Source of the DNA: Sphingosinicella humi
GTDB taxonomy: Bacteria; Pseudomonadota; Alphaproteobacteria; Sphingomonadales; Sphingomonadaceae
DNA: 64,000 nucleotides
Reading direction: 5' to 3'
Assembly (NCBI RefSeq): GCF_003129465.1
Contig: NZ_QFFF01000002.1
Location: 62,001-126,000, forward strand
The notes beneath the pieces are model-generated. The model made no database searches and was not told the origin of the DNA. It saw nothing but the letters and a program-made list of their open reading frames with translations. A program made the translations under genes and the position numbers. Positions 1 through 64,000 of the stretch are shown here, in pieces; positions within the stretch are counted from its first letter, which is position 1; the number at the start of each line of letters is the position of its first letter.

Positions 1-284
1 ATGTTGAAGATGATCTCGAGGTCCTGCCCGCCGGCATGGAAGACCTTGAGCACATCCTCATTATTGACGAGGAGGTTGAGGAGCGGCGTCAGGTCCAATC
101 CCTCGGCCTTGGGATCGATCGCCGCGGCCTCCTCCTGGTTGCCGATCTGGATCAGGCAGAGGTCCGGCCAATAGGTGTTTTCCCGCATGAATTCGGTATC
201 GACGGCGACGAACTCGGATCGGGAGAGGCGTTCGCACAGGGCAAGCAGCGACTCGCTGTCGGTGATCAACGGATGAATATGCAT
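1..284 (-). CDS. rnd: Ribonuclease D, N-terminal part (cut by window edge)
   Basis: RNase D is a DEDD-type 3'-5' exonuclease that trims tRNA and other stable RNA precursors. Only the first 94 or so codons are present. Reading leftwards from an ATG at 284, the protein begins MHIHPLITDSESLLALCERL and contains FVAVDTEFMRENTYWPDLCL, the ExoI motif with the first two metal-binding acidic residues (D and E of DTE), followed by LIQIG and a VFHAGGQDLEI segment that fits the ExoII motif. The gene diverges from aspS, a common alphaproteobacterial neighbour. The rest lies outside the window. Confidence 0.9.
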   Translation of the reverse strand, partial: MHIHPLITDSESLLALCERLSRSEFVAVDTEFMRENTYWPDLCLIQIGNQEEAAAIDPKAEGLDLTPLLNLLVNNEDVLKVFHAGGQDLEIIFN

Positions 285-390
285 CGGCCGCCTCTTAACG
301 ACGGGCTCCTCCCTTGACAAAGGGGCTGTGCCACCCGAAGCGCACGCCGGTTGAATTTCACTCTATAGTCGAACCGGGGACCGAGCCCTT

Positions 391-2205
391 ATGCACGCCT
401 ATCGCACTCATAGCTGCGCTGAATTGCGCGCCTCCCACGTCGGCGAGCGCGTCAAGCTGTCGGGCTGGATCCATCGCAAGCGCGACCATGGCGGCGTGCT
501 CTTCATCGATCTTCGCGATCATTTCGGGCTCACCCAGGTTGTCGCCAATGCCGATACAGAGGCGCTGAAGATCCTGGACCGGCTGCGGGCCGAGTCGGTG
601 GTCACCATCACCGGCAAGGTCGTCGCCCGCGGCGCCGAGGCCACCAACCCGAACCTCGCCACCGGCGAGATTGAGGTCGTCGCCGAGGAGGTGACGGTCC
701 AGTCCGCTGCCGAGGAGTTGCCGCTGCCTGTCGCGGGGGAGGCCGACTATCCCGAGGATATCCGCCTTCGCTACCGCTATCTCGACCTTCGCCGGGAGCG
801 GCTGCACCGCAACATTGTCCTTCGCAGCCAGGTGATCAGCTCCATCCGCCGCCGCATGGTCGACCAGGGCTTCACCGAGTTCCAGACGCCGATCCTCACC
901 GCCTCCAGCCCCGAGGGCGCGCGCGACTATCTAGTGCCGAGCCGCGTCCATCCCGGCAAATTCTACGCGCTCCCGCAGGCGCCGCAGATGTTCAAGCAGC
1001 TGATCATGGTCGCTGGTTTCGATAAATATTTTCAGATCGCGCCCTGCTTCCGCGACGAGGACGCCCGCGCCGACCGGAGCCCGGGCGAATTCTACCAGCT
1101 CGACCTCGAGATGAGCTTCGTCACGCAGGACGACGTGTTCGCGGCCCTGGAGCCGGTGCTTGGCGGCGTCTTCGAGGAGTTCGCGAACGGCAGACAAGTC
1201 ACCAAGGCACCGTTCCCCCGCATCGCCTACAAGGAAGCGATGCTGAAATACGGCTCCGACAAGCCGGACCTGCGCAACCCGATCGAGATTTCCGACGTGT
1301 CGGAGCATTTCAAAGGCTCCGGCTTCGGCCTCTTCGCCCGTATGGTCGAGAGCGGCAGCGTGGTGCGCGCCATTCCGGCGCCGGGGACGGCGGACAAGAG
1401 CCGCAAGTTCTTCGATGACATGAACGACTGGGCGCGCAGCGAAGGCCATGCCGGCCTCGGCTACATCACGCAGAAGAATGGCGAGTTGGGCGGGCCCATC
1501 GCCAAGAACCATGGTGAGGAGGCGACTCGCAAGCTCATCGCGGAGCTCGGCCTCGGCCCCAATGACGGCCTCTTCTTCGCCGCCGGCAAGGAAGCGCAGG
1601 CCGCGAAGCTCGCCGGCCTCGCCCGCACCCGCGTCGCCGAACAGCTTGGCCTCATCGACGAGAACGAGTTCAAATTCTGCTGGATCGTCGACTTCCCGAT
1701 GTTCGAATATGACGAGGATGCGAAGAAAATCGACTTCAGCCACAACCCCTTCTCGATGCCACAGGGCGAGCTGGAGGCGCTGGAGACCAAGGATCCGCTC
1801 GATATCCTCGCCTACCAGTACGACATCGTCTGCAACGGCGTGGAGCTGTCCTCGGGCGCGATCCGGAATCATCGACCGGACATCATGTACAAGGCGTTCG
1901 AGATCGCCGGCTACAGCAAGAGCCAAGTCGACGAAGACTTCTCCGGCATGATCAACGCCTTCAAATATGGCGCGCCCCCGCACGGCGGCTCGGCGCCGGG
2001 CATCGACCGCATCGTCATGCTGCTCGCCGGCGAGCCCAACATCCGCGAGGTCGTCCTTTTCCCGATGAACCAGCGGGCCGAGGACCTGATGATGAACGCG
2101 CCCAGCGAAGTCACCGCCAAGCAGCTCCGCGAGCTCCACATCCGCATCGTCGAGCCGGCCGGCACGGCAAAGCAGGACCCGGCACGGACGGTTGCGCTGG
2201 AGTAG
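391..2205 (+). CDS. aspS: Aspartyl-tRNA synthetase
   Basis: This class IIb synthetase charges tRNA-Asp; bacterial forms that also serve tRNA-Asn cannot be told apart here. The 604-aa length is normal for the bacterial type. An N-terminal OB-fold anticodon-binding domain (about residues 1-105, with [15 protein letters not shown]) is followed by the catalytic core. Motif 2 is [19 protein letters not shown], and motif 3 is GIDRIVML near the C terminus. The bacterial GAD insertion domain lies between them. A TATAGT at 364-369 could be a -10 element close to the ATG. The gene diverges from rnd, and its 3' end is followed by a palindromic repeat before the PPK2 gene. Confidence 0.97.
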
Positions 2206-2228
2206 ACCCGAGCCGATTGTCACCGCCA

Positions 2229-2316
2229 CCGTTCGGGCTGAGCTTGTCGAAGCCCTTCCCTATCTTCTAACCAGAGCAAGAGAAGGGCAGCCCTTCGACA
2301 GGCTCAGGGCGAACGG
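2229..2316. repeat. Palindromic intergenic repeat, family A (GTTCGGGCTGAGC type)
   Basis: The left arm CCGTTCGGGCTGAGCTTGTC (continuing into GAAGCCCTT) is answered by a near-complementary right arm ending in CTCAGGGCGAACGG. The RNA would fold into a long hairpin with a loop of about 25 nt. A second copy of the same family lies at 7163-7252. The element sits between aspS and the PPK2 gene, both on the + strand, so it may attenuate or process the transcript. Confidence 0.85.
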
Positions 2317-2328
2317 AGTGGGGGTGTC

Positions 2329-3108
2329 GTGACGATCAACCTCTCAGACTATGAATCCGGCGCGAAGTTCCGGGGCGACTATTCCAGCACTTTGGACACC
2401 CTCCAGGAGCGGCTCGCCCGAATCCTGGTCGCGCACGTCGTCCACAACAAGCGCAGCGTGGTGGTCGTCGAAGGCTGGGACGCTGCCGGGAAGGGCGGGG
2501 CGATCAAGCGCCTCACCGCCGAATGGGACCCGCGCTCCTATTCGGTCTGGCCGATCGGCGCGCCGACGGAGGAGGAGAAGGGCCGCCACTTCCTCTGGCG
2601 TTTCTGGCGGAGGTTGCCGGGCCAGGGCGAGATCGCCGTCTTCGACCGGAGCTGGTACGGCCGCGTCCTCGTCGAACGGGTGGAAGGGCTGGCGAGCGAG
2701 CGCGAATGGCGGCGCGCCTATGACGAGATCAACGAGTTCGAAAGCCAGCAGGTGGAGGACGGCACGGCGCTGGTGAAGCTCTTCTTCCACGTCACCCAGG
2801 AGACCCAGGACGAGCGCCTCCGCGCCCGGCTCGATCACCCGTGGAAGCGCTGGAAGGTCAACGCCGACGATTTTCGCAATCGGGCCCGGCGCGGGGATTA
2901 TCTTAAGGCGCTCGCGGACATGTTCGCCCACACCGACACCCGCTGGGCTCCGTGGACGGTGATCGACGGCCACAACAAGAAAGCCGCCCGCATCGCCGCG
3001 CTCACCGCCGTAGCCGAAGCGCTCGAGAAGCATGTGCCGATGAAGCCGCCGCAGCCTTCTCCCGAGATCGGGGCACTCGCCCGCCAGGCTTTCGGAAAAG
3101 ATGGTTGA
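2329..3108 (+). CDS. Polyphosphate kinase 2 family protein
   Basis: PPK2 enzymes move phosphate between polyphosphate and nucleotides (ADP/GDP or AMP, depending on class). The protein is 259 aa with a GTG start. It has a P-loop GWDAAGKGG at about residues 49-57, a Walker B/lid segment with VFDRSWYGRVLVERVEG near 105-120, and a basic tail segment (LDHPWKRWKVNADDFRNRARRG) typical of the single-domain PPK2 fold. Which class it belongs to (ADP- or AMP-preferring) cannot be decided by eye. It stands alone behind repeat family A; no ppk1 or exopolyphosphatase gene is adjacent. Confidence 0.88.
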   Translation: MTINLSDYESGAKFRGDYSSTLDTLQERLARILVAHVVHNKRSVVVVEGWDAAGKGGAIKRLTAEWDPRSYSVWPIGAPTEEEKGRHFLWRFWRRLPGQGEIAVFDRSWYGRVLVERVEGLASEREWRRAYDEINEFESQQVEDGTALVKLFFHVTQETQDERLRARLDHPWKRWKVNADDFRNRARRGDYLKALADMFAHTDTRWAPWTVIDGHNKKAARIAALTAVAEALEKHVPMKPPQPSPEIGALARQAFGKDG

Positions 3109-3177
3109 GGGGGCGTAACGAGAAACTTTCCGGCTTAGTTATGGTTAAAGCGAAATCAACCATAAGGGAGGCGATCC

Positions 3178-3603
3178 ATGCGAAGGATACACGCCATCGC
3201 GCTGCTGCTGGCGGCGACGGGCCTGTCCGCCTGCACCTATTATGACGATTACGGCTATGGCCCGGAATATGCCTCAGCCTGGGGCGAGTATGGCGACTAT
3301 GGCTATGCCGGCGATTATTATCGACCGGACCGCTGGCGGGACCGCGACACCAATCTGAGCGGCGCCGGCGTCCGGCAGCTCGACCCGTGGCTCGCCTTGA
3401 CGCCGGAGGGGAGGGACATCGTCGCCTTCGGGTTCGACACGGACGCCGACGGCTGGATCGCGGAGGACATAGCGGAGCGCGCGAACATCTGGTTCCGCCA
3501 CTATGCCGACACGGACGAGGACATGCGGCTCACCGATCCTGAAATCCGGGTGGCGCTGGTACAGGGCTCGCGCGACCGGTCCTGGATGCCGGGCGGCTAC
3601 TGA
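3178..3603 (+). CDS. Small lipoprotein with EF-hand-like loops
   Basis: The protein has 141 aa. A signal peptide ends in the lipobox LSAC with the acylated Cys at residue 19, predicting an envelope lipoprotein. Residues 20-60 are rich in Y, G and D. The C-terminal half contains two calcium-loop-like stretches: DTDADGWIAEDI, which lacks the final Glu, and DTDEDMRLTDPE, which matches the 12-residue EF-hand loop including Glu at position 12. The function is unknown. It overlaps greB tail to tail by 7 bp. The ATG follows a GGAGGCGATCC ribosome-binding region. Confidence 0.75.
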   Translation: MRRIHAIALLLAATGLSACTYYDDYGYGPEYASAWGEYGDYGYAGDYYRPDRWRDRDTNLSGAGVRQLDPWLALTPEGRDIVAFGFDTDADGWIAEDIAERANIWFRHYADTDEDMRLTDPEIRVALVQGSRDRSWMPGGY

Positions 3604-4094
3604 GCCGAGCCCGGCTCCGGGTAGCCGATCGCCATGATCTCGAATTCCTTTTCTCCGGCGGGGAGCTGGACGCGGCGGAGGTCTCCCACGGCCGCGCGGC
3701 GGATCGCCCGGGCGAGCGGCGAGTTCCAGCTGATCCTGCCCTCGCCCGCGTCCGCCTCGTCCTCGCCGACCAAGGTGACGATGCGGCGATTGTCCTCCTC
3801 GTCGGCGAGGGTCACGGTGGCGCCGAAATAGACGCGGCCCTGATCGGGCTGGTTCGCGGGATTGACGACCGAGGCCTTGGCCATCCGCTTCGACAGGAAT
3901 GTGATCCGCCGGTCGATCTCGCGCAGCCGCTTGCGGCCGTAGATATAGTCGCCATTCTCGGACCGGTCGCCATTGGCCGCCGCCCAGCTGATCGTCTCGA
4001 CCAGCTTCGGCCGTTCCACGGCGAACAGCGCCTCATATTCCTCGCGGAGGCGGCGATAGCCTTCGGGCGTGATGTAATTGGGTCTGTCGGTCAT
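3597..4094 (-). CDS. greB: Transcript cleavage factor GreB
   Basis: GreA/GreB factors enter the RNA polymerase secondary channel and stimulate cleavage of backtracked RNA. The 165-aa protein has the N-terminal coiled coil (about residues 1-80, with ITPEGYRRLREEYEAL and the acidic-tip region NGDRSENGDYIYGRKRLREIDRRI) and a C-terminal FKBP-like domain (VYFGATVTLADEEDN to the end). The GDYIYGRKRLREID segment fits GreB better than GreA. It converges on the lipoprotein gene, with stop codons overlapping. Confidence 0.88.
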   Translation of the reverse strand: MTDRPNYITPEGYRRLREEYEALFAVERPKLVETISWAAANGDRSENGDYIYGRKRLREIDRRITFLSKRMAKASVVNPANQPDQGRVYFGATVTLADEEDNRRIVTLVGEDEADAGEGRISWNSPLARAIRRAAVGDLRRVQLPAGEKEFEIMAIGYPEPGSAQ

Positions 4095-4136
4095 ATGCGT
4101 CCGATGCCTTGCCGCCGCGACGCGCCGGGGAGGCTA

Positions 4137-6182
4137 TCAGCCCGGCCGGCTCTTGCCGAGATAATAGGACAGCCGCGTGGCTTGCTGCGCATTGGTTCGG
4201 CCAGGGTTGAGCGCGTCATAGACCACGGCGTTCTCCAGCACCCGCTGCACATAGCCGCGGGTCTCGCTGAACGGGATCTGCTCGATCCAGGTCACCACGT
4301 CGACACCGGGCGTGCGCGGGTCGCCGAACTCGTTGACCCAGCGGCGGACATTGCCGGCGCCCGCATTGTAGCTGGCGATCGCGAGCGGGGCATAGCCGTT
4401 CCACTGGTCCATCAGCCGGGCGAAATAATGGCTGCCGAGCATGATGTTGTAGCCGGGATCGCTGGTGAGGCGCGACAGGTCGTAGGAAAGCCCCATGCGC
4501 GAGCTCGTCTCGCGTGCCGTTCCCGGCATCAGCTGCATCATGCCCCTGGCGCCGGCGTGGCTGACGGCTGCCCGATCGAAGGAGCTTTCCTGGCGGATGA
4601 TGCCATGGGCGAGCGACCAGAGATGGTTTTGCGTCGGCGGGATCTGCACCTCGGGATAGCTGGCCGCGACGTAGAAGTCCGATCCGTCGTTGCGGGCATC
4701 GCGCGCCAGCCAGACGGCGAGGTCCTGCCGGCTCACCTGCCGAGCCAGCTCCGCCGCCAGCGCTCGCTCCCGGTCGTTGGTCGCCTGTTCCGACAAGGCG
4801 CGGATGAAGTCCGTCTGGTCCTTATGGCTGCCGAGCTGTCCCAGCAGCCGAATCGCCTGCACCAGATCCTTGGAATAAAAGGCCGTGCGCTCCCCCGGGC
4901 TGATGGCGATGGCGGTCAGCGGGCGCGGCGCCGGCACCGGCCGGTTGAGCTGCTCCAGCGCGAGCTGGCCGTAGAACAGCTCGGGATAAGCCGCCGCCTT
5001 GCCGAAATGGCTTTGCGCCTGGACGACCTTGCCCTGCGCCTGGGCGGCGCGGCCGGCCCAGTACATGCCCTTGGTCAGCACCTGCGCCGAACGCCCGCCA
5101 TTGGCGTAGCGGACGAACATCGCCTCGGCGTCGGCAGGCCGGTTGAGGCGGTGCATGGCGGTCGTGCCGGCAAGCCAGGCGAGGCTCGTATAATCGTCGC
5201 GCTCGCCATAGGATTGGGCGCTGATATCCGTGCCCGCCGGATAGGCGTCGTCGATCTGCGAAGCGATCTGATAGGCCATCTGCCATTGCCGGTCGTTGGC
5301 CGCGCCGCGCGCCATGACGAGCAACGTCTCGTACCATTTCTCGACATCGTAGGGCCGGAAGGCGAGGGTGCGCGAGCGCGCCAGCAGCGCGCGCGCGGCA
5401 TAGCCCTGGTTGTTGTTGCGCATGCGCTCGGCCCGGTCGCGCAGTACGCCGGCGTGGGTGTTGGCGAGATCGCCGAGCGCGGCCAAGCGAGCATCGGCAT
5501 CCGGCATGCCCGACTGGACAGCAATTCGCGCTTCATAGACCGACCGCCGTGCCGGCGACGTCATCGGCAGCAGGCGGCGCGCGCTGGCGATATCATTGTT
5601 CGCGAGAAGCGTTTCCATCCGCCGGTCGTGATCGTCCATGGTCAAGGCGCCACCGAACAGCGCCAGGATGCGATCGAGATCAGTCTGCGGCAGAACCCCG
5701 CTCTGCCACGCCTGCCGGGCCGCGTCGCGCGCCGCCTGCGTCTGGCCCGTCGCGTGAAGCGCAAAGGCGTAGCGGGCCTGGCCGACTCCAGTCAGCGGCG
5801 GCATCACTCGAAAGTAGGAGACGACTTCGGCGGCGTTCATAGTGTTGGGATCGATCGCCCGTTCCGCGGTCTTGCGCATGGCCGTTTCACCCGGCCAGCC
5901 GCGATAGCTCGTCAGGAAGGAGGCGTAGGAAGAGAAGGGCAGATTGTCGCTTTGGCGCAGGCTGTTCCATCGGGCGAGTCCGGTGCTGACCCGGCTGCCG
6001 ATCGCGGGCGCGGGCGGCACGGCGGCCTGGGACAGGGCGGCCGCGGCCGTCGCGGGGGCGCTCTGGACCGCGGCGGCGGCCAATGGAGTGACCGGCCCGC
6101 TGGTCTGGAGCGCCGCCGCGACCGTTCCGGCGGATGCGAGGAGGACGGCGAAAGCGACGGTATTTTTATGCATGCTGGACAT
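4137..6182 (-). CDS. Soluble lytic murein transglycosylase (Slt70-like)
   Basis: The enzyme cleaves the MurNAc-GlcNAc bond of peptidoglycan with formation of 1,6-anhydroMurNAc, in the periplasm. I start it at ATG 6182, preceded by AGGAGGGGGTCGGCATA, giving 681 aa; a longer upstream frame has no such site. A signal peptide (about residues 1-25) is followed by an Ala-rich linker and a long alpha-superhelical region (about 60-490). The C-terminal SLT domain has the catalytic Glu in IIRQESSFDRAAVSHAGARG followed by MMQLMPGTA, and a later IASYNAGAGNVRRW. It diverges from dapA across 84 bp. Confidence 0.9.
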   Translation of the reverse strand: MSSMHKNTVAFAVLLASAGTVAAALQTSGPVTPLAAAAVQSAPATAAAALSQAAVPPAPAIGSRVSTGLARWNSLRQSDNLPFSSYASFLTSYRGWPGETAMRKTAERAIDPNTMNAAEVVSYFRVMPPLTGVGQARYAFALHATGQTQAARDAARQAWQSGVLPQTDLDRILALFGGALTMDDHDRRMETLLANNDIASARRLLPMTSPARRSVYEARIAVQSGMPDADARLAALGDLANTHAGVLRDRAERMRNNNQGYAARALLARSRTLAFRPYDVEKWYETLLVMARGAANDRQWQMAYQIASQIDDAYPAGTDISAQSYGERDDYTSLAWLAGTTAMHRLNRPADAEAMFVRYANGGRSAQVLTKGMYWAGRAAQAQGKVVQAQSHFGKAAAYPELFYGQLALEQLNRPVPAPRPLTAIAISPGERTAFYSKDLVQAIRLLGQLGSHKDQTDFIRALSEQATNDRERALAAELARQVSRQDLAVWLARDARNDGSDFYVAASYPEVQIPPTQNHLWSLAHGIIRQESSFDRAAVSHAGARGMMQLMPGTARETSSRMGLSYDLSRLTSDPGYNIMLGSHYFARLMDQWNGYAPLAIASYNAGAGNVRRWVNEFGDPRTPGVDVVTWIEQIPFSETRGYVQRVLENAVVYDALNPGRTNAQQATRLSYYLGKSRPG

Positions 6183-6266
6183 TATGCCGACCCCCTCCTT
6201 ATCAGGCCATGAACGATGGCGGATTAGCCTATGTCCGCACATGCTTCCGACGTGAAGGAGACTATC

Positions 6267-7142
6267 ATGTTTCGCGGGTCGATACCGGCTCTGGTGACGC
6301 CATTTCGCGACGAAGCGTTTGACGAGTCCGCGTATCGCGACTTCGTCGAGTGGCAAATTAGTGAAGGAAGTCATGGTCTTGTACCCTGTGGCACGACGGG
6401 GGAGTCCGCGACGCTCCCGGTGGACGAACATTATCGGGTGATCGAAGTCTGCGTCGAGCAGGCCGCCGGTCGAGTCCCGGTCATCGCCGGCTGCGGATCG
6501 AACGACACGGCAAGCGCCATCCGCAGCATGAAGGCGGCCAAGGAGCGCGGAGCCGACGCGGCGCTGATCGTCCTGCCCTATTACAACCGCCCGAATCAGG
6601 AGGGGCTGGTCGCGCATTTCACGGCGCTGGCCGAAGCCTGCGACCTCCCCATCGTCGTCTATAATGTTCCCGGCCGCACCGTCACGGACATCAAGCCCGA
6701 GACCCTGGGGCGGATCGCCAAGCTCCCAACGGTCGTTGCCATCAAGGACGCGAGCGGCGATCTGCCGCGCGTCACCGCCCACCGGCGCCTTTGCGGCACG
6801 GATTTCGTGCAGCTTTCCGGCAATGACGACATGACGCTCGGCTTCATGGCGATGGGCGGCGTCGGCTGCATCTCCGTCACCGCCAATGTCGCGCCGCGTC
6901 TCTGCGCCGATTTCCAGAATGCCTGCCTCGGCGGCGACTGGCAGACCGCGCTCGCCCTCCAGGACAAGCTCTATCCGCTCCACGCCGCCCTGTTCAGCGA
7001 CGCTTCACCGGGGCCCGTTAAATATGCCCTTTCCCGCGTGCGTCCCGAAATGCCTTCCGAGCTTCGCCTGCCGATGACCCCGCCCTCAGAAGCGAGCCGC
7101 AAGGCCGTCGACGCCGCGCTCGCGCATGCGGGGCTTGTGTGA
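6267..7142 (+). CDS. dapA: 4-hydroxy-tetrahydrodipicolinate synthase
   Basis: DapA condenses pyruvate with aspartate semialdehyde, the first committed step to diaminopimelate and lysine. The start is ATG 6267 (MFRGSIPALVTPF) behind GAAGGAG; this gives 291 aa, the normal length, while an in-frame ATG at 6231 would add 12 unconserved residues. The TIM barrel shows GTTGES (substrate-binding Thr pair), YNVPGRT (catalytic Tyr) and the Schiff-base Lys in VVAIKDASGD. The product supplies peptidoglycan precursors, which suits its divergent pairing with a transglycosylase gene. Confidence 0.96.
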   Translation: MFRGSIPALVTPFRDEAFDESAYRDFVEWQISEGSHGLVPCGTTGESATLPVDEHYRVIEVCVEQAAGRVPVIAGCGSNDTASAIRSMKAAKERGADAALIVLPYYNRPNQEGLVAHFTALAEACDLPIVVYNVPGRTVTDIKPETLGRIAKLPTVVAIKDASGDLPRVTAHRRLCGTDFVQLSGNDDMTLGFMAMGGVGCISVTANVAPRLCADFQNACLGGDWQTALALQDKLYPLHAALFSDASPGPVKYALSRVRPEMPSELRLPMTPPSEASRKAVDAALAHAGLV

Positions 7143-7162
7143 ACCGCCGTCCCTACACACAC

Positions 7163-7252
7163 ACCGTTCGCCCTGAGCCTGTCGAAGAGCTGCGCTCCCG
7201 TCTTTCGGCTGGAAGAGAAGGGAAGGGCTTCGACAAGCTCAGCCCGAACGGT
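7163..7252. repeat. Palindromic intergenic repeat, family A
   Basis: The left arm ACCGTTCGCCCTGAGCCTGT is answered by a right arm ending AAGCTCAGCCCGAACGGT. It is the same element as at 2229-2316, in the opposite arm order. It lies between dapA and smpB (both +) and could form a transcript hairpin. Confidence 0.85.
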
Positions 7253-7274
7253 CCGGGTACGGTGAACTGATCAA

Positions 7275-7757
7275 ATGGCCCGTCCGCGTCCTGAGAGTTT
7301 CGACAAGGCGAAGGTTGTCGCTGAGAACCGGCGCGCGCGCTACGATTATGCCATTGAGGATAAATATGAGGCCGGCATCGCGCTCACCGGTACCGAGGTG
7401 AAGTCGCTGCGTTTCGGCGAGGGCTCGATCGCCGAGAGCTATGCCGAGGTGAAGGACGAGGAAGTCTGGCTGATCAACGCCAACATTCCCGAGTTCAGCC
7501 ACGGCAACCGCTTCAATCATGAGCCGAAGCGTCCGCGCAAGCTGCTCCTGCACCAGCGCGAAATCGCGAAACTCCACGGCGCCGTCGCCCGGCAGGGCAT
7601 GACGCTCGTGCCGCTCTCCATCTATTTCAACAGCCGGGGCCGGGCCAAGGTGGAGCTGGCGCTGGCGCGGGGCCGCAAGGCGCCCGACAAGCGCGCCCAC
7701 GAAAAGGAAAAGGACTGGAAGAGGGAGCAGGGCCGCCTGCTCAGGCAGCATGGATAG
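7275..7757 (+). CDS. smpB: SsrA-binding protein SmpB
   Basis: SmpB binds tmRNA and delivers it to stalled ribosomes for trans-translation. At 160 aa it has the normal length. The family pattern is clear: [30 protein letters not shown] at the N-terminal end (seen at residues 17 to 46), then LTLVPL-like [26 protein letters not shown], and a basic C-terminal tail ([20 protein letters not shown]) that enters the decoding site. Its stop overlaps the DUF2062 gene by 8 bp. Confidence 0.97.
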
Positions 7758-8322
7758 GGACAAGGCGTGGCTCGCCCGCCTGATCAAGAAGAACATGCCG
7801 AGCCGGGAGGAGCTGGCGGAGAACCGCTGGATCAAGCCCTTCGGCCATCGTGTGCTCCACAGCGAATTCTGGCGCTTCACCCGCCGCTCGGTGCCGCGCG
7901 GCGTCGCGATCGGGCTGCTCGTCGGCATCTTCCTGATGATACCGGGGCTCCAGATCATCGGCGCCGCGCTGCTTGCCGTGCCGTTCCGCGCCAATATTCC
8001 GGTGGCCGCGGCGATGACCTTCCTCAGCAATCCGGCGACGACCCCCTTCATCCTCGGCGGCTCGTTCGTGGTCGGAAGCTTCCTTGGCTTCGGCGGCGAC
8101 AAGGCCGCTTTCTATGCGATGTGGGAAGGGGACGCGAGCCTACGCGAATGGCTGTTCTGGTTCGCGTCCGATGCCGCACCAGCCGCCCTCGGCGGGCTGC
8201 TTGTGGTCGCCGTCGTGACGGCGGCCATCGGCTATGTTCTGGCCGATCATGGCTGGCGCTGGTGGCAGGCCCGTAAGTGGAAGCGGCGCTCGGCCGGACG
8301 CAATCCCGATCCAGCCGACTGA
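7750..8322 (+). CDS. DUF2062 membrane protein
   Basis: This is a 190-aa DUF2062 family protein of unknown function. It has a basic N-terminal cytoplasmic part (residues 1-50) and about three hydrophobic segments: [20 protein letters not shown], the [18 protein letters not shown] region behind the conserved SNPATTP motif, and a C-terminal [20 protein letters not shown] helix. The C terminus is basic. The start codon lies inside smpB (8-bp overlap), so the two are probably translationally coupled. Confidence 0.82.
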
Positions 8323-8357
8323 TTCACAGCAATATTGATCGAGAGGAACCGAAGACG

Positions 8358-10448
8358 ATGAAGCGGATATTGATCGCTCTGCTGGCTACAAGCACGCTGT
8401 CGGCCTGCGCCACGACGGGTACCGGGACGACGACGGCGGAAGTCGCCGAGCAGACGGCGACGGTAGCGGAAGGCGCTACCGGCCCGGTGGCGCCCGCCCC
8501 GGCCGACGCGCCGCAACTCGGCAGCTTCGGCTTCGACACGGCCGGCATGGATCGCAGCGTCGATCCGGGCGACAGCTTCTATGATTTCGCCAACGGCACC
8601 TGGGCGAAGACGACGCCGATCCCTGCCGACCGCTCCAACTACGGCATGTTCACCATGCTGGAGGATCTTTCGAACGAGCGCACCCGCGAAATCCTGGAGG
8701 AGCATGCGAAGACGCCCGGCTCCAAGATCGGCGACTTCTATACGAGCTTCATGGACCGCGCGGCCGTCAATGCCGAGGGCTTCCAGCCGCTCGTCCCCGT
8801 GCTCCAGACCATCGACCAGGCGAAGAACCATGCCGAGCTCGCCGCCATCATGGGGCGCCTCAATCGGCTCGGGGTGGGGGCGCCGTTCGCTACCTATGTC
8901 GATTCGGACGACAAAAATCCCGACGCCGCCATTTTCCAATTCTATCAGGGCGGCCTCGGTCTCCCGGATCGCGACTATTATCTGAGCGACGACGCGAACC
9001 TCGCCGGTAAGCGCAAGGCCTATCGCGACTATCTCGTCCAGCTGCTGAAGCTCACCGGCGAAGACAATGCCGAGGCGCGCGCGGACGCGATCATGGCGCT
9101 GGAGACCGACATCGCCGAGGCGCACTGGACCCAGGTCGACAGCCGCGACGCGCAGAAGACCTACAACAAGCTGACGCCCGCCCAGCTCGCCCAGGCCGCG
9201 CCGGAATTTGCGTGGGACGGCTATTTGAAGACGGCGGGCATCGCCGACCAGCCCAGCTTCATCGTCCGCCAGCCCACGGCGATCGGCGGCACCGCCAAGG
9301 TCCTGACCTCGGCGCCGCTGACCGTGCTGAAGGATTATCTCAAGCTGCATACGCTCGACACTTATGCGCCGTACCTGTCGGACCCGTTCGTCGATGCCAA
9401 TTTCGCCTTCCACGGCACCGCCCTCAACGGTACGCCCGAGAACCAGGATTTGTGGAAGCGCGGCGCCAACCTCGTCACCAACGCGATGGGCGAGGAAGTC
9501 GGCAAATATTATGTCGAGCGCTATTTCCCGCCCGAGGCCAAGGCGGCCGCGGACGAGCTGGTCGGCAACGTGCTCGCGGCCATGGACCGGCGCATCCAGA
9601 ACCTCAGCTGGATGGCGCCGGAGACCAAGGCGCGCGCCCGCGCCAAGCTCGCCGCTTTCACGCCCAAGATCGGTTATCCGGAAAAATGGCGGGACTATTC
9701 GGCGCTTGCGGTCGCCCGCGACGACCTGGCCGGCAACGTCATGCGCGCCAACGAGTTCGAACATCAGCGCAACCTCGACAAGCTCGGCAAGCCGATCGAC
9801 CGCGGCGAATGGTTCATGACGCCGATGACCATCAACGCCTATGCGAACTTTACCTGGAACGAGATCGTCTTCCCGGCGGCGATCCTGCAGCCACCCTTCT
9901 TCGACCCGAATGCCGATCCGGCGGTGAACTATGGCGGCATCGGCGCCGTCATCGGCCATGAGGTCAGCCACCATTTCGACGACCAGGGCAGCAAATATAG
10001 CGAGACCGGCGCGCTCGAGGAGTGGTGGACGCCGGCCGACGTCAAGCGCTTCGAGGCGCTGACCCAGGCGCTGGTCGAGCAGTACAACCAGTACGAGCCG
10101 CTGCCGGGCAAGCATGTCAACGGCCAGCTGACCCTCGGTGAGAATATCGGCGACCTCGCCGGCGTCACCATCGCCTACGACGCCTACCTGACGTCGCTCG
10201 GCGGAAAGGAGCCGCCGGTGATCGACGGAATGACCGGGGCCCAACGCTTCTACCTCGGCTGGGCGCAAATCTGGCGGCGCAACTATCGCGAGGACAATCT
10301 TCTCCAACGCCTCATCACCGATCCGCATGCGCCGTCCCGGGAGCGGGCGTCGGTGGTGCGCAACTTCGACGAGTGGTACAAGGCCTACAACGTTTCCCCC
10401 GACGATACGCTCTATTTGTCGCCGGACGCCCGGGTTCGCATCTGGTAG
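8358..10448 (+). CDS. M13 family zinc metallopeptidase (neprilysin-like), lipoprotein
   Basis: The predicted product is a 696-aa secreted endopeptidase of the M13 (neprilysin/PepO) family. From ATG 8358 there is a signal peptide with lipobox LSAC. The family start motif (GDSFYDFANGTW) lies near residue 75. Zinc ligands are in VIGHEVSHHFDDQG (HExxH near residue 534) and in ENIGDLAGV about 60 residues later, where the Glu is the third ligand. NAYANFTWNEIVFPAAILQP is the conserved substrate-cleft segment. The 5' end of the upstream frame overlaps the DUF2062 gene and is not used. Confidence 0.93.
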   Translation: MKRILIALLATSTLSACATTGTGTTTAEVAEQTATVAEGATGPVAPAPADAPQLGSFGFDTAGMDRSVDPGDSFYDFANGTWAKTTPIPADRSNYGMFTMLEDLSNERTREILEEHAKTPGSKIGDFYTSFMDRAAVNAEGFQPLVPVLQTIDQAKNHAELAAIMGRLNRLGVGAPFATYVDSDDKNPDAAIFQFYQGGLGLPDRDYYLSDDANLAGKRKAYRDYLVQLLKLTGEDNAEARADAIMALETDIAEAHWTQVDSRDAQKTYNKLTPAQLAQAAPEFAWDGYLKTAGIADQPSFIVRQPTAIGGTAKVLTSAPLTVLKDYLKLHTLDTYAPYLSDPFVDANFAFHGTALNGTPENQDLWKRGANLVTNAMGEEVGKYYVERYFPPEAKAAADELVGNVLAAMDRRIQNLSWMAPETKARARAKLAAFTPKIGYPEKWRDYSALAVARDDLAGNVMRANEFEHQRNLDKLGKPIDRGEWFMTPMTINAYANFTWNEIVFPAAILQPPFFDPNADPAVNYGGIGAVIGHEVSHHFDDQGSKYSETGALEEWWTPADVKRFEALTQALVEQYNQYEPLPGKHVNGQLTLGENIGDLAGVTIAYDAYLTSLGGKEPPVIDGMTGAQRFYLGWAQIWRRNYREDNLLQRLITDPHAPSRERASVVRNFDEWYKAYNVSPDDTLYLSPDARVRIW

Positions 10449-10486
10449 GCGGCTTCCGCTGTTGACGGCGGGGAGAAGGGCGGCAC

Positions 10487-12907
10487 ATGAGTGACGGCAT
10501 CGCCATGTCGTCGCTCAGCCCCGCCTCTCAAGCCGCCTTCGGCGCCGCCCGGCGCGGCGGCGGCTGGACGCTTGCCCTGGGCTTCGCCGCCGCTCTTGGC
10601 TCCGCCGCCCTGCTGCTGTGGGTGGTGGGCGACAGGCTGTTCGCCGGCGCCTTCCTGGCGGGCGTGGTCGGCATCGGCGCCCTCCTGCTCCTGAGGTCGC
10701 GATTTTCCACGCCCGCGATCATAGGGGAGGCGGCCCCCTGGCTGGACGTCTCGCTGCTCCGCGCCGCGCTCGACAGCTCTGCCGCAGCCGTGGCGATCAC
10801 CGACGAAGCCGGGCTGATGGTGGTGGCGAATGACGGCTATGGCCAGTGGTTCGGTTCCGCCGCGCCTCTCGACCTGCCGCTTCCGGCCGACCCGGAATTT
10901 CTCGGCGTGGCGGCGGCTCAAGCCAGGCGCGAGGGAAGCATCGCCGCCGAGCGCATTCGCATCAACGGCCTGCTGCTGCGCCTCACCGTGGAGCGCGCCG
11001 GTTTTGCCGGAAATTATCTAGTCTGGACCTTTACCCGTTCGGAGGATCTGGACCTGGTGCGCGACGCGCGCCGGCTGATCGCGGGCGAGGCCGGCAACCG
11101 CATCGGCGAGGCGGGGGTGATGGCGGCGCTCGCCGACGGCGACGGCAAGCTCATCACCGCCAACCGCGCCTTCATCGCCCGGGCGGTCGGCCAGAGCGAC
11201 GCGGCGATCGTCGGGACGCCGCTGGTTGGGCTGCTCGCCGCCAGCGAGGACGGCCAGTTCCATTTCGCCCATGAAGGCAAGGGCGCCTCGGCGCTCCGCA
11301 TCGTGCAGATACCTGTGGCGGACGGGCCGGCGCCGCTCACCCTGTTCCTGCTGCTCGACGATCTGCCCGCCGGCGGCCGCCTCAGAGGCGAAGAGAGCGC
11401 CAGTATCAACGCCCTGCTCGATTTCCTGCCGCTGGGGCTTGCGCTGATCAATGTCGACGGCCGCTTCGTCTATTTGAACAAGGCTTTCCGCAAAGCCGCC
11501 GGCCTCAGCCAGGACACTCGCCCTCTCTATCCCGGCGATCTCGTCGTCGACGAGGACAAGGCTCCGGTGTCCGACGCCGTTCGGCGCTTCGCCCGCGGCC
11601 CCGCCACGTCCAGCGACATGGCCGTGCGCCTCAAATCCCAGCCCGACGAGCCGGTGGCCCTGACCCTCGCCGGTGCTCGCGGTCTGGGCGATGCCGCCGT
11701 CATCCTCTCGCTCAAGGACAATAGCGAGGCGGACCGCCTGAAACGCCAGGTCGCGCAGGCGACGAAGATGCAGGCGGTCGGCCAGCTCGCGGGCGGCGTC
11801 GCCCATGATTTCAACAATATCCTGACCGCGATCCTCGGCTATTGCGACCTGATGCTGATGCGCCATGCGCCCGGCGACAGCGATTATGACGACATCCAGC
11901 AGATCCGCAGCAACTCGAACCGCGCCGCCAGTCTCACCCGCCAACTCCTCGCCTTCTCGCGCCAGCAGACGCTGCGCCCGCAGGTCCTCCAACTGCCCGA
12001 CGTCATCTCCGAGGTTTCGAACCTGCTGAAGCGCCTGCTCGGCGAGACGGTGAAGCTGCAGGTGAAGCACGGCCGCAACCTCGGCGCCGTACGCGCCGAT
12101 CCCGGCCAGCTGGAGCAGGTCATCGTCAACCTCGCCGTCAACGCCCGCGACGCCATGCTCACCAAGGATCCGATGGGCGGCGGCACCTTGACGCTCCAGA
12201 CCTTTTCGGTCTCGTCGGACGAGGCGCGCAAGCTCGGCGGAGACATCCTTCCGCCGGCCGAATATACCGGCCTTCGCGTGTCCGACACCGGCACCGGCAT
12301 TCCGCAGAACCTGCTCAGCAAGATTTTCGAGCCCTTCTTTACCACCAAGGAAGTCGGCAAGGGGACCGGCCTCGGCCTCTCCACCGTCTACGGCATCGTC
12401 AAGCAGTCGGGCGGCTTCATCTTCGCCGAATCGGAGGAGGGGGAGGGGACGAGCTTCTCCATCTACTTCCCCGTCCACCGCGCCGAGGTGAAGAAGCGCC
12501 CGGCGCGCGACAAGGCAGCCGACGTTAGGGGCGAGCTTTGGGGCACGGGCACCATCCTCCTCGTCGAGGACGAGGCGATGGTGCGGGCGGTGGCGGAGCG
12601 CGCGCTCACCCGCCACGGCTACAAGGTTCTCACCGCGGAAAATGGCGAGGCCGCGCTCGAGATCCTGGCGCGGGAGGGGAAGGTGGACCTCATGATCTCG
12701 GACGTGGTCATGCCGACCATGGACGGGCCGACGACCGTGCGCGAGGCGCGCAAAACCCATCCGGACCTGCCCATCCTCTTCATCTCCGGCTATGCTGAGG
12801 AGCAGCTTCGAAAGTCGATCGACCTCGAACGCGTCTCCTTCCTCGCCAAGCCTTTCTCCGTGCAGACCCTCGCCGAAGCGGCGCGCGACACTCTGCTGTC
12901 GAAATAA
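10487..12907 (+). CDS. cckA: Hybrid sensor histidine kinase CckA
   Basis: CckA is the membrane hybrid kinase that feeds phosphate to ChpT and then CtrA, and works as a phosphatase under cyclic-di-GMP. In order, the 806-aa protein has two transmembrane helices (about residues 24-66), PAS-like sensor segments (about 85-420), a HisKA domain with the H-box VGQLAGGVAHDFNNILTAI (phospho-His near 438), an HATPase with DTGTGIP and GKGTGLGLSTVYGIVKQSGG, and a C-terminal receiver (ILLVEDEAMVRAVAE, phospho-Asp near 739 in ISDVVMPTMDG, and a conserved Lys in FLAKPFS). The H-box and the fused receiver are the CckA pattern. A separate receiver gene follows. Confidence 0.93.
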   Translation: MSDGIAMSSLSPASQAAFGAARRGGGWTLALGFAAALGSAALLLWVVGDRLFAGAFLAGVVGIGALLLLRSRFSTPAIIGEAAPWLDVSLLRAALDSSAAAVAITDEAGLMVVANDGYGQWFGSAAPLDLPLPADPEFLGVAAAQARREGSIAAERIRINGLLLRLTVERAGFAGNYLVWTFTRSEDLDLVRDARRLIAGEAGNRIGEAGVMAALADGDGKLITANRAFIARAVGQSDAAIVGTPLVGLLAASEDGQFHFAHEGKGASALRIVQIPVADGPAPLTLFLLLDDLPAGGRLRGEESASINALLDFLPLGLALINVDGRFVYLNKAFRKAAGLSQDTRPLYPGDLVVDEDKAPVSDAVRRFARGPATSSDMAVRLKSQPDEPVALTLAGARGLGDAAVILSLKDNSEADRLKRQVAQATKMQAVGQLAGGVAHDFNNILTAILGYCDLMLMRHAPGDSDYDDIQQIRSNSNRAASLTRQLLAFSRQQTLRPQVLQLPDVISEVSNLLKRLLGETVKLQVKHGRNLGAVRADPGQLEQVIVNLAVNARDAMLTKDPMGGGTLTLQTFSVSSDEARKLGGDILPPAEYTGLRVSDTGTGIPQNLLSKIFEPFFTTKEVGKGTGLGLSTVYGIVKQSGGFIFAESEEGEGTSFSIYFPVHRAEVKKRPARDKAADVRGELWGTGTILLVEDEAMVRAVAERALTRHGYKVLTAENGEAALEILAREGKVDLMISDVVMPTMDGPTTVREARKTHPDLPILFISGYAEEQLRKSIDLERVSFLAKPFSVQTLAEAARDTLLSK

Positions 12908-12945
12908 TCTTTGGATTTGAAGCGATAGCGCGCTAATCCACAGCT

Positions 12946-13305
12946 GTGAGTGAAAGCCGTTCCATTCTCGTCATCGAGGACGAGCCTCTGATTGCGATGA
13001 TGCTCGAGGACTTCCTCGATACGCTCGGCCACAAGGTGATCGACACGGTGGAAACCGTCGACGCCGCGCTGGAGCGGATCGATCGCGGCGGCTTCGACGT
13101 CGCCATCGTCGACATCCATCTAAAGGATGGGGAGAAGGTCTGGCCGGTAGCCGACCGGCTCGCAGCCGTCGGCTGTCCGTTCATTCTGGCGACGGGCGGC
13201 CATGTCGAACCGCCGCCGGCTGAATATGCGTCCGTGCCGGTGCTCGCCAAGCCCTACACGATCGACGCGATACCTCCCGCGCTCACGGCCGCCTGCGGGG
13301 GATAG
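12946..13305 (+). CDS. Single-domain response regulator
   Basis: This is a 119-aa stand-alone receiver with a GTG start and no output domain. It has acidic-pocket residues E11 and D12 (VIEDEPLIAMML), the phosphoacceptor D56 in AIVDIHLKDG, and the conserved Lys in VLAKPYT. It lies 38 bp downstream of cckA, so it may be co-transcribed, but nothing in the sequence shows that CckA is its partner. Similar short receivers in alphaproteobacteria often act in stress signalling or as phosphate sinks. Confidence 0.85.
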   Translation: MSESRSILVIEDEPLIAMMLEDFLDTLGHKVIDTVETVDAALERIDRGGFDVAIVDIHLKDGEKVWPVADRLAAVGCPFILATGGHVEPPPAEYASVPVLAKPYTIDAIPPALTAACGG

Positions 13306-13351
13306 GCTCTCCCTGTTTCGACGGCGGCCCGTCCTGCCGTAGAAGCGCTCC

Positions 13352-14170
13352 ATGTGGTTCGTGAAGCTGCTCGCTGTCGGCGCCGTCGCCTATCTGCTGA
13401 TCCTCGCGGCGGCCTTCTTCTTCCAGACGTCGCTGCTTTTCCCTGTTCACCTCGCCGGGCCGTCGGGACCTCTGCCGTCCGGCGCCGAGCGCATCGGCGT
13501 CGAAATGGCCGATGGCGAGACGATCCACGGCGTCCACATTCCGCCGCGCCAGCGCTCCGGCGAGAGCAGGGCGCTCATCCTGGGATTCGGGGGCAATGCC
13601 TGGAATGCCGATCATGTCGCGGCCTATCTGAACGCTCTTTATCCCGACGCCGATGTGGTCGCCTTCCACTATCGCGGCTATGGCCCGAGCGGCGGCCGAC
13701 CGAGTGCCGAGGCGCTGCTCTCGGATGCGCCGGGGCTCTACGATTTCGTGGTCGGACGGCTCGATCCGGACCGAATCGTCGCCATCGGCTTCAGCATAGG
13801 CGGAGGCGTCGCCGCGCATCTCGCCAGCCGCCGCCCTCTCGACGGGCTGATCCTGGTCACGCCCTTCGATTCGCTCGCGGCGGTGGCGCGCGAGCATTAT
13901 GCATGGCTGCCGATCGGTCTGCTGCTCCGCCACCATATGGCGCCGGCCAAAGATCTCCGCCAGGCCGCGACGCCCGTCGCGCTGATCGCGGGGGCCCGGG
14001 ACAGGATCATCTCGCCAGCGCGGACGGCCGCTCTCCGCGATGCCGTCCCCAGTCTCATGCTGGATCGCACCATCGCCAGCGCCGGCCACAACGACATCTA
14101 CGACCGGCCGGAATTTCAGCAGGCCATGGTGGAAGCGATGCGCGGTTTCGAGGCGGCGAAAGGTCGTTGA
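13352..14170 (+). CDS. Membrane-anchored alpha/beta hydrolase
   Basis: The 272-aa protein has one N-terminal hydrophobic segment (residues 4-26, LLAVGAVAYLLILAAAFFFQ) and then an alpha/beta-hydrolase fold. The nucleophile elbow GFSIGGG places the catalytic Ser at residue 148. The oxyanion segment is LGFGGNAWN, and a late NAGHND-like SAGHNDIYDR provides the His; the acid is probably in AGARDRII. The layout resembles the ABHD13/ABHD17-like (BEM46) group. The substrate is unknown. It ends 89 bp before recA, within 1 bp of the recA operator. Confidence 0.82.
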   Translation: MWFVKLLAVGAVAYLLILAAAFFFQTSLLFPVHLAGPSGPLPSGAERIGVEMADGETIHGVHIPPRQRSGESRALILGFGGNAWNADHVAAYLNALYPDADVVAFHYRGYGPSGGRPSAEALLSDAPGLYDFVVGRLDPDRIVAIGFSIGGGVAAHLASRRPLDGLILVTPFDSLAAVAREHYAWLPIGLLLRHHMAPAKDLRQAATPVALIAGARDRIISPARTAALRDAVPSLMLDRTIASAGHNDIYDRPEFQQAMVEAMRGFEAAKGR

Positions 14171-14171
14171 T

Positions 14172-14207
14172 GTTTCCTACTTGTTCTCACGGAACAAAGC
14201 ATATACA
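14172..14207 (+). promoter_or_regulatory. recA promoter with SOS (LexA-type) operator
   Basis: GTTTCCTACTTGTTC at 14172-14186 is one base off the alphaproteobacterial LexA box GTTC-N7-GTTC. It overlaps a 6-bp-arm inverted repeat, TTGTTC (14181-14186), spacer TCACG, GAACAA (14192-14197). TTGTTC could be a -35 with TATACA (14202-14207) as -10, although the 15-nt spacing is short. The position upstream of recA and the likeness to the box at 33515-33529 support an SOS operator. LexA itself is not in the window. Confidence 0.7.
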
Positions 14208-14259
14208 CCCTCTCGGAAGCGTTGAACGAGCGGCGCGGACATCCTAGGGGACACAGGCC

Positions 14260-15330
14260 ATGGTGGCATCGTTGAAAGTCGTATCCGACAGGAATTCCGA
14301 TAATATGGACAAGCAGAAAGCCCTCGATGCCGCGCTGGCACAGATCGACCGTGCGTTCGGCAAGGGGTCGGCGATGCGCCTCGGCTCGCGCGAGGCGGTT
14401 CAGATCGAAACTATTTCGACCGGTTCGCTGGGCCTGGATATCGCCTTGGGCGTCGGCGGCCTGCCGCGCGGCCGCGTCGTCGAGATTTACGGGCCGGAGA
14501 GCTCGGGCAAGACCACGCTCGCGCTGCACACCGTGGCCGAAGCTCAAAAGCTTGGCGGCACCGCGGCCTTCGTCGACGCCGAGCATGCGCTCGATCCGGT
14601 CTACGCCAAGAAGCTGGGCGTGGATGTCGACAATCTCATCGTCTCCCAACCCGACACCGGGGAGCAGGCGCTGGAGATCGTCGATACGCTGGTGCGCTCC
14701 AACGCGATCGATGTCCTCATCGTCGACTCGGTCGCAGCCCTGGTCCCGCGCGCCGAGATCGAAGGCGAGATGGGCGACAGCCATGTCGGCCTCCAGGCGC
14801 GGCTGATGAGCCAGTCGCTGAGGAAGCTCACCGGCTCCATCTCCAAGTCCAAATGCCTGGTCATCTTCATCAACCAGCTGCGCATGAAGATCGGCGTGAT
14901 GTACGGCAATCCCGAGACCACGACCGGCGGCAATGCCCTCAAATTCTACGCGTCGGTGCGCCTCGACATCCGCCGCACCGGCCAGATCAAGGATCGCGAC
15001 GAGATCGTCGGCAACACCACACGGGTGAAGGTGGTCAAGAACAAGGTCGCGCCGCCGTTCAAGCAGGTCGAGTTCGACATCATGTATGGCGAGGGCGTGT
15101 CCAAGCTCGGCGAGATCCTCGACCTCGGCGTCAAGGCCGGCATCGTCGAGAAGTCCGGCGCCTGGTTCAGCTACGATTCGATCCGCATCGGCCAGGGCCG
15201 CGAGAACGCCAAAAACTATCTCAAGGAAAATCCGGAGATCGCCGCCCGCATCGAAGCCGCCGTTCGCGGCAAGACCGAAGAGGTCGCCGAGGTCATGATG
15301 ACGGGTCCCGGCGCGGACGACGATCTCTAA
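14260..15330 (+). CDS. recA: Recombinase RecA
   Basis: RecA forms filaments on single-stranded DNA, drives strand exchange and triggers LexA autocleavage. The 356-aa protein has the Walker A motif GPESSGKTT, the [21 protein letters not shown] segment (Walker B and L1), and L2 with [20 protein letters not shown]. The C terminus is acidic. ATG 14260 gives a short extra N-terminal extension ([15 protein letters not shown]); an internal ATG at 14305 before [10 protein letters not shown] is the other possible start. It is monocistronic, with its own operator upstream and a palindromic repeat downstream. Confidence 0.97.
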
Positions 15331-15355
15331 AGAGGGATCGTCCGACTCGCCATCC

Positions 15356-15458
15356 CGTCATTGCGAGCGGAGCGAAGCAATCCAGTTAAGCGCCGACGCA
15401 GGCAGATAAGCGCCGGCGGGGTCTGGATTGCTTCGTCGCTTCGCTTCTCGCAATGACG
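15356..15458. repeat. Palindromic intergenic repeat, family B (CGTCATTGCGAGCGGAGCG type)
   Basis: The arms are CGTCATTGCGAGCGGAGCGA (continuing AGCAATCCAG) and the complementary CTGGATTGCTTCGTCGCTTC (continuing to CAATGACG), separated by about 37 bp. The element sits between the converging 3' ends of recA and the MFS gene. Further copies lie at 19754-19835 and 52463-52531. In this position it could serve as a bidirectional terminator, although there is no U-tract. Confidence 0.88.
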
Positions 15459-15490
15459 CCTATTCGGCGATCATTCGGGGACGCCGGCAA

Positions 15491-16744
15491 TCATTCGGGA
15501 AGATCGATGATGCTGCCGGGCATCGTCTCTTCGGGCCGATTGGTCCACAGCGCGATGCCGAGCGCCGCTAGCCCGCACAAGGTGAAGCCGAGCAGGAACG
15601 GGACCGTGGTTCCGTTGAAGCTCTGGCCGATGGCGAGACCGACCAGCGATCCGCCGACCGTCGTGATCATGCCCTGCACGGACGAGGCGGTGCCGGCGAT
15701 ATGGCCCAGCGGCTCCATCGCAACGGCGCCGAGATTGGCCGAAATGAGGCCGAACGAGGCCATGGTCAGCGATTGGAGCAGGACGAAGGCGAGCAGCGTC
15801 TCGCCGTGGAAAGCGACGATCGCGAGGTGGAGCGCGGCGAAAGACGTGAAGACGCCGAGCGCCCAGAGCATGATCCGCCTGGAACCGATCCGTTCGACGA
15901 TGCGCGAGTTGAGCCAGGAACTGAGCGCCATCGGCCCGGCGATGCCGGCGAAGACCCAAGCCATCAGATCGGCCCGACCGAACACGTCGAAGACGATCTG
16001 CTGGATCGAATTGATGAAGCCGAACAGCCCGCCCATCACCAGCGTCAGCGCGATGGTGTTGCCGATCGACAGCCGGTGGCTGAGGGTCGTTCCGATCGCA
16101 TCGCCGATATGGCGGATGGACAAGGGGCGCCGGTTTTCGGGCATATGGGTTTCGGGCAAACGAATCAGCGCCCAGGCGAGCACGGTCGCGCAATAGACGC
16201 CGAGGCCGATGAAGATGAAGCGCCAACTGGCCACCGCCAGCACCGCCTGCCCGAAGGCCGGCGCCAGCACCGGCACGATCATGAAGACGATGAACACCAG
16301 GCTCATCAGCCGCGCCATTTGCGAGCCGCTATAGCGGTCGCGCACGATCGACACGACCAGGACGCGCGTCGCCGCCGCCGACACGCCCTGGACGAAGCGG
16401 GCGCCGAGCAGCATCTCGAAGCTGGTGGCGAGGCCGGACGCGATAGCAAAGAGGCCATAGAAGAGCAGGCTGACGGTGAGGATCGTCTTGCGGCCCAATC
16501 GGTCGGAGATCGGCCCGTAAAGCAGCTGCGCCCCGCCAAAGCCAACGAGATAGGCGGTGATGACCAGCTGCCGGCGATTGTCCTCCGAGACGTTGAGCGC
16601 CTCGCCGATGGCGGGGAGGGCCGGCAGCATCGAATCGATGGCCAGCGCATTCACCGCCATCAACGCCGCCATCATCGCCACGAATTCGCCCAGGCGGGGG
16701 CCGTGCCGGTCGGTCTCATGTGCAGCAGCGGCGCGCTCGGTCAT
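15491..16744 (-). CDS. MFS transporter, Bcr/CflA drug-efflux type
   Basis: This is a 417-aa inner-membrane proton-driven exporter of the DHA1 group. Twelve hydrophobic helices can be traced, starting with LGEFVAMMAALMAVNALAIDSMLPALPAIG, the Bcr/CflA-type first helix (segment at residues 16-45). Motif A is GPISDRLGRKTIL after TM2, and RFVQGVSAAATRVLVVSIVRD marks TM4. ATG 16744 is chosen because the hydrophobic family start follows within 20 residues and AGAGATCATA precedes it; the frame runs open far upstream. The substrate cannot be inferred. It diverges from the arginase-family gene. Confidence 0.88.
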   Translation of the reverse strand: MTERAAAAHETDRHGPRLGEFVAMMAALMAVNALAIDSMLPALPAIGEALNVSEDNRRQLVITAYLVGFGGAQLLYGPISDRLGRKTILTVSLLFYGLFAIASGLATSFEMLLGARFVQGVSAAATRVLVVSIVRDRYSGSQMARLMSLVFIVFMIVPVLAPAFGQAVLAVASWRFIFIGLGVYCATVLAWALIRLPETHMPENRRPLSIRHIGDAIGTTLSHRLSIGNTIALTLVMGGLFGFINSIQQIVFDVFGRADLMAWVFAGIAGPMALSSWLNSRIVERIGSRRIMLWALGVFTSFAALHLAIVAFHGETLLAFVLLQSLTMASFGLISANLGAVAMEPLGHIAGTASSVQGMITTVGGSLVGLAIGQSFNGTTVPFLLGFTLCGLAALGIALWTNRPEETMPGSIIDLPE

Positions 16745-16863
16745 TATGATCTCTTTCGTTGGCCGCGCCCCGCGGCGGCGTCGCCGGGGCCAGATGCGCC
16801 CGGGCCACCCCGGTTTCAACCCCGGCCAAAAGCTGCGATAGGCCCGTGACGAGGAAAGTCCCG

Positions 16864-17709
16864 ATGATCGCAGACCCACTCCCAGAGCCATCGCGCTCCC
16901 AACCGCCGTTGATCCGGCTGATCGGTCTTCCGACCGACAGTCATTCGAGCTTCCTTCGCGGCGCAGCAGCGGCGCCGCCGCTGATCCGCGAGGCGCTTCG
17001 CTCCGATCATTCCAACCTGGCGGCCGAATCGGGTGCCGAGATCGGCGTCGATGTCCTCCTCGACGACGCCGGCGACCTGCCGCTTGCCGAGGAGCCGGCA
17101 GACGACGACCGCATCCGCGCCGCCGTGACGGACGCCCTCGCCGCCGGGGCGGTCCCGCTCGCACTCGGCGGCGATCATTCCGTCTCCTTTCCCGTCGTCG
17201 AAGCGGTGGCCGCCGCGCACGGGCCGGTCGACATCCTCCATTTCGACGCCCATCCCGATCTCTACGACGATTTCGAGGGCGACCCGCGCTCCCATGCCTC
17301 GCCCTTCGCCCGCATCATGGAAGGCGGCCATGCCCGGCGCCTGGTGCAGGTCGGCATCCGTACCCTCAACCGTCATTGCCGCGAGCAGGCCGAGCGATTC
17401 GGCGTCGAGATCGTGCCGATGCGCGGCTTTTCGCCGGAGCGGGTGCCCGTGCTCTCCGGTCCCGTCTATGTCAGCATCGATCTCGACGGCTTCGATCCGT
17501 CGATCGCGCCGGGCGTGTCGCATCACGAGCCGGGCGGGCTCACCGTCCGCGAGGTCCTGGCCGTGCTCGACCGCATCGAGGGCCCTCTCGTCGGCGCGGA
17601 CATCGTCGAATATAATCCCGGTCGCGACGTGAACGGCGTCACTGCGGTGTTGGCCGCGAAGCTCGTCAAGGAAATCGCCGCGCTCGCCCTAAGGACCCGC
17701 TTGCCATGA
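16864..17709 (+). CDS. Arginase/agmatinase/formiminoglutamase family hydrolase
   Basis: The 281-aa ureohydrolase-fold enzyme has its binuclear manganese ligands in GGDHSVSF (His), FDAHPDLYDD (Asp-x-His-x-Asp) and SIDLDGFDPS (Asp-x-Asp), in the normal order. Ureohydrolases release urea from arginine, agmatine or related guanidines. The specificity loop is not diagnostic by eye, so the substrate stays open. The start at ATG 16864 follows GAGGAAAGTCCCG. It overlaps the GST gene by 4 bp (ATGA), so the two form an operon. Confidence 0.85.
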   Translation: MIADPLPEPSRSQPPLIRLIGLPTDSHSSFLRGAAAAPPLIREALRSDHSNLAAESGAEIGVDVLLDDAGDLPLAEEPADDDRIRAAVTDALAAGAVPLALGGDHSVSFPVVEAVAAAHGPVDILHFDAHPDLYDDFEGDPRSHASPFARIMEGGHARRLVQVGIRTLNRHCREQAERFGVEIVPMRGFSPERVPVLSGPVYVSIDLDGFDPSIAPGVSHHEPGGLTVREVLAVLDRIEGPLVGADIVEYNPGRDVNGVTAVLAAKLVKEIAALALRTRLP

Positions 17710-18329
17710 TCATCGTCCATCACCTCGAAAACTCACGTTCGCAGCGCGTGCTCTGGCTGCTCGAGGAGTTGGAGATGCCCTATGACATCCGCCGCTACGA
17801 GCGCGACCGGAAGACCATGCTGGCCCCGACCGAGCTGAAGCGGGTTCACCCGCTCGGCAAGGCGCCGGTGATCGAGGATGACGGCCGTGTCCTCGCCGAG
17901 ACCGGCGCCATCGTCGAATATCTGGTCGAGAAGGCGGGCGGGAAGCTCGGGCCGCCGCCCAATCGCGAGGCGGTGCTGCGCTACCGCCACTTCCTCCATT
18001 ATGCCGAGGGCTCGATGATGCCGCCGCTGTTCGGCCTGCTCATCATCAACCGCCTCGGCCTCCTCGGCAAGCCCGCCAAGGCGACCGTCCAGGCGATGCT
18101 CGACACGCATCTCGACTGGCTGGAGAGCGAGCTCGCCGCCCGCGCCTGGTTCGCCGGCGACGAGTTTACCGCCGCCGACATCATGATGAGCTTCCCGCTC
18201 GAAGCCTCCCGCGCCCGCGGCGGTCTCGGCCCGAGCCGGCCGCATCTGATGGACTGGCTGGAGCGCATCCACGCCCGCCCCGCCTATGGCGCCGCGCTGG
18301 GCAAGGGCGGGCCCTACGCCTACGCCTGA
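17706..18329 (+). CDS. Glutathione S-transferase family protein
   Basis: The 207-aa cytosolic GST has an N-terminal thioredoxin-fold domain (about residues 1-80) with SQRVLWLLEELEMPYDI and the glutathione-contact stretch HPLGKAPVIEDDGRVLAETGAIVEYL, then an all-helical C-terminal domain with ADIMMSFPLE (the GST N-capping box region). The catalytic residue is probably the Ser in NSRSQRV, as in beta/theta-like bacterial GSTs. It is translationally coupled to the upstream hydrolase. Confidence 0.88.
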   Translation: MIIVHHLENSRSQRVLWLLEELEMPYDIRRYERDRKTMLAPTELKRVHPLGKAPVIEDDGRVLAETGAIVEYLVEKAGGKLGPPPNREAVLRYRHFLHYAEGSMMPPLFGLLIINRLGLLGKPAKATVQAMLDTHLDWLESELAARAWFAGDEFTAADIMMSFPLEASRARGGLGPSRPHLMDWLERIHARPAYGAALGKGGPYAYA

Positions 18330-18423
18330 TGCGGCTCTTCCCGTTGACAAGCCGACGATAAGCTGCACCGGTGCGCGCGCAATCCACGAAAGAATGAAAA
18401 AGTGAAGGGGGAGAGGAAAGCCC

Positions 18424-19746
18424 ATGGCTGAAGACGGACGCCGCGTCTCGCTACAAATGAAAATGCTGATCGGCTTCATCGTCGGCCTGGTGGCGGGGCT
18501 GATCGCTCATATGACATCGCCCGGCGCCGCCTGGGTCGAGGCGGTGACGACTTATGTGACAGGCCCGATCGGCCAGATCTTCCTGCGGCTCCTTTTCATG
18601 CTGGTCATCCCGCTGCTCTTCTCGGCGTTGGTGGTCGGCATCGCGGAGATGGGGGACGTTCGCGCGCTGAAGCGGGTCGGCATCAAGACGCTGGTCTTCA
18701 CGGTAGCCATCTCCTCCGTCGCCGTCCTGATCGCGCTGTCGATCGTGAACCTCTTCCAGCCCGGCGCCGGTGTCGATCCGGTGCTCGCCCGCGAGCTCCT
18801 CGTCGACGCGCGCGAAGGGGCGGGGGCGATCGTCTCGCAAAGCGCCGAATCGCCGTCGGGCGTCGAAGCCTTCCTCAACATCATCCCGAGCAACGTCTTC
18901 GCCGCCGCGTCGGCCAACGACATCCTCGCGATCATGTTCTTCGCGCTGTTCTTCGGCATCGGCCTGCTGCTGGTGAACACGCCGCAGGCCGAGCGCCTCC
19001 AGGAAGCGATCGAAGGCGTGTTCCACGTCGCGATGCGCCTTATCGGGATCGTCATCCGCCTGGCGCCGCTCGCCATCGCCTGCTTCATGTTCAACCTGGC
19101 GGCGGTGTTCGGATGGGACCTGCTGGTGCGGCTCGGCGCCTATGTCGGCGTCGTCATCCTCGCGCTCGGCGTCCACATGTTCGTCACCTATCCGCTGGCC
19201 CTGAGCCTGCTCGGCAAGATGTCGCCCGTCCGCTTCTTCCGGGACATTCAGGAAGCAATGGTGATGGCCTTCTCCACGGCCTCGTCCAACGCCACCCTGC
19301 CGACCGCGCTGCGCGTTGCCGACCAGAATCTGAAGCTGCCCGGCCGCGTCTCCCGCTTCGTCCTCACCATCGGCGCCACCGCCAACCAGAACGGCACCGC
19401 GATGTTCGAGGGCATCACCGTCCTTTTCCTTGCCCAGTTCTTCGGCGTCGAACTGACCTTGGCCCAGCAGGGCATGGTGCTGCTGGTCTGCATCCTCGGC
19501 GGCATCGGCACGGCGGGCGTCCCTGCCGGCTCGCTGCCGGTGGTGGCGCTGATCCTCGGCATGGTCGGCGTGCCGCCGGAAGGCATCGGACTCGTGCTCG
19601 GCGTCGACCGGCTGCTCGACATGTGCCGCACGACGCTCAACGTCACCGGCGACCTCACCGCCGCCGTTGTGATCTCGCGCGGGGAGGAGGATGTGCCGGC
19701 GGCCAGCGTCGATGAAGCGCCGCTCGCTGAAGCCCATCCGAGTTAA
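18424..19746 (+). CDS. Dicarboxylate/amino acid:cation symporter (SDF family)
   Basis: This is a 440-aa inner-membrane secondary transporter of the glutamate/C4-dicarboxylate group (GltP/DctA). Signature regions are all present: the HP1 serine-rich motif FSTASSNATLPTAL, the TM7 motif NQNGTAMFEG, HP2 with GGIGTAGVPAGSLP, and TM8 with VDRLLDMCRTTLNVTGD, where the Asp and Arg bind an acidic substrate. An acidic amino acid or C4-dicarboxylate is therefore likely. The ribosome-binding site is a strong GGGGGAGAGG. It converges on the EF-G-like gene across a family B repeat. Confidence 0.92.
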   Translation: MAEDGRRVSLQMKMLIGFIVGLVAGLIAHMTSPGAAWVEAVTTYVTGPIGQIFLRLLFMLVIPLLFSALVVGIAEMGDVRALKRVGIKTLVFTVAISSVAVLIALSIVNLFQPGAGVDPVLARELLVDAREGAGAIVSQSAESPSGVEAFLNIIPSNVFAAASANDILAIMFFALFFGIGLLLVNTPQAERLQEAIEGVFHVAMRLIGIVIRLAPLAIACFMFNLAAVFGWDLLVRLGAYVGVVILALGVHMFVTYPLALSLLGKMSPVRFFRDIQEAMVMAFSTASSNATLPTALRVADQNLKLPGRVSRFVLTIGATANQNGTAMFEGITVLFLAQFFGVELTLAQQGMVLLVCILGGIGTAGVPAGSLPVVALILGMVGVPPEGIGLVLGVDRLLDMCRTTLNVTGDLTAAVVISRGEEDVPAASVDEAPLAEAHPS

Positions 19747-19753
19747 GTTCCTG

Positions 19754-19835
19754 CGTCATTGCGAGCGGAGCGAAGCAATCCAGGCAGCGCCGACGCCGAC
19801 TGGATTGTTTCGTCGCTGCGCTCCTCGCAATGACG
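19754..19835. repeat. Palindromic intergenic repeat, family B
   Basis: The arms are CGTCATTGCGAGCGGAGCGA (extended AGCAATCCAG) and the complementary CTGGATTGTTTCGTCGCTGC (extended to CAATGACG), with a 16-bp loop. It fills the gap between the converging symporter and EF-G-like genes. Confidence 0.88.
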
Positions 19836-19849
19836 GTTGACCGCCGAAC

Positions 19850-21874
19850 CTACGCCGGCTCCAGCTCGCGATGGACGACTTCGTCGGCAAGCTTGCCGTT
19901 GAGCTCGGCCAGGTGGTCGAACTCCGCCTCATAGGTGGCAAGACCCTGGCTTAGCGACCGCAGCTCCGCATCGAGGCCCTGCAGCTCCGATTCGGGCATC
20001 AGCGCCTCGATCCGGTCCCAGCGGGACCAGCCCTCGCGCGGCCCCATGCCGAGCATCTGGCCGCGCCGGCTCGAGATTGCGGAGGTGACGCGGGAGGTTG
20101 CCGTGCCCGGCGCGATGATCGTGACCTTATGGACCGGCTCCAGGAGGTGCGGCGCCGCCGCTTCCAGGGCTTCGCTCATCGCGATCCGGCCGGCGGTGCG
20201 GAAGGCCAGCTCCGAGCTGTCCACCGTGTGATAGCTGCCGTCGGTAAGGGTCACCGCCACGTCGACGACCGGAAAGCCGAGCGGGCCTTTCTCCATCGCG
20301 TCGCGGATGCCCTGCTCGACGGCGGGGATATACTGTCGGGGGACCGCGCCGCCATGGATCCGCTCGTCGAACCGGAAGCCTTCGCCCCGGCCGAGCGGCC
20401 GCACTTCGATCACGACGTCGCCGAACTGGCCGTGGCCGCCCGACTGCTTCTTGTGCCGCCCGCGCTGGGTGAGGCTCTTGCGGATCGATTCCTTGTAGCC
20501 GATCGTCGGCTCCTTCGAATCCACCGCAACCCCGTAGCGGCGTTTCAATCGAGCGATGGTGACCTTCAGATGCTCGTCGCTGACGCCCTTTAGGCGCGTC
20601 TCGTGCAGCGCCTCGTCCTGGTCCCAGTGCAGCGACGGGTCCTCCTCGACCAGCTTGTGAAGCGCGGAAGACAGACGGACATCGTCCTTCCGATCGCGAG
20701 TAGCGATGGCCAGCACGTAATTGCTCGCCGGCCGCTGGGCCTCCGGAGGGGGAGGGGCCTTGCCGGCACTCAGCCATTCGCCCGCGCCGATACCCTCGGC
20801 CTTGGCAATGGCGACGACGTCGCCCGCCTCCGCCTTTGCGAGCTTTGTGGTCTTCTCGCCCTGCACGGAGAAGAGCGTGCCGATACGCACCGGCTCGCCG
20901 GCGGCCGTCTTGAGCTCCGCGCCTTCGCTCAACGTCCCGCCGAACAGGCGGGCGAGAGCGAGGCGGCCCATGGCGCCGCCGTGCGAGATCTTGAAGACGA
21001 AGGCACAGCCGCCCTCCGCTTCCAGCCGTTCGGCCGTGGCCGCGGGGGAGGGGGTTTCGTGGCGGAGGGCCTTCAGCAGTCGCCGGACGCCGAATCCGTT
21101 GAGGGCCGATCCGAACAGCACCGGAACGCCCAGATTCTCGCGCGTTTCGCGGGCGAGGTCGGCGAGCACCGTCGGCAGGTCCGGCATTTCGTCCATCAGC
21201 AGCTGCTCGAGCAGCGCATCGTCATGGTCGGCGAGCTGCTCCAGCATGTGGAAGCGATCCGTTGCTTCACGATCGGCGAGATCGGCGGGAATTTCGGTCC
21301 GCTCGGAAGGCTTGCCGGGGCGATAGTGGAAGGCGCGCTCCAGGGCGAGATCGACGAAGCCGGTGACCGTCTCGCCCTCCCGAATGGGAATTTGCCGCGC
21401 GATGAGGGGAGAGGCGCTCATCGGCTGCAGGGCTTCCAGAAGTTCCCGGATCGAGCCTCGCGCCTGATCGATCTTGTTGACGAAGACGGCGTGGGGAACG
21501 CCCAAGGCCTCCAGCTGTCGCAGCGCCGGCTCGGCGAGAATGGCGCGGTCCGGCTCCGGATCGACGACGACCAGCGCGAGGTCGGCCGCCGCCAAGGCCA
21601 GCGCGCCGTCGGCTGAGAAGGCGACGGAGCCGGGGCAATCCAGGACCGCGAACTTGTCGCCCAGAAACTCGAAATGCATGAGGTTGAGCTCGGTCGATCC
21701 GCGGCGCGCCCTGGCTTCCGGGCTCGCATCGCCGACGCTGCTGCCATTATCGACGCTGCCTTGCCGGTCGAGGCTTCCGGACGCGAACAACAACGCCTCC
21801 GCCAGGCTCGTCTTGCCCGCGCCGCCCGGCCCGACGAGGGCAACGGTCCTGGTGCCAATCGATTTCTCCGGCAT
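19850..21874 (-). CDS. Elongation factor G-like protein (degenerate G domain)
   Basis: This is a 674-aa paralogue of translocase EF-G, with GTPase domain, domain II (near residues 280-370), III, IV (RHKKQSGGHGQFGDVVIEV) and V. P-loop GPGGAGKTS and NKID are intact. The G3 motif reads DCPGS where EF-G and EF-Tu have DTPGH, so the catalytic His is replaced by Ser, and the switch I region (RRGSTELNL) lacks the usual ERGITI threonine. That suggests an altered GTP cycle rather than the housekeeping factor. The function is unknown. The ATG follows GGAGAGGATC. Confidence 0.88.
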   Translation of the reverse strand: MPEKSIGTRTVALVGPGGAGKTSLAEALLFASGSLDRQGSVDNGSSVGDASPEARARRGSTELNLMHFEFLGDKFAVLDCPGSVAFSADGALALAAADLALVVVDPEPDRAILAEPALRQLEALGVPHAVFVNKIDQARGSIRELLEALQPMSASPLIARQIPIREGETVTGFVDLALERAFHYRPGKPSERTEIPADLADREATDRFHMLEQLADHDDALLEQLLMDEMPDLPTVLADLARETRENLGVPVLFGSALNGFGVRRLLKALRHETPSPAATAERLEAEGGCAFVFKISHGGAMGRLALARLFGGTLSEGAELKTAAGEPVRIGTLFSVQGEKTTKLAKAEAGDVVAIAKAEGIGAGEWLSAGKAPPPPEAQRPASNYVLAIATRDRKDDVRLSSALHKLVEEDPSLHWDQDEALHETRLKGVSDEHLKVTIARLKRRYGVAVDSKEPTIGYKESIRKSLTQRGRHKKQSGGHGQFGDVVIEVRPLGRGEGFRFDERIHGGAVPRQYIPAVEQGIRDAMEKGPLGFPVVDVAVTLTDGSYHTVDSSELAFRTAGRIAMSEALEAAAPHLLEPVHKVTIIAPGTATSRVTSAISSRRGQMLGMGPREGWSRWDRIEALMPESELQGLDAELRSLSQGLATYEAEFDHLAELNGKLADEVVHRELEPA

Positions 21875-22127
21875 GATCCTCTCCTCTCGGTGTCGCCGCG
21901 CGAACCCGCCAGAGCCAGATCATCCCGGGGCCGAAGCATCGCGGGCTTCGACCGGAGGCGTGAACCAGGCTCTCGTTCCAAGAGCGCACCCGCGCCAGGC
22001 GCCCACCGTCCACCCATATTGGTTCCAGCGCAAGGGGGAGAAGGGCAGTCCGGCCCGACTTTGGAACGGTTGCCGCGCATCATGGGTTAGTCTGCGAGGC
22101 GAAACCGCGGCACCGGCCGTCGCTTCA

Positions 22128-22709
22128 ATGGAGAGGGCCTTGGCACGACCCAGAACGCTTCCGGCACTGGCCGTCGCGACGCTGGCGGGCATCGGCCTCG
22201 GCGTCCATCTCGGCCGCGCCGCGATCGGCGCCGTCGACCCCTTCTACTTCACGAATCCCGCCGGCACCGAATCCTATGCCGAGCTGGTGCCCGCGGCCAG
22301 CCTGTCGCGGCCCTGGTCGAACGACCTCGAGCCCGATGGCGGCGATTATGGCTGGCCAGCCTCATGCATCGGCTGCGGCTCCGACCGGGCCGTCTATGAA
22401 CCTGCCCCCTATGATGGTTTCCAGGACGCGTGGACGCCGTCTTCGGAGGCGGAGCCCCGCTATGCGGTGGTCGAGACGGTGCCCGCCCTCGACGACGAGA
22501 TCGAGTCCGTCGCAGCCGACATCGAGAGGGAATTCCGGAGCGTCGAACGCTATGCCTATTATCCTGTGAGCCATGAGGCGGCTCGCGCGCAGGATGGCGC
22601 CGTGGCGGCCGTTCTGGAGGAGGAGCGATCGGCCGTCCCAACGATCGAGTCGCGCAGGCCGCTGGAGTCGATACTTCCGCAGGAACCGGTCAAGGCCAGC
22701 GCCTATTAG
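22128..22709 (+). CDS. Hypothetical single-span envelope protein
   Basis: I do not recognise the family. From ATG 22128 the 193-aa product has an N-terminal hydrophobic stretch (residues 10-32, TLPALAVATLAGIGLGVHLG) that could be a membrane anchor or uncleaved signal. The rest is acidic and low in recognisable motifs, with a C-x-x-C pair (SCIGCGSD). It lies directly upstream of alaS (51 bp). A TTG at 22140 is an alternative start but is too close to the GGAGAGG sequence. Coding bias looks like its neighbours. Confidence 0.6.
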   Translation: MERALARPRTLPALAVATLAGIGLGVHLGRAAIGAVDPFYFTNPAGTESYAELVPAASLSRPWSNDLEPDGGDYGWPASCIGCGSDRAVYEPAPYDGFQDAWTPSSEAEPRYAVVETVPALDDEIESVAADIEREFRSVERYAYYPVSHEAARAQDGAVAAVLEEERSAVPTIESRRPLESILPQEPVKASAY

Positions 22710-22760
22710 AATGACGCCCGGGCGCTTGCCGGCCCGCCGCGCCTCGCTTACATCGCGCGC

Positions 22761-25421
<2,661 letters not shown>

Positions 25422-25431
25422 GCGCAACCAG

Positions 25432-25541
25432 CGTCATCCCGGCGAAAGCCGGGACCCAAGAACACGGTGTTGATAATGTGGCGCTAGTGCCTTTTCGGCT
25501 GGCGGCGGTGTTCTTGGGTCCCGGCGTTCGCCGGGATGACG
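25432..25541. repeat. Palindromic repeat, family C (CGTCATCCCGGCGAAAGCC type), invading DUF763
   Basis: The left arm CGTCATCCCGGCGAAAGCCG (continuing GGACCCAAGAACAC) is complementary to the right arm GTGTTCTTGGGTCCCGGCGT (continuing TCGCCGGGATGACG). The loop is about 42 bp. The right arm and part of the loop encode the last residues and the stop of the DUF763 gene. A second copy lies at 59536-59651. Confidence 0.9.
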
Positions 25542-26773
25542 GGTGGGTCGTACGGTGGCTCCCAGCCGAAGACGCTCCGTCCGCCATATTCGTGTGAGCG
25601 TCGGCGTTCTTCGGCGATGAAGGCGTCCACCGATGGACCGGACGTGTAGGCCTCCAGACGCCGCGCCTGCTCGTCGAGGCGGCGGATGGCGCCGAGCTTC
25701 TCGTCCTGGCCGAGCTTGGCTTTCCCGACCGCCGACTTCAGCACGCCGATCGTCTTGTCGTAGACCTTGGTGGGAACGGGGAAAGGGTGACGGTCCTTGC
25801 CGCCATGGGCGAGCGAGAAGCGCGCCGGATCGGCGAAGCGGCAGGGCGCGCCGTGGATCACCTCGGCGACCATGGCGAGGGAGCGGACGGTCCGGGCGCC
25901 GACGCCCGGCACCAGCAGCAGCTCGGAGAAATCCTTCGGCCCGCATTCCGCCGCGGCGGCCAGGGTGCCGTGGAGCCTGCGCACGATGACGTCGTCCGCC
26001 CGCACGTCGTGATGATCGGGCAGCGACAGGTGTGGCAGCATCGGCTGGGCGGAGACGGCCTTGCGGCCCTCCATCGCCGCCGCCTCGCGGGCGAGCCGAT
26101 CCGGTCCGAGCTCGGCAAGCAGCTCGAGCTGCGCTTGGCGCGAGGCGACGGCGCGGCGATCGGCAAGGTTGACGATCGTGCCCTGGCGCCGACCTTCGAT
26201 GGCGGCGTGGGGAGCGTCGACGAAGCTCTCCAGCCCCTCCGAGAGCCAATGATAGCGCCGGGCCGTGCGGCTATCGCCGTTCATGCCCTGCTGCACCACG
26301 GTCCAGCCTCCCTCGTCGGTGACGATGAAGCCGTGCAGATAGAGGTCGAAGCCGTCCTGCACGGCGGCGCTGTCGACCTTGGCGACGAGGCGACTGGTCC
26401 TCGCGAGACCCGCGCCGTCGAAGCCGGCAGCCTCTCCGGCCGCGACCAGCTCCGCCGGAGTCTGCCGGGAGTGACGTCCGCGTCCGCCGCAGATGCGGAC
26501 GCCGAGCTCCCCCGCGCGTGGGTTGAGGCCGCGCTTCAGCGAACCGATCACGCTGGTGGTGATGCCCGACGAATGCCAGTCCATGCCCATGACAGCGCCG
26601 AACGACTGGAACCAGAAGGGGTTGGCGAGACGGCGCAGCAATTCGTCCCGGCCATAATGATGGATGATCGCTTCGGCGATGACGGTGCCGAGCCGCGTCA
26701 TGCGCTCGCCAAGCCAGGCGGGCACTCGTCCCCCGTGCAGCGGCAGATCGGCGCTGCCGGACCGTTTCGCCAT
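25484..26773 (-). CDS. DUF763 domain protein with repeat-encoded C-terminal tail
   Basis: The 429-aa DUF763 protein has unknown function. Visible features are SADLPLHGGRVPAWLGERM at the N terminus, FQSFGAVMGMDWHSSGITT, a Gly-rich RICGGRGRHSRQTP, and a helix-hairpin-helix-like LLVPGVGARTVRSLAMVAE near residue 290, which hints at nucleic-acid binding. Two ATGs are in tandem; 26773 has the better spacing to AGGAGG. The C-terminal VIPANAGTQEHRRQPKRH is translated from a palindromic repeat, so the ancestral stop has been lost or moved. It lies downstream of the antiporter. Confidence 0.78.
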   Translation of the reverse strand: MAKRSGSADLPLHGGRVPAWLGERMTRLGTVIAEAIIHHYGRDELLRRLANPFWFQSFGAVMGMDWHSSGITTSVIGSLKRGLNPRAGELGVRICGGRGRHSRQTPAELVAAGEAAGFDGAGLARTSRLVAKVDSAAVQDGFDLYLHGFIVTDEGGWTVVQQGMNGDSRTARRYHWLSEGLESFVDAPHAAIEGRRQGTIVNLADRRAVASRQAQLELLAELGPDRLAREAAAMEGRKAVSAQPMLPHLSLPDHHDVRADDVIVRRLHGTLAAAAECGPKDFSELLLVPGVGARTVRSLAMVAEVIHGAPCRFADPARFSLAHGGKDRHPFPVPTKVYDKTIGVLKSAVGKAKLGQDEKLGAIRRLDEQARRLEAYTSGPSVDAFIAEERRRSHEYGGRSVFGWEPPYDPPVIPANAGTQEHRRQPKRH

Positions 26774-26834
26774 CATCGCCTCCTACGGGAACGAACGGCG
26801 AACGTTAGCAGCTGTCCCGGGTCTTCGCCAGCGG

Positions 26835-28619
26835 CTATCGCGCCTTCAACGCATCGCGCAGTCGGCGGCGTTTCAGCGGCGGTTCCCGATCGAGCTGGCC
26901 GAGTTCCATGATTTTCTTGCGCAGCTCGGAGCGCTTTTCGTGGATCGAGGCGATCACCGGCCCCATGGCTATGCCCAAATCGACGAGCACCGCCTCGGAG
27001 AGCTGGAGCGAGGATTCGAGCGTCTCCGGCACCGCGTCAGTGGCGCCGGCGCGATAGAGCTCCGCGGCATGGAGGGAATCGCGGGCGCGGACGACGATGG
27101 TGAGGTCAGGGCACCAGCCCCTCACTTTCTTGACCAACCGCACCGACAGGACCGGCTCGTCCATGGTGAGGATGAGAGCGCTGGCACGGCCGAGCTGGAG
27201 CTTGTCGACCAGGATCGGCCGGGAGACGTCGCCGAACATCACCGGGTAGCCCTCGCGCCGCGCGGCGGCGACCGTGTCGATGTTGGAATCGACCGCGATA
27301 TAGTTGCGCCCGTGGGTCGAGAGCATTTCCGCGACCAGGCGCCCGACGCGGCCGAAGCCGATAATGACCGCCGTCGTTCCCGTCTCTCCGGTCACCGTCG
27401 GCGGCATTTCCACGTCGCCTTGCATGTCCACGCGCCGCGCGGCGTCGCGGCCGAGGCGGGCGAGGAGGGGGGTGATGGTAAGGCCGATGGCGGTCACGAT
27501 CTGCCAGAAGGCGGCCGTCTCCGGCCGGATGAGCTGCGCCGCGCTGGCTGCGGCGAGCACGATGAGGGTCGTCTCCGAGGGGGACGCCATGAGCAACCCG
27601 GTCTCGGCGGCCACGCCCTTGCGCGCGCCGCTCAGCCGAAGGGCGATGCCGGTGACGAGCGCCTTTACCGTCACCACGCCGAAGACGGCGGCGAGCAGGC
27701 TCGGCCAGTTGGCGATGATGAGTCGAAGGTCGAGGCTCATGCCGACGGTGATCAGGAAGACGCCGAGGGCCAGGCCCTTGAAGGGGGCGGTGATGACCTC
27801 GACTTCGGTATGATATTCGGTTTCCGCAATGAGCAGGCCGGCGAGGAGGGCGCCGACGATGGGCGATAGGCCGACGGCCGTCGTCGCGATGCTCGCCAGG
27901 ATGACGACAAGCAGGCTCGCCGCAAGGAACAGCTCTGGGCTCTTCGTACGCGCTGCCTGTGCGAAGAGCGGCGGCAATAGATAGCGCCCCAGCACCAGCA
28001 TCGCCCCGATCGTCAAACCGCCGAGCAACAGCGTCCGCCACAGCCCGTCCCAGCCTTCCGCGGAGGCATGGGGCGCGAGCGCGCCGAGCATGAAGATGAT
28101 CGGCACCAGCGCCAGATCCTCGAACAGCAGCATGGAAAAGGCGCTTCGCCCGACCGGGCTCGTCGTTCCGACCATCGGCAGCACCAGCGCCGTCGAGGAC
28201 AGGGCGAGGGCGAAACCGAGGCCTATGGCGCCCGACCAGCCTTGCCCCATGAAATGGAGAGCGGTGCCGATGATCGCGCCGGACACGAACAGCTCGGCCG
28301 CGCCGAGACCGAACACCAGGCTTCGCATCGTCCAGAGACGGCGGAAGGAAAGCTCCAGCCCGATCGAGAAAAGCAGCAGGATGATGCCGAGTTCGGCAAA
28401 GGGGCGGATCGAGGCCGGCTCGGTTATGGTGATGTAGTAGAGCCACGGAAATCGATCGACCATGGTTCCAAGGCCCGCCGGTCCGACGAGCAGGCCGACG
28501 AGGATGAAGCCGATCACTGGGCTCACGCGAAAGCGGGCGAAGGCCGGGATGACCAGGCCTGCCGCGCCCAGGATCACCAGTGAATCGCTGAACGCATCGG
28601 AATTCATTTCAAGCGCCAT
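26835..28619 (-). CDS. CPA2 family cation:proton antiporter with RCK domain (Kef type)
   Basis: This is a 594-aa inner-membrane K+/H+ antiporter-like protein. About twelve transmembrane helices (residues 10-395) are followed by a TrkA-N/RCK nucleotide-binding domain starting TTAVIIGFGRVGRLVAEML near residue 420, with the Rossmann GxGxxG. A short coiled, charged C-terminal tail ends the protein. The start at ATG 28619 is uncertain; an ATG at 28607 is just as good, and neither has a strong ribosome-binding site. Beside it, in the opposite direction, are the remains of a second CPA2 gene. Confidence 0.87.
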   Translation of the reverse strand: MALEMNSDAFSDSLVILGAAGLVIPAFARFRVSPVIGFILVGLLVGPAGLGTMVDRFPWLYYITITEPASIRPFAELGIILLLFSIGLELSFRRLWTMRSLVFGLGAAELFVSGAIIGTALHFMGQGWSGAIGLGFALALSSTALVLPMVGTTSPVGRSAFSMLLFEDLALVPIIFMLGALAPHASAEGWDGLWRTLLLGGLTIGAMLVLGRYLLPPLFAQAARTKSPELFLAASLLVVILASIATTAVGLSPIVGALLAGLLIAETEYHTEVEVITAPFKGLALGVFLITVGMSLDLRLIIANWPSLLAAVFGVVTVKALVTGIALRLSGARKGVAAETGLLMASPSETTLIVLAAASAAQLIRPETAAFWQIVTAIGLTITPLLARLGRDAARRVDMQGDVEMPPTVTGETGTTAVIIGFGRVGRLVAEMLSTHGRNYIAVDSNIDTVAAARREGYPVMFGDVSRPILVDKLQLGRASALILTMDEPVLSVRLVKKVRGWCPDLTIVVRARDSLHAAELYRAGATDAVPETLESSLQLSEAVLVDLGIAMGPVIASIHEKRSELRKKIMELGQLDREPPLKRRRLRDALKAR

Positions 28620-28724
28620 TGGTGTTTTTCTGGGGGAAGCCAGCGGCCATTTCCAGAAAAAATCCCGATACGGCCTGTCGCAAAGCCAGGTTTCCGTCCG
28701 TAGGCCTTCGGTTGCCGGATAGAC

Positions 28725-28872
28725 ATGATGTCTCACGCCACGCCGCTGATATCCATGATCGTTGCCGGGTTCGTCCTGGCACTATCTCGTCTCGCGCGGT
28801 GCGGACCTCGCAGTCATGGGCGAGAAGGAGATCGCCAAGCGGATGATCGAGCAGGCGTGGGCGGTGAAATAG
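28725..28872 (+). pseudogene. Collapsed CPA2 antiporter (YbaL-like), 5' and 3' ends only
   Basis: The first codons read MMSHATPLISMIVAGFVLA, the N-terminal opening of YbaL/Kef antiporters (E. coli YbaL opens MHHATPLITTIVGGLVLA). Directly afterwards, shifted by one base, comes YLVSRGADLAVMGEKEIAKR and MIEQAWAVK-stop, which matches the C-terminal end of the same proteins (E. coli: ITERGANQVVMGEREIART). About 500 codons are missing and the junction is out of frame near 28782, so this is an internal-deletion pseudogene. Its stop abuts the stop of the converging GNAT-nitrilase gene. Confidence 0.82.
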
Positions 28873-30492
28873 TCAGCCGCCGCCGGGACCGCCGGTGCCG
28901 CTGGTCGGCGGCGGGGCCGGGGCGCGTTCGCCGGTCGGGTTGCGGGTCCAGGAGACGCGATAGAGATCGAAGCGGCGGTCGGCGAGATTCTGCACCGTGC
29001 CTTCGGCGCGGGCCCAGGTGAGGTCCGCGAGATTGACGTCGCTGATCGTCAAGGTTTCGACATTCTCGCTCGCCTCCGCGGCGATGCCGTCGCGGGCGAA
29101 GGGGAAGTCGCACGGCGTCAATATGCAGCTCTGGGCATATTGGATGTCCATATTGTCGACGTTCGGGAGGTTACCGACATTGCCCGACAAGACGACATAG
29201 CATTGGTTTTCGATCGCACGGGCCTGGCTGCAATAGCGCACCCGCAAATAGCCCTGCCGGCTGTCGGTGCAGAAGGGGACGAAGATGATCCTGGCGCCTT
29301 CGTCGACGAGGCGGCGGGCCAGCTCCGGAAACTCCGAATCGTAGCAGATGAGCACGCCGATCGGCCCGCAGTCGGTCTGGATCGCGTTGATCCGGTCGCC
29401 GCCCTTGATCTTCCACCAGTAACGCTCGTTGGGCGTCGGGTGGAGCTTCTCCTGCGCGTGGACGGAGCCGTCGCGGAGGCACACATAGGCGACGTTCTGG
29501 ATGTCGCCGTCATCGGCGACGGTCGGATGGGAACCGCCGACGATGTTGATGTTGTAGCGCAGCGCCATCCGGCTGAGCTCGGCCGTCAGCCTGGGCGTAT
29601 GCTCGGTGAGGCGATCGATCGCCTCCATCGGCGTCAGATGCTCATTCTCGTAGGCGAGCAGCTGGAGCGTGAAGAGCTCGGGAAAGACTATGAAGTCCGA
29701 TCGGTAATCCGATGCGACGTCGACGAAATATTCTACATTGTGAATGAACTCCTCGAAGCTCTTCACCGCCCGCGCCTGGAACTGGCAGGTCGCGATGCGG
29801 ACGCTCTCCACGTCGCGTGGGACGCGGAAGCGCGGCGGCTCATCCGGGTCCACATAGGGGTTGCGCCAAACCATGTGGGCGGCGAGCCCGGCGGACTGCT
29901 TGTCCTCAGGGAGATAGTCCTTAAGGACGCCGATCGGCTCGAAGCCGTTGCGCACCTGGAAGCCGATGGTCGGGTCGCGGATCACGCCGGCGAGCACCTT
30001 CTCCAGATAATCCTCCGGCCCCTTCACCTTGCGGCGATTGCGGGCATAGGCCGGCATCCGCGCGCCGAAGACGATGCCCTTCAGCTCCAGCCGCTCGGCC
30101 AGCGCCTTGCGGGCGTCGTAAAGCCGCTGTCCGATGCGGACGCCGCGCGCCTCCGGATCGACGCACGTTTCGTAGCCGTAGAGCCAGTCGCCGGTCGGGT
30201 CGTGACGCGATCCGAACCCGTCGTTGGTGATCTCCTCCCAGCTATGCGAGGAGAGCGCCAGCCGCTCGTCGAGGCGCATCGAGGCGCAATAGCCGACGAT
30301 CGTCCCCTCATAGAGGGCGACGAACTGGCCCTCGGGGTAATTGTTGATCTGCGCCCGGATCATCTCGCGGCTGTAGCCGGACATCCGGTCGGCATAGACG
30401 CGCTCCACCAGTGCGACGATGCCCGGGGCGTCGGCCGGCCTCGCCAGCCGCACCTCGAGCTTCGCCTTGCGCCGGGGAGTCGCCTCGTTCAC
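28873..30492 (-). CDS. GNAT acetyltransferase-nitrilase fusion protein
   Basis: The 539-aa protein has two enzyme domains. Residues 1-210 form a GNAT fold ([19 protein letters not shown]; acetyl-CoA loop near [18 protein letters not shown]). Residues 228-515 form a carbon-nitrogen hydrolase with the Glu-Lys-Cys triad in [19 protein letters not shown] and [10 protein letters not shown]. Fused nitrilase-GNAT proteins are known but their substrates are mostly undefined; an amide may be made and cut by one chain. The GTG start overlaps icd by 4 bp, so it is co-translated with it. Confidence 0.85.
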
Positions 30493-31709
30493 GCTGCGGT
30501 GGCCATCGCCTTTTCAAGGTTGACGCGGATCGCCTCGAAGAACTGCTCGGTCGTCATCCAGCTCTGCTCGGGTCCGATCAGGATGGCGAGGTCCTTGGTC
30601 ATCTGGCCCTGCTCGACCGTCTGGACGCAGACGCGCTCGAGCGTCTCGGCGAACTCCGTGACCTCCGGGGTGCCGTCGAACTTGCCGCGATATTTGAGGC
30701 CGCCGGTCCAGGCGAAGATCGAGGCTATCGGGTTGGTCGACGTCGCCTTGCCCTGCTGGTGCATGCGATAGTGGCGGGTGACGGTCCCGTGCGCGGCCTC
30801 GGCTTCGACGGTCTTGCCGTCCGGGGACATCAGGACCGACGTCATGAGGCCAAGCGAGCCGAAGCCCTGCGCCACCTGATCGGACTGGACGTCGCCGTCG
30901 TAATTCTTGCAGGCCCAGACGAACTTGCCGCTCCACTTGAGGGCGGAGGCGACCATGTCGTCGATCAGCCGGTGCTGATATTCGATCTTCGCCTTGGCGA
31001 ACTGGTCCTTGAACTCGGTGTCGAACACCTCCTGGAAGATGTCCTTGAAGCGGCCGTCATAGGCCTTGAGGATGGTGTTCTTGGTCGAGAGATAGACCGG
31101 CCAGCCGCGGTTCAGGCCGTAATTCATGCTGGCCCGGGCAAAATCGCGGATGGATTCGTCGAGATTGTACATGCCCATGGCGACGCCCGAACCGGGGAAG
31201 TCGAACACTTCCTCCTCGATGCGCTCGCCATTCTCGCCTTCCCAGACCATGCGAAGCTTGCCGGGGCCGGGCACCTTGAAGTCGGTGGCCTTATACTGGT
31301 CGCCGAAGGCGTGGCGGCCGACGACGATCGGGTCGGTCCAGCCCGGGATCAGCCGGGGAACGTTGTCGATCACGATCGGCTCGCGGAAGACGACGCCGCC
31401 GAGGATGTTGCGGATCGTGCCGTTGGGCGAGCGCCACATCTTCTTGAGGCCGAATTCCTCGACGCGGGCCTCGTCAGGCGTGATCGTCGCGCATTTGACG
31501 CCGACGCCATATTTCTTGATCGCCTCGGCCGCCTCGACGGTGATGCGGTCATCGGTCTCGTCGCGCTTTTCGATGCCAAGGTCGTAATAGACGAGGTCGA
31601 TGTCGAGATAGGGCTGGATGAGCCGCTCCCGGATCCACTGCCAGATGATGCGGGTCATCTCGTCGCCGTCGATTTCGACGACGGGCGTCTTCACTTTGAT
31701 CTTGGCCAT
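30489..31709 (-). CDS. icd: Isocitrate dehydrogenase (NADP-type)
   Basis: IDH oxidises isocitrate to 2-oxoglutarate in the TCA cycle. The 406-aa form starts [20 protein letters not shown], the dimeric eukaryote-like NADP IDH found in many alphaproteobacteria. Substrate-binding elements include [12 protein letters not shown] and [20 protein letters not shown] with the metal-binding Asp residues. [16 protein letters not shown] is the nucleotide-binding stretch. The promoter must lie in the 147 bp shared with psd. Confidence 0.95.
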
Positions 31710-31856
31710 GTAGTTGCGTGCTTTCCCTCTGCGAGTGTGGTTTGGCGGGCGGTGTAGGCGGTGAACGCGCTGCGATCAACCGGAGCGGCACCCGCCCTAT
31801 TGCCGGCGCAGCCGGTCGCCATTGTCTCGCCCACGCTTGCCGCCTAAAGACGGCGC

Positions 31857-32591
31857 ATGACATCGCTCGACAAGCCCGACCTCGTCACGACGACGGTCCG
31901 CTGGCGCTGGCCCTCGGTTCATCCCGAAGGCCGCAAATTCGTCGTGATCGCGGGCGCGATCGCCGCAGCTTTCCTTTTCTTCATCTCGGATGAGATCGGC
32001 TGGCCGCTTCTGGGCGTAACCATTTGGGTAGCCGCCTTTTTCCGAGATCCGGTGCGGACGACGCCGACAGGGGAGGGGCTGATCATCGCCCCCGCCGACG
32101 GCCTCGTCACCATGATCGCAACCGTGCCGCCGCCGCGCGAACTCACCGGCGATGACGCGCTGGCGGACGGGCTCTACACCCGCGTCTCCATCTTCATGAG
32201 CGTGTTCGACGTCCACATCAATCGCACGCCGATCCCAGGCACGGTCATCCGCGTCGCCTATATTCCGGGCAAGTTCCTCAATGCCGATCTCGACAAGGCA
32301 AGCGAGGATAATGAGCGGCAGCATATCCTGGTCGAGGGGGCGAACGGCCTTCGCATCGGGTTCACCCAGATCGCCGGCTTGGTGGCACGCCGCATCGTGC
32401 CCTGGGTGAAGCCGGGCGACGCGGTCGCCGCCGGCCAGCGCGTCGGCCTCATCCGCTTCGGCAGCCGCGTCGACGTCTATCTTCCCGCCGGCATCGCGCC
32501 GCAGGTGATCCTCGGCCAGCGCACCATCGCCGGCGAGACGATCGTCGGTCGTGCCGGCGTCGCCGAAGCGCCGGAGGGCGTCAGCCAGTGA
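31857..32591 (+). CDS. psd: Phosphatidylserine decarboxylase
   Basis: Psd makes phosphatidylethanolamine from phosphatidylserine at the inner membrane. The 244-aa protein is the short bacterial form (PSD-A type). It has an N-terminal hydrophobic hairpin (about residues 28-55) and an [13 protein letters not shown] core motif. The self-cleavage site that creates the pyruvoyl group is the Gly-Ser of [13 protein letters not shown] near residue 202. It overlaps pssA by 4 bp (GTGA), so the two successive steps of PE synthesis are translationally coupled. Confidence 0.95.
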
Positions 32592-33373
32592 AGCCGTCGG
32601 TCCGGCGGCCGAGGGGCATCCCGCTGAGGGCGCTGGTGCCCAATGCCGTGACGGCGCTGGCGCTGTGCTCCGGCCTGACCGGTGTGCGTTACGCGATAGC
32701 CGAGGATTGGGAGCGGGCGATCACCTTCGTGATCATCGCCGCCGTGCTCGACGGCATGGACGGCCGCATCGCCCGCATGCTGCGCGGCCAGAGCCGCTTC
32801 GGCGCCGAGCTCGATTCGCTCTCCGACGTCATCGCCTTTGGCGTCTCGCCGGCGATCATCCTCTATCTCTGGGCGCTTCAGGAAGTCCCGCGCTACGGCT
32901 GGATCTTCGCGCTCGCCCATGCCGTCTGTGCGGCGCTCCGCCTGGCGCGCTTCAACGCCGCTATCGACGTCGAGGACCAACCCCATAAATCGGCGGGCTT
33001 TCTGACCGGCGTTCCGGCCCCCGCGGGGGCGGGGCTCGCCTTCCTGCCGATCTATCTCTGGCTCTGGACCGAAAGCGACGTCTTCCGCCAGTTCTGGGTC
33101 GTCGCGCCCTGGGCTGCCCTGGTGGCCATCCTCATGATCTCAAACGTGGCGACCTTTTCCTGGACCTCTCTCCGCCTCAGGAGCCATGTCCGGCTCTGGG
33201 CGCTGGGCGTGATCGCCGTCGTCGGCGGCGCGCTCTTCTCGGCGCCCTGGCCGACGCTCAGCCTCGCCGCCATGCTCTATGCGGCGCTGATCCCGGCCAG
33301 CGTCTACGCCTATGGCAAGGTCAAACGATCGCGCCGAGCCGCCGCTGCAGCCGCACCCGCGACGGAAGCCTAG
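32588..33373 (+). CDS. pssA: CDP-diacylglycerol--serine O-phosphatidyltransferase
   Basis: PssA makes phosphatidylserine from CDP-diacylglycerol and serine. The 261-aa integral membrane protein shows the CDP-alcohol phosphotransferase signature, spread over [20 protein letters not shown] and [11 protein letters not shown], with all conserved Asp residues. Several hydrophobic helices follow. It starts with GTG inside the psd stop. Its stop codon overlaps the stop of the small convergent peptide gene. Confidence 0.95.
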
Positions 33374-33456
33374 GCGTCCAGGATCGCCATCCGAATGGCG
33401 ATCGGGGCGAGCAGGATCACGAAGCTGAAGAACAGGATTGCCAGGAAGTGTATCAC
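33370..33456 (-). CDS. Candidate SOS-induced 28-aa membrane peptide
   Basis: A 28-codon frame runs on the minus strand from GTG 33456 to TAG 33370-33372. It reads MIHFLAILFFSFVILLAP then [10 protein letters not shown], one almost uninterrupted hydrophobic helix with a single Arg and a C-terminal Asp. An AAGGGGA ribosome-binding site lies 6 nt upstream (33463-33469), and a promoter with an SOS operator lies 50-80 nt upstream. It ends tail to tail on pssA, sharing 3 bp of stop codon. The size and topology resemble the 29-aa SidA division inhibitor of Caulobacter, but I claim no sequence homology. The function is inferred from regulation and shape only. Confidence 0.55.
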   Translation of the reverse strand: MIHFLAILFFSFVILLAPIAIRMAILDA

Positions 33457-33509
33457 ATTTAGTCCCCTTGCTGTCGGCGGCGTTGATCCGCCTATGTTCT
33501 CCCGGCTCT

Positions 33510-33538
33510 TCTATGTTCCTCCTTTGTTCTTCTGTCAA
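33510..33538 (-). promoter_or_regulatory. Promoter with SOS (LexA-type) operator
   Basis: On the minus strand a perfect TTGACA (33533-33538) is followed 17 nt later by the weak -10 CATAGA (33510-33515). Between them lies GAAC-AAAGGAG-GAAC (33515-33529), the exact alphaproteobacterial LexA box. The operator therefore covers the promoter, the usual arrangement for a repressed SOS gene. It resembles the recA box. The downstream minus-strand gene is the 28-aa peptide; rpsB on the plus strand starts 146 bp away. Confidence 0.72.
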
Positions 33539-33674
33539 CGCTTGATTTGAGCGGGGAGAGCGGGTAAGCGCGCGAGCATTCCACATGCGGGTCACACATA
33601 CCGGTGGCTGCTCCCGAGCGCAGGCGAAGGACGGTCTCTCGGCCCGCAGAGGATTAACCGGAAGGAGAAGACCT

Positions 33675-34433
33675 ATGGCGTCCACCGACGTCACCATGCA
33701 GCAATTGCTCGAGGCCGGAGCGCATTTCGGCCACCAGACCCACCGCTGGAACCCCAAGATGAAGCCGTATATTTTCGGCGATCGCAACGGGGTCCACATC
33801 ATCGATCTCTCGCAGACCGTTCCGCTGTTCGCCCGCGCGCTCGATTTCGTGCGCCAGTCGGTCGCGGCCGGCGGCAAGGTGCTGTTCGTCGGCACCAAGC
33901 GCCAGGCGCAGGAGCCGATCGCCGAGGCTGCGCGCCGCAGCGGCCAGCATTTCGTCAACCACCGCTGGCTGGGCGGCATGCTCACCAACTGGAAGACGAT
34001 CTCCAACTCGATCAAGCGCTTCAAGGCGCTCGAGGAGCAGCTGTCGGGCGACACCGCCGGCCTCACCAAGAAGGAAGTGCTCCAGCTGACGCGCGAGCGC
34101 GACAAGCTCGAGCTGTCGCTGGGCGGCATCAAGGACATGGGCGGTCTGCCCGACGTCATCTTCATCATCGACGCCAACAAGGAAGAGCTGGCGATCAAGG
34201 AAGCGAATGTGCTCGGCATTCCAGTCGTCGCCATCCTCGACACCAACGTCAGCCCGCAGGGCATCGCTTTCCCGGTGCCGGCGAATGACGACGCCAGCCG
34301 CGCCATCCGCCTCTATTGCGATGCGATCGCCGACGCGGCGCTCGCAGGCAAGCAGGGCGGCGCCGCCCGCCGCGGCGAGGACATCGGCTCGATGAGCGAG
34401 CCGCCGGCCGAAGCCGCGCTGGCCGAAGCCTGA
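33675..34433 (+). CDS. rpsB: 30S ribosomal protein S2
   Basis: S2 joins the small subunit late and interacts with S1. From ATG 33675 (AAGGAGAAG just upstream) the protein has 252 aa, a normal length. It opens [20 protein letters not shown] and continues [15 protein letters not shown], and contains [16 protein letters not shown] and [14 protein letters not shown], all family hallmarks. The leader of about 120 nt before the start could carry autoregulation, but I recognise no specific motif. tsf follows after a palindromic repeat. Confidence 0.97.
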
Positions 34434-34440
34434 GAAACCT

Positions 34441-34530
34441 CTCCCCTCCCGCTTGCGGGAGGGATCAAGGGGAGGGCCTGTCATTCGGGCACATTCCCTC
34501 CCCCAGCCCCTCCCGCAAGCGGGAGGGGAA
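34441..34530. repeat. Palindromic repeat, family D (CCCTCCCGCTTGCGGGAGGG type)
   Basis: CCCTCCCGCTTGCGGGAGGG is itself a perfect hairpin. About 50 bp on it is answered by CCCCTCCCGCAAGCGGGAGG, which is both a hairpin and complementary to the first. The element fills the rpsB-tsf gap. Because such stems can end or process transcripts, it may set the rpsB:tsf ratio. A diverged copy lies at 35503-35588. Confidence 0.85.
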
Positions 34531-34551
34531 TTAATTGAAAGGATCAGAGAT

Positions 34552-35496
34552 ATGGCGGAAATCACAGCCGCATCCGTGAAGGAACTGCGCGAGCGCACCG
34601 GCGCCGGCATGATGGACTGCAAGAAGGCGCTGAACGAGACGAACGGCGACATGGAAGCCGCCATCGACTGGCTCAGGACTAAGGGCCTCGCCGCCGCCGC
34701 CAAGAAGGCCGGCCGCACCGCTGCCGAGGGCCTGGTCGGCGTCGCCGTCGAGGGCACGAAGGGCGCTGCCGTCGAGGTCAACTCGGAAACCGACTTTGTC
34801 GCGAAGAACGAGCAGTTCCAGGAATTCGTGCGCACGGTTGCCGGCCTGGCGCTCACCAACGGGGGCAATGCCGAGAGTCTGCTCGTCGCGAGCTGGCCGG
34901 CGGGCGGGACCGTACAGGAAAAGCTCACCGACAATATCGCCACCATCGGCGAGAACCAGTCGCTCCGCCGCTCTGCGGTGCTCGAGGTGAGTGATGGCGT
35001 CGTCGTGCCGTACGTTCACAACGCCGTGACGGCGGGTCTTGGCAAGATCGGCGTGCTCGTCGCGCTCGAATCGACCGGCGACAAGGAGAAGCTGGAGACC
35101 GTCGGCAAGCAGCTTGCCATGCACATCGCCGCGGCCAACCCGCTGGCCCTGAAGGGCGAGGATCTTGATCCGGCATTGATCGAGCGCGAGCGCGCTATCG
35201 CGTCTGAGAAGGCCGCCGAGTCCGGCAAGCCGGCCGACATCGTCGCCAAGATGGTCGAAGGCACGATCGCCAAGTTCCGCAAGGAAAACGCACTGATGAG
35301 CCAGCTCTTCGTCATGGACAACAAGACGAAGATCGAGGACGTCGTCGCCGCCGCCGGCAAGGACGCCGGCGCGCCGGTGACGCTCGCCGCCTATGTCCGC
35401 TTCCAGCTGGGCGAAGGCATCGAGAAGAAGGAAAGCGACTTCGCCGCCGAAGTCGCCGCCGCCGCCGGCACCAGCAAGCCCGAACCGGTTGCGTAA
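34552..35496 (+). CDS. tsf: Translation elongation factor Ts
   Basis: EF-Ts is the nucleotide exchange factor of EF-Tu. The protein has 314 aa. The N-terminal UBA-like module is [20 protein letters not shown], followed by the core with [13 protein letters not shown], the EF-Tu contact TDFV being intact. ATG 34552 follows GAAAGGATCAGAGAT and gives the family start [17 protein letters not shown]; an upstream in-frame extension runs through the repeat and is not used. Confidence 0.97.
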
Positions 35497-35502
35497 CTTG
35501 TG

Positions 35503-35588
35503 TCCCCTCCTGCTTGCGGGAGGGGAATGAGGGGAGGGGCTGTCGGTCGACAGGTTCCCTCCCCAGCTTCCCGTGAGCGGGAAGGGAG
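35503..35588. repeat. Palindromic repeat, family D (diverged copy)
   Basis: The left end CCCCTCCTGCTTGCGGGAGG and right end TTCCCGTGAGCGGGAAGGGA are each near-palindromic and complementary to one another with mismatches. It lies between tsf and pyrH. It is the same kind of element as at 34441-34530, so both junctions on either side of tsf carry one. Confidence 0.8.
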
Positions 35589-35661
35589 GCTTGGCATCGC
35601 CGCAGCCGCTAACTAAGGTGCGCGCCGCCTCACCTTAACCATCGATTGGACCAGACACCCC

Positions 35662-36381
35662 ATGCCGCGCCCGCGCTTCAAACGAGTCCTGCTGAAGCTT
35701 TCGGGTGAAGTGCTGATGGGGCCAAGCCAGTTCGGCATCGATCCCGACACCGTCGCCCGGATCGCCGAGGAGATCGCCGGCGTCGCCAAGGACCATGAGC
35801 TCTGCATGGTCGTCGGCGGCGGCAACATCTTCCGCGGCCTCGCCGGCGCCGCCAAGGGCTTCGACCGCGCCAGCGCCGATTATATGGGTATGCTCGCGAC
35901 CGTCATGAACGCGCTCGCCATGCAGAACGCGTTGGAAAAGATCGGCGTCGACACCCGCGTCCAGTCCGCCATCCCGATGGCGACCGTCTCCGAACCCTAT
36001 ATCCGCCGCCGCGCCGTACGGCACATGGAGAAGGGCCGGGTGGTGATCTTCGCCGCCGGCACGGGCAATCCCTTCTTCACCACCGACACCGCCGCGGCCC
36101 TCCGCGCCGCCGAGATGGGCTGCGAGGCGCTGTTCAAGGGGACTTCGGTGGACGGCGTCTATGATGCCGATCCGAAGAAGGTGCCGGACGCCAAGCGATA
36201 TGAAAGTGTGAGTTTCAACAAGGTGTTGAGCGACGATCTTCGCGTCATGGATGCGAGCGCTGTCGCTCTGTGCCGCGACAACAACATTCCGATCGTCGTC
36301 TTCAATATCCGCGAGCGCGGCAACCTCGCCAAGGTGCTCGGCGGAGAAGGCACGGCGACGATCGTGCAGAACGGGGAGTGA
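35662..36381 (+). CDS. pyrH: Uridylate kinase
   Basis: UMP kinase of the amino-acid-kinase fold, homohexameric and regulated by GTP and UTP. The 239-aa protein has [13 protein letters not shown] at the N terminus, [11 protein letters not shown] (phosphate-binding Gly loop), [16 protein letters not shown] and the [15 protein letters not shown] segment, all typical. A 165-bp gap with a family D repeat separates it from tsf. frr follows 3 bp downstream, an arrangement conserved in most bacteria. Confidence 0.97.
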
Positions 36382-36384
36382 GAG

Positions 36385-36938
36385 ATGCCAGCCTATAACA
36401 AAGCCGACATTCAGCGCCGCATGCACGGCGCCGTCGAGGCGCTGAAGCACGATCTCGCGGGCCTGCGCACCGGTCGTGCCTCGACGGCCTTGCTCGATCC
36501 GGTGACGGTCGAGGTCTATGGCGCGAACATGCCCTTGAACCAGGTGGCCACCGTCTCGGCCCCCGAGCCGCGCATGCTGTCCGTTCAGGTGTGGGACCGC
36601 TCCAACGTCAACGCCGTGGAAAAGGCAATCCGTTCCGCCGGCCTCGGCCTCAACCCGATCTCCGACGGGCAGAACATCCGCCTGCCGATCCCCGACCTTA
36701 CCGAGGAACGCCGCAAGGAGCTGGCCAAGCTCGCCGGCCAATATGCGGAGAAGGCGCGCATCGCCGTCCGCAACGTCCGCCGCGACGGCATGGATTCGTT
36801 GAAGACCGACGAAAAGAAGCACGAGATCAGCGAGGACGAGCACAAGCGGCTCGGCACCGAGGTCCAGAAGATGACCGACGACACGATCAAGGAAATCGAC
36901 GCGGCGGCGGCGGCGAAGGAACAGGAAATCCTGCAGCC

Positions 36939-36942
<4 letters not shown>
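36385..36942 (+). CDS. frr: Ribosome recycling factor
   Basis: RRF with EF-G splits post-termination ribosomes. The 185-aa length is normal. It shows the family pattern [40 protein letters not shown], and the C-terminal helix-rich [11 protein letters not shown]-type region [16 protein letters not shown]. Its stop overlaps the GTG start of uppS by 4 bp, so the two are coupled. Confidence 0.97.
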
Positions 36943-37690
<748 letters not shown>

Positions 37691-37694
<4 letters not shown>

Positions 37695-38521
37695 GCGAGG
37701 CTGAAGCGTCCTTGGCCCGATCGGACCTTCCGACCCGCTTCATCATGGGCGTGGTGATGGTCGCCGTCGCCTGCGCCGCCATCTATTTCGGCGGCTGGGT
37801 CTTCCGCCTGCTCGTCCTCGCCGGTGCGGCGGTGATGCTGCTCGAATGGGCCGACATGCACCGGGTGCCCAGGCTCTGGGGCTATGTCGGTGCGCTCTTT
37901 CTTGCGGGGAACCTGCTCGTCCTGTCGGAGATGCTTTTCCCGGTGGACATGATGGACGCGGCGATCGGCGCCGCGAGCTTCTCGCCCGCCTGGACGGGCT
38001 TCGCCGCAGCGCTCGGCCTGGCTCTTCTGCTCGGCCTCATGGCACGGCGCACCACCATGTTCGGCGGCTATCTCTACGTCGCCATCCCGGCATTCGCCCT
38101 GCTTGCGATCAACTGGGCCTGGTTCGGCCTTACCTTCTGGATGATGCTGATCACCTGGGCGACGGACATTTTCGCCTATTTCGCCGGCCGCTCCATCGGC
38201 GGACCCAAGCTCGCGCCTCGGATCAGCCCCAACAAGACCTGGGCGGGCCTCGGCGGCGGCTTCCTCGGCGCGGCGGTCGTCGGCGCGCTCGCGGCCTGGT
38301 TCTTCGATCTCGGCTCGCCCTTCTTCTACATCGGCGGGCCGATGGGCCTCATCGCCCAGGCGGGCGACCTCTATGAGAGCTGGCTCAAGCGTCGCGCGGG
38401 CGTGAAGGACAGCGGCACCATCCTGCCCGGCCACGGCGGCGTGCTCGACCGGCTCGATGGGCTGCTCCCGGTCATCTTCGTGACCTTCCTGATTCTGGTC
38501 GGCGGGCTGTGGACCGGGTGA
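37691..38521 (+). CDS. cdsA: Phosphatidate cytidylyltransferase
   Basis: CdsA makes CDP-diacylglycerol, the precursor used by PssA. The 276-aa protein has seven or eight hydrophobic helices from residue 18 on. The C-terminal signature, AQAGDLYESWLKRRAGVKDS followed by GTILPGHGGVLDRLDG, is fully conserved. ATG 37691 overlaps the uppS stop. The 3' end overlaps the dxr start region. Confidence 0.95.
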
Positions 38522-39678
38522 CCCGCACCGTCGCCATTCTAGGCGCCACCGGATCGGTAGGACAATCGACCCTCGATCTCATCGAACGCGACAGGGAGCG
38601 GTTCAACGTGCTGGCGCTGACCGCCCGCCGCGACGTCGCCGGCCTCGCCGCCGCCGCCCGCCGCGTCGGCGCGCGCCGGGCCGTCATCGCCGACGAAAGC
38701 CTGTTCGACGCGCTGAAGGACGCGCTGGCCGGAACCGACACCGAAGCCGCGGCCGGCCATGAAGCGATCGTCGAAGCGGCCGCTTCGGGGGCCGACTGGA
38801 CGATGGCGGCGATCGTCGGCTGCGCCGGCCTCCGGCCTGTTATGGCTGCCCTCCGCCAAGGCAAGACCGTGGCGCTCGCCAACAAGGAAGCGCTCGTCTC
38901 GGCCGGTGACGTCATGACGCAAGCGGCATCCGAAAGCGGGGCGACCCTGCTCCCGGTGGATTCGGAGCACAATGCGATCTTCCAATGCTTCGACCGGGCG
39001 CGGCCACAGGCGGTGCGGCGTGTCATCCTCACGGCCAGCGGGGGTCCGTTCCGCGGCCGCAGCCTGGAGGAAATGCGCGGCGTCACGCCGGCCCAAGCGG
39101 TCGCCCATCCCAACTGGTCGATGGGCGCCAAGATTTCGGTCGATTCCGCGACCTTGATGAACAAGGGGCTGGAACTGATCGAGGCCTTCCACCTCTTCCC
39201 GCTTTCGGCGGAAGCCTTCGACGTCGTCGTCCATCCCCAGTCGGTGATCCACAGCCTGGTCGAATATGTCGATGGCTCCTTCCTCGCCCAATTAGGGGCG
39301 CCCGACATGCGCATCCCGATCGCGCACACGCTGGCCTGGCCGGAGCGGATGGAGACCCCGTGCGAACGGCTGGATCTCGTCAAGGTCTCGCGGCTCGATT
39401 TCGAGGAGCCCGATCTTGAGCGCTTCCCGGGCCTGGCGCTCGCCAAGGAGGCGCTGAGGGCAGGGGGCGCGAAGCCCGCAATTCTCAATGCTGCCAATGA
39501 GGTAGCGGTCGCTTCCTTTCTGGACTCTCGGCTCGCTTTCCTCGATATCGCCAAAATCGCTCGTCAAGCGTTACACCATTATGATCCGCCCGCGCCGGCC
39601 TCGCTCGACGATGTGCTCGCGATCGATGCCGAAGCACGGCGGCGCGCCCAGACCCTCGTTGGAAAGTTCGCCATTTGA
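38518..39678 (+). CDS. dxr: 1-deoxy-D-xylulose 5-phosphate reductoisomerase
   Basis: Dxr makes 2-C-methylerythritol 4-phosphate in the non-mevalonate isoprenoid pathway, which supplies UppS. I prefer GTG 38518, which overlaps the cdsA stop by 4 bp as at the other junctions here and gives 386 aa; GTG 38509 would add three codons. The NADPH loop is LGATGSVGQSTLDL. The active-site stretches are NKEALVSAGDVM and LPVDSEHNAIFQ with metal-binding Asp and Glu, plus SMGAKISVDSATLMNKGLE. rseP is coupled downstream. Confidence 0.95.
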   Translation: MTRTVAILGATGSVGQSTLDLIERDRERFNVLALTARRDVAGLAAAARRVGARRAVIADESLFDALKDALAGTDTEAAAGHEAIVEAAASGADWTMAAIVGCAGLRPVMAALRQGKTVALANKEALVSAGDVMTQAASESGATLLPVDSEHNAIFQCFDRARPQAVRRVILTASGGPFRGRSLEEMRGVTPAQAVAHPNWSMGAKISVDSATLMNKGLELIEAFHLFPLSAEAFDVVVHPQSVIHSLVEYVDGSFLAQLGAPDMRIPIAHTLAWPERMETPCERLDLVKVSRLDFEEPDLERFPGLALAKEALRAGGAKPAILNAANEVAVASFLDSRLAFLDIAKIARQALHHYDPPAPASLDDVLAIDAEARRRAQTLVGKFAI

Positions 39679-40811
39679 ATAGCCCTGACCCCGGCCTCTT
39701 GATGACGATATTGAGCTTCCTGCTCGTCATCGGGCCGCTCATCTTCATCCACGAGCTCGGCCATTATTTCGTCGGCCGCTGGTTCGGCGTGAAGGCGGAG
39801 ATTTTCTCGATCGGCTTCGGGCGGGAGATCGGCGGCTGGACGGACCGCCGCGGCACGCGCTGGAAAGTGGGCTGGATGCCCTTGGGCGGCTACGTCAAGT
39901 TCAAGGGCGACATGAACCCGGCGAGCGCGCCCACCGACGAATGGCTGTCGCTGCCGCCGGAGGAGCGCGCCGAGACCTTCCAGGCAAAACCGGTCTGGCA
40001 GCGCTTCCTCATCGTCGCGGCAGGACCGGTCACCAACTTCCTGTTCGCGATCCTGGCCTTCATGATCATCTTCGCCGCCATTGGCTATCCGACCACGCCG
40101 GCTGTCGTGCACGGCGTCGTGGAGGCCGGCCCTGCGGACCGCGCCGGCTTCCAACCTGGAGACCGGGTTGTCGAAGCCAATGGGCGCGGCATCGATATTT
40201 TCGCCGATCTTCAGTCCTATGTCCGCCTGCGGCCTGACACACCGATCCGCTTCACCGTCGAGCGGGGCGGCGAGACGATCCCGATCAAGGTCGTGACCGA
40301 CGCGACTGTGGTGCAGGACAATTTCGGCAACGAAGCCCGCATGGGCTCTCTCGGCGTGACCTCGGGTCCACCCGCATTCGAGACGCTTCCGCCGCTTCAG
40401 CTGTTCGGCGCGGCCGTTAGCCAGACGGTGGAGACGGTGCGAGCGATGATCGTGACGCTGGGGCAGGTCATCACCGGCCAGCGCTCGATGAAGGAGATGG
40501 GCGGGCCGCTCAAGATCGCGCAATATTCCGGGCAGCAGGCAAGCCTCGGCTGGATCGCCTTCGTCTGGTTCATGACCGTGATCTCGATTAATCTCGGATT
40601 CATTAACCTCTTGCCAATCCCGCTGCTCGACGGTGGCCACCTGCTCTTCTACACGATCGAGGGCGTGCGTCGGAAACCCCTGAAGCCGGAGGCACAGGAA
40701 TGGGCGTTCAGGACGGGGCTTGCCGCGCTTCTCGCGCTCATGATCTTCGTAACCCTGAACGATTTGGCCTCTTTTGGGGTCTGGACGAAGCTTGGCGGGT
40801 TGATTGGTTGA
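39675..40811 (+). CDS. rseP: RIP metalloprotease RseP (site-2 protease)
   Basis: RseP is an intramembrane zinc protease that cuts anti-sigma factors and leftover signal peptides. The 378-aa protein has the zinc motif HELGHYFVGRW in TM1, a PDZ domain (residues about 125-215) and the third-ligand motif NLLPIPLLDGGHLLFY. TTG 39675 overlaps the dxr stop by 4 bp; ATG 39702 is an alternative with no ribosome-binding site. It precedes bamA, as in most proteobacteria. Confidence 0.94.
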   Translation: MNSPDPGLLMTILSFLLVIGPLIFIHELGHYFVGRWFGVKAEIFSIGFGREIGGWTDRRGTRWKVGWMPLGGYVKFKGDMNPASAPTDEWLSLPPEERAETFQAKPVWQRFLIVAAGPVTNFLFAILAFMIIFAAIGYPTTPAVVHGVVEAGPADRAGFQPGDRVVEANGRGIDIFADLQSYVRLRPDTPIRFTVERGGETIPIKVVTDATVVQDNFGNEARMGSLGVTSGPPAFETLPPLQLFGAAVSQTVETVRAMIVTLGQVITGQRSMKEMGGPLKIAQYSGQQASLGWIAFVWFMTVISINLGFINLLPIPLLDGGHLLFYTIEGVRRKPLKPEAQEWAFRTGLAALLALMIFVTLNDLASFGVWTKLGGLIG

Positions 40812-40892
40812 GCGGCTTGGGGCAGGGCGGAGCCCGACAGGGATCATGAGCCGGGCGGATAACCGGCATTCCAGCGTAAAGGGCGGGGACGC

Positions 40893-43595
40893 GTGACAGC
40901 GATCAAAGCATCTTCCTACAATCGGCGGCTTTGCTCCGCACTCCTGGTCGGCACGATCCTGGGCGGCATCGCCGTGCCTGCGTACGCCCAGGAGACGGTT
41001 CCGGCCGATACCGCGCCTCCGGCTGACACGCCCCCCCAATCCGAGGCGCCCGCCACTACTCCGCCGGTGGCGCCGGGGAGCGCCCCCGCCGCCAGCATCC
41101 TCGCGCCGCCCACGCCGATCGGCACGATCCGGTCGATATCCGTCACCGGCGGCCAGCGGCTCGAGGCGCAGACGGTGCTTTCCTACACCGACCTTCGCGT
41201 CGGCGAGCCCTATACCCGCGAGCGGCTCGACGAGGCGCTGCGCGACCTTTACGCGACGGAACTCTTCTCCGACGTCCAGATCCGCGACAATCAGGGCGCG
41301 CTCACCATCCAGGTGACCGAGAACCCGGTCATCAACCGCATCATTCTCGAGGGCAATGAGCGGCTGAAGAACGACAAGATCTCGCCGGAAATCCGGCTCG
41401 CTCCGCGCGAGATATTCACCCGGTCCAAGGTCCGGGCCGACGTCGCCCGCATCATCGAACTCTATCGCCGCCAAGGGCGCTTCGCCGCCACGGTCGAGCC
41501 CAAGATCGTCGAGCTCGACCAGAACCGCGTCGATCTGATCTTCGAGATCAACGAGGGTCCGCGCTCCAAGGTCCGGCAGATCAATATCCTCGGCAACGAG
41601 GCTTTCTCCGACGGCGACCTGCGCGACGAGATGGCGACGAAGGAAACGGGCCTGCTCAGCTTCCTCGGCTCGAGCAACACCTTCGACCCCGACCGTCTAG
41701 CCTTCGACCAGCAGAAGCTGAGGCAGTTCTACCTGACGGAAGGCTATGCCGACTTCCGCGTTATCTCGGCGGTCGCCGAGCTGACGCCCGACAAGCGCGA
41801 CTTCATCATCACCTATGTGGTGGAGGAGGGCGAGCGCTACCGCTTCGGCGACGTCAACATCGAGAGCGAATTGCGCGACCTGGACCCCCAGGTAATGCGG
41901 CGCTTCGTGTCGATGGAAACGGGCGACTGGTACAATGCCAAGAGGGTTGAGGATACGATCACGCTCCTCAACGAAACGGCGGGCCTCTACGGCTATGCCT
42001 TCGCCGACGCGCGACCTCAGTTCAAGAGGAACGAAGACGAGCGCACGATGGACGTCACGTTCCGCATCGCCGATGCGCCGCGCGTCTATGTCGAGCGCAT
42101 CGACATCAACGGCAACACGGTCACGCGCGACAAGGTGATCCGGCGGGAGTTCCGCCTGGCGGAGGGCGATCCCTTCAACAGCGTGCGCGTGAGGCGCTCC
42201 CGCGATCGCATCCAGTCGCTCGGTTTCTTCCAGGAAAATCTGGAGATCGAGCAGCAGCAGGGCTCCAGCCCCGACCGCGTCGTCCTGGCGGTCGATGTGG
42301 AGGAGCGCGCAACCGGCGAGTTGCAGGTATCGGCCGGCTTCTCAAGCCTGGAACGGTTCCTGGTCAACCTGTCCATCCGTCAGCGCAACTTCATGGGCAA
42401 GGGCCAGGAACTGCGCGCGGCGGCCAACTATTCGAGCTACTCGAAGTCGGTCGAGCTCGGCTTCACCGAGCCCTATTTGTTCGATCGGAACATCTCGCTT
42501 GGCGGCGACATCTACCGGCGCGACTTCAGCAGCTTCAACTTCGTCAACAACAGCCGCAACACCACTTACGAGCAACTCCAGACCGGCGGCCAGATCCGAC
42601 TGGGCATTCCGCTCACCGAATATATGTCGCTCGCAATGCGTTACGGCCTGAACCTCGACGACATCACGCTCGACCGGGATATCTTCTTCACCGACCCCGA
42701 CGGGGACGGCCCGCTGCCGCCTGTCTGCGACCCGTTGAGAGCCGGCCGTTATCTTTGCGACGCCATCGGCGAGCGAACCACCTCGTCGATCGGCTACTCA
42801 CTGCTCTACGACACGCTGGACAACCGCCTTCGCCCGACACGCGGCGAGCGGCTGATCCTGAGCCAGGATTATGCGGGGCTTGGCGGCAGCGTGAACTATG
42901 TTCGCACCCGGGCCAGCGCCGATAAATATTTCCCGATCGACGATAGCGGTTTCGTCTTCGCGGCCACCATCGAAGGCGGCTACATCCACAGCTTCGAGGA
43001 TGCGCCGGGGCCGGGCCGTGACCCGGTGCGCCTGATCGATCGCTTCTTCCTCGGCGAATCGCAGATGCGCGGCTTCGACATTCGCGGCATCGGACCGAGG
43101 GTGATCCGCCGGCGCTTCGACGCGGACGGCAACATTATCCCGGGCAAGGATGGCATCATCGCCGACGACGCCCTCGGCGGCCGCGCCTATTATATGGGCC
43201 GGGCGGAAGTCCAGATACCGTTCGGCAAGGATATGGGCCTCCGCCCGTCCGTGTTCGTCGACGTCGGCGCGGTGTTCGGGCTCGACGATCCGACCTTGGT
43301 CGGCATATCGCCGGATGATCCCCGGGCTCGCAACCGCTGCGTCGACGTAAACGGCAACAGCACGCCGGCACCCACCACCGGCGGTTGCCCGACGGGATCG
43401 ATTCCGGTGGCCGGCGTCGCGCCGTTCCAGGAATTTTATGTCGGCGACACGCCCAAGCCGCGCGTCTCGGTGGGCTTCGGCGTCAACTGGATCTCGCCTT
43501 TCGGGCCGTTCAGGATCGATATAGCCAAGGCGCTTATTACCGCCGAAGGTGACGATACCAAGCTCTTCACATTCAACGTAGGGACCGCATTCTAA
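40893..43595 (+). CDS. bamA: Outer membrane protein assembly factor BamA
   Basis: BamA inserts beta-barrel proteins into the outer membrane. The 900-aa protein starts at GTG 40893 with a signal peptide ending VPAYAQ, then a Pro/Ala-rich linker to residue 75. Five POTRA repeats follow (first beginning IRSISVTGGQRLEAQTVLSY), then the C-terminal barrel from about residue 470, which includes the loop-6 motif MRGFDIRGIGPR in place of the usual VRGY. It ends in Phe (NVGTAF), the outer-membrane signal. The TAATG overlap couples it to the OmpH gene. Confidence 0.96.
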   Translation: MTAIKASSYNRRLCSALLVGTILGGIAVPAYAQETVPADTAPPADTPPQSEAPATTPPVAPGSAPAASILAPPTPIGTIRSISVTGGQRLEAQTVLSYTDLRVGEPYTRERLDEALRDLYATELFSDVQIRDNQGALTIQVTENPVINRIILEGNERLKNDKISPEIRLAPREIFTRSKVRADVARIIELYRRQGRFAATVEPKIVELDQNRVDLIFEINEGPRSKVRQINILGNEAFSDGDLRDEMATKETGLLSFLGSSNTFDPDRLAFDQQKLRQFYLTEGYADFRVISAVAELTPDKRDFIITYVVEEGERYRFGDVNIESELRDLDPQVMRRFVSMETGDWYNAKRVEDTITLLNETAGLYGYAFADARPQFKRNEDERTMDVTFRIADAPRVYVERIDINGNTVTRDKVIRREFRLAEGDPFNSVRVRRSRDRIQSLGFFQENLEIEQQQGSSPDRVVLAVDVEERATGELQVSAGFSSLERFLVNLSIRQRNFMGKGQELRAAANYSSYSKSVELGFTEPYLFDRNISLGGDIYRRDFSSFNFVNNSRNTTYEQLQTGGQIRLGIPLTEYMSLAMRYGLNLDDITLDRDIFFTDPDGDGPLPPVCDPLRAGRYLCDAIGERTTSSIGYSLLYDTLDNRLRPTRGERLILSQDYAGLGGSVNYVRTRASADKYFPIDDSGFVFAATIEGGYIHSFEDAPGPGRDPVRLIDRFFLGESQMRGFDIRGIGPRVIRRRFDADGNIIPGKDGIIADDALGGRAYYMGRAEVQIPFGKDMGLRPSVFVDVGAVFGLDDPTLVGISPDDPRARNRCVDVNGNSTPAPTTGGCPTGSIPVAGVAPFQEFYVGDTPKPRVSVGFGVNWISPFGPFRIDIAKALITAEGDDTKLFTFNVGTAF

Positions 43596-44203
43596 TGAAC
43601 AAATTCGTTTTCGGCGCCGCTCTGGCCGCGCTCGCCACCGCCATTCCCGCGGCTGCGCCCGCGCAGCGCACGGCCGCGGCCGTGATCGTCGTCATCGACA
43701 CGCAGCGCGTCTTCTCCGACTGCAACGCCTGCAAGGCGGCGCAGACTCAGCTCCAGACCCAGCTCCAGCAGATCCAGCAGCGGGCTGAGCAGCTCAACCA
43801 GCCGCTCCAGACCGAAGCCCAGTCGCTCCAGGCAGCGGCCCAGGCCCTCAACGGCAAGGAGCCCGATGCCGCTCTTCAGCAGCGCGCGACCGCTTTCCAG
43901 CAGAAGCAAAGCGCCGCCGCGCAGGAGATCGCCCAACGCGAGCAGGCTTTCACCCGCAACCGCGCCTATGTCGCGCAGCAGATCAACGCTCGTCTGGATC
44001 CGATCATCAACCAGGTGATGTCGACCCATGGCGCGACGGTCGCGCTCGACACCCAGGCGACGCTCGCCCGATCGGCTTCGCTCGACGTGACGAACGAGGT
44101 GCTCGCGGCGCTCAATCAGCAGCTTCCGAGCGTCAATACGACGGCGCCGGCTCAGACCCAGCAGCAACAGCCGCAGCAACAGCAGCAGCCCCAGGGTCGC
44201 TAA
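43595..44203 (+). CDS. OmpH/Skp family periplasmic chaperone
   Basis: Skp-like proteins hold unfolded outer-membrane proteins on the way to BamA. The 202-aa product has a signal peptide (cleavage after APAQ, about residue 24), a beta strand [10 protein letters not shown] and long helical tentacles rich in Gln. There is a C-x-x-C pair (DCNACKAA) near residues 45-48 and a poly-Gln tail at the C terminus, both unusual for Skp. It shares 1 bp (TAATG) with bamA before it and fabZ after it. Confidence 0.88.
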
Positions 44204-44691
44204 TGTCGGACGAAAGTGGCGCCGCCGTTCCCGAGTCGAAGCGGGGTCCGCTCGACGTGAAGCGGGTGATGGCGGCGCTGCCGCATCGCTACCCGATGCT
44301 CCTCGTCGACCGGGTCGAGTCGATCGTTCCCGACCAGTCGATCGCGGCCATCAAGGCCGTGACGATCAACGAGGACTTCTTCAACGGACATTTCCCCGGG
44401 CGGCCGATCATGCCGGGCGTCCTGATCGTCGAGGCGCTGGCCCAGGCCGCCGGTGTGCTCGCGGTCGAATCGCTCGGCCTCGCCGGCTCGGGGAAGCTCG
44501 TCTATTTCATGGCGATCGACGGCGCCAAGTTCCGCGCGCCGGTCGAGCCGGGCTGCCTGCTCCGGCTCGAGGTCGAGTTCGTCCAGAAGCGTTCGTCCGT
44601 CTGCAAGTTTGCCGGCAAGGCCCTGGTGGACGGCAAGGTCGCGGCCGAGGCGAACTTCACTGCAATGATCGCCGACCCGCCGGCGGCGTAA
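44203..44691 (+). CDS. fabZ: 3-hydroxyacyl-ACP dehydratase FabZ
   Basis: FabZ dehydrates 3-hydroxyacyl-ACP in fatty-acid elongation. The 162-aa hotdog-fold protein has [14 protein letters not shown], the catalytic His in [19 protein letters not shown] and the catalytic Glu in [11 protein letters not shown]. In proteobacteria with LPS it lies between lpxD and lpxA; neither is here, so fabZ directly follows the OmpH gene and ends the run. The btu operon converges on it. Confidence 0.96.
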
Positions 44692-44705
44692 TCGAGACGC
44701 AATCG

Positions 44706-45422
44706 TCAGGGCGTCACCGGGCGCCAGGCGCCGCCGACTTTCTCTATTCCGAATATCGATCGGATGTGCGGCCCGTCGAGCAGTTCGGCGGGTTCGCCAT
44801 CCGCGGCGACGGTTCCGTCCTGCATGATGATGAGCCGATCGGCATAAATCCGCGCTAGTTCTAGATCGTGCATGGCGACCAGCAGGGCGCGACCATCGCT
44901 GCGGGCGATGGCGCGAAGCCTGTCCATCAATCGCAGCTGCCAGAGCGGATCGAGGTTCGTCACCGGCTCATCGAGAAGCAGCAGCCTGGGCTTCGCTGCC
45001 AGCACCCGTCCGATGAACACCCGGCTCCTTTCACCCGTCGACATGCGGTCGAGGCGCCTGTCGGCCATGGCGGCGAGGCCCAGCTCATCCAGCACCTCGT
45101 CGACTCTGCCTTGGTCATCATCCTCGGCAAGGCCGAGCGCGATCACATCGCGGGCCGTCAACGGCCAGGCGATGTCGCGAGATGCGGGGAGATAGGCGCA
45201 GAAGCGCGGTCGCTGCCCCGGCCCGAGTGTCCGCGGGTCCACTCCGGCCACGCGCACCTCGCCGAGCGGACCGCCAATGCCCGCGAGCGCGTGGAGGAGG
45301 CTGGTCTTGCCGCTGCCGTTCGGACCGACGAGACAGGTCAGCGTCCCGGCGTTCAGGTCGATCGCCGTGTCCTGGAGCCGGCCCGGCATGACCAGGCCCC
45401 ACGCGGTGACGAGAGCGGTCAT
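44706..45422 (-). CDS. Cobalamin ABC transporter ATPase (BtuD-type)
   Basis: The 238-aa ATPase completes a BtuCDF-type importer. Walker A is GPNGSGKTSLL, the signature reads MSTGERSRV instead of LSGGQ, Walker B is RLLLLDEPVTNLDP and the switch His is in VAMHD. The start ATG 45422 overlaps the permease stop by 4 bp. It is the last gene of the riboswitch-controlled operon, and its stop lies 14 bp from the fabZ stop. Confidence 0.88.
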   Translation of the reverse strand: MTALVTAWGLVMPGRLQDTAIDLNAGTLTCLVGPNGSGKTSLLHALAGIGGPLGEVRVAGVDPRTLGPGQRPRFCAYLPASRDIAWPLTARDVIALGLAEDDDQGRVDEVLDELGLAAMADRRLDRMSTGERSRVFIGRVLAAKPRLLLLDEPVTNLDPLWQLRLMDRLRAIARSDGRALLVAMHDLELARIYADRLIIMQDGTVAADGEPAELLDGPHIRSIFGIEKVGGAWRPVTP

Positions 45423-46387
45423 CGATTGAGCCTCCACCGCATATGCGCGACCAGCCAGAGGAAGAAGGGAGCGCCGAGGAGGGCGGTGACCACGCCGATA
45501 GGCAGGGTCCGCCCGTGCGGCGCCAGCCTCACGGCGAGGTCGGCGGACAGCAACAGGGCTCCGCCGATCAGCGCCGCGGGGGCGATGGCGCGCCCCGGAT
45601 GTCCGCCTGTCAGCCGCCGCGCGAAGATCGGTGCGATCAGGCCGACGAAACCGATCGCCCCGCAGATCGCGACGCAGGCGCCGACCCCCAAGGCCGTCAG
45701 GCAGACGATCCACAGCCGCAGCGACGCGACATCATGTCCCAGCGACTGCGCCACTTCCTCGCCGAGCGTCAGGCTGTCGAGCGGCCGCGCCAGGCGCAGG
45801 AGCAGGGCTATGCAGATGAAGGTCGGCACGGCGGCGAACGCCGCCTGGGGGAGGCTGCGGTCGATCAGCGAGCCCATGAGCCAGTCATAGGCGTCGTAGA
45901 AGGCGAAGGGGGAGGGGGCGAGGGCCAGAGCCAGGGTCGTCAGGGCGCCCGCGAGGGCGCTGATCGCGAGCCCGGAGAGCAGCAAGGTCGCCGTCTCCGC
46001 CTTCGGCCCTGCCAACGCCAGCAGCAGCGCGAGCGCGGCGAGAGCACCGACGATCGATCCGACCGACAAGGCGAGCGGTGCGGCAAAACCGAAGATATAG
46101 GCGGTCACGACTGCGCCCAGCGCTGCGCCGCTGGTCGTGCCGGTGAGGTCCGGGGAGGCGAGGGGATTGGCGAACAGCGCCTGGATCGCCGCCCCCGAGG
46201 CGCCCAGCATCGCGCCGTAGACGAGCGCGAGCACCGCGCGGGGCAGCCTGAGCTGGACGAGAACGGCCAGGCCGAGCTCCCGGTCCTGCGCCATGAGGTC
46301 CGCCATCGCGCTCCACGGTGCCGCGACCGAGAAGAGAAACAGGGCAAGGAGCAGCGCCCCCAGCAGCGCGGAAGACCGCGCGCTCAT
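45419..46387 (-). CDS. Cobalamin ABC transporter permease (BtuC/FecCD-type)
   Basis: A 322-aa inner-membrane permease of the FecCD family with about ten helices. Landmarks are QLRLPRAVLALVYGAMLGAS, GAAIQALFANPLASPDLTGT and GAIGFVGLIAPIFARRLTGG, the last being the FecCD C-terminal motif that contacts the ATPase. ATG 46387 overlaps the binding-protein stop by 4 bp. By sequence alone it could serve a siderophore or B12; the riboswitch in front of the operon decides for B12 or another corrinoid. Confidence 0.88.
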   Translation of the reverse strand: MSARSSALLGALLLALFLFSVAAPWSAMADLMAQDRELGLAVLVQLRLPRAVLALVYGAMLGASGAAIQALFANPLASPDLTGTTSGAALGAVVTAYIFGFAAPLALSVGSIVGALAALALLLALAGPKAETATLLLSGLAISALAGALTTLALALAPSPFAFYDAYDWLMGSLIDRSLPQAAFAAVPTFICIALLLRLARPLDSLTLGEEVAQSLGHDVASLRLWIVCLTALGVGACVAICGAIGFVGLIAPIFARRLTGGHPGRAIAPAALIGGALLLSADLAVRLAPHGRTLPIGVVTALLGAPFFLWLVAHMRWRLNR

Positions 46388-47169
46388 TTCGCACCCGCCC
46401 GAAGGCGAACGATCTCGCCTACCATGAGCGGCCCCATGCACGTCCACACACGCCCATCCGTGACGACCGTGCGCGAGCGCGAGGTGCCCTTCGCCAGCGG
46501 GTGGTTCAGCCAGCGCTGCTCGCCCGAATATTGGCCGCTGCGATAGTCGCTGCGCAGCAGGATTTCGGGCGGCGCCACGAGCAGTTGCTCGAGCGAGATC
46601 CGGTCGCCCCGCAGCGGCCGCTGGCGAAATCCGGCGAGCGCCATCCATCGCGCCGCCAGGGAATCGGCTCCGACGCTCCTGCCTCCACCGCCCAGCCAGA
46701 CCGTGTCGCGCTGCACCTCGGGCCTCGTCCGTTGCAGCTCGTCGATACGGGCGATGAGGTTCCGGCCCGCGTCCTCGCGTCCGAGCGCCCTTGCCACGGC
46801 GCGGATGCCCGCTTCCACATCCTCGAGGCTCTGCGGAAAGGGAAGATCCAGCGTCTCGATCCCGAGGCGCTCGGCGATCCGTGCCCGATCGCGGGCGCCG
46901 CCGCCCATGGTGAGGACAAGGTCCGGCCGCATCCCGACGATGGAGAGGAGACTCCCGTCATTGTCCGGATAGCGGCGCGCCTCTCGCCACAGCGGCGTCT
47001 CCGCCTTCTTGTGGGCGAGATGGGTAACCGAGGCGATCTGCCCGGGCCGGGCCAGCATCAGCAACAGCTCGTCCGTGCACAGGTTGAGGGAGGCGACCCG
47101 CCGGGGAGCCGCCTCCGCCACGCCCGGAAGGGCGAGGCTAATCGCCAAAATACAGGCGAAGACCCGCAT
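46384..47169 (-). CDS. Cobalamin periplasmic binding protein (BtuF-type)
   Basis: The 261-aa periplasmic protein has a signal peptide (residues 1-19, ending VAEA) and the class III binding-protein layout: RVASLNLCTDELLLML at the N-terminal lobe, SIVGMRPDLVLTM and a long connecting helix (SLEDVEAGIRAVARAL). The C-terminal lobe carries a Trp-rich WTCMGPLMVGEIVRL. ATG 47169 lies inside the end of btuB (32-bp overlap), so translation is coupled. A conserved Trp and acidic residues for permease docking cannot be judged without an alignment. Confidence 0.83.
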   Translation of the reverse strand: MRVFACILAISLALPGVAEAAPRRVASLNLCTDELLLMLARPGQIASVTHLAHKKAETPLWREARRYPDNDGSLLSIVGMRPDLVLTMGGGARDRARIAERLGIETLDLPFPQSLEDVEAGIRAVARALGREDAGRNLIARIDELQRTRPEVQRDTVWLGGGGRSVGADSLAARWMALAGFRQRPLRGDRISLEQLLVAPPEILLRSDYRSGQYSGEQRWLNHPLAKGTSRSRTVVTDGRVWTCMGPLMVGEIVRLRAGAK

Positions 47170-49006
47170 AGACCGTCCGTCCCGGCGTGTTGTAGCCGAC
47201 CACATCCCGATAGTCGGCGTCGAAGGCGTTCTCGACGCGGGCATAGGCCTGCAACGAAGGCGTCACCCGATAGCCGAGGTTGAGCGACGTCAGCACATAG
47301 TCACTCAGAGTTACTCGCTCCGCGGGGAAGAGGTCGAAATCCGTGTCCTGGCGCTTGCCGACATAGGCGAGGCTGGCGCCCACATCCAAAGCGCCGAGCG
47401 AACCTGTCGCAATGAAATTGGCGCTGTGCCGGGGCCGCCTGACCTCGCGCACCGACGCTGATCCCGACACCTGCCGCTCGTCGGCGTCGAGATAGGTGTA
47501 GTTGGCGCCAAGCGTCAGCCATCCGAGCCGATAGCGGCCGTCGACCTCCACGCCCCGCCGCCGGCTCTTGCCGTCGACATTGGCGGTGCTGGAGAGGAAG
47601 CTGGAGGGGTCGAACGTATCGACGATCTCATTCTCCAGCTCGCCGGTGAAGCCGGTCACGCTGAGCGATACCGCGCCTTCCACCCAGCGAACGCCCGCTT
47701 CGAAGCTTTTGGAGCGTTCCGGCAATAGCGTCGGATTGCCGACGAACGATCCGGGGAAGAAGCCGTAAAGGTCGTAGAAGGTCGGCTGGGCGATCCCCTC
47801 GCCATAGGCGGCGTGAAGCGTCCAGTCCTCGGCCGGCCTCACCAGCGCCATCGCCCGAAGCGTGGTCGCGTCGGCGAAGGCACTGAAGCTATCGTGCCGG
47901 ACGGCCACATCCGTGGCGAAGACCGGCGACCAGTCCGCGCGCCACTCACCCACAAAGGCGGTGAGTTCGCGCGACCGGTCCTGGTCCGTCGCGCCGAAGA
48001 AGGACTGGTCTCGCGCCCTGAAATCCTCCGCTTCATGTTCGACGGCCGCGGTAAGGCGATGTCTTCCCACGGTGCGGCTGAGCTGCCCGCCTAGGGTGAA
48101 GCGCTGGCCGAACGTGCTGTTGAGCGGTGCCTCATCCAGCCGGTTGCGGTTGGCGCTGTCGAGATAGCTGGCGTCGGCGAGGAGCGACCACCCGCCTTGC
48201 TCGATGCGGGTCCAAGCGCGGACGGCGAAAAGCCTGTTGTCGGTCGAATCCAGCGTATCGGCGCGGCGGAAGGTCAGGGGATCGAAGCCATCGAACTCGC
48301 TCTCGCCTTCGATCCAGTGGCCGACGACGCCAATCTCATGGGCATCGATCGGGCTGAACACGACCTTGGCGCTGGCCGAGCGGTTCTCGAAGCCGTCGCG
48401 CTCCCCGCCCGTGCCGAAGCTGTCGATGCCGTCGCTCTTCAGCCACCCGGCCGATCCGCTGAGGCCCCCATCGCCGCTTCGCACGGCAAACTGCGTCGAG
48501 GCGCGGGCGCTGTCATGGCTGCCATATTCGGCCAGCGCGGAAAGGACGGTCGCACCCAGCGGGTCCGCCGTTTCCAGCGCGACCACTCCACCGAGCGCCT
48601 CGGAACCCCACAGCGCCGACTGCGGCCCCCGCACGACTTCCAGCCGGCTGAGGCTGTCGTTGGTCAGCAGCTCGAACCGCGCCTCATTGCCGGCAGCGGG
48701 ATCGTTGAAGCGGATGCCGTCGACGAACAGCAGCGTGTGATTGGCCTCGGCGCCCCGGATACGCAGCTGGCTCTGGGTGCCGCGCGGTCCACTGGTCGAG
48801 ACGGAAACGCCCGGCGCCAACCGCAATATGTCGCTCGTCGAGGGGAGAGCGAGCGCTTCCAGCGTCTGCTCATCGAACAGGGTGGCCGACACACCCGCCT
48901 CGGCCCTGGATACGGGCTCGCGCGACGCTGTGACGACGATATCCTCGTCCGCGCCCGGCGGGCTCTGCTGGGCAGCGAGAGCGGTTACCAACAAAATCGG
49001 ATTCAT
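47138..49006 (-). CDS. btuB: TonB-dependent vitamin B12 receptor (BtuB-type)
   Basis: This is a 622-aa outer-membrane receptor. A short signal region is followed by the TonB-box-like [13 protein letters not shown], the plug domain (about residues 30-150, with [20 protein letters not shown] and the [19 protein letters not shown] motif) and a 22-stranded barrel ending in the outer-membrane signal AGLRLYFGD. The cobalamin riboswitch upstream and the Btu-type ABC genes downstream identify the substrate as cobalamin or a related corrinoid. The ATG 49006 has a perfect AAGGAGGT 8 nt upstream. Confidence 0.9.
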
Positions 49007-49012
49007 GGACTC

Positions 49013-49046
49013 TACCTCCTTGGCGACACATGTCGTCTCGGAGGTA
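49013..49046 (-). promoter_or_regulatory. SD-sequestering hairpin of the btuB riboswitch
   Basis: In the btuB leader RNA, UACCUCC (49046-49040) can pair perfectly with GGAGGUA (49019-49013), which is the btuB ribosome-binding site. An inner stem CGACA/UGUCG (49024-49035) stiffens the hairpin. This is a plausible expression platform for translational shut-off when cobalamin is bound. Confidence 0.7.
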
Positions 49047-49099
49047 TCGGCGGCGCCTGGACGCCTTCGATGCCACGCGCGTCGGCTGATCCCGGCCGG

Positions 49100-49300
49100 G
49101 CGCGGACGACGGGCGGAGGCAGGTCTCCTGGCTCGCGGCTCCCGGGGACCCACGAAAGTACTACTTTCGTGGGCGCCCTCTATGCTCCGTCACCCTTTGC
49201 GGATGGGGAGCTTGCCGCTTACAGTTGCGGGCACAGCGCCGGTTTTCCACCGGCTTCCCTTTTCACCGCTCCCGTAAGAGCGGCACCTTCGCCGATCCGG
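49100..49300 (-). ncRNA. Cobalamin riboswitch
   Basis: Read on the minus strand, the leader contains GGTGCCGCTCTTACGGGAGC, GGTGAAAAGGGAAGCCGGTG, GCGCTGTGCCCGCAACTGTA and, near the 3' end, the B12 box AGCCAGGAGACCTGCC at 49133-49118. All are the conserved elements of class I cobalamin riboswitches. Between core and B12 box lies a perfect 12-bp stem (49149-49173). It precedes btuB in the sense direction. The exact ends are estimated. Confidence 0.95.
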
Positions 49301-49408
49301 CCGCTAGGCGGGCTGGGCCTGGCTTGTCAACTCCACGCCGAGGCGCTAAGGGCGCGCTTCGCTTCCATGAGGCTGGTCGGAACCAGCCAAACCCCAGGAA
49401 ATACCACC

Positions 49409-49639
49409 ATGAAGACCGATACCCATCCCGACTATCACATGATCAAGGTCCAGATGACCGACGGCACCGTGTTCGAGACCCGCTCGACCTGGGGCGCTGA
49501 GGGCGAAACGCTGCAGCTGGACGTCGATCCGACCTCGCACCCGGCCTGGACAGGCGGCACCGGCAAGATGGTCGATTCGGGCGGCCAGGTCGCGCGCTTC
49601 AACAAGCGCTTCGGTGGCCTCACCCTCGGAAAGAAGTAA
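49409..49639 (+). CDS. rpmE: 50S ribosomal protein L31, zinc-free form
   Basis: L31 bridges the two ribosomal subunits. The 76-aa protein starts [20 protein letters not shown] and has the L31 hallmark [24 protein letters not shown] (residues 43 to 66). It has no cysteine at all, so it belongs to the C-minus, zinc-independent group. The GGAAATACCACC before ATG 49409 is the likely ribosome-binding region. Longer upstream frames run antisense through the riboswitch and are not used. A GNAT gene follows 3 bp downstream. Confidence 0.93.
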
Positions 49640-49642
49640 GCC

Positions 49643-50185
49643 TTGGACAAGGGGGGCGTAATTCCGGTCCTGGAGACCGAACGCCTCCTCTTGCGCGCGC
49701 CGTCGGCGGACGATCTCGCCGCCTCCACAACGATGTGGAGCAATCCCGAGGTCGTTCGCCATATCGGCGGCAAGCCTTTCACCCGCGAGGAAGTCTGGTC
49801 GCGCATCCTCCGGGCGCGCGGCCTCTGGTCGATGCTCGGCTATGGCTATTGGGCGGTCTACGACAAGGCGAGCGGCCGTTTCGCCGGCGACATAGGCTTC
49901 GCCGATTTCCACCGCGACTTTTCGCCGTCGATCGAGGGCATTCCGGAGATGGGCTGGGTGCTCGATCCCTGGTGCCACGGCCGCGGCTATGCCAGCGAAG
50001 CGGTGACGGCGGCGATCCGCTGGGCCGAGGCGGAGCTCGATGCCCCGGAATATAGCTGCATCATCGATCCCGACAACGCTTCCTCGATCAACGTGGCGCT
50101 GAAGGCGGGCTTCGTGGAAGCCGCCAAGACCCGCTACAAGGGCGGCCGCACCCTGATCTTTCGCCGCTCCGCCCGTCGGACTTAG
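49643..50185 (+). CDS. GNAT family N-acetyltransferase (RimJ/RimL-like)
   Basis: The 180-aa acetyltransferase has the Acetyltransf_3 layout: LETERLLLRAPSADDLAA at the start, GDIGFADFHRDF mid-protein, the acetyl-CoA loop DPWCHGRGYASEAVTAAI and VALKAGFVEAA at the end. The only start near the family beginning is TTG 49643, 3 bp after rpmE. The position beside rpmE might suggest a ribosomal-protein substrate, but nothing shows it. It overlaps the XRE gene tail to tail. Confidence 0.83.
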   Translation: MDKGGVIPVLETERLLLRAPSADDLAASTTMWSNPEVVRHIGGKPFTREEVWSRILRARGLWSMLGYGYWAVYDKASGRFAGDIGFADFHRDFSPSIEGIPEMGWVLDPWCHGRGYASEAVTAAIRWAEAELDAPEYSCIIDPDNASSINVALKAGFVEAAKTRYKGGRTLIFRRSARRT

Positions 50186-50928
50186 CCGATAAGCCGAGCA
50201 AATCCGCCCGCGACGATACGGTCGAGGCGAGTGCGATACTCTTCGAAACGCGAATGGCCGGGTTCGACGAGCCCGAACTCCGGCTCCATCCCCGCCCGGC
50301 AGGGTATCAGCGCGAGCGGCGTCGCGGCCGGCAGCAGCTGCGAGCCCTCGCCCACCACGAGGGTCGTGAGGATGCCGTTCAGCTCACCGCTGATCGTCGG
50401 CCGGCCCAAAATGGCAACGCGATATTGGCCGGATTCCTGCGTCACCAGATAGATATGTCCTGAAAGGTGCGGAAAGGACACGCGCCCCGCCTGGGTGAAG
50501 GCGGCATCCACCCGGGCCGATTCCTGGAAGGTGAGGCAGTGACAGGCCTCGTTCCACTCGATCAGCAGCCGATAGGCATAGACCGCGCCCGGGTTGTTGA
50601 AGGAAGGCCGCAGCGTCAGATAATCGCCCTCCAGCCAGCGAACGCCGGCTCTGGCATAGGCGCCAAGTTCGGCCGGCGCCATCTCGGGAGGCTCGCTCGA
50701 CAGACGCGGCGTGGCGCCGGCGCGCAGCGGCCGGCCGAGCGCTTCCTCGAGGCGCACGACGGTGGCGAGGGTGAAGGGGCGGCGCCCCGACAAGGCTTTC
50801 TCAAGCGTGGAGATGCTGAGGCCGGCCTCATCTGCCAGCCATTGTCGAGATCGGCGCAGCCGGGCCAATTCCTCGCGCACCAGGGCGGCGATATCTTCGC
50901 TCGAGCGGTTGTCGAGGTGGCCATGCAT
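50182..50928 (-). CDS. XRE-family transcriptional regulator with unknown sensor domain
   Basis: The 248-aa protein has a Cro/CI-type helix-turn-helix at residues 13-68 (ADEAGLSISTLEKALSGRRP with FTLATVVRLEEAL). The remaining 180 residues form an unrecognised domain beginning GVRWLEGDYLTLRPSFNNPG, possibly a ligand-binding module; it has two His/Cys residues near NEACHCLTF. It diverges from the small membrane protein at 51105 across 176 bp where I see no clear operator. Its targets are unknown. Confidence 0.8.
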   Translation of the reverse strand: MHGHLDNRSSEDIAALVREELARLRRSRQWLADEAGLSISTLEKALSGRRPFTLATVVRLEEALGRPLRAGATPRLSSEPPEMAPAELGAYARAGVRWLEGDYLTLRPSFNNPGAVYAYRLLIEWNEACHCLTFQESARVDAAFTQAGRVSFPHLSGHIYLVTQESGQYRVAILGRPTISGELNGILTTLVVGEGSQLLPAATPLALIPCRAGMEPEFGLVEPGHSRFEEYRTRLDRIVAGGFARLIG

Positions 50929-51104
50929 GGACGCCGATCATATCATCAGTCGCGGGACGCTTCCTCACATTTCCGCACGAATGATCACGCAAGCGGACAA
51001 AGCCATACGCCGCGCCACCGCTGCGGACGAAGATTGCGGCTCTTTATCGTGGCGGGAATCGGGTCGCGAGATCAAAAGCCCGGCAACAGATCGGGGAGCA
51101 ACCC

Positions 51105-51335
51105 ATGTTCCGCATCGCCTCATTGCTGCCGCGGCCGCCAATCCTGGTCGGCCTGGTCATGCTCTGCCTTTACGCGTCGGTCCCGTCGTCGGCCGATGCG
51201 ATGGCGCCTGCCATGGGCGTCGCGGCCGTCGCCTGGACGGATCTGGATCCGTCGCTCGCGCCGCTGGCGATATTGGCCGCGGCGCTCGGCAGCACCGGAC
51301 TGGCCTTGCGCCTCCGCCAGCGCCGATCGAGCTGA
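51105..51335 (+). CDS. Small hypothetical membrane protein
   Basis: The 76-aa product has two hydrophobic segments (residues 9-33 and 49-67, LAPLAILAAALGSTGLALRL) and a basic tail RQRRSS. The first could be a signal peptide. A GGGGAGCAACCC ribosome-binding region lies before ATG 51105. It is tail to tail with the CoA-transferase gene, 2 bp apart. I do not recognise the family, and it could still be spurious. Confidence 0.55.
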   Translation: MFRIASLLPRPPILVGLVMLCLYASVPSSADAMAPAMGVAAVAWTDLDPSLAPLAILAAALGSTGLALRLRQRRSS

Positions 51336-51337
51336 GC

Positions 51338-52453
51338 CTAGTCCGTTCGGGAGCCGCCGAGCGGCGGGCTCGATCCCGCTGCGACCTGTCGCTTGCCGTC
51401 GATGACGATCGGCGAGGCGACGCCCGGTACGCCGTCCAGCTCCAGCTTCAGGCCGCGCGCGATCACCTGAGGGTCGTCGAAGACCTGGGCGACGGTGTTG
51501 ATCGGCCCCGCCGGCACACCCGCCGCGGCCAAGGCGGAGAGCAGCTCGTCGCGGTGGCGCTGGAGCAGGGCAGGGGCGAGGGCGGCGGCGAGCGCCTCGC
51601 GATTGCGCACGCGATCGGCATTGGTGAGGAAGCGCGGGTCCTCGCCCAGCGCGGTCAGGCCCAACAGGTCGCAGAGCTTGCGAAACTGGCCGCCATTGCC
51701 GACGGCGATGATGACATGGCCGTCGGCGACGGCGAAGGTCTGGTAGGGCGCGATATTGGGATGGGCATTGCCGAGCCGGCGCGGCGGCTCGCCCGAGACC
51801 AGATAGTTCATCGCCTGGTTGGCGAGCACCGCCACCTGGGTGTCGAGGAGGGCCATGTCGATATGGCACCCCTTGCCGGTCGCCTCGCGGCCCCTGAGCG
51901 CCGCCAGGATCGCCGTCGAGGCATAGACGCCGGTAAAGATGTCCGCGAAGGCGACGCCGATCTTCTGCGGCTCGCCCTCCGGGTCGCCGGTCAGGTCCAT
52001 GATCCCGCCCATGCCCTGGATCATGAAGTCGTAGCCGGCCCGCGGGGCGTAGGGGCCGTCCTGGCCGAAGCCGGTAATCGAACAGTAGATGAGGCGCGAG
52101 TTGATGGCGGAGAGGCTGGCATGATCGAGGCCGTATTTGGCGAGGCCGCCGACCTTGAAATTCTCGATCAGGATATCCGCATCCCGTGCCAGGACGCGGA
52201 CCTGCTCCTGCCCCTCGGGCGTCTCGAAGTCGATCGCCACCGAGCGCTTGCCCCGGTTGCAGCTATGGAAATAGGCGGCGCTGCCGTCCTTCTCGACGAA
52301 GGGCGGCCCCCAGCCTCGCGTATCGTCGCCGACGCCGGGCCGCTCGACCTTCACCACCTCGGCGCCGAGATCGGCCAGCAACTGCCCCGCCCAGGGCCCG
52401 GCCAGTATGCGGGCCAGCTCGACAACCCTGATGCCTGCCAGCGGCTTATCCAT
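51338..52453 (-). CDS. CaiB/BaiF CoA-transferase (candidate glutarate CoA-transferase)
   Basis: The 371-aa class III CoA-transferase starts MDKPLAGIRVVELARILAGP with WAGQLLADLGAEVVKVERPG, the family opening, and has the catalytic Asp in MDLTGDPEGEP. Together with the adjacent glutaryl-CoA dehydrogenase it may be the succinyl-CoA:glutarate CoA-transferase that activates glutarate in lysine degradation. An ATG at 52468 would add five residues from the adjacent palindrome, so I use ATG 52453. The substrate assignment is from context only. Confidence 0.83.
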   Translation of the reverse strand: MDKPLAGIRVVELARILAGPWAGQLLADLGAEVVKVERPGVGDDTRGWGPPFVEKDGSAAYFHSCNRGKRSVAIDFETPEGQEQVRVLARDADILIENFKVGGLAKYGLDHASLSAINSRLIYCSITGFGQDGPYAPRAGYDFMIQGMGGIMDLTGDPEGEPQKIGVAFADIFTGVYASTAILAALRGREATGKGCHIDMALLDTQVAVLANQAMNYLVSGEPPRRLGNAHPNIAPYQTFAVADGHVIIAVGNGGQFRKLCDLLGLTALGEDPRFLTNADRVRNREALAAALAPALLQRHRDELLSALAAAGVPAGPINTVAQVFDDPQVIARGLKLELDGVPGVASPIVIDGKRQVAAGSSPPLGGSRTD

Positions 52454-52462
52454 GCCCGTCCC

Positions 52463-52531
52463 CGTCATTGCGAGCGCAGCGAAGCAATCCAGTGACTGGA
52501 TCGCCGCGTCGCTGCGCTCCTCGCGATGACG
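52463..52531. repeat. Palindromic intergenic repeat, family B
   Basis: CGTCATTGCGAGCGCAGCGA (continuing AGCAATCCAGT) is followed after a very short loop by the complement CTGGATCGCCGCGTCGCTGC (continuing to GCGATGACG). It lies between gcdH and the CoA-transferase gene, both read leftwards. It overlaps an alternative start codon of the latter. Confidence 0.87.
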
Positions 52532-52541
52532 AGACCCGAAA

Positions 52542-53726
52542 TCAAAACGCCGCGATCCCGGTGATGGCGCGGCCGAGGATCAGGCCGTGGACGTCGTGCG
52601 TCCCCTCATAGGTGTTGACCGTCTCCAGGTTCGCGGCGTGGCGCATCACCTGGAATTCGGCTGAGATGCCGTTGCCGCCGTGCATGTCGCGGGCGGTGCG
52701 GGCGATATCGAGCGCCTTGCCGCAATTGTTGCGCTTGATGAGGCTGATCGTCTCGGGGATGAGCTCGCCTTCGTCCATCCGCCGGCCGACCCGAAGCGCC
52801 GCCTGGAGGCCGAGGGTGATCTCGGTCACCATATTGGCAAGCTTCAGCTGGACGAGCTGAGTGGCGGCGAGCGGCCGCCCGAACTGCTTCCGCTCGAGCG
52901 TGTAGGACCGGGCGGCATGATAGCAGGCCTCGGCCGCGCCCATCGAACCCCAGGCGATGCCGTAGCGGGCGCGATTGAGGCAGCCGAACGGGCCTTTGAG
53001 CCCTTCGACATCGGGAAGAAGATTCTCCTCCGGCACCTCGACCTCGTCCATGACGATCTCGCCGGTGATCGAGGCGCGCAAGCTGAGCTTCTCCCTCACC
53101 TTGGGCGCCGACAGGCCTTTCATGCCCTTCTCCAGCACGAAGCCCTTGATCTTGCCGTCATGGGCGTCGGACTTGGCCCAGACGACGAAGACGTCGGCGA
53201 TCGGCGAATTGGTGATCCACATCTTGGCGCCGGAAAGACGATAGCCGCCGTCCACCTTCTTCGCCCGCGTGCGCATGGCTCCGGGGTCGGAGCCGGCATC
53301 GGGCTCGGTGAGGCCGAAGCAGCCGACCCATTCGCCGGTCGCGAGCTTGGGCAGATATTTCCGCTTCTGCGCCTCCGTGCCATAGGCATTGATCGGGTGC
53401 ATGACGAGGCTGGACTGAACCGACATGGCCGAGCGGTAGCCCGAATCCACCCGCTCCACCTCGCGCGCCACCAGGCCGTAGCTCACATAATTGAGGCCGG
53501 CGCCGCCATATTCGGTCGGAATGGTCGCGCCGAGCAGGCCGAGCGCGCCCATCTCGGTCATGATAGCGCGGTCGAAATCTTCCTCCAGATAGGCGTGCTT
53601 CACCCGCGGCTGCAGCTTCTCCTGCGCATAGCCCCGCGCGGTATCGCGGACGAGCCGCTCCTCATCGCTCAGCTGATCGTCGAGGGCAAAAGCGTCCGCC
53701 CAGTCGAAGGGTGCAATTCTGGTCAT
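52542..53726 (-). CDS. gcdH: Glutaryl-CoA dehydrogenase
   Basis: GcdH oxidises and decarboxylates glutaryl-CoA to crotonyl-CoA with FAD. The 394-aa acyl-CoA dehydrogenase has [17 protein letters not shown] and [16 protein letters not shown] (FAD contacts), [13 protein letters not shown], and the catalytic Glu in [20 protein letters not shown], the pattern specific to glutaryl-CoA dehydrogenases. The Arg in [18 protein letters not shown] is also characteristic. It precedes a CaiB-type CoA-transferase across a palindromic repeat. Confidence 0.93.
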
Positions 53727-53831
53727 GCTCGATCACTTTCCCGCTGTCGCACACGCGCCGGATTTCGCGCGGCGGTTCTCGCGATGCAGCTACTGGCGCG
53801 GGCGCCGCGGATCAAGCCGCTCGTGGCTCAC

Positions 53832-55361
53832 TCACTCGGTCGAGCCGGCCTGTTCCGCGTCCCCGAAGTCGAACCCGACCCTCTCGTCGACAGGGCGGCG
53901 GTTCTTGGCGGCTTCGAGCAGTGTCTCCGCCGCAGCAACCGATTGGGGATGATGCACGCTGGCAGCGATCGGCGTCAGCACCGCTCGCGCAGCGTCATAC
54001 TCCTCGCGAAGCAGCAGGATCTGTCCCGCTTGAATCCCGATCTCCGCCACCTGCGGCGCGAGGCTGCGGGCGAGCAGGAGAATGTTCGTCGTATTCTCCG
54101 AAAGATAATCTGGCTCAACTGACAGTGCTTCGGCATAGCGATACAAGGTCGGGAAATGGTTGGGGTCGACCTTGTGTGCCTTCACGAACCAACCTTTTGC
54201 CTCGGCGAAATAGGCCGCGCGCGCCGCTTCGTCTGCACGACCGGCGGTCAAGTAGCGCATGCCTTTCAGATAGAGCAGCTCGGCGTCGTCCGGGCTGGCT
54301 TGCAGCAGCTCACCCAGAAGGCGATCGGCGGCGGCGGCGTTGCCATAGAGCGCCTCGGCCTGGGCAAGGACCCTCCTGGCGAACGGATCTTCCTTCCCTC
54401 GCGCTTCGCGCCGGGTCCTTTCCAGCACCGCCTTGCGGGCCTTTTCGGGCACACCGACCCTCATTACCGCCTGCAGCAGCATCAGCTCGTCGGACGAGGT
54501 CGGGAGCGTGGTGATAACCGGATCCGCGACCGCATGGCCGCGAGGCGCGCGAGTATAGGCGATGCCGTCGCGGGCATAGGCGCGAATGCGCGCATCCAAG
54601 TCCGATGCCGGCATGCCGAAGGCGGACTGGAAGGCGGTCCTGGGTTCCTCTCCCGCGCTCAGTGCCGAAAGGTATGCGCGCGTTGCCGCCGCGCGGGCGG
54701 GGTCGCTCATCAGATAATGAACGAGGATCCAGCTCTGAGCGTAAAAGCGGGCGGAATCGCCCCATTGCGGCTTCCGATCTCCGCCGAACAGGACGTGTTC
54801 ATAGGGTATCCAGCGCGACTTGTCAGACAGCCAGAGCGAGCGGTTGTCGTTGTAGCGACCGAATTCGAGTATGTCGGATCGGAAGTCCGCCGTCGCGACA
54901 TATTCGGCGAAGCCTTCCACATACCAGGCGGGATAGCCCGCCGGAAAATATTGCAACATGAAGTGATGGGCATATTCGTGAAACAGCGTGTCGTTCGGCC
55001 CATAGCGGCCTACGTTGGTGCGCTGGTTTACGAACGCCCCGATACCATCGGGCGACGCCAGGTAGAAGCCGCCCACCCCATAGGACACGTCCCTAACGAG
55101 CCGCAGCCGATCGTGATTGTAAACAAGATAGACGGGCAGCTTGTTGGGCGGGGACGCCGCGTCGACGCCGGTCAGCAGCCGCAGCAGCCGATCGAATTCC
55201 TCGAGAACAATAGCCTGCTCGCGGAGGCGGCCCTCCTCAATTTCGCCGTATAGGATGAAATGATCCGTCTCTGCGCGCCGCCATGCCGCGTCCGCCGGCC
55301 CACTGGCCAAAAGCAGAACGGCCGACGCCATGCCGAGAATAGCGCGTTGAAATGCTGCCAT
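53832..55361 (-). CDS. Hypothetical exported HEYAH protein with TPR-like region
   Basis: The 509-aa protein has a signal peptide (residues 1-25, ending GPADA). The N-terminal third has the metalloprotease-like motif FHEYAHHFMLQYFP near residue 128, with AWYVEGFAEYVA 15 residues later, where the Glu would be a third ligand as in gluzincins (DUF1570-like). The C-terminal half (from about 300) has TPR-like helices such as EAEALYGNAAAADRLLGELLQ-type repeats. Proteolytic activity is not proven. It shares no overlap with neighbours, and the tRNA-Ser gene lies upstream. Confidence 0.72.
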   Translation of the reverse strand: MAAFQRAILGMASAVLLLASGPADAAWRRAETDHFILYGEIEEGRLREQAIVLEEFDRLLRLLTGVDAASPPNKLPVYLVYNHDRLRLVRDVSYGVGGFYLASPDGIGAFVNQRTNVGRYGPNDTLFHEYAHHFMLQYFPAGYPAWYVEGFAEYVATADFRSDILEFGRYNDNRSLWLSDKSRWIPYEHVLFGGDRKPQWGDSARFYAQSWILVHYLMSDPARAAATRAYLSALSAGEEPRTAFQSAFGMPASDLDARIRAYARDGIAYTRAPRGHAVADPVITTLPTSSDELMLLQAVMRVGVPEKARKAVLERTRREARGKEDPFARRVLAQAEALYGNAAAADRLLGELLQASPDDAELLYLKGMRYLTAGRADEAARAAYFAEAKGWFVKAHKVDPNHFPTLYRYAEALSVEPDYLSENTTNILLLARSLAPQVAEIGIQAGQILLLREEYDAARAVLTPIAASVHHPQSVAAAETLLEAAKNRRPVDERVGFDFGDAEQAGSTE

Positions 55362-55417
55362 CTTCCCCCTCCGCAGCCTTTATCCGGACTTTAGCCGGAG
55401 CGCGGAACGAAGCAAGC

Positions 55418-55507
55418 TGGCGGATGGGGTGGGATTCGAACCCACGGTGGGCGTGAACCCACGGCGGTTTTCAAGACCGCTGCCTTAAACCACTCGGCCA
55501 CCCATCC
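55418..55507 (-). tRNA. tRNA-Ser (anticodon UGA)
   Basis: On the minus strand the 7-bp acceptor stem GGATGGG/CCCATCC closes, the anticodon stem GCGGT/ACCGC holds the loop CTTGAAA (anticodon TGA), the long variable arm typical of class II tRNAs is present, and the T-arm reads GTGGGTTCGAATCCCAC. The discriminator is G and CCA is encoded (55420-55418). It reads UCA and, with modification, other UCN codons. Confidence 0.97.
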
Positions 55508-55617
55508 TTGTCGACGACGCCTTAGGCGCCCAGCGCCATTTCGTGCAAGCGGCGCGAAGGAACCCGTGCGCGGCGCGGGCGCTTATGGCAATAGGCCGAG
55601 CGAGAAGGGGAGTGTTC

Positions 55618-56670
55618 ATGCGTTTCGTTCACCAGATGATGGCTATGTTGCTCGCGGCTTTCCCGCCATGGAACTCGGGAGGCGCCGCCGCGATGGCGCA
55701 GACCGGCGGGCTCAACCAGGCCGGATTCGAAATGTATCTGCCGCAGCTCCGCGCGCAGGCTCTGGCCGCCGGGGTCACTCCCTCCACCATCGATCGCGTC
55801 TTTCCGACCTTGCAGTTCAGCTCCCGCACCATCGAACTGGATCGGGGTCAGCCTGGCGGCAGCGCGGGCAATCCCGCCATCCCGCCCTTCGCGCCCTATC
55901 GCGCCCGCCACGTGACGCCGAGCCTCATCAGCCGCGGCGAGGCACGCTATGCCTCCAATATCGGCCAGCTGAACGCGATCGGACGCCGCTACGGCGTCGA
56001 GCCCTCGGTGCTCGTCGCTATCTGGGGCCATGAGACCAGCTATGGCGCCGTCACCGGCGATTTCGACCTTTTGAACTCGCTCGCCAGCCTCGCTTATGAG
56101 GGCCGCCGCCGCGACCTCTTCTCGGAGGAATTCGTCGCCGCCCTGAAGATGGTCGACCGCGGCGTGCAGCGCAGCCAGCTCAAGGGCAGTTGGGCCGGCG
56201 CCACGGGCTATCCGCAATTCCTTCCTTCCGTCTATCTTCGCCTCGCGGTCGACGGCGACGGCGACGGAGACGCCGACATCTGGAACAGCCAGGCCGACGC
56301 GCTCGCGTCCATCGCCAACTATCTCAGCAATGCCGGCTGGAAGCCCAACGTTACCTGGGGCGTGCCGGTCAGCGTTCCGGCGGGGCTCGACCGGGCAGCG
56401 CTCGGCACGCGTCTCGTCGCGCCCCGTTGCCCACGCGTCCATGAGCGGCACAGCCGGTGGAAGACGATCGGCGAATGGCGGCGCCTGGGCATCGTCGCCC
56501 AGAATGGCCGCTGGCCCGCCGACCATGAGTTTGCGAGCCTGCTGGAGCCCGACGGCCCGGGACAGACCGCCTATCTGCTCACCAACAACTACCGCACTAT
56601 CCTCGACTATAACTGCTCGAATTTCTACGCGCTGTCGGTCGGGATCCTTGCCGATGAAATCGCGCGCTGA
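55618..56670 (+). CDS. Lytic murein transglycosylase, MltB family
   Basis: A 350-aa periplasmic peptidoglycan lytic enzyme. From ATG 55618 (GAAGGGGAG upstream) a hydrophobic signal region ends near AAAMAQ. The catalytic Glu is in VAIWGHETSYGAVTGDFDLL, and SWAGATGYPQFLPSVYL forms the substrate groove, both typical of the SLT_2/MltB group. The C-terminal part ends NFYALSVGILADEIAR. The D-Ala-D-Ala carboxypeptidase gene follows after 89 bp, so two peptidoglycan-modifying genes lie side by side. Confidence 0.88.
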   Translation: MRFVHQMMAMLLAAFPPWNSGGAAAMAQTGGLNQAGFEMYLPQLRAQALAAGVTPSTIDRVFPTLQFSSRTIELDRGQPGGSAGNPAIPPFAPYRARHVTPSLISRGEARYASNIGQLNAIGRRYGVEPSVLVAIWGHETSYGAVTGDFDLLNSLASLAYEGRRRDLFSEEFVAALKMVDRGVQRSQLKGSWAGATGYPQFLPSVYLRLAVDGDGDGDADIWNSQADALASIANYLSNAGWKPNVTWGVPVSVPAGLDRAALGTRLVAPRCPRVHERHSRWKTIGEWRRLGIVAQNGRWPADHEFASLLEPDGPGQTAYLLTNNYRTILDYNCSNFYALSVGILADEIAR

Positions 56671-56759
56671 GCACTGGCGAAGGCCGGAACGAGGCGTTAA
56701 GACTCGGGCCATGACCGCAAGCGGGTGCGGGTCCCGATACAAAGGAACGGTTCTTAAAC

Positions 56760-57929
56760 ATGAAGCCTAAGGCGCTGCTTTTCGGATTTTTCGCGACTGC
56801 TCTTACCTTGCCGGCCATCGCCGCCGCGCCGCCGTTCGAGACCGCCGCCCCGGTCGCCTTCATGAAGGACCTGTCCTCGGGCGCCATCCTCTACGCCAAG
56901 AATCCCGATCAGCGCATCCCGCCCGCTTCGATGGCCAAGATGATGACGACGCATCTCGCCTTCCGGCTCATCAGCGAAGGCGAGCTTTCGCTGGACAAGA
57001 TGTGCACGGTCCGGCCGGAAACCTGGCGTCAATGGCATGGGCCCCAGGCCGGCTCCACCATGTTCCTGTCGCCCGGTCAGGAGGTCAGCGTCCGCAATCT
57101 CCTTCACGGCATCGTCACCGTGTCGGGCAACGACGCCAGCGTCGTCCTTGCCGAATGCATCGCCGGCACCGAGCCCGCCTTCGCGGCGCGGATGAACGCC
57201 GAAGCCAAGCGGCTCGGCATGAAGAACAGCAATTTCGGCAATTCCAACGGCTGGCCGGACGAGGGCGTGACCTACACGACCGCGCGCGACCTCGCTATAC
57301 TCGCCCAGGCGTCGGTCGAGGAGACGCCGAAGCTCTACAAGGAGTTCTACGACCAGGCATCCTTCACCTGGGGCGAGACGATGAGCGGCAAACCCATCAC
57401 CCAGCCCAACCGCAATCCGCTGCTCGGCAAGGTCGCGGGGGCGGATGGCCTCAAGACCGGTCACACCGAGGCCGCGGGCTATGGCTTCACCGGCTCGGCC
57501 GTGCAGAACGGCCGGCGTCTCATCATGGTCGTCGCGGGTCTCGACAGCAGTGGCCAGCGCATCGACGAGAGCACCAAGTTCATGAACTGGGGCTTCCGCG
57601 CCTGGCAGGCCCAGCCGCTCCTCGCCAAGGGCGAAAAGATTGCCGAGGCGAAGGTGCAACTCGGCGACAAGAATGTGGTGGGCCTCGTCGCGCCCCGCGA
57701 CATCGCGGTAACGATCCCGGCCGCGACGCCCAAGAGCAACATCAGCGTCAAGGTGGTCTATGACGGCCCCGTCAAGGCGCCGATCAAGGCCGGCCAGCAT
57801 ATCGCCAACCTCGTCGTCACCACCGGCGACACCGAGCCGCAGACGATGCCGCTAGTCGCTGCGGAAGAGGTGGGCGAGGCGGGCTTCTTCGACCGGATCA
57901 TGGCCGGCTTCAGCCACATTATCGGCTGA
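56760..57929 (+). CDS. D-alanyl-D-alanine carboxypeptidase (PBP5/6-type)
   Basis: The 389-aa serine carboxypeptidase trims the pentapeptide stem of peptidoglycan. A signal peptide (ending AIAAAP) precedes the penicillin-binding fold with SMAKMM (SxxK), SGNDAS (SxN) and GLKTGHTEAAGYG (KTG). A C-terminal beta domain and an amphipathic tail (FFDRIMAGFSHIIG) anchor it to the membrane surface, as in PBP5. An AAGGAACGG ribosome-binding site precedes the ATG. tmk begins 1 bp after the stop. Confidence 0.94.
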   Translation: MKPKALLFGFFATALTLPAIAAAPPFETAAPVAFMKDLSSGAILYAKNPDQRIPPASMAKMMTTHLAFRLISEGELSLDKMCTVRPETWRQWHGPQAGSTMFLSPGQEVSVRNLLHGIVTVSGNDASVVLAECIAGTEPAFAARMNAEAKRLGMKNSNFGNSNGWPDEGVTYTTARDLAILAQASVEETPKLYKEFYDQASFTWGETMSGKPITQPNRNPLLGKVAGADGLKTGHTEAAGYGFTGSAVQNGRRLIMVVAGLDSSGQRIDESTKFMNWGFRAWQAQPLLAKGEKIAEAKVQLGDKNVVGLVAPRDIAVTIPAATPKSNISVKVVYDGPVKAPIKAGQHIANLVVTTGDTEPQTMPLVAAEEVGEAGFFDRIMAGFSHIIG

Positions 57930-57930
57930 G

Positions 57931-58554
57931 GTGGCCGGACGGTTCATAAGCCTCGAAGGCGGGGAGGGGGTCGGCAAGTCGACCCAGATCAAGCGGCTGG
58001 CCGAAGCGCTGCGCGCCCGCGGCCATGAAGTTGTGGAGACGCGCGAGCCGGGCGGCAGTCCGGGCGCAGAGGCGATCCGCAAGCTGCTGCTGGAGGGGGA
58101 GGCGGAGCGCTGGACGGCCGAGACCGAGACTCTGCTCTTCGCCGCTGCGCGCGCCGACCATGTCGCCCGCACCATCCGGCCAGCGCTCGCTCGCGGAGCC
58201 TGGGTGCTGACCGATCGTTTCCTCGACAGCTCGCTCGCCTATCAGGGCGGCGCCGGCGGAGTAGGGGAGGCGGCGATCCGCCAGCTTCACGCCATCGGCA
58301 GCGGCGGGCTGCTGCCGGACCGGACATTGCTCCTTCGCCTCCCTGCCGAATCCGCCGCCGCGCGCGCCTCGACCCGCGACGGCGGCGCCGGCGACCGCAT
58401 CGGCGGTCGGGATGCCTCCTATCACGCAAGGGTCGCGGCGGCCTTCGAAGCGCTCGCCGCCCAGGAGCCGGAACGTTTCCGCCCCGTGGACGCGAGCGGC
58501 CCGGCCGGCGACGTCACCGAGCGCATCTTGGCGGCGCTCGCCGACCTTCTGTGA
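57931..58554 (+). CDS. tmk: Thymidylate kinase
   Basis: Tmk phosphorylates dTMP to dTDP. The 207-aa protein, GTG start, has the P-loop LEGGEGVGKSTQIKRLAEAL, the substrate motif WVLTDRFLDSSLAYQGG, and a LID region (TRDGGAGDRIGGRD) without the extra Arg of the E. coli type. It overlaps holB by 4 bp (GTGA), the order tmk-holB being common in bacteria. Confidence 0.95.
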   Translation: MAGRFISLEGGEGVGKSTQIKRLAEALRARGHEVVETREPGGSPGAEAIRKLLLEGEAERWTAETETLLFAAARADHVARTIRPALARGAWVLTDRFLDSSLAYQGGAGGVGEAAIRQLHAIGSGGLLPDRTLLLRLPAESAAARASTRDGGAGDRIGGRDASYHARVAAAFEALAAQEPERFRPVDASGPAGDVTERILAALADLL

Positions 58555-59534
58555 CCCCGCTGTTCGGCCATGACGCCGCCGTGGCGGCCTTTCGCGACGG
58601 AATGGCCAGCGGGCGGCTGCACCATGCCTGGCTGATCACCGGCCCTGTCGGCGTCGGCAAGGCCCTGTTCGCGGAAAAGGCGGCGCTGAGGGTGCTGGCG
58701 GAGGGGGCGGGGCCGCCGGTCAGCGCGCCGGGACTGGACGTGCCGGACGAGCATCCGATCGCCAAGCTGGTCGAGGCCGGAAGCCATCCGGACCTGATGC
58801 GCCTGGAGCGGCTGGCCAAGGCGAGCGGCGACGGATTGGCCCGCAGCATCACCATCGATCAGGTAAGGGGGCTGCAGCGTCTCTTCTCCACCACGCCTTC
58901 GCTCTCGCCCTGGCGGGCGGTCATCATCGATTCGGTCGACGATCTCGAACGCGGCGGCGCCAACGCCCTGCTCAAGAATCTCGAGGAGCCGCCACCCAAC
59001 AGCCTTTTCCTGCTGGTCAGCCATGCCCCGGAACGGCTGCTGCCGACGATCCGCTCGCGTTGCCGTCAGCTGCGTCTCAACGCGCTTGACGATGCCGCCA
59101 TGACGTCAGCCTTGCAGGCGGCGCTTCCGGACGCCGACGCCGCGGAGATCGCCGCCCTGCGCGAAATCGGGGAGGGTTCACCGGGGCGCGCCATCGCCTA
59201 TCGCGGCCTCGACATCGGCGCGCTCGACAAGGCCATGCGCGAGATCGCCGCCCAGGGCGATCCCACCAACGCCCGGCGGAGCGCGCTCGCCCACAGCCTT
59301 TCGCTGAAGGCGGCCCAGCCCCGCTATGAGGCGTTTCTCGCCCGCGCCCCGTCGCTCATCGCAGAATCGGCGAAGTTGCGGCGGGGCGCGGCGCTCGCCG
59401 AGGCGCTCCGACTGTGGGAAAGGGCGTCTGCCCTCGCCGGCAGCGCGACGCGCCTCTCGCTCGATCCCCAGAGCGTCGTCTTCGAGCTGGCCGGAATGCT
59501 CGCGGCGCTTGCACCCGAAAAAGCCCGGCTCTGA
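58551..59534 (+). CDS. holB: DNA polymerase III subunit delta'
   Basis: Delta' is part of the clamp-loader complex. The 327-aa AAA+ protein has GHDAAVAAFRDGMASGRLHH followed by the P-loop GPVGVGKALFAEKAAL, then IDQVRGLQRLFSTTPSLSPW, the Walker B-like VIIDSVDDLERGGANALLK and NLEEPPPNSLFLLVSH with the sensor-1 region and TIRSRCRQL. The GTG start lies inside the tmk stop. A family C palindrome separates it from metG. Confidence 0.92.
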   Translation: MTPLFGHDAAVAAFRDGMASGRLHHAWLITGPVGVGKALFAEKAALRVLAEGAGPPVSAPGLDVPDEHPIAKLVEAGSHPDLMRLERLAKASGDGLARSITIDQVRGLQRLFSTTPSLSPWRAVIIDSVDDLERGGANALLKNLEEPPPNSLFLLVSHAPERLLPTIRSRCRQLRLNALDDAAMTSALQAALPDADAAEIAALREIGEGSPGRAIAYRGLDIGALDKAMREIAAQGDPTNARRSALAHSLSLKAAQPRYEAFLARAPSLIAESAKLRRGAALAEALRLWERASALAGSATRLSLDPQSVVFELAGMLAALAPEKARL

Positions 59535-59535
59535 C

Positions 59536-59651
59536 CGTCATCCGGGCAAAAGCCGGGATCCAGGAACGCGCTACGAGCAGCATAGGCGATCAAATCATCG
59601 CTTCACCTGATTTCACCGGTGTTCTTGGGCCCGGCTTTCGCCGGGATGACG
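59536..59651. repeat. Palindromic intergenic repeat, family C
   Basis: The left arm CGTCATCCGGGCAAAAGCCG (continuing GGATCCAGGAACGC) is complementary, with mismatches, to the right arm GTGTTCTTGGGCCCGGCTTT (continuing CGCCGGGATGACG). It lies 2 bp after the holB stop and before metG. It has diverged more than the copy at 25432-25541. Confidence 0.85.
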
Positions 59652-59698
59652 GGAAGGGGGCTTGAACGGCGGCCCCATAATGCGCCAGAGCCGGGGCG

Positions 59699-61258
59699 AT
59701 GACCCAGCCCTTCTATATCACCACCGCCATCAACTATCCCAACGGACGCCCGCACATCGGCCATGCCTATGAGGCGATCGCGACCGACGTCGTTGCCCGC
59801 TTCCAGCGCCAGCGTGGGCGCGACGTCTTCTTCATGACCGGCACCGACGAGCATGGCCTGAAGATGGCCCAGACGGCGCGGGAGAAGGGCGTCACGCCGG
59901 CGGCGCTTGCCGAAGAGATGACGTCCTATTTCAAGGCGATGGACGAGCGTCTCAACATCTCCTGCGACCGCTTCATCCGCACCACCGAGCCCGACCATCA
60001 CCGCGCCAGCCAGGCCCTGTGGCAGGCGATGGTCGACGCGGGCGACGTTTATCTCGGCCGCTACGAAGGCTGGTACTCGGTCCGCGACGAAGCCTATTAT
60101 GACGAGAAGGAGCTGGTCACCGCGGAGACCGGCGAAAAGCTTTCCCCCCAGGGAACGCTCGTCGAATGGACGGTCGAGGAGAGCTGGTTCTTCCGCCTCT
60201 CCAAATATCAGGAGCCGCTGCTCCGCCATTATCGCGACAATCCGGGCTTCATCCGCCCGGAGACGCGCCGCAACGAAGTGATGCGCTTCGTCGAAGGCGG
60301 ACTGTCGGACCTCTCCATTTCGCGCACCAGCTTCGATTGGGGGGTCAAGGTCCCCGGCGACGAGCGGCATGTGATGTATGTCTGGGTGGACGCCCTCACC
60401 AATTATCTGACCGGCCTCGGCTATCCCGAGCACACAGAAGCCTTCAAGCGTTTCTGGCCCGCCGATATCCACGTCATCGGCAAGGACATCGTCCGCTTCC
60501 ACGCCGTCTACTGGCCCGCCTTTCTGATGTCGGCGGGTCTGCCCCTGCCCAAACAGGTGTTCGGCCATGGATTCCTCCTCCACCGCGGCGAGAAGATGTC
60601 GAAGTCGGTCGGCAACGTCGTCGATCCGCTCGATCTCGTGGAAGCCTTCGGCGTCGACCAACTCCGCTATTTCCTGCTACGCGAGATAACCTTCGGCCAG
60701 GATGGCAGCTACAGCGCCGAGGCGATCGTCAACCGAGTCAATGCCGATCTCGCGAACAGCTTCGGCAATCTCGCGCAGAGAACTTTGTCTTTCATTGCAA
60801 AGAATTGCGATGGTGTGTTACCGCTCGATGGAAAGAGCGATGCTGCCGACGCGGCGTTGCTCGCCCAAGTAAGGGAAGTGGTGAGCCGTGACATGCCCGC
60901 CCATTTCGAAGCGCTGGAACTGAGCCAAGGCATCGAAGGATGGCTGAAGGCCGTCTTCGCCTGCAATCAATATATCGATGCCCAGGCGCCCTGGACGCTC
61001 CGCAAGACCGATCCGGAGCGGATGACGGCCGTGCTGGCGACGCTCTACCGCGCGATCCGGGATCTCGCCATCGCGATCCGGCCGGTCATCCCTGACTCGG
61101 CCGACAATTTGCTCGATCAGATGGGCGTGCCGGAAGCGGAGCGGGACTATGCGGCGCTGGAGGACGGCGGCAGCTACGAGCGGCTGGCCGGTTCCGGCTT
61201 CAAGCTGGAGACGCCCAGGCCCATATTCCCCCGGCTGGAGATGCCGGCGGACGGCTGA
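59699..61258 (+). CDS. metG: Methionyl-tRNA synthetase
   Basis: MetRS charges tRNA-Met. The 519-aa protein has the class I motifs PHIGHAYEA (HIGH) and GEKMSKSVGNVVDP (KMSKS). The knuckle region YEGWYSVRDEAYYDEKEL has no cysteines, so this form has no zinc site there, and there is no C-terminal tRNA-binding domain. It is transcribed with holB upstream and tatD downstream (20 bp). Confidence 0.95.
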   Translation: MTQPFYITTAINYPNGRPHIGHAYEAIATDVVARFQRQRGRDVFFMTGTDEHGLKMAQTAREKGVTPAALAEEMTSYFKAMDERLNISCDRFIRTTEPDHHRASQALWQAMVDAGDVYLGRYEGWYSVRDEAYYDEKELVTAETGEKLSPQGTLVEWTVEESWFFRLSKYQEPLLRHYRDNPGFIRPETRRNEVMRFVEGGLSDLSISRTSFDWGVKVPGDERHVMYVWVDALTNYLTGLGYPEHTEAFKRFWPADIHVIGKDIVRFHAVYWPAFLMSAGLPLPKQVFGHGFLLHRGEKMSKSVGNVVDPLDLVEAFGVDQLRYFLLREITFGQDGSYSAEAIVNRVNADLANSFGNLAQRTLSFIAKNCDGVLPLDGKSDAADAALLAQVREVVSRDMPAHFEALELSQGIEGWLKAVFACNQYIDAQAPWTLRKTDPERMTAVLATLYRAIRDLAIAIRPVIPDSADNLLDQMGVPEAERDYAALEDGGSYERLAGSGFKLETPRPIFPRLEMPADG

Positions 61259-61278
61259 TCCTCTATGGAAGCTGAGCG

Positions 61279-62055
61279 ATGTTCATCGATAGCCACTGCC
61301 ACCTGAACTACAAAGGCCTGGTCGAGGACCAGCAGGGTGTGCTGGAGCGCGCGCGGGCGGCGGGCGTCGAGACGATGCTCAACATCTCCACCCGTGCGTC
61401 CGAATGGGACGAGGTGATCGGCCTGGCCGAGCGGGAAGGGGACGTCTGGGCCTCGGTAGGCATCCACCCCCACGAGGCGGATGTTCATCCCGACATCGAG
61501 ACCGCGACGCTGGTCGAGCGCGCCCGGCATCCGCGGGTCGTCGGCATCGGCGAGAGCGGCCTCGACTTCTACTACGACCATTCCGACCGCGACCGGCAGC
61601 GCGAGAGCTTCCGCGCCCATATCGCTGCTGCGCGGGAAAGCGGCCTTCCCCTCATCGTCCATACCCGCGACGCCGAGGAAGACACCCACGCCATCCTCGC
61701 CGACGAGATGGGGAAGGGGGCCTTCACCGGCGTCATCCACTGCTTCACCGCCAGCGCAGACTTCGCCCGCAAGGCGCTGGATCTGGAGCTCTATATTTCC
61801 ATCTCGGGCATCGTGACCTTCAAGAACGCCAAGGATCTCCAGGAAACGGCGAAGGGGCTGCCGCTCGACAAGCTGCTGATCGAGACGGACTCGCCCTTTC
61901 TCGCGCCTGTCCCGCACCGGGGAAAGCCGTGTGAGCCGGCCTATGTCGCCGACACGGCTCGCTTTCTGGCGGACCTGCGCGGAGAAACCATCGAGCAGTT
62001 GTCGGCCGCTACCAGCGCCAATTTCCGCACGCTGTTCGCCAAGGCGGCGGCGTGA
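61279..62055 (+). CDS. TatD family metal-dependent hydrolase
   Basis: The 258-aa TIM-barrel deoxyribonuclease-like hydrolase has metal ligands in FIDSHCHLNYKGL, WASVGIHPHEAD, IGESGLDFYYD, LIVHTRDAEEDT, GVIHCFTASADFA and IETDSPFLAPVPHRGKPCEP, the complete TatD set. TatD-type enzymes have 3'-5' exonuclease or D-aminoacyl-tRNA-like activities in different reports. It overlaps the MBL gene by 4 bp, in the conserved metG-tatD-MBL order of alphaproteobacteria. Confidence 0.93.
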   Translation: MFIDSHCHLNYKGLVEDQQGVLERARAAGVETMLNISTRASEWDEVIGLAEREGDVWASVGIHPHEADVHPDIETATLVERARHPRVVGIGESGLDFYYDHSDRDRQRESFRAHIAAARESGLPLIVHTRDAEEDTHAILADEMGKGAFTGVIHCFTASADFARKALDLELYISISGIVTFKNAKDLQETAKGLPLDKLLIETDSPFLAPVPHRGKPCEPAYVADTARFLADLRGETIEQLSAATSANFRTLFAKAAA

Positions 62056-62816
62056 AGCTCCGAATCCTCGGCTGCGGCACTTCCTCAGGCGTTCCCAGGA
62101 TCGGCAATGATTGGGGCCGCTGCGACCCCAGGGAACCGAAGAACCGCCGCCGACGCGTCTCTATTCTGATCGAGCGGGCGGAAACGCGCATCCTCGTCGA
62201 CACGAGCCCGGATCTGCGCGAACAACTGCTCGACGCCGACGTCGCCGATCTCGATGCGGTGATCTGGACCCACGATCATGCCGATCATTGTCACGGCATC
62301 GACGATCTGCGGCAGGTCTTCCATGCGCGAGGCGCGCCCATTCCCGGCTATGCCCGCGCCGATACGCTGGCGACGCTCGAAAACCGCTTCGGCTATGCGC
62401 TTGAAGGCAATGATGGTTATCCCTCGGTCGTCGATGCTGCGCTGCTTCCGGACGCGTTAGCGATCGGCGCCATACAAGTGCGGGTCGTGGACCAGCCGCA
62501 CGGGTCGATCTCATCGGCAGGACTCCGCTTCGACGCCGGCGGGAGGTCGATTGGATATTCTACGGACTTCAATGTCTTAACCGGCGACATGGCCACGCTG
62601 TTCAAAGGCGTCGACGTGTGGATCGTCGATGCACTCCGCCGCCATCCGCACCCGACCCACCCGCATCTCCAGCAGGCGCTCGACTGGATCGATGCGGTTC
62701 AGCCGGGCCGCGCCATATTGACGCATATGGACAACAGCATGGACTATGCCGAGCTGATGGCGGAACTCCCGCAGGGTGTGGAGCCGGGCTATGACGGGCT
62801 CGAGGCGGAATTGTGA
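62052..62816 (+). CDS. MBL-fold metallohydrolase (PhnP-like)
   Basis: The 254-aa metallo-beta-lactamase-fold protein has the metal motif WTHDHADHCHGIDDLRQ (HxHxDH), an early GCGTSSGVPRIGNDWGRCD, YSTDFNV and the late ILTHMDNSMDY. It resembles the PhnP/RNase Z-like phosphodiesterases, and the substrate is probably a phosphodiester. GTG 62052 lies inside the tatD stop, and its own stop overlaps the next gene by 4 bp. Confidence 0.88.
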   Translation: MKLRILGCGTSSGVPRIGNDWGRCDPREPKNRRRRVSILIERAETRILVDTSPDLREQLLDADVADLDAVIWTHDHADHCHGIDDLRQVFHARGAPIPGYARADTLATLENRFGYALEGNDGYPSVVDAALLPDALAIGAIQVRVVDQPHGSISSAGLRFDAGGRSIGYSTDFNVLTGDMATLFKGVDVWIVDALRRHPHPTHPHLQQALDWIDAVQPGRAILTHMDNSMDYAELMAELPQGVEPGYDGLEAEL

Positions 62817-63412
62817 ACGACGGAGATCAAGCCGCTAATTTCATTTATCTTCTGGGTGTGCTGGTACTTGTCGGCAGCGCCCTCATGGTGCGGCGCATCC
62901 CGATCCGACAGGGTCTCAAGATGGGCCTCGCATGGGTCCTCATCTTCCTGGCCATCTTCGTCGTCTTCGCGCTGCGGAGCGACTTCGCCGCTTTAGGCGA
63001 CCGCCTCATGCAGTCGGCGCAGGGGCCGGCGACGCCGGTGCAGCAAGGCGAGACGCTGCGTGTCCGCCAGGCCATGGACGGCCATTTCTGGGTCGACGCC
63101 GAACTCAATGGCGAGACGGTCCGCTTCCTGGTCGACAGCGGCGCCACCACCACGAGCCTGTCCACGGCGACCGCGCGGCGAGCCGGCATCGAGCCCAGCG
63201 GCGGCTTTCCCGCCATCGTCCAGACCGCCAACGGCACCGTCGCCGTTCAGCGCGGCCGCGCCGATCGGATCCAGGTAGGCTCGATCGTCCGCGAAGGTCT
63301 GGCCGTCCACATCTCGGACGGCTTCGGCGACACCAATGTCCTCGGCATGAATTTCCTCTCGTCGCTTTCCGGCTGGGGCGTCGAGGACGGCTGGCTGATC
63401 TTGCGGCCATGA
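62813..63412 (+). CDS. Retropepsin-like membrane aspartic protease (TIGR02281 type)
   Basis: The 199-aa protein has two N-terminal transmembrane helices (residues 10-27 and 37-54), then a soluble clan AA domain with the catalytic Asp in FLVDSGATTTSLS and LGMNFLSSLSGW near the end, the pattern of the alphaproteobacterial TIGR02281 family. Only one catalytic Asp is present, so a homodimer is expected. GTG 62813 overlaps the MBL stop. The dif-like site begins 40 bp after the stop. Confidence 0.87.
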   Translation: MNDGDQAANFIYLLGVLVLVGSALMVRRIPIRQGLKMGLAWVLIFLAIFVVFALRSDFAALGDRLMQSAQGPATPVQQGETLRVRQAMDGHFWVDAELNGETVRFLVDSGATTTSLSTATARRAGIEPSGGFPAIVQTANGTVAVQRGRADRIQVGSIVREGLAVHISDGFGDTNVLGMNFLSSLSGWGVEDGWLILRP

Positions 63413-63451
63413 GCCGGGGGAGCGAAAGCCCATCTCCTTGGCTCTATCTGT

Positions 63452-63479
63452 ATTTTACATAATGTATATTATCGGACTT
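63452..63479 (-). other. Candidate chromosomal dif site (XerCD recombination site)
   Basis: On the minus strand the 28 bp divide into AAGTCCGATAA (XerC arm), TATACA (centre) and TTATGTAAAAT (XerD arm). The XerD arm matches E. coli dif (TTATGTTAAAT) at 10 of 11 bases, and the plus strand shares the 15-bp core CATAATGTATATTAT with E. coli dif. The AT-rich 28 bp stands out in GC-rich DNA. It lies 4 bp before the mazG start. Confidence 0.75.
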
Positions 63480-63483
63480 AAAG

Positions 63484-64000
63484 ATGACCCAGACTGAAGG
63501 GGCCCCACACGCCTCCCTCGACGATCTCGTCGCCGTCATGCGCCGGCTTCGCGACCCGGAGACCGGATGCGAATGGGACCGCGTCCAGACGTTCGAGACG
63601 ATCGCTCCCTATACGATCGAGGAAGCCTATGAAGTCGCCGATGCGATCCGCCGTAGCGACATGGCGGACCTCAAGGACGAGCTTGGGGATCTCCAGCTCC
63701 AGGTCGTCTATCACGCCCGCATCGCCGAGGAACTCGGCGCCTTCGACATCGATGACGTCATGGCGTCGATCACCGCCAAGATGATCCGCCGCCACCCGCA
63801 CATCTTCGGCGATCAGGCGGAAAGCCCCGGCTGGGAAGCCTTGAAGGCCGAGGAACGCGGCCGGCACGAGGACAAGAGCGCGCTCGCCCATGTCGCCCAG
63901 GCGTTGCCGGCGCTGAAGCGCGCCGACAAGCTTCAGAAGCGCGCCGCCCGCGTCGGCTTCGACTGGCCGGATGCCAGCGGCCCGCGCGCGAAGATCATCG
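63484..64000 (+). CDS. mazG: Nucleoside triphosphate pyrophosphohydrolase MazG, 5' part
   Basis: MazG hydrolyses NTPs/dNTPs to monophosphates. The first 172 codons are present and run off the window. From ATG 63484 it starts MTQTEGAPHASLDDLVAVMR, then LRDPETGCEWDRVQTFETIA with the family's CxWD motif, the metal-binding EEAYEVADAI and LKDELGDLQLQVVYHARI (E-x-x-E and E-x-x-D), and RRHPHIFGD. The dif-like site sits between its start and the upstream gene. Confidence 0.93.
   Translation, partial: MTQTEGAPHASLDDLVAVMRRLRDPETGCEWDRVQTFETIAPYTIEEAYEVADAIRRSDMADLKDELGDLQLQVVYHARIAEELGAFDIDDVMASITAKMIRRHPHIFGDQAESPGWEALKAEERGRHEDKSALAHVAQALPALKRADKLQKRAARVGFDWPDASGPRAKII

Follow-up and report, generated by a model that had tools for sequence, protein, structure and literature searches.

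The 28-bp sequence at positions 63452-63479 of the window, the whole stretch of 64,000 nucleotides analysed here, is almost certainly the chromosomal dif site of this sphingomonad, a member of the Alphaproteobacteria. This verdict draws on position, copy number, conservation and polarity: the candidate dif of the first-pass annotation was confirmed by its single copy, its conservation, the polarity of GGGNAGGG around it and its distance from parB. It is an ordinary dif of a well-known kind, single-copy and present across relatives. The assignment pins the terminus of this draft chromosome, which is in two contigs, down to a few kilobases, and it supplies a sphingomonad dif sequence that can be used in genome finishing and in studies of dimer resolution.

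On the plus strand, the site reads ATTTTACATAATGTATATTATCGGACTT. It has the layout of a Xer site, with two 11-bp arms around a 6-bp centre and a XerD arm close to TTATGTnAAAT, and read on the minus strand from the XerC arm to the XerD arm it is AAGTCCGATAA-TATACA-TTATGTAAAAT. The earlier description of an AT-rich 28-bp sequence with XerC/XerD-like arms in a short intergenic gap was borne out, the site lying in a 71-bp gap between the end of a protease gene (63412) and the start of mazG (63484), 4 bp upstream of the latter. The E. coli dif sequence used for comparison is general knowledge. As had been noticed, a 15-bp core is common to both sequences, which we recovered as the unbroken 15-mer CATAATGTATATTAT on the plus strand of the site. 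The dif call, made without a strand, stood, but going by this E. coli-like core on the plus strand would lead to the wrong orientation. Identity to E. coli dif is 19/28 on the minus strand and 18/28 on the plus strand; because the canonical XerD arm TTATGTAAAAT is found only on the minus strand and the identity there is slightly higher, the minus strand is the right orientation.

Features of the dif region, with positions in the window
Feature	Position	Strand	Basis or remark
dif site, 28 bp	63452..63479	-	AAGTCCGATAATATACATTATGTAAAAT; single copy, conserved in relatives, conservation confined to the 28 bp
XerC-binding arm (predicted), AAGTCCGATAA	63469..63479	-	position relative to E. coli dif
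Central region, 6 bp, TATACA	63463..63468	-	analogy with E. coli dif
XerD-binding arm (predicted), TTATGTAAAAT	63452..63462	-	TTATGT invariant among matching relatives
TIGR02281 clan AA aspartic protease gene	62813..63412	+	NCBIfam match above cut-off
mazG, nucleoside triphosphate pyrophosphohydrolase	63484..64000, past window end	+	NCBIfam NF007113 and TIGR00444 above cut-off

The likeness to the E. coli dif/XerCD-FtsK system extends to the 28-bp layout (11-bp arm, 6-bp centre, 11-bp arm) and to a nearly identical XerD arm (TTATGTAAAAT here, TTATGTTAAAT in E. coli). In that system, too, dif is a single copy at the terminus on which GGGNAGGG motifs converge. The two sites differ in the outer XerC arm (AAGTCC here, GGTGCG in E. 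coli) and in the centre (TATACA here, TGTATA in E. coli), leaving the 19 identities on the minus strand.

The genome measures 3.03 Mb, and its main contig, C1, 2.70 Mb; the window belongs to contig C2 (319,587 bp). A search for a second copy had been proposed as a check, and none was found: the 28-mer is single in the genome in a search allowing up to 3 mismatches. Within the window, one match was obtained with a degenerate dif pattern and one with the exact site. When the pattern was loosened to the core plus the XerD arm, one extra match with 3 mismatches appeared in the genome (C1:761970), which is no excess over a reversed-pattern control. Every matching relative likewise carries one copy at up to 3 mismatches.

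Comparison with related genomes, also suggested by the first-pass annotation, revealed strong conservation. Exactly one copy with 0-3 mismatches was present in 25 of 26 same-genus genomes, our own included, and the single genome without the site is 81% complete. Copies identical over all 28 bp occur in 11 contigs from other sphingomonads (Sphingomonas, Sphingosinicella, Hephaestia and unclassified Sphingomonadaceae); some of these contigs come from genomes in the set of 26, so that the two sets are not independent. With a slightly wider pattern, 36 of 149 genomes across the order matched, at most once each and all inside the same family. All 28 columns of the site hold 1.1-2.0 bits of information, and the columns immediately outside it mostly 0-0.5 bits; towards mazG, where its start codon often lies, a few flanking columns have up to 1.0 bit. 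That conservation ends exactly where a 28-bp Xer site would end argues strongly that the sequence is functional. Among the matching relatives, TTATGT of the XerD arm is invariant and TTATGTWAA nearly so, the 6-bp centre occurs as TATACA, TATATA, TATGTA or TATGCA, and the outer part of the XerC arm is the most variable, as is known for XerC arms.

The end of the window had been placed at the replication terminus, and both the polarity of GGGNAGGG and the distance from parB bear this out. On C2, GGGNAGGG was the top strand-biased 8-mer (with at most one N), with 80 occurrences on the leading and 13 on the lagging strand if the strands are assumed to switch at dif. A maximum-likelihood fit that took no account of dif put the switch on C2 between 126488 and 126560, 1.0 kb from dif at C2:125452-125479; an alternative split just after C2:123711 brackets dif and lies within 1.7 log units. 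A two-change-point fit to 380 GGGNAGGG sites, drawn from 20-kb pieces that sampled the whole of C2 and about half of C1, put the terminus switch in the same place, its 2-unit support interval being 123711-129685. On both fits, dif lies inside the support interval, indicating that GGGNAGGG converges on the site, and GGGNAGGG is presumably the motif read by FtsK in this organism.

The two-switch fit placed the origin-side switch of GGGNAGGG at 1.175-1.240 Mb of C1, beside parB at 1.257 Mb. In the genome under study, the distance from parB to dif comes to about 48% with one way of joining C2 to C1 and about 46% with the other; the polarity of GGGNAGGG favours the orientation giving 48%. For seven relatives with parB and dif on one large contig, the distance as a percentage of the main contig was 46.9 (G007), 47.8 (G009), 49.1 (G020), 47.3 (G025), 49.2 (G001), 48.4 (G018) and 46.9 (G015), so the site lies opposite the origin. 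As an origin marker, dnaA was rejected, being about 1 Mb from both parB and the origin-side switch of GGGNAGGG, which adjoin each other; in our genome (G000), parB is at C1:1257286 and dnaA at C1:2217672, making dnaA a poor origin marker here. One piece of this assembly (L061, G000 C1:960001-980000) contains 5,000 N, either a gap or withheld sequence.

GC skew was proposed as a further check and came out weaker than expected. A cumulative maximum does exist in C2, at about 51 kb, but it is shallow and lies about 75 kb from dif (about 2.5% of the genome), placing the terminus only roughly. Skew is weak throughout the genome, and the window's own GC skew was uninformative and rejected as a source for the terminus. 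Kono et al. 2011 (PMC3025954), who predicted dif sites of 641 bacteria, found that dif lies close to the skew shift points without coinciding with them exactly, so the 75-kb offset need not count against dif. In this weakly skewed genome, the polarity of GGGNAGGG is a far better guide to the terminus than GC skew.

The genome carries genes for XerC-like and XerD-like proteins and for an FtsK with a gamma domain. XerC is the best match of the protein from the C1:262368 region (L127); the protein from the C1:2539414 region (L126) matches the XerC/D subfamily NF001399 above cut-off, with XerD next; and FtsK with its gamma domain is encoded in the C1:1246379 region (L134). Both Xer proteins fall below the strict NCBIfam equivalog cut-offs for XerC and XerD, each family being best or second-best, so their labels as putative XerC and XerD follow the ranking of matches. 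By analogy with E. coli, in which the system has been studied well, XerC and XerD would bind and recombine the site and FtsK would activate the reaction, as follows. Where homologous recombination leaves a dimeric chromosome, FtsK would pump DNA, steered by GGGNAGGG (KOPS) pointing to the site from both arms, and the pumping would bring the two dif copies together at the septum. FtsK would then activate XerD, and XerD, followed by XerC, would exchange strands around the 6-bp centre to give two monomers before division.

Could the resemblance to dif have arisen by chance in AT-rich sequence? The site was picked by eye, which leaves room for such an accident; however, 100 dinucleotide shuffles of the window gave no dif match, even at 3 mismatches, and retention of the site in 25 same-genus genomes refutes chance, the probability of which we consider negligible. 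We also regard it as very improbable that the sequence is an attachment site (attL/attR) of an integrated Xer-using element, IMEX or phage, instead of the resident dif. Such elements do carry dif-like sites and use the host XerC and XerD, but an attachment site of this kind would call for two dif-like repeats bounding foreign DNA, and here there is one copy among conserved neighbours. The first-pass annotation had seen no mobile element around the site, in agreement with the absence of a tyrosine-recombinase match from C2 and of a second dif-like copy from the genome. The genes on either side are ordinary ones, in synteny across many relatives, and in six relatives whose neighbouring genes are altered or have diverged, the 18-57 kb examined around the site held no credible second copy of dif bounding new DNA. 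The early preference for a chromosomal dif over a Xer-using element is thus supported by single copy, conservation and terminus position.

The closeness of mazG, which encodes a house-cleaning enzyme, raises another reading, that the sequence is a mazG operator or promoter whose likeness to dif is coincidental. The 4-bp distance speaks for it, as does the finding that, of the 54 genomes examined (own and relatives), 48 have the mazG start no more than about 150 bp from dif. However, the 28-mer is kept in L111, L173 and G003, with mazG displaced about 0.5-1.8 kb, and in G015, G094 and G181, in which no mazG was detected nearby, which argues that it is not simply a mazG operator; the dif architecture and the adjoining switch in GGGNAGGG polarity also oppose this reading, and we judge it highly unlikely. 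A role in addition to that of dif is a different matter: the site makes up most of the mazG 5ʹ leader, and occupancy by XerC/XerD might affect mazG expression, a suggestion that we hold to be unlikely. If it were true, the frequent order of protease, dif and mazG would be functional and not inherited by default.

The chromosomal dif site sits in an arrangement, protease-dif-mazG, that is usual in the family, and most relatives of the genus have the protease gene on this same side of dif. In one relative (G003, L104 1511-2600), about 1.8 kb separates dif from mazG, and this spacer holds an open reading frame on the minus strand (1595-2524, 309 aa) that, by eye, looks like a polynucleotide kinase-phosphatase. 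The collection of papers searched contained no description of a Sphingomonas dif at the terminus, and sphingomonads are not named in the main text of Kono et al. 2011 (PMC3025954). Elsewhere in the window, between the DNA polymerase III delta' gene and metG, there is a short repeat-like stretch at 59535-59650 (GACCGTCATCC...AAAGCCGGGATCCAG ... CCGGCTTTCGCCGGGATGACGG). The repeat finder, at the settings used, returned no inverted pair near 59.55-59.65 kb; the stretch resembles the scattered inverted-repeat elements of sphingomonads.
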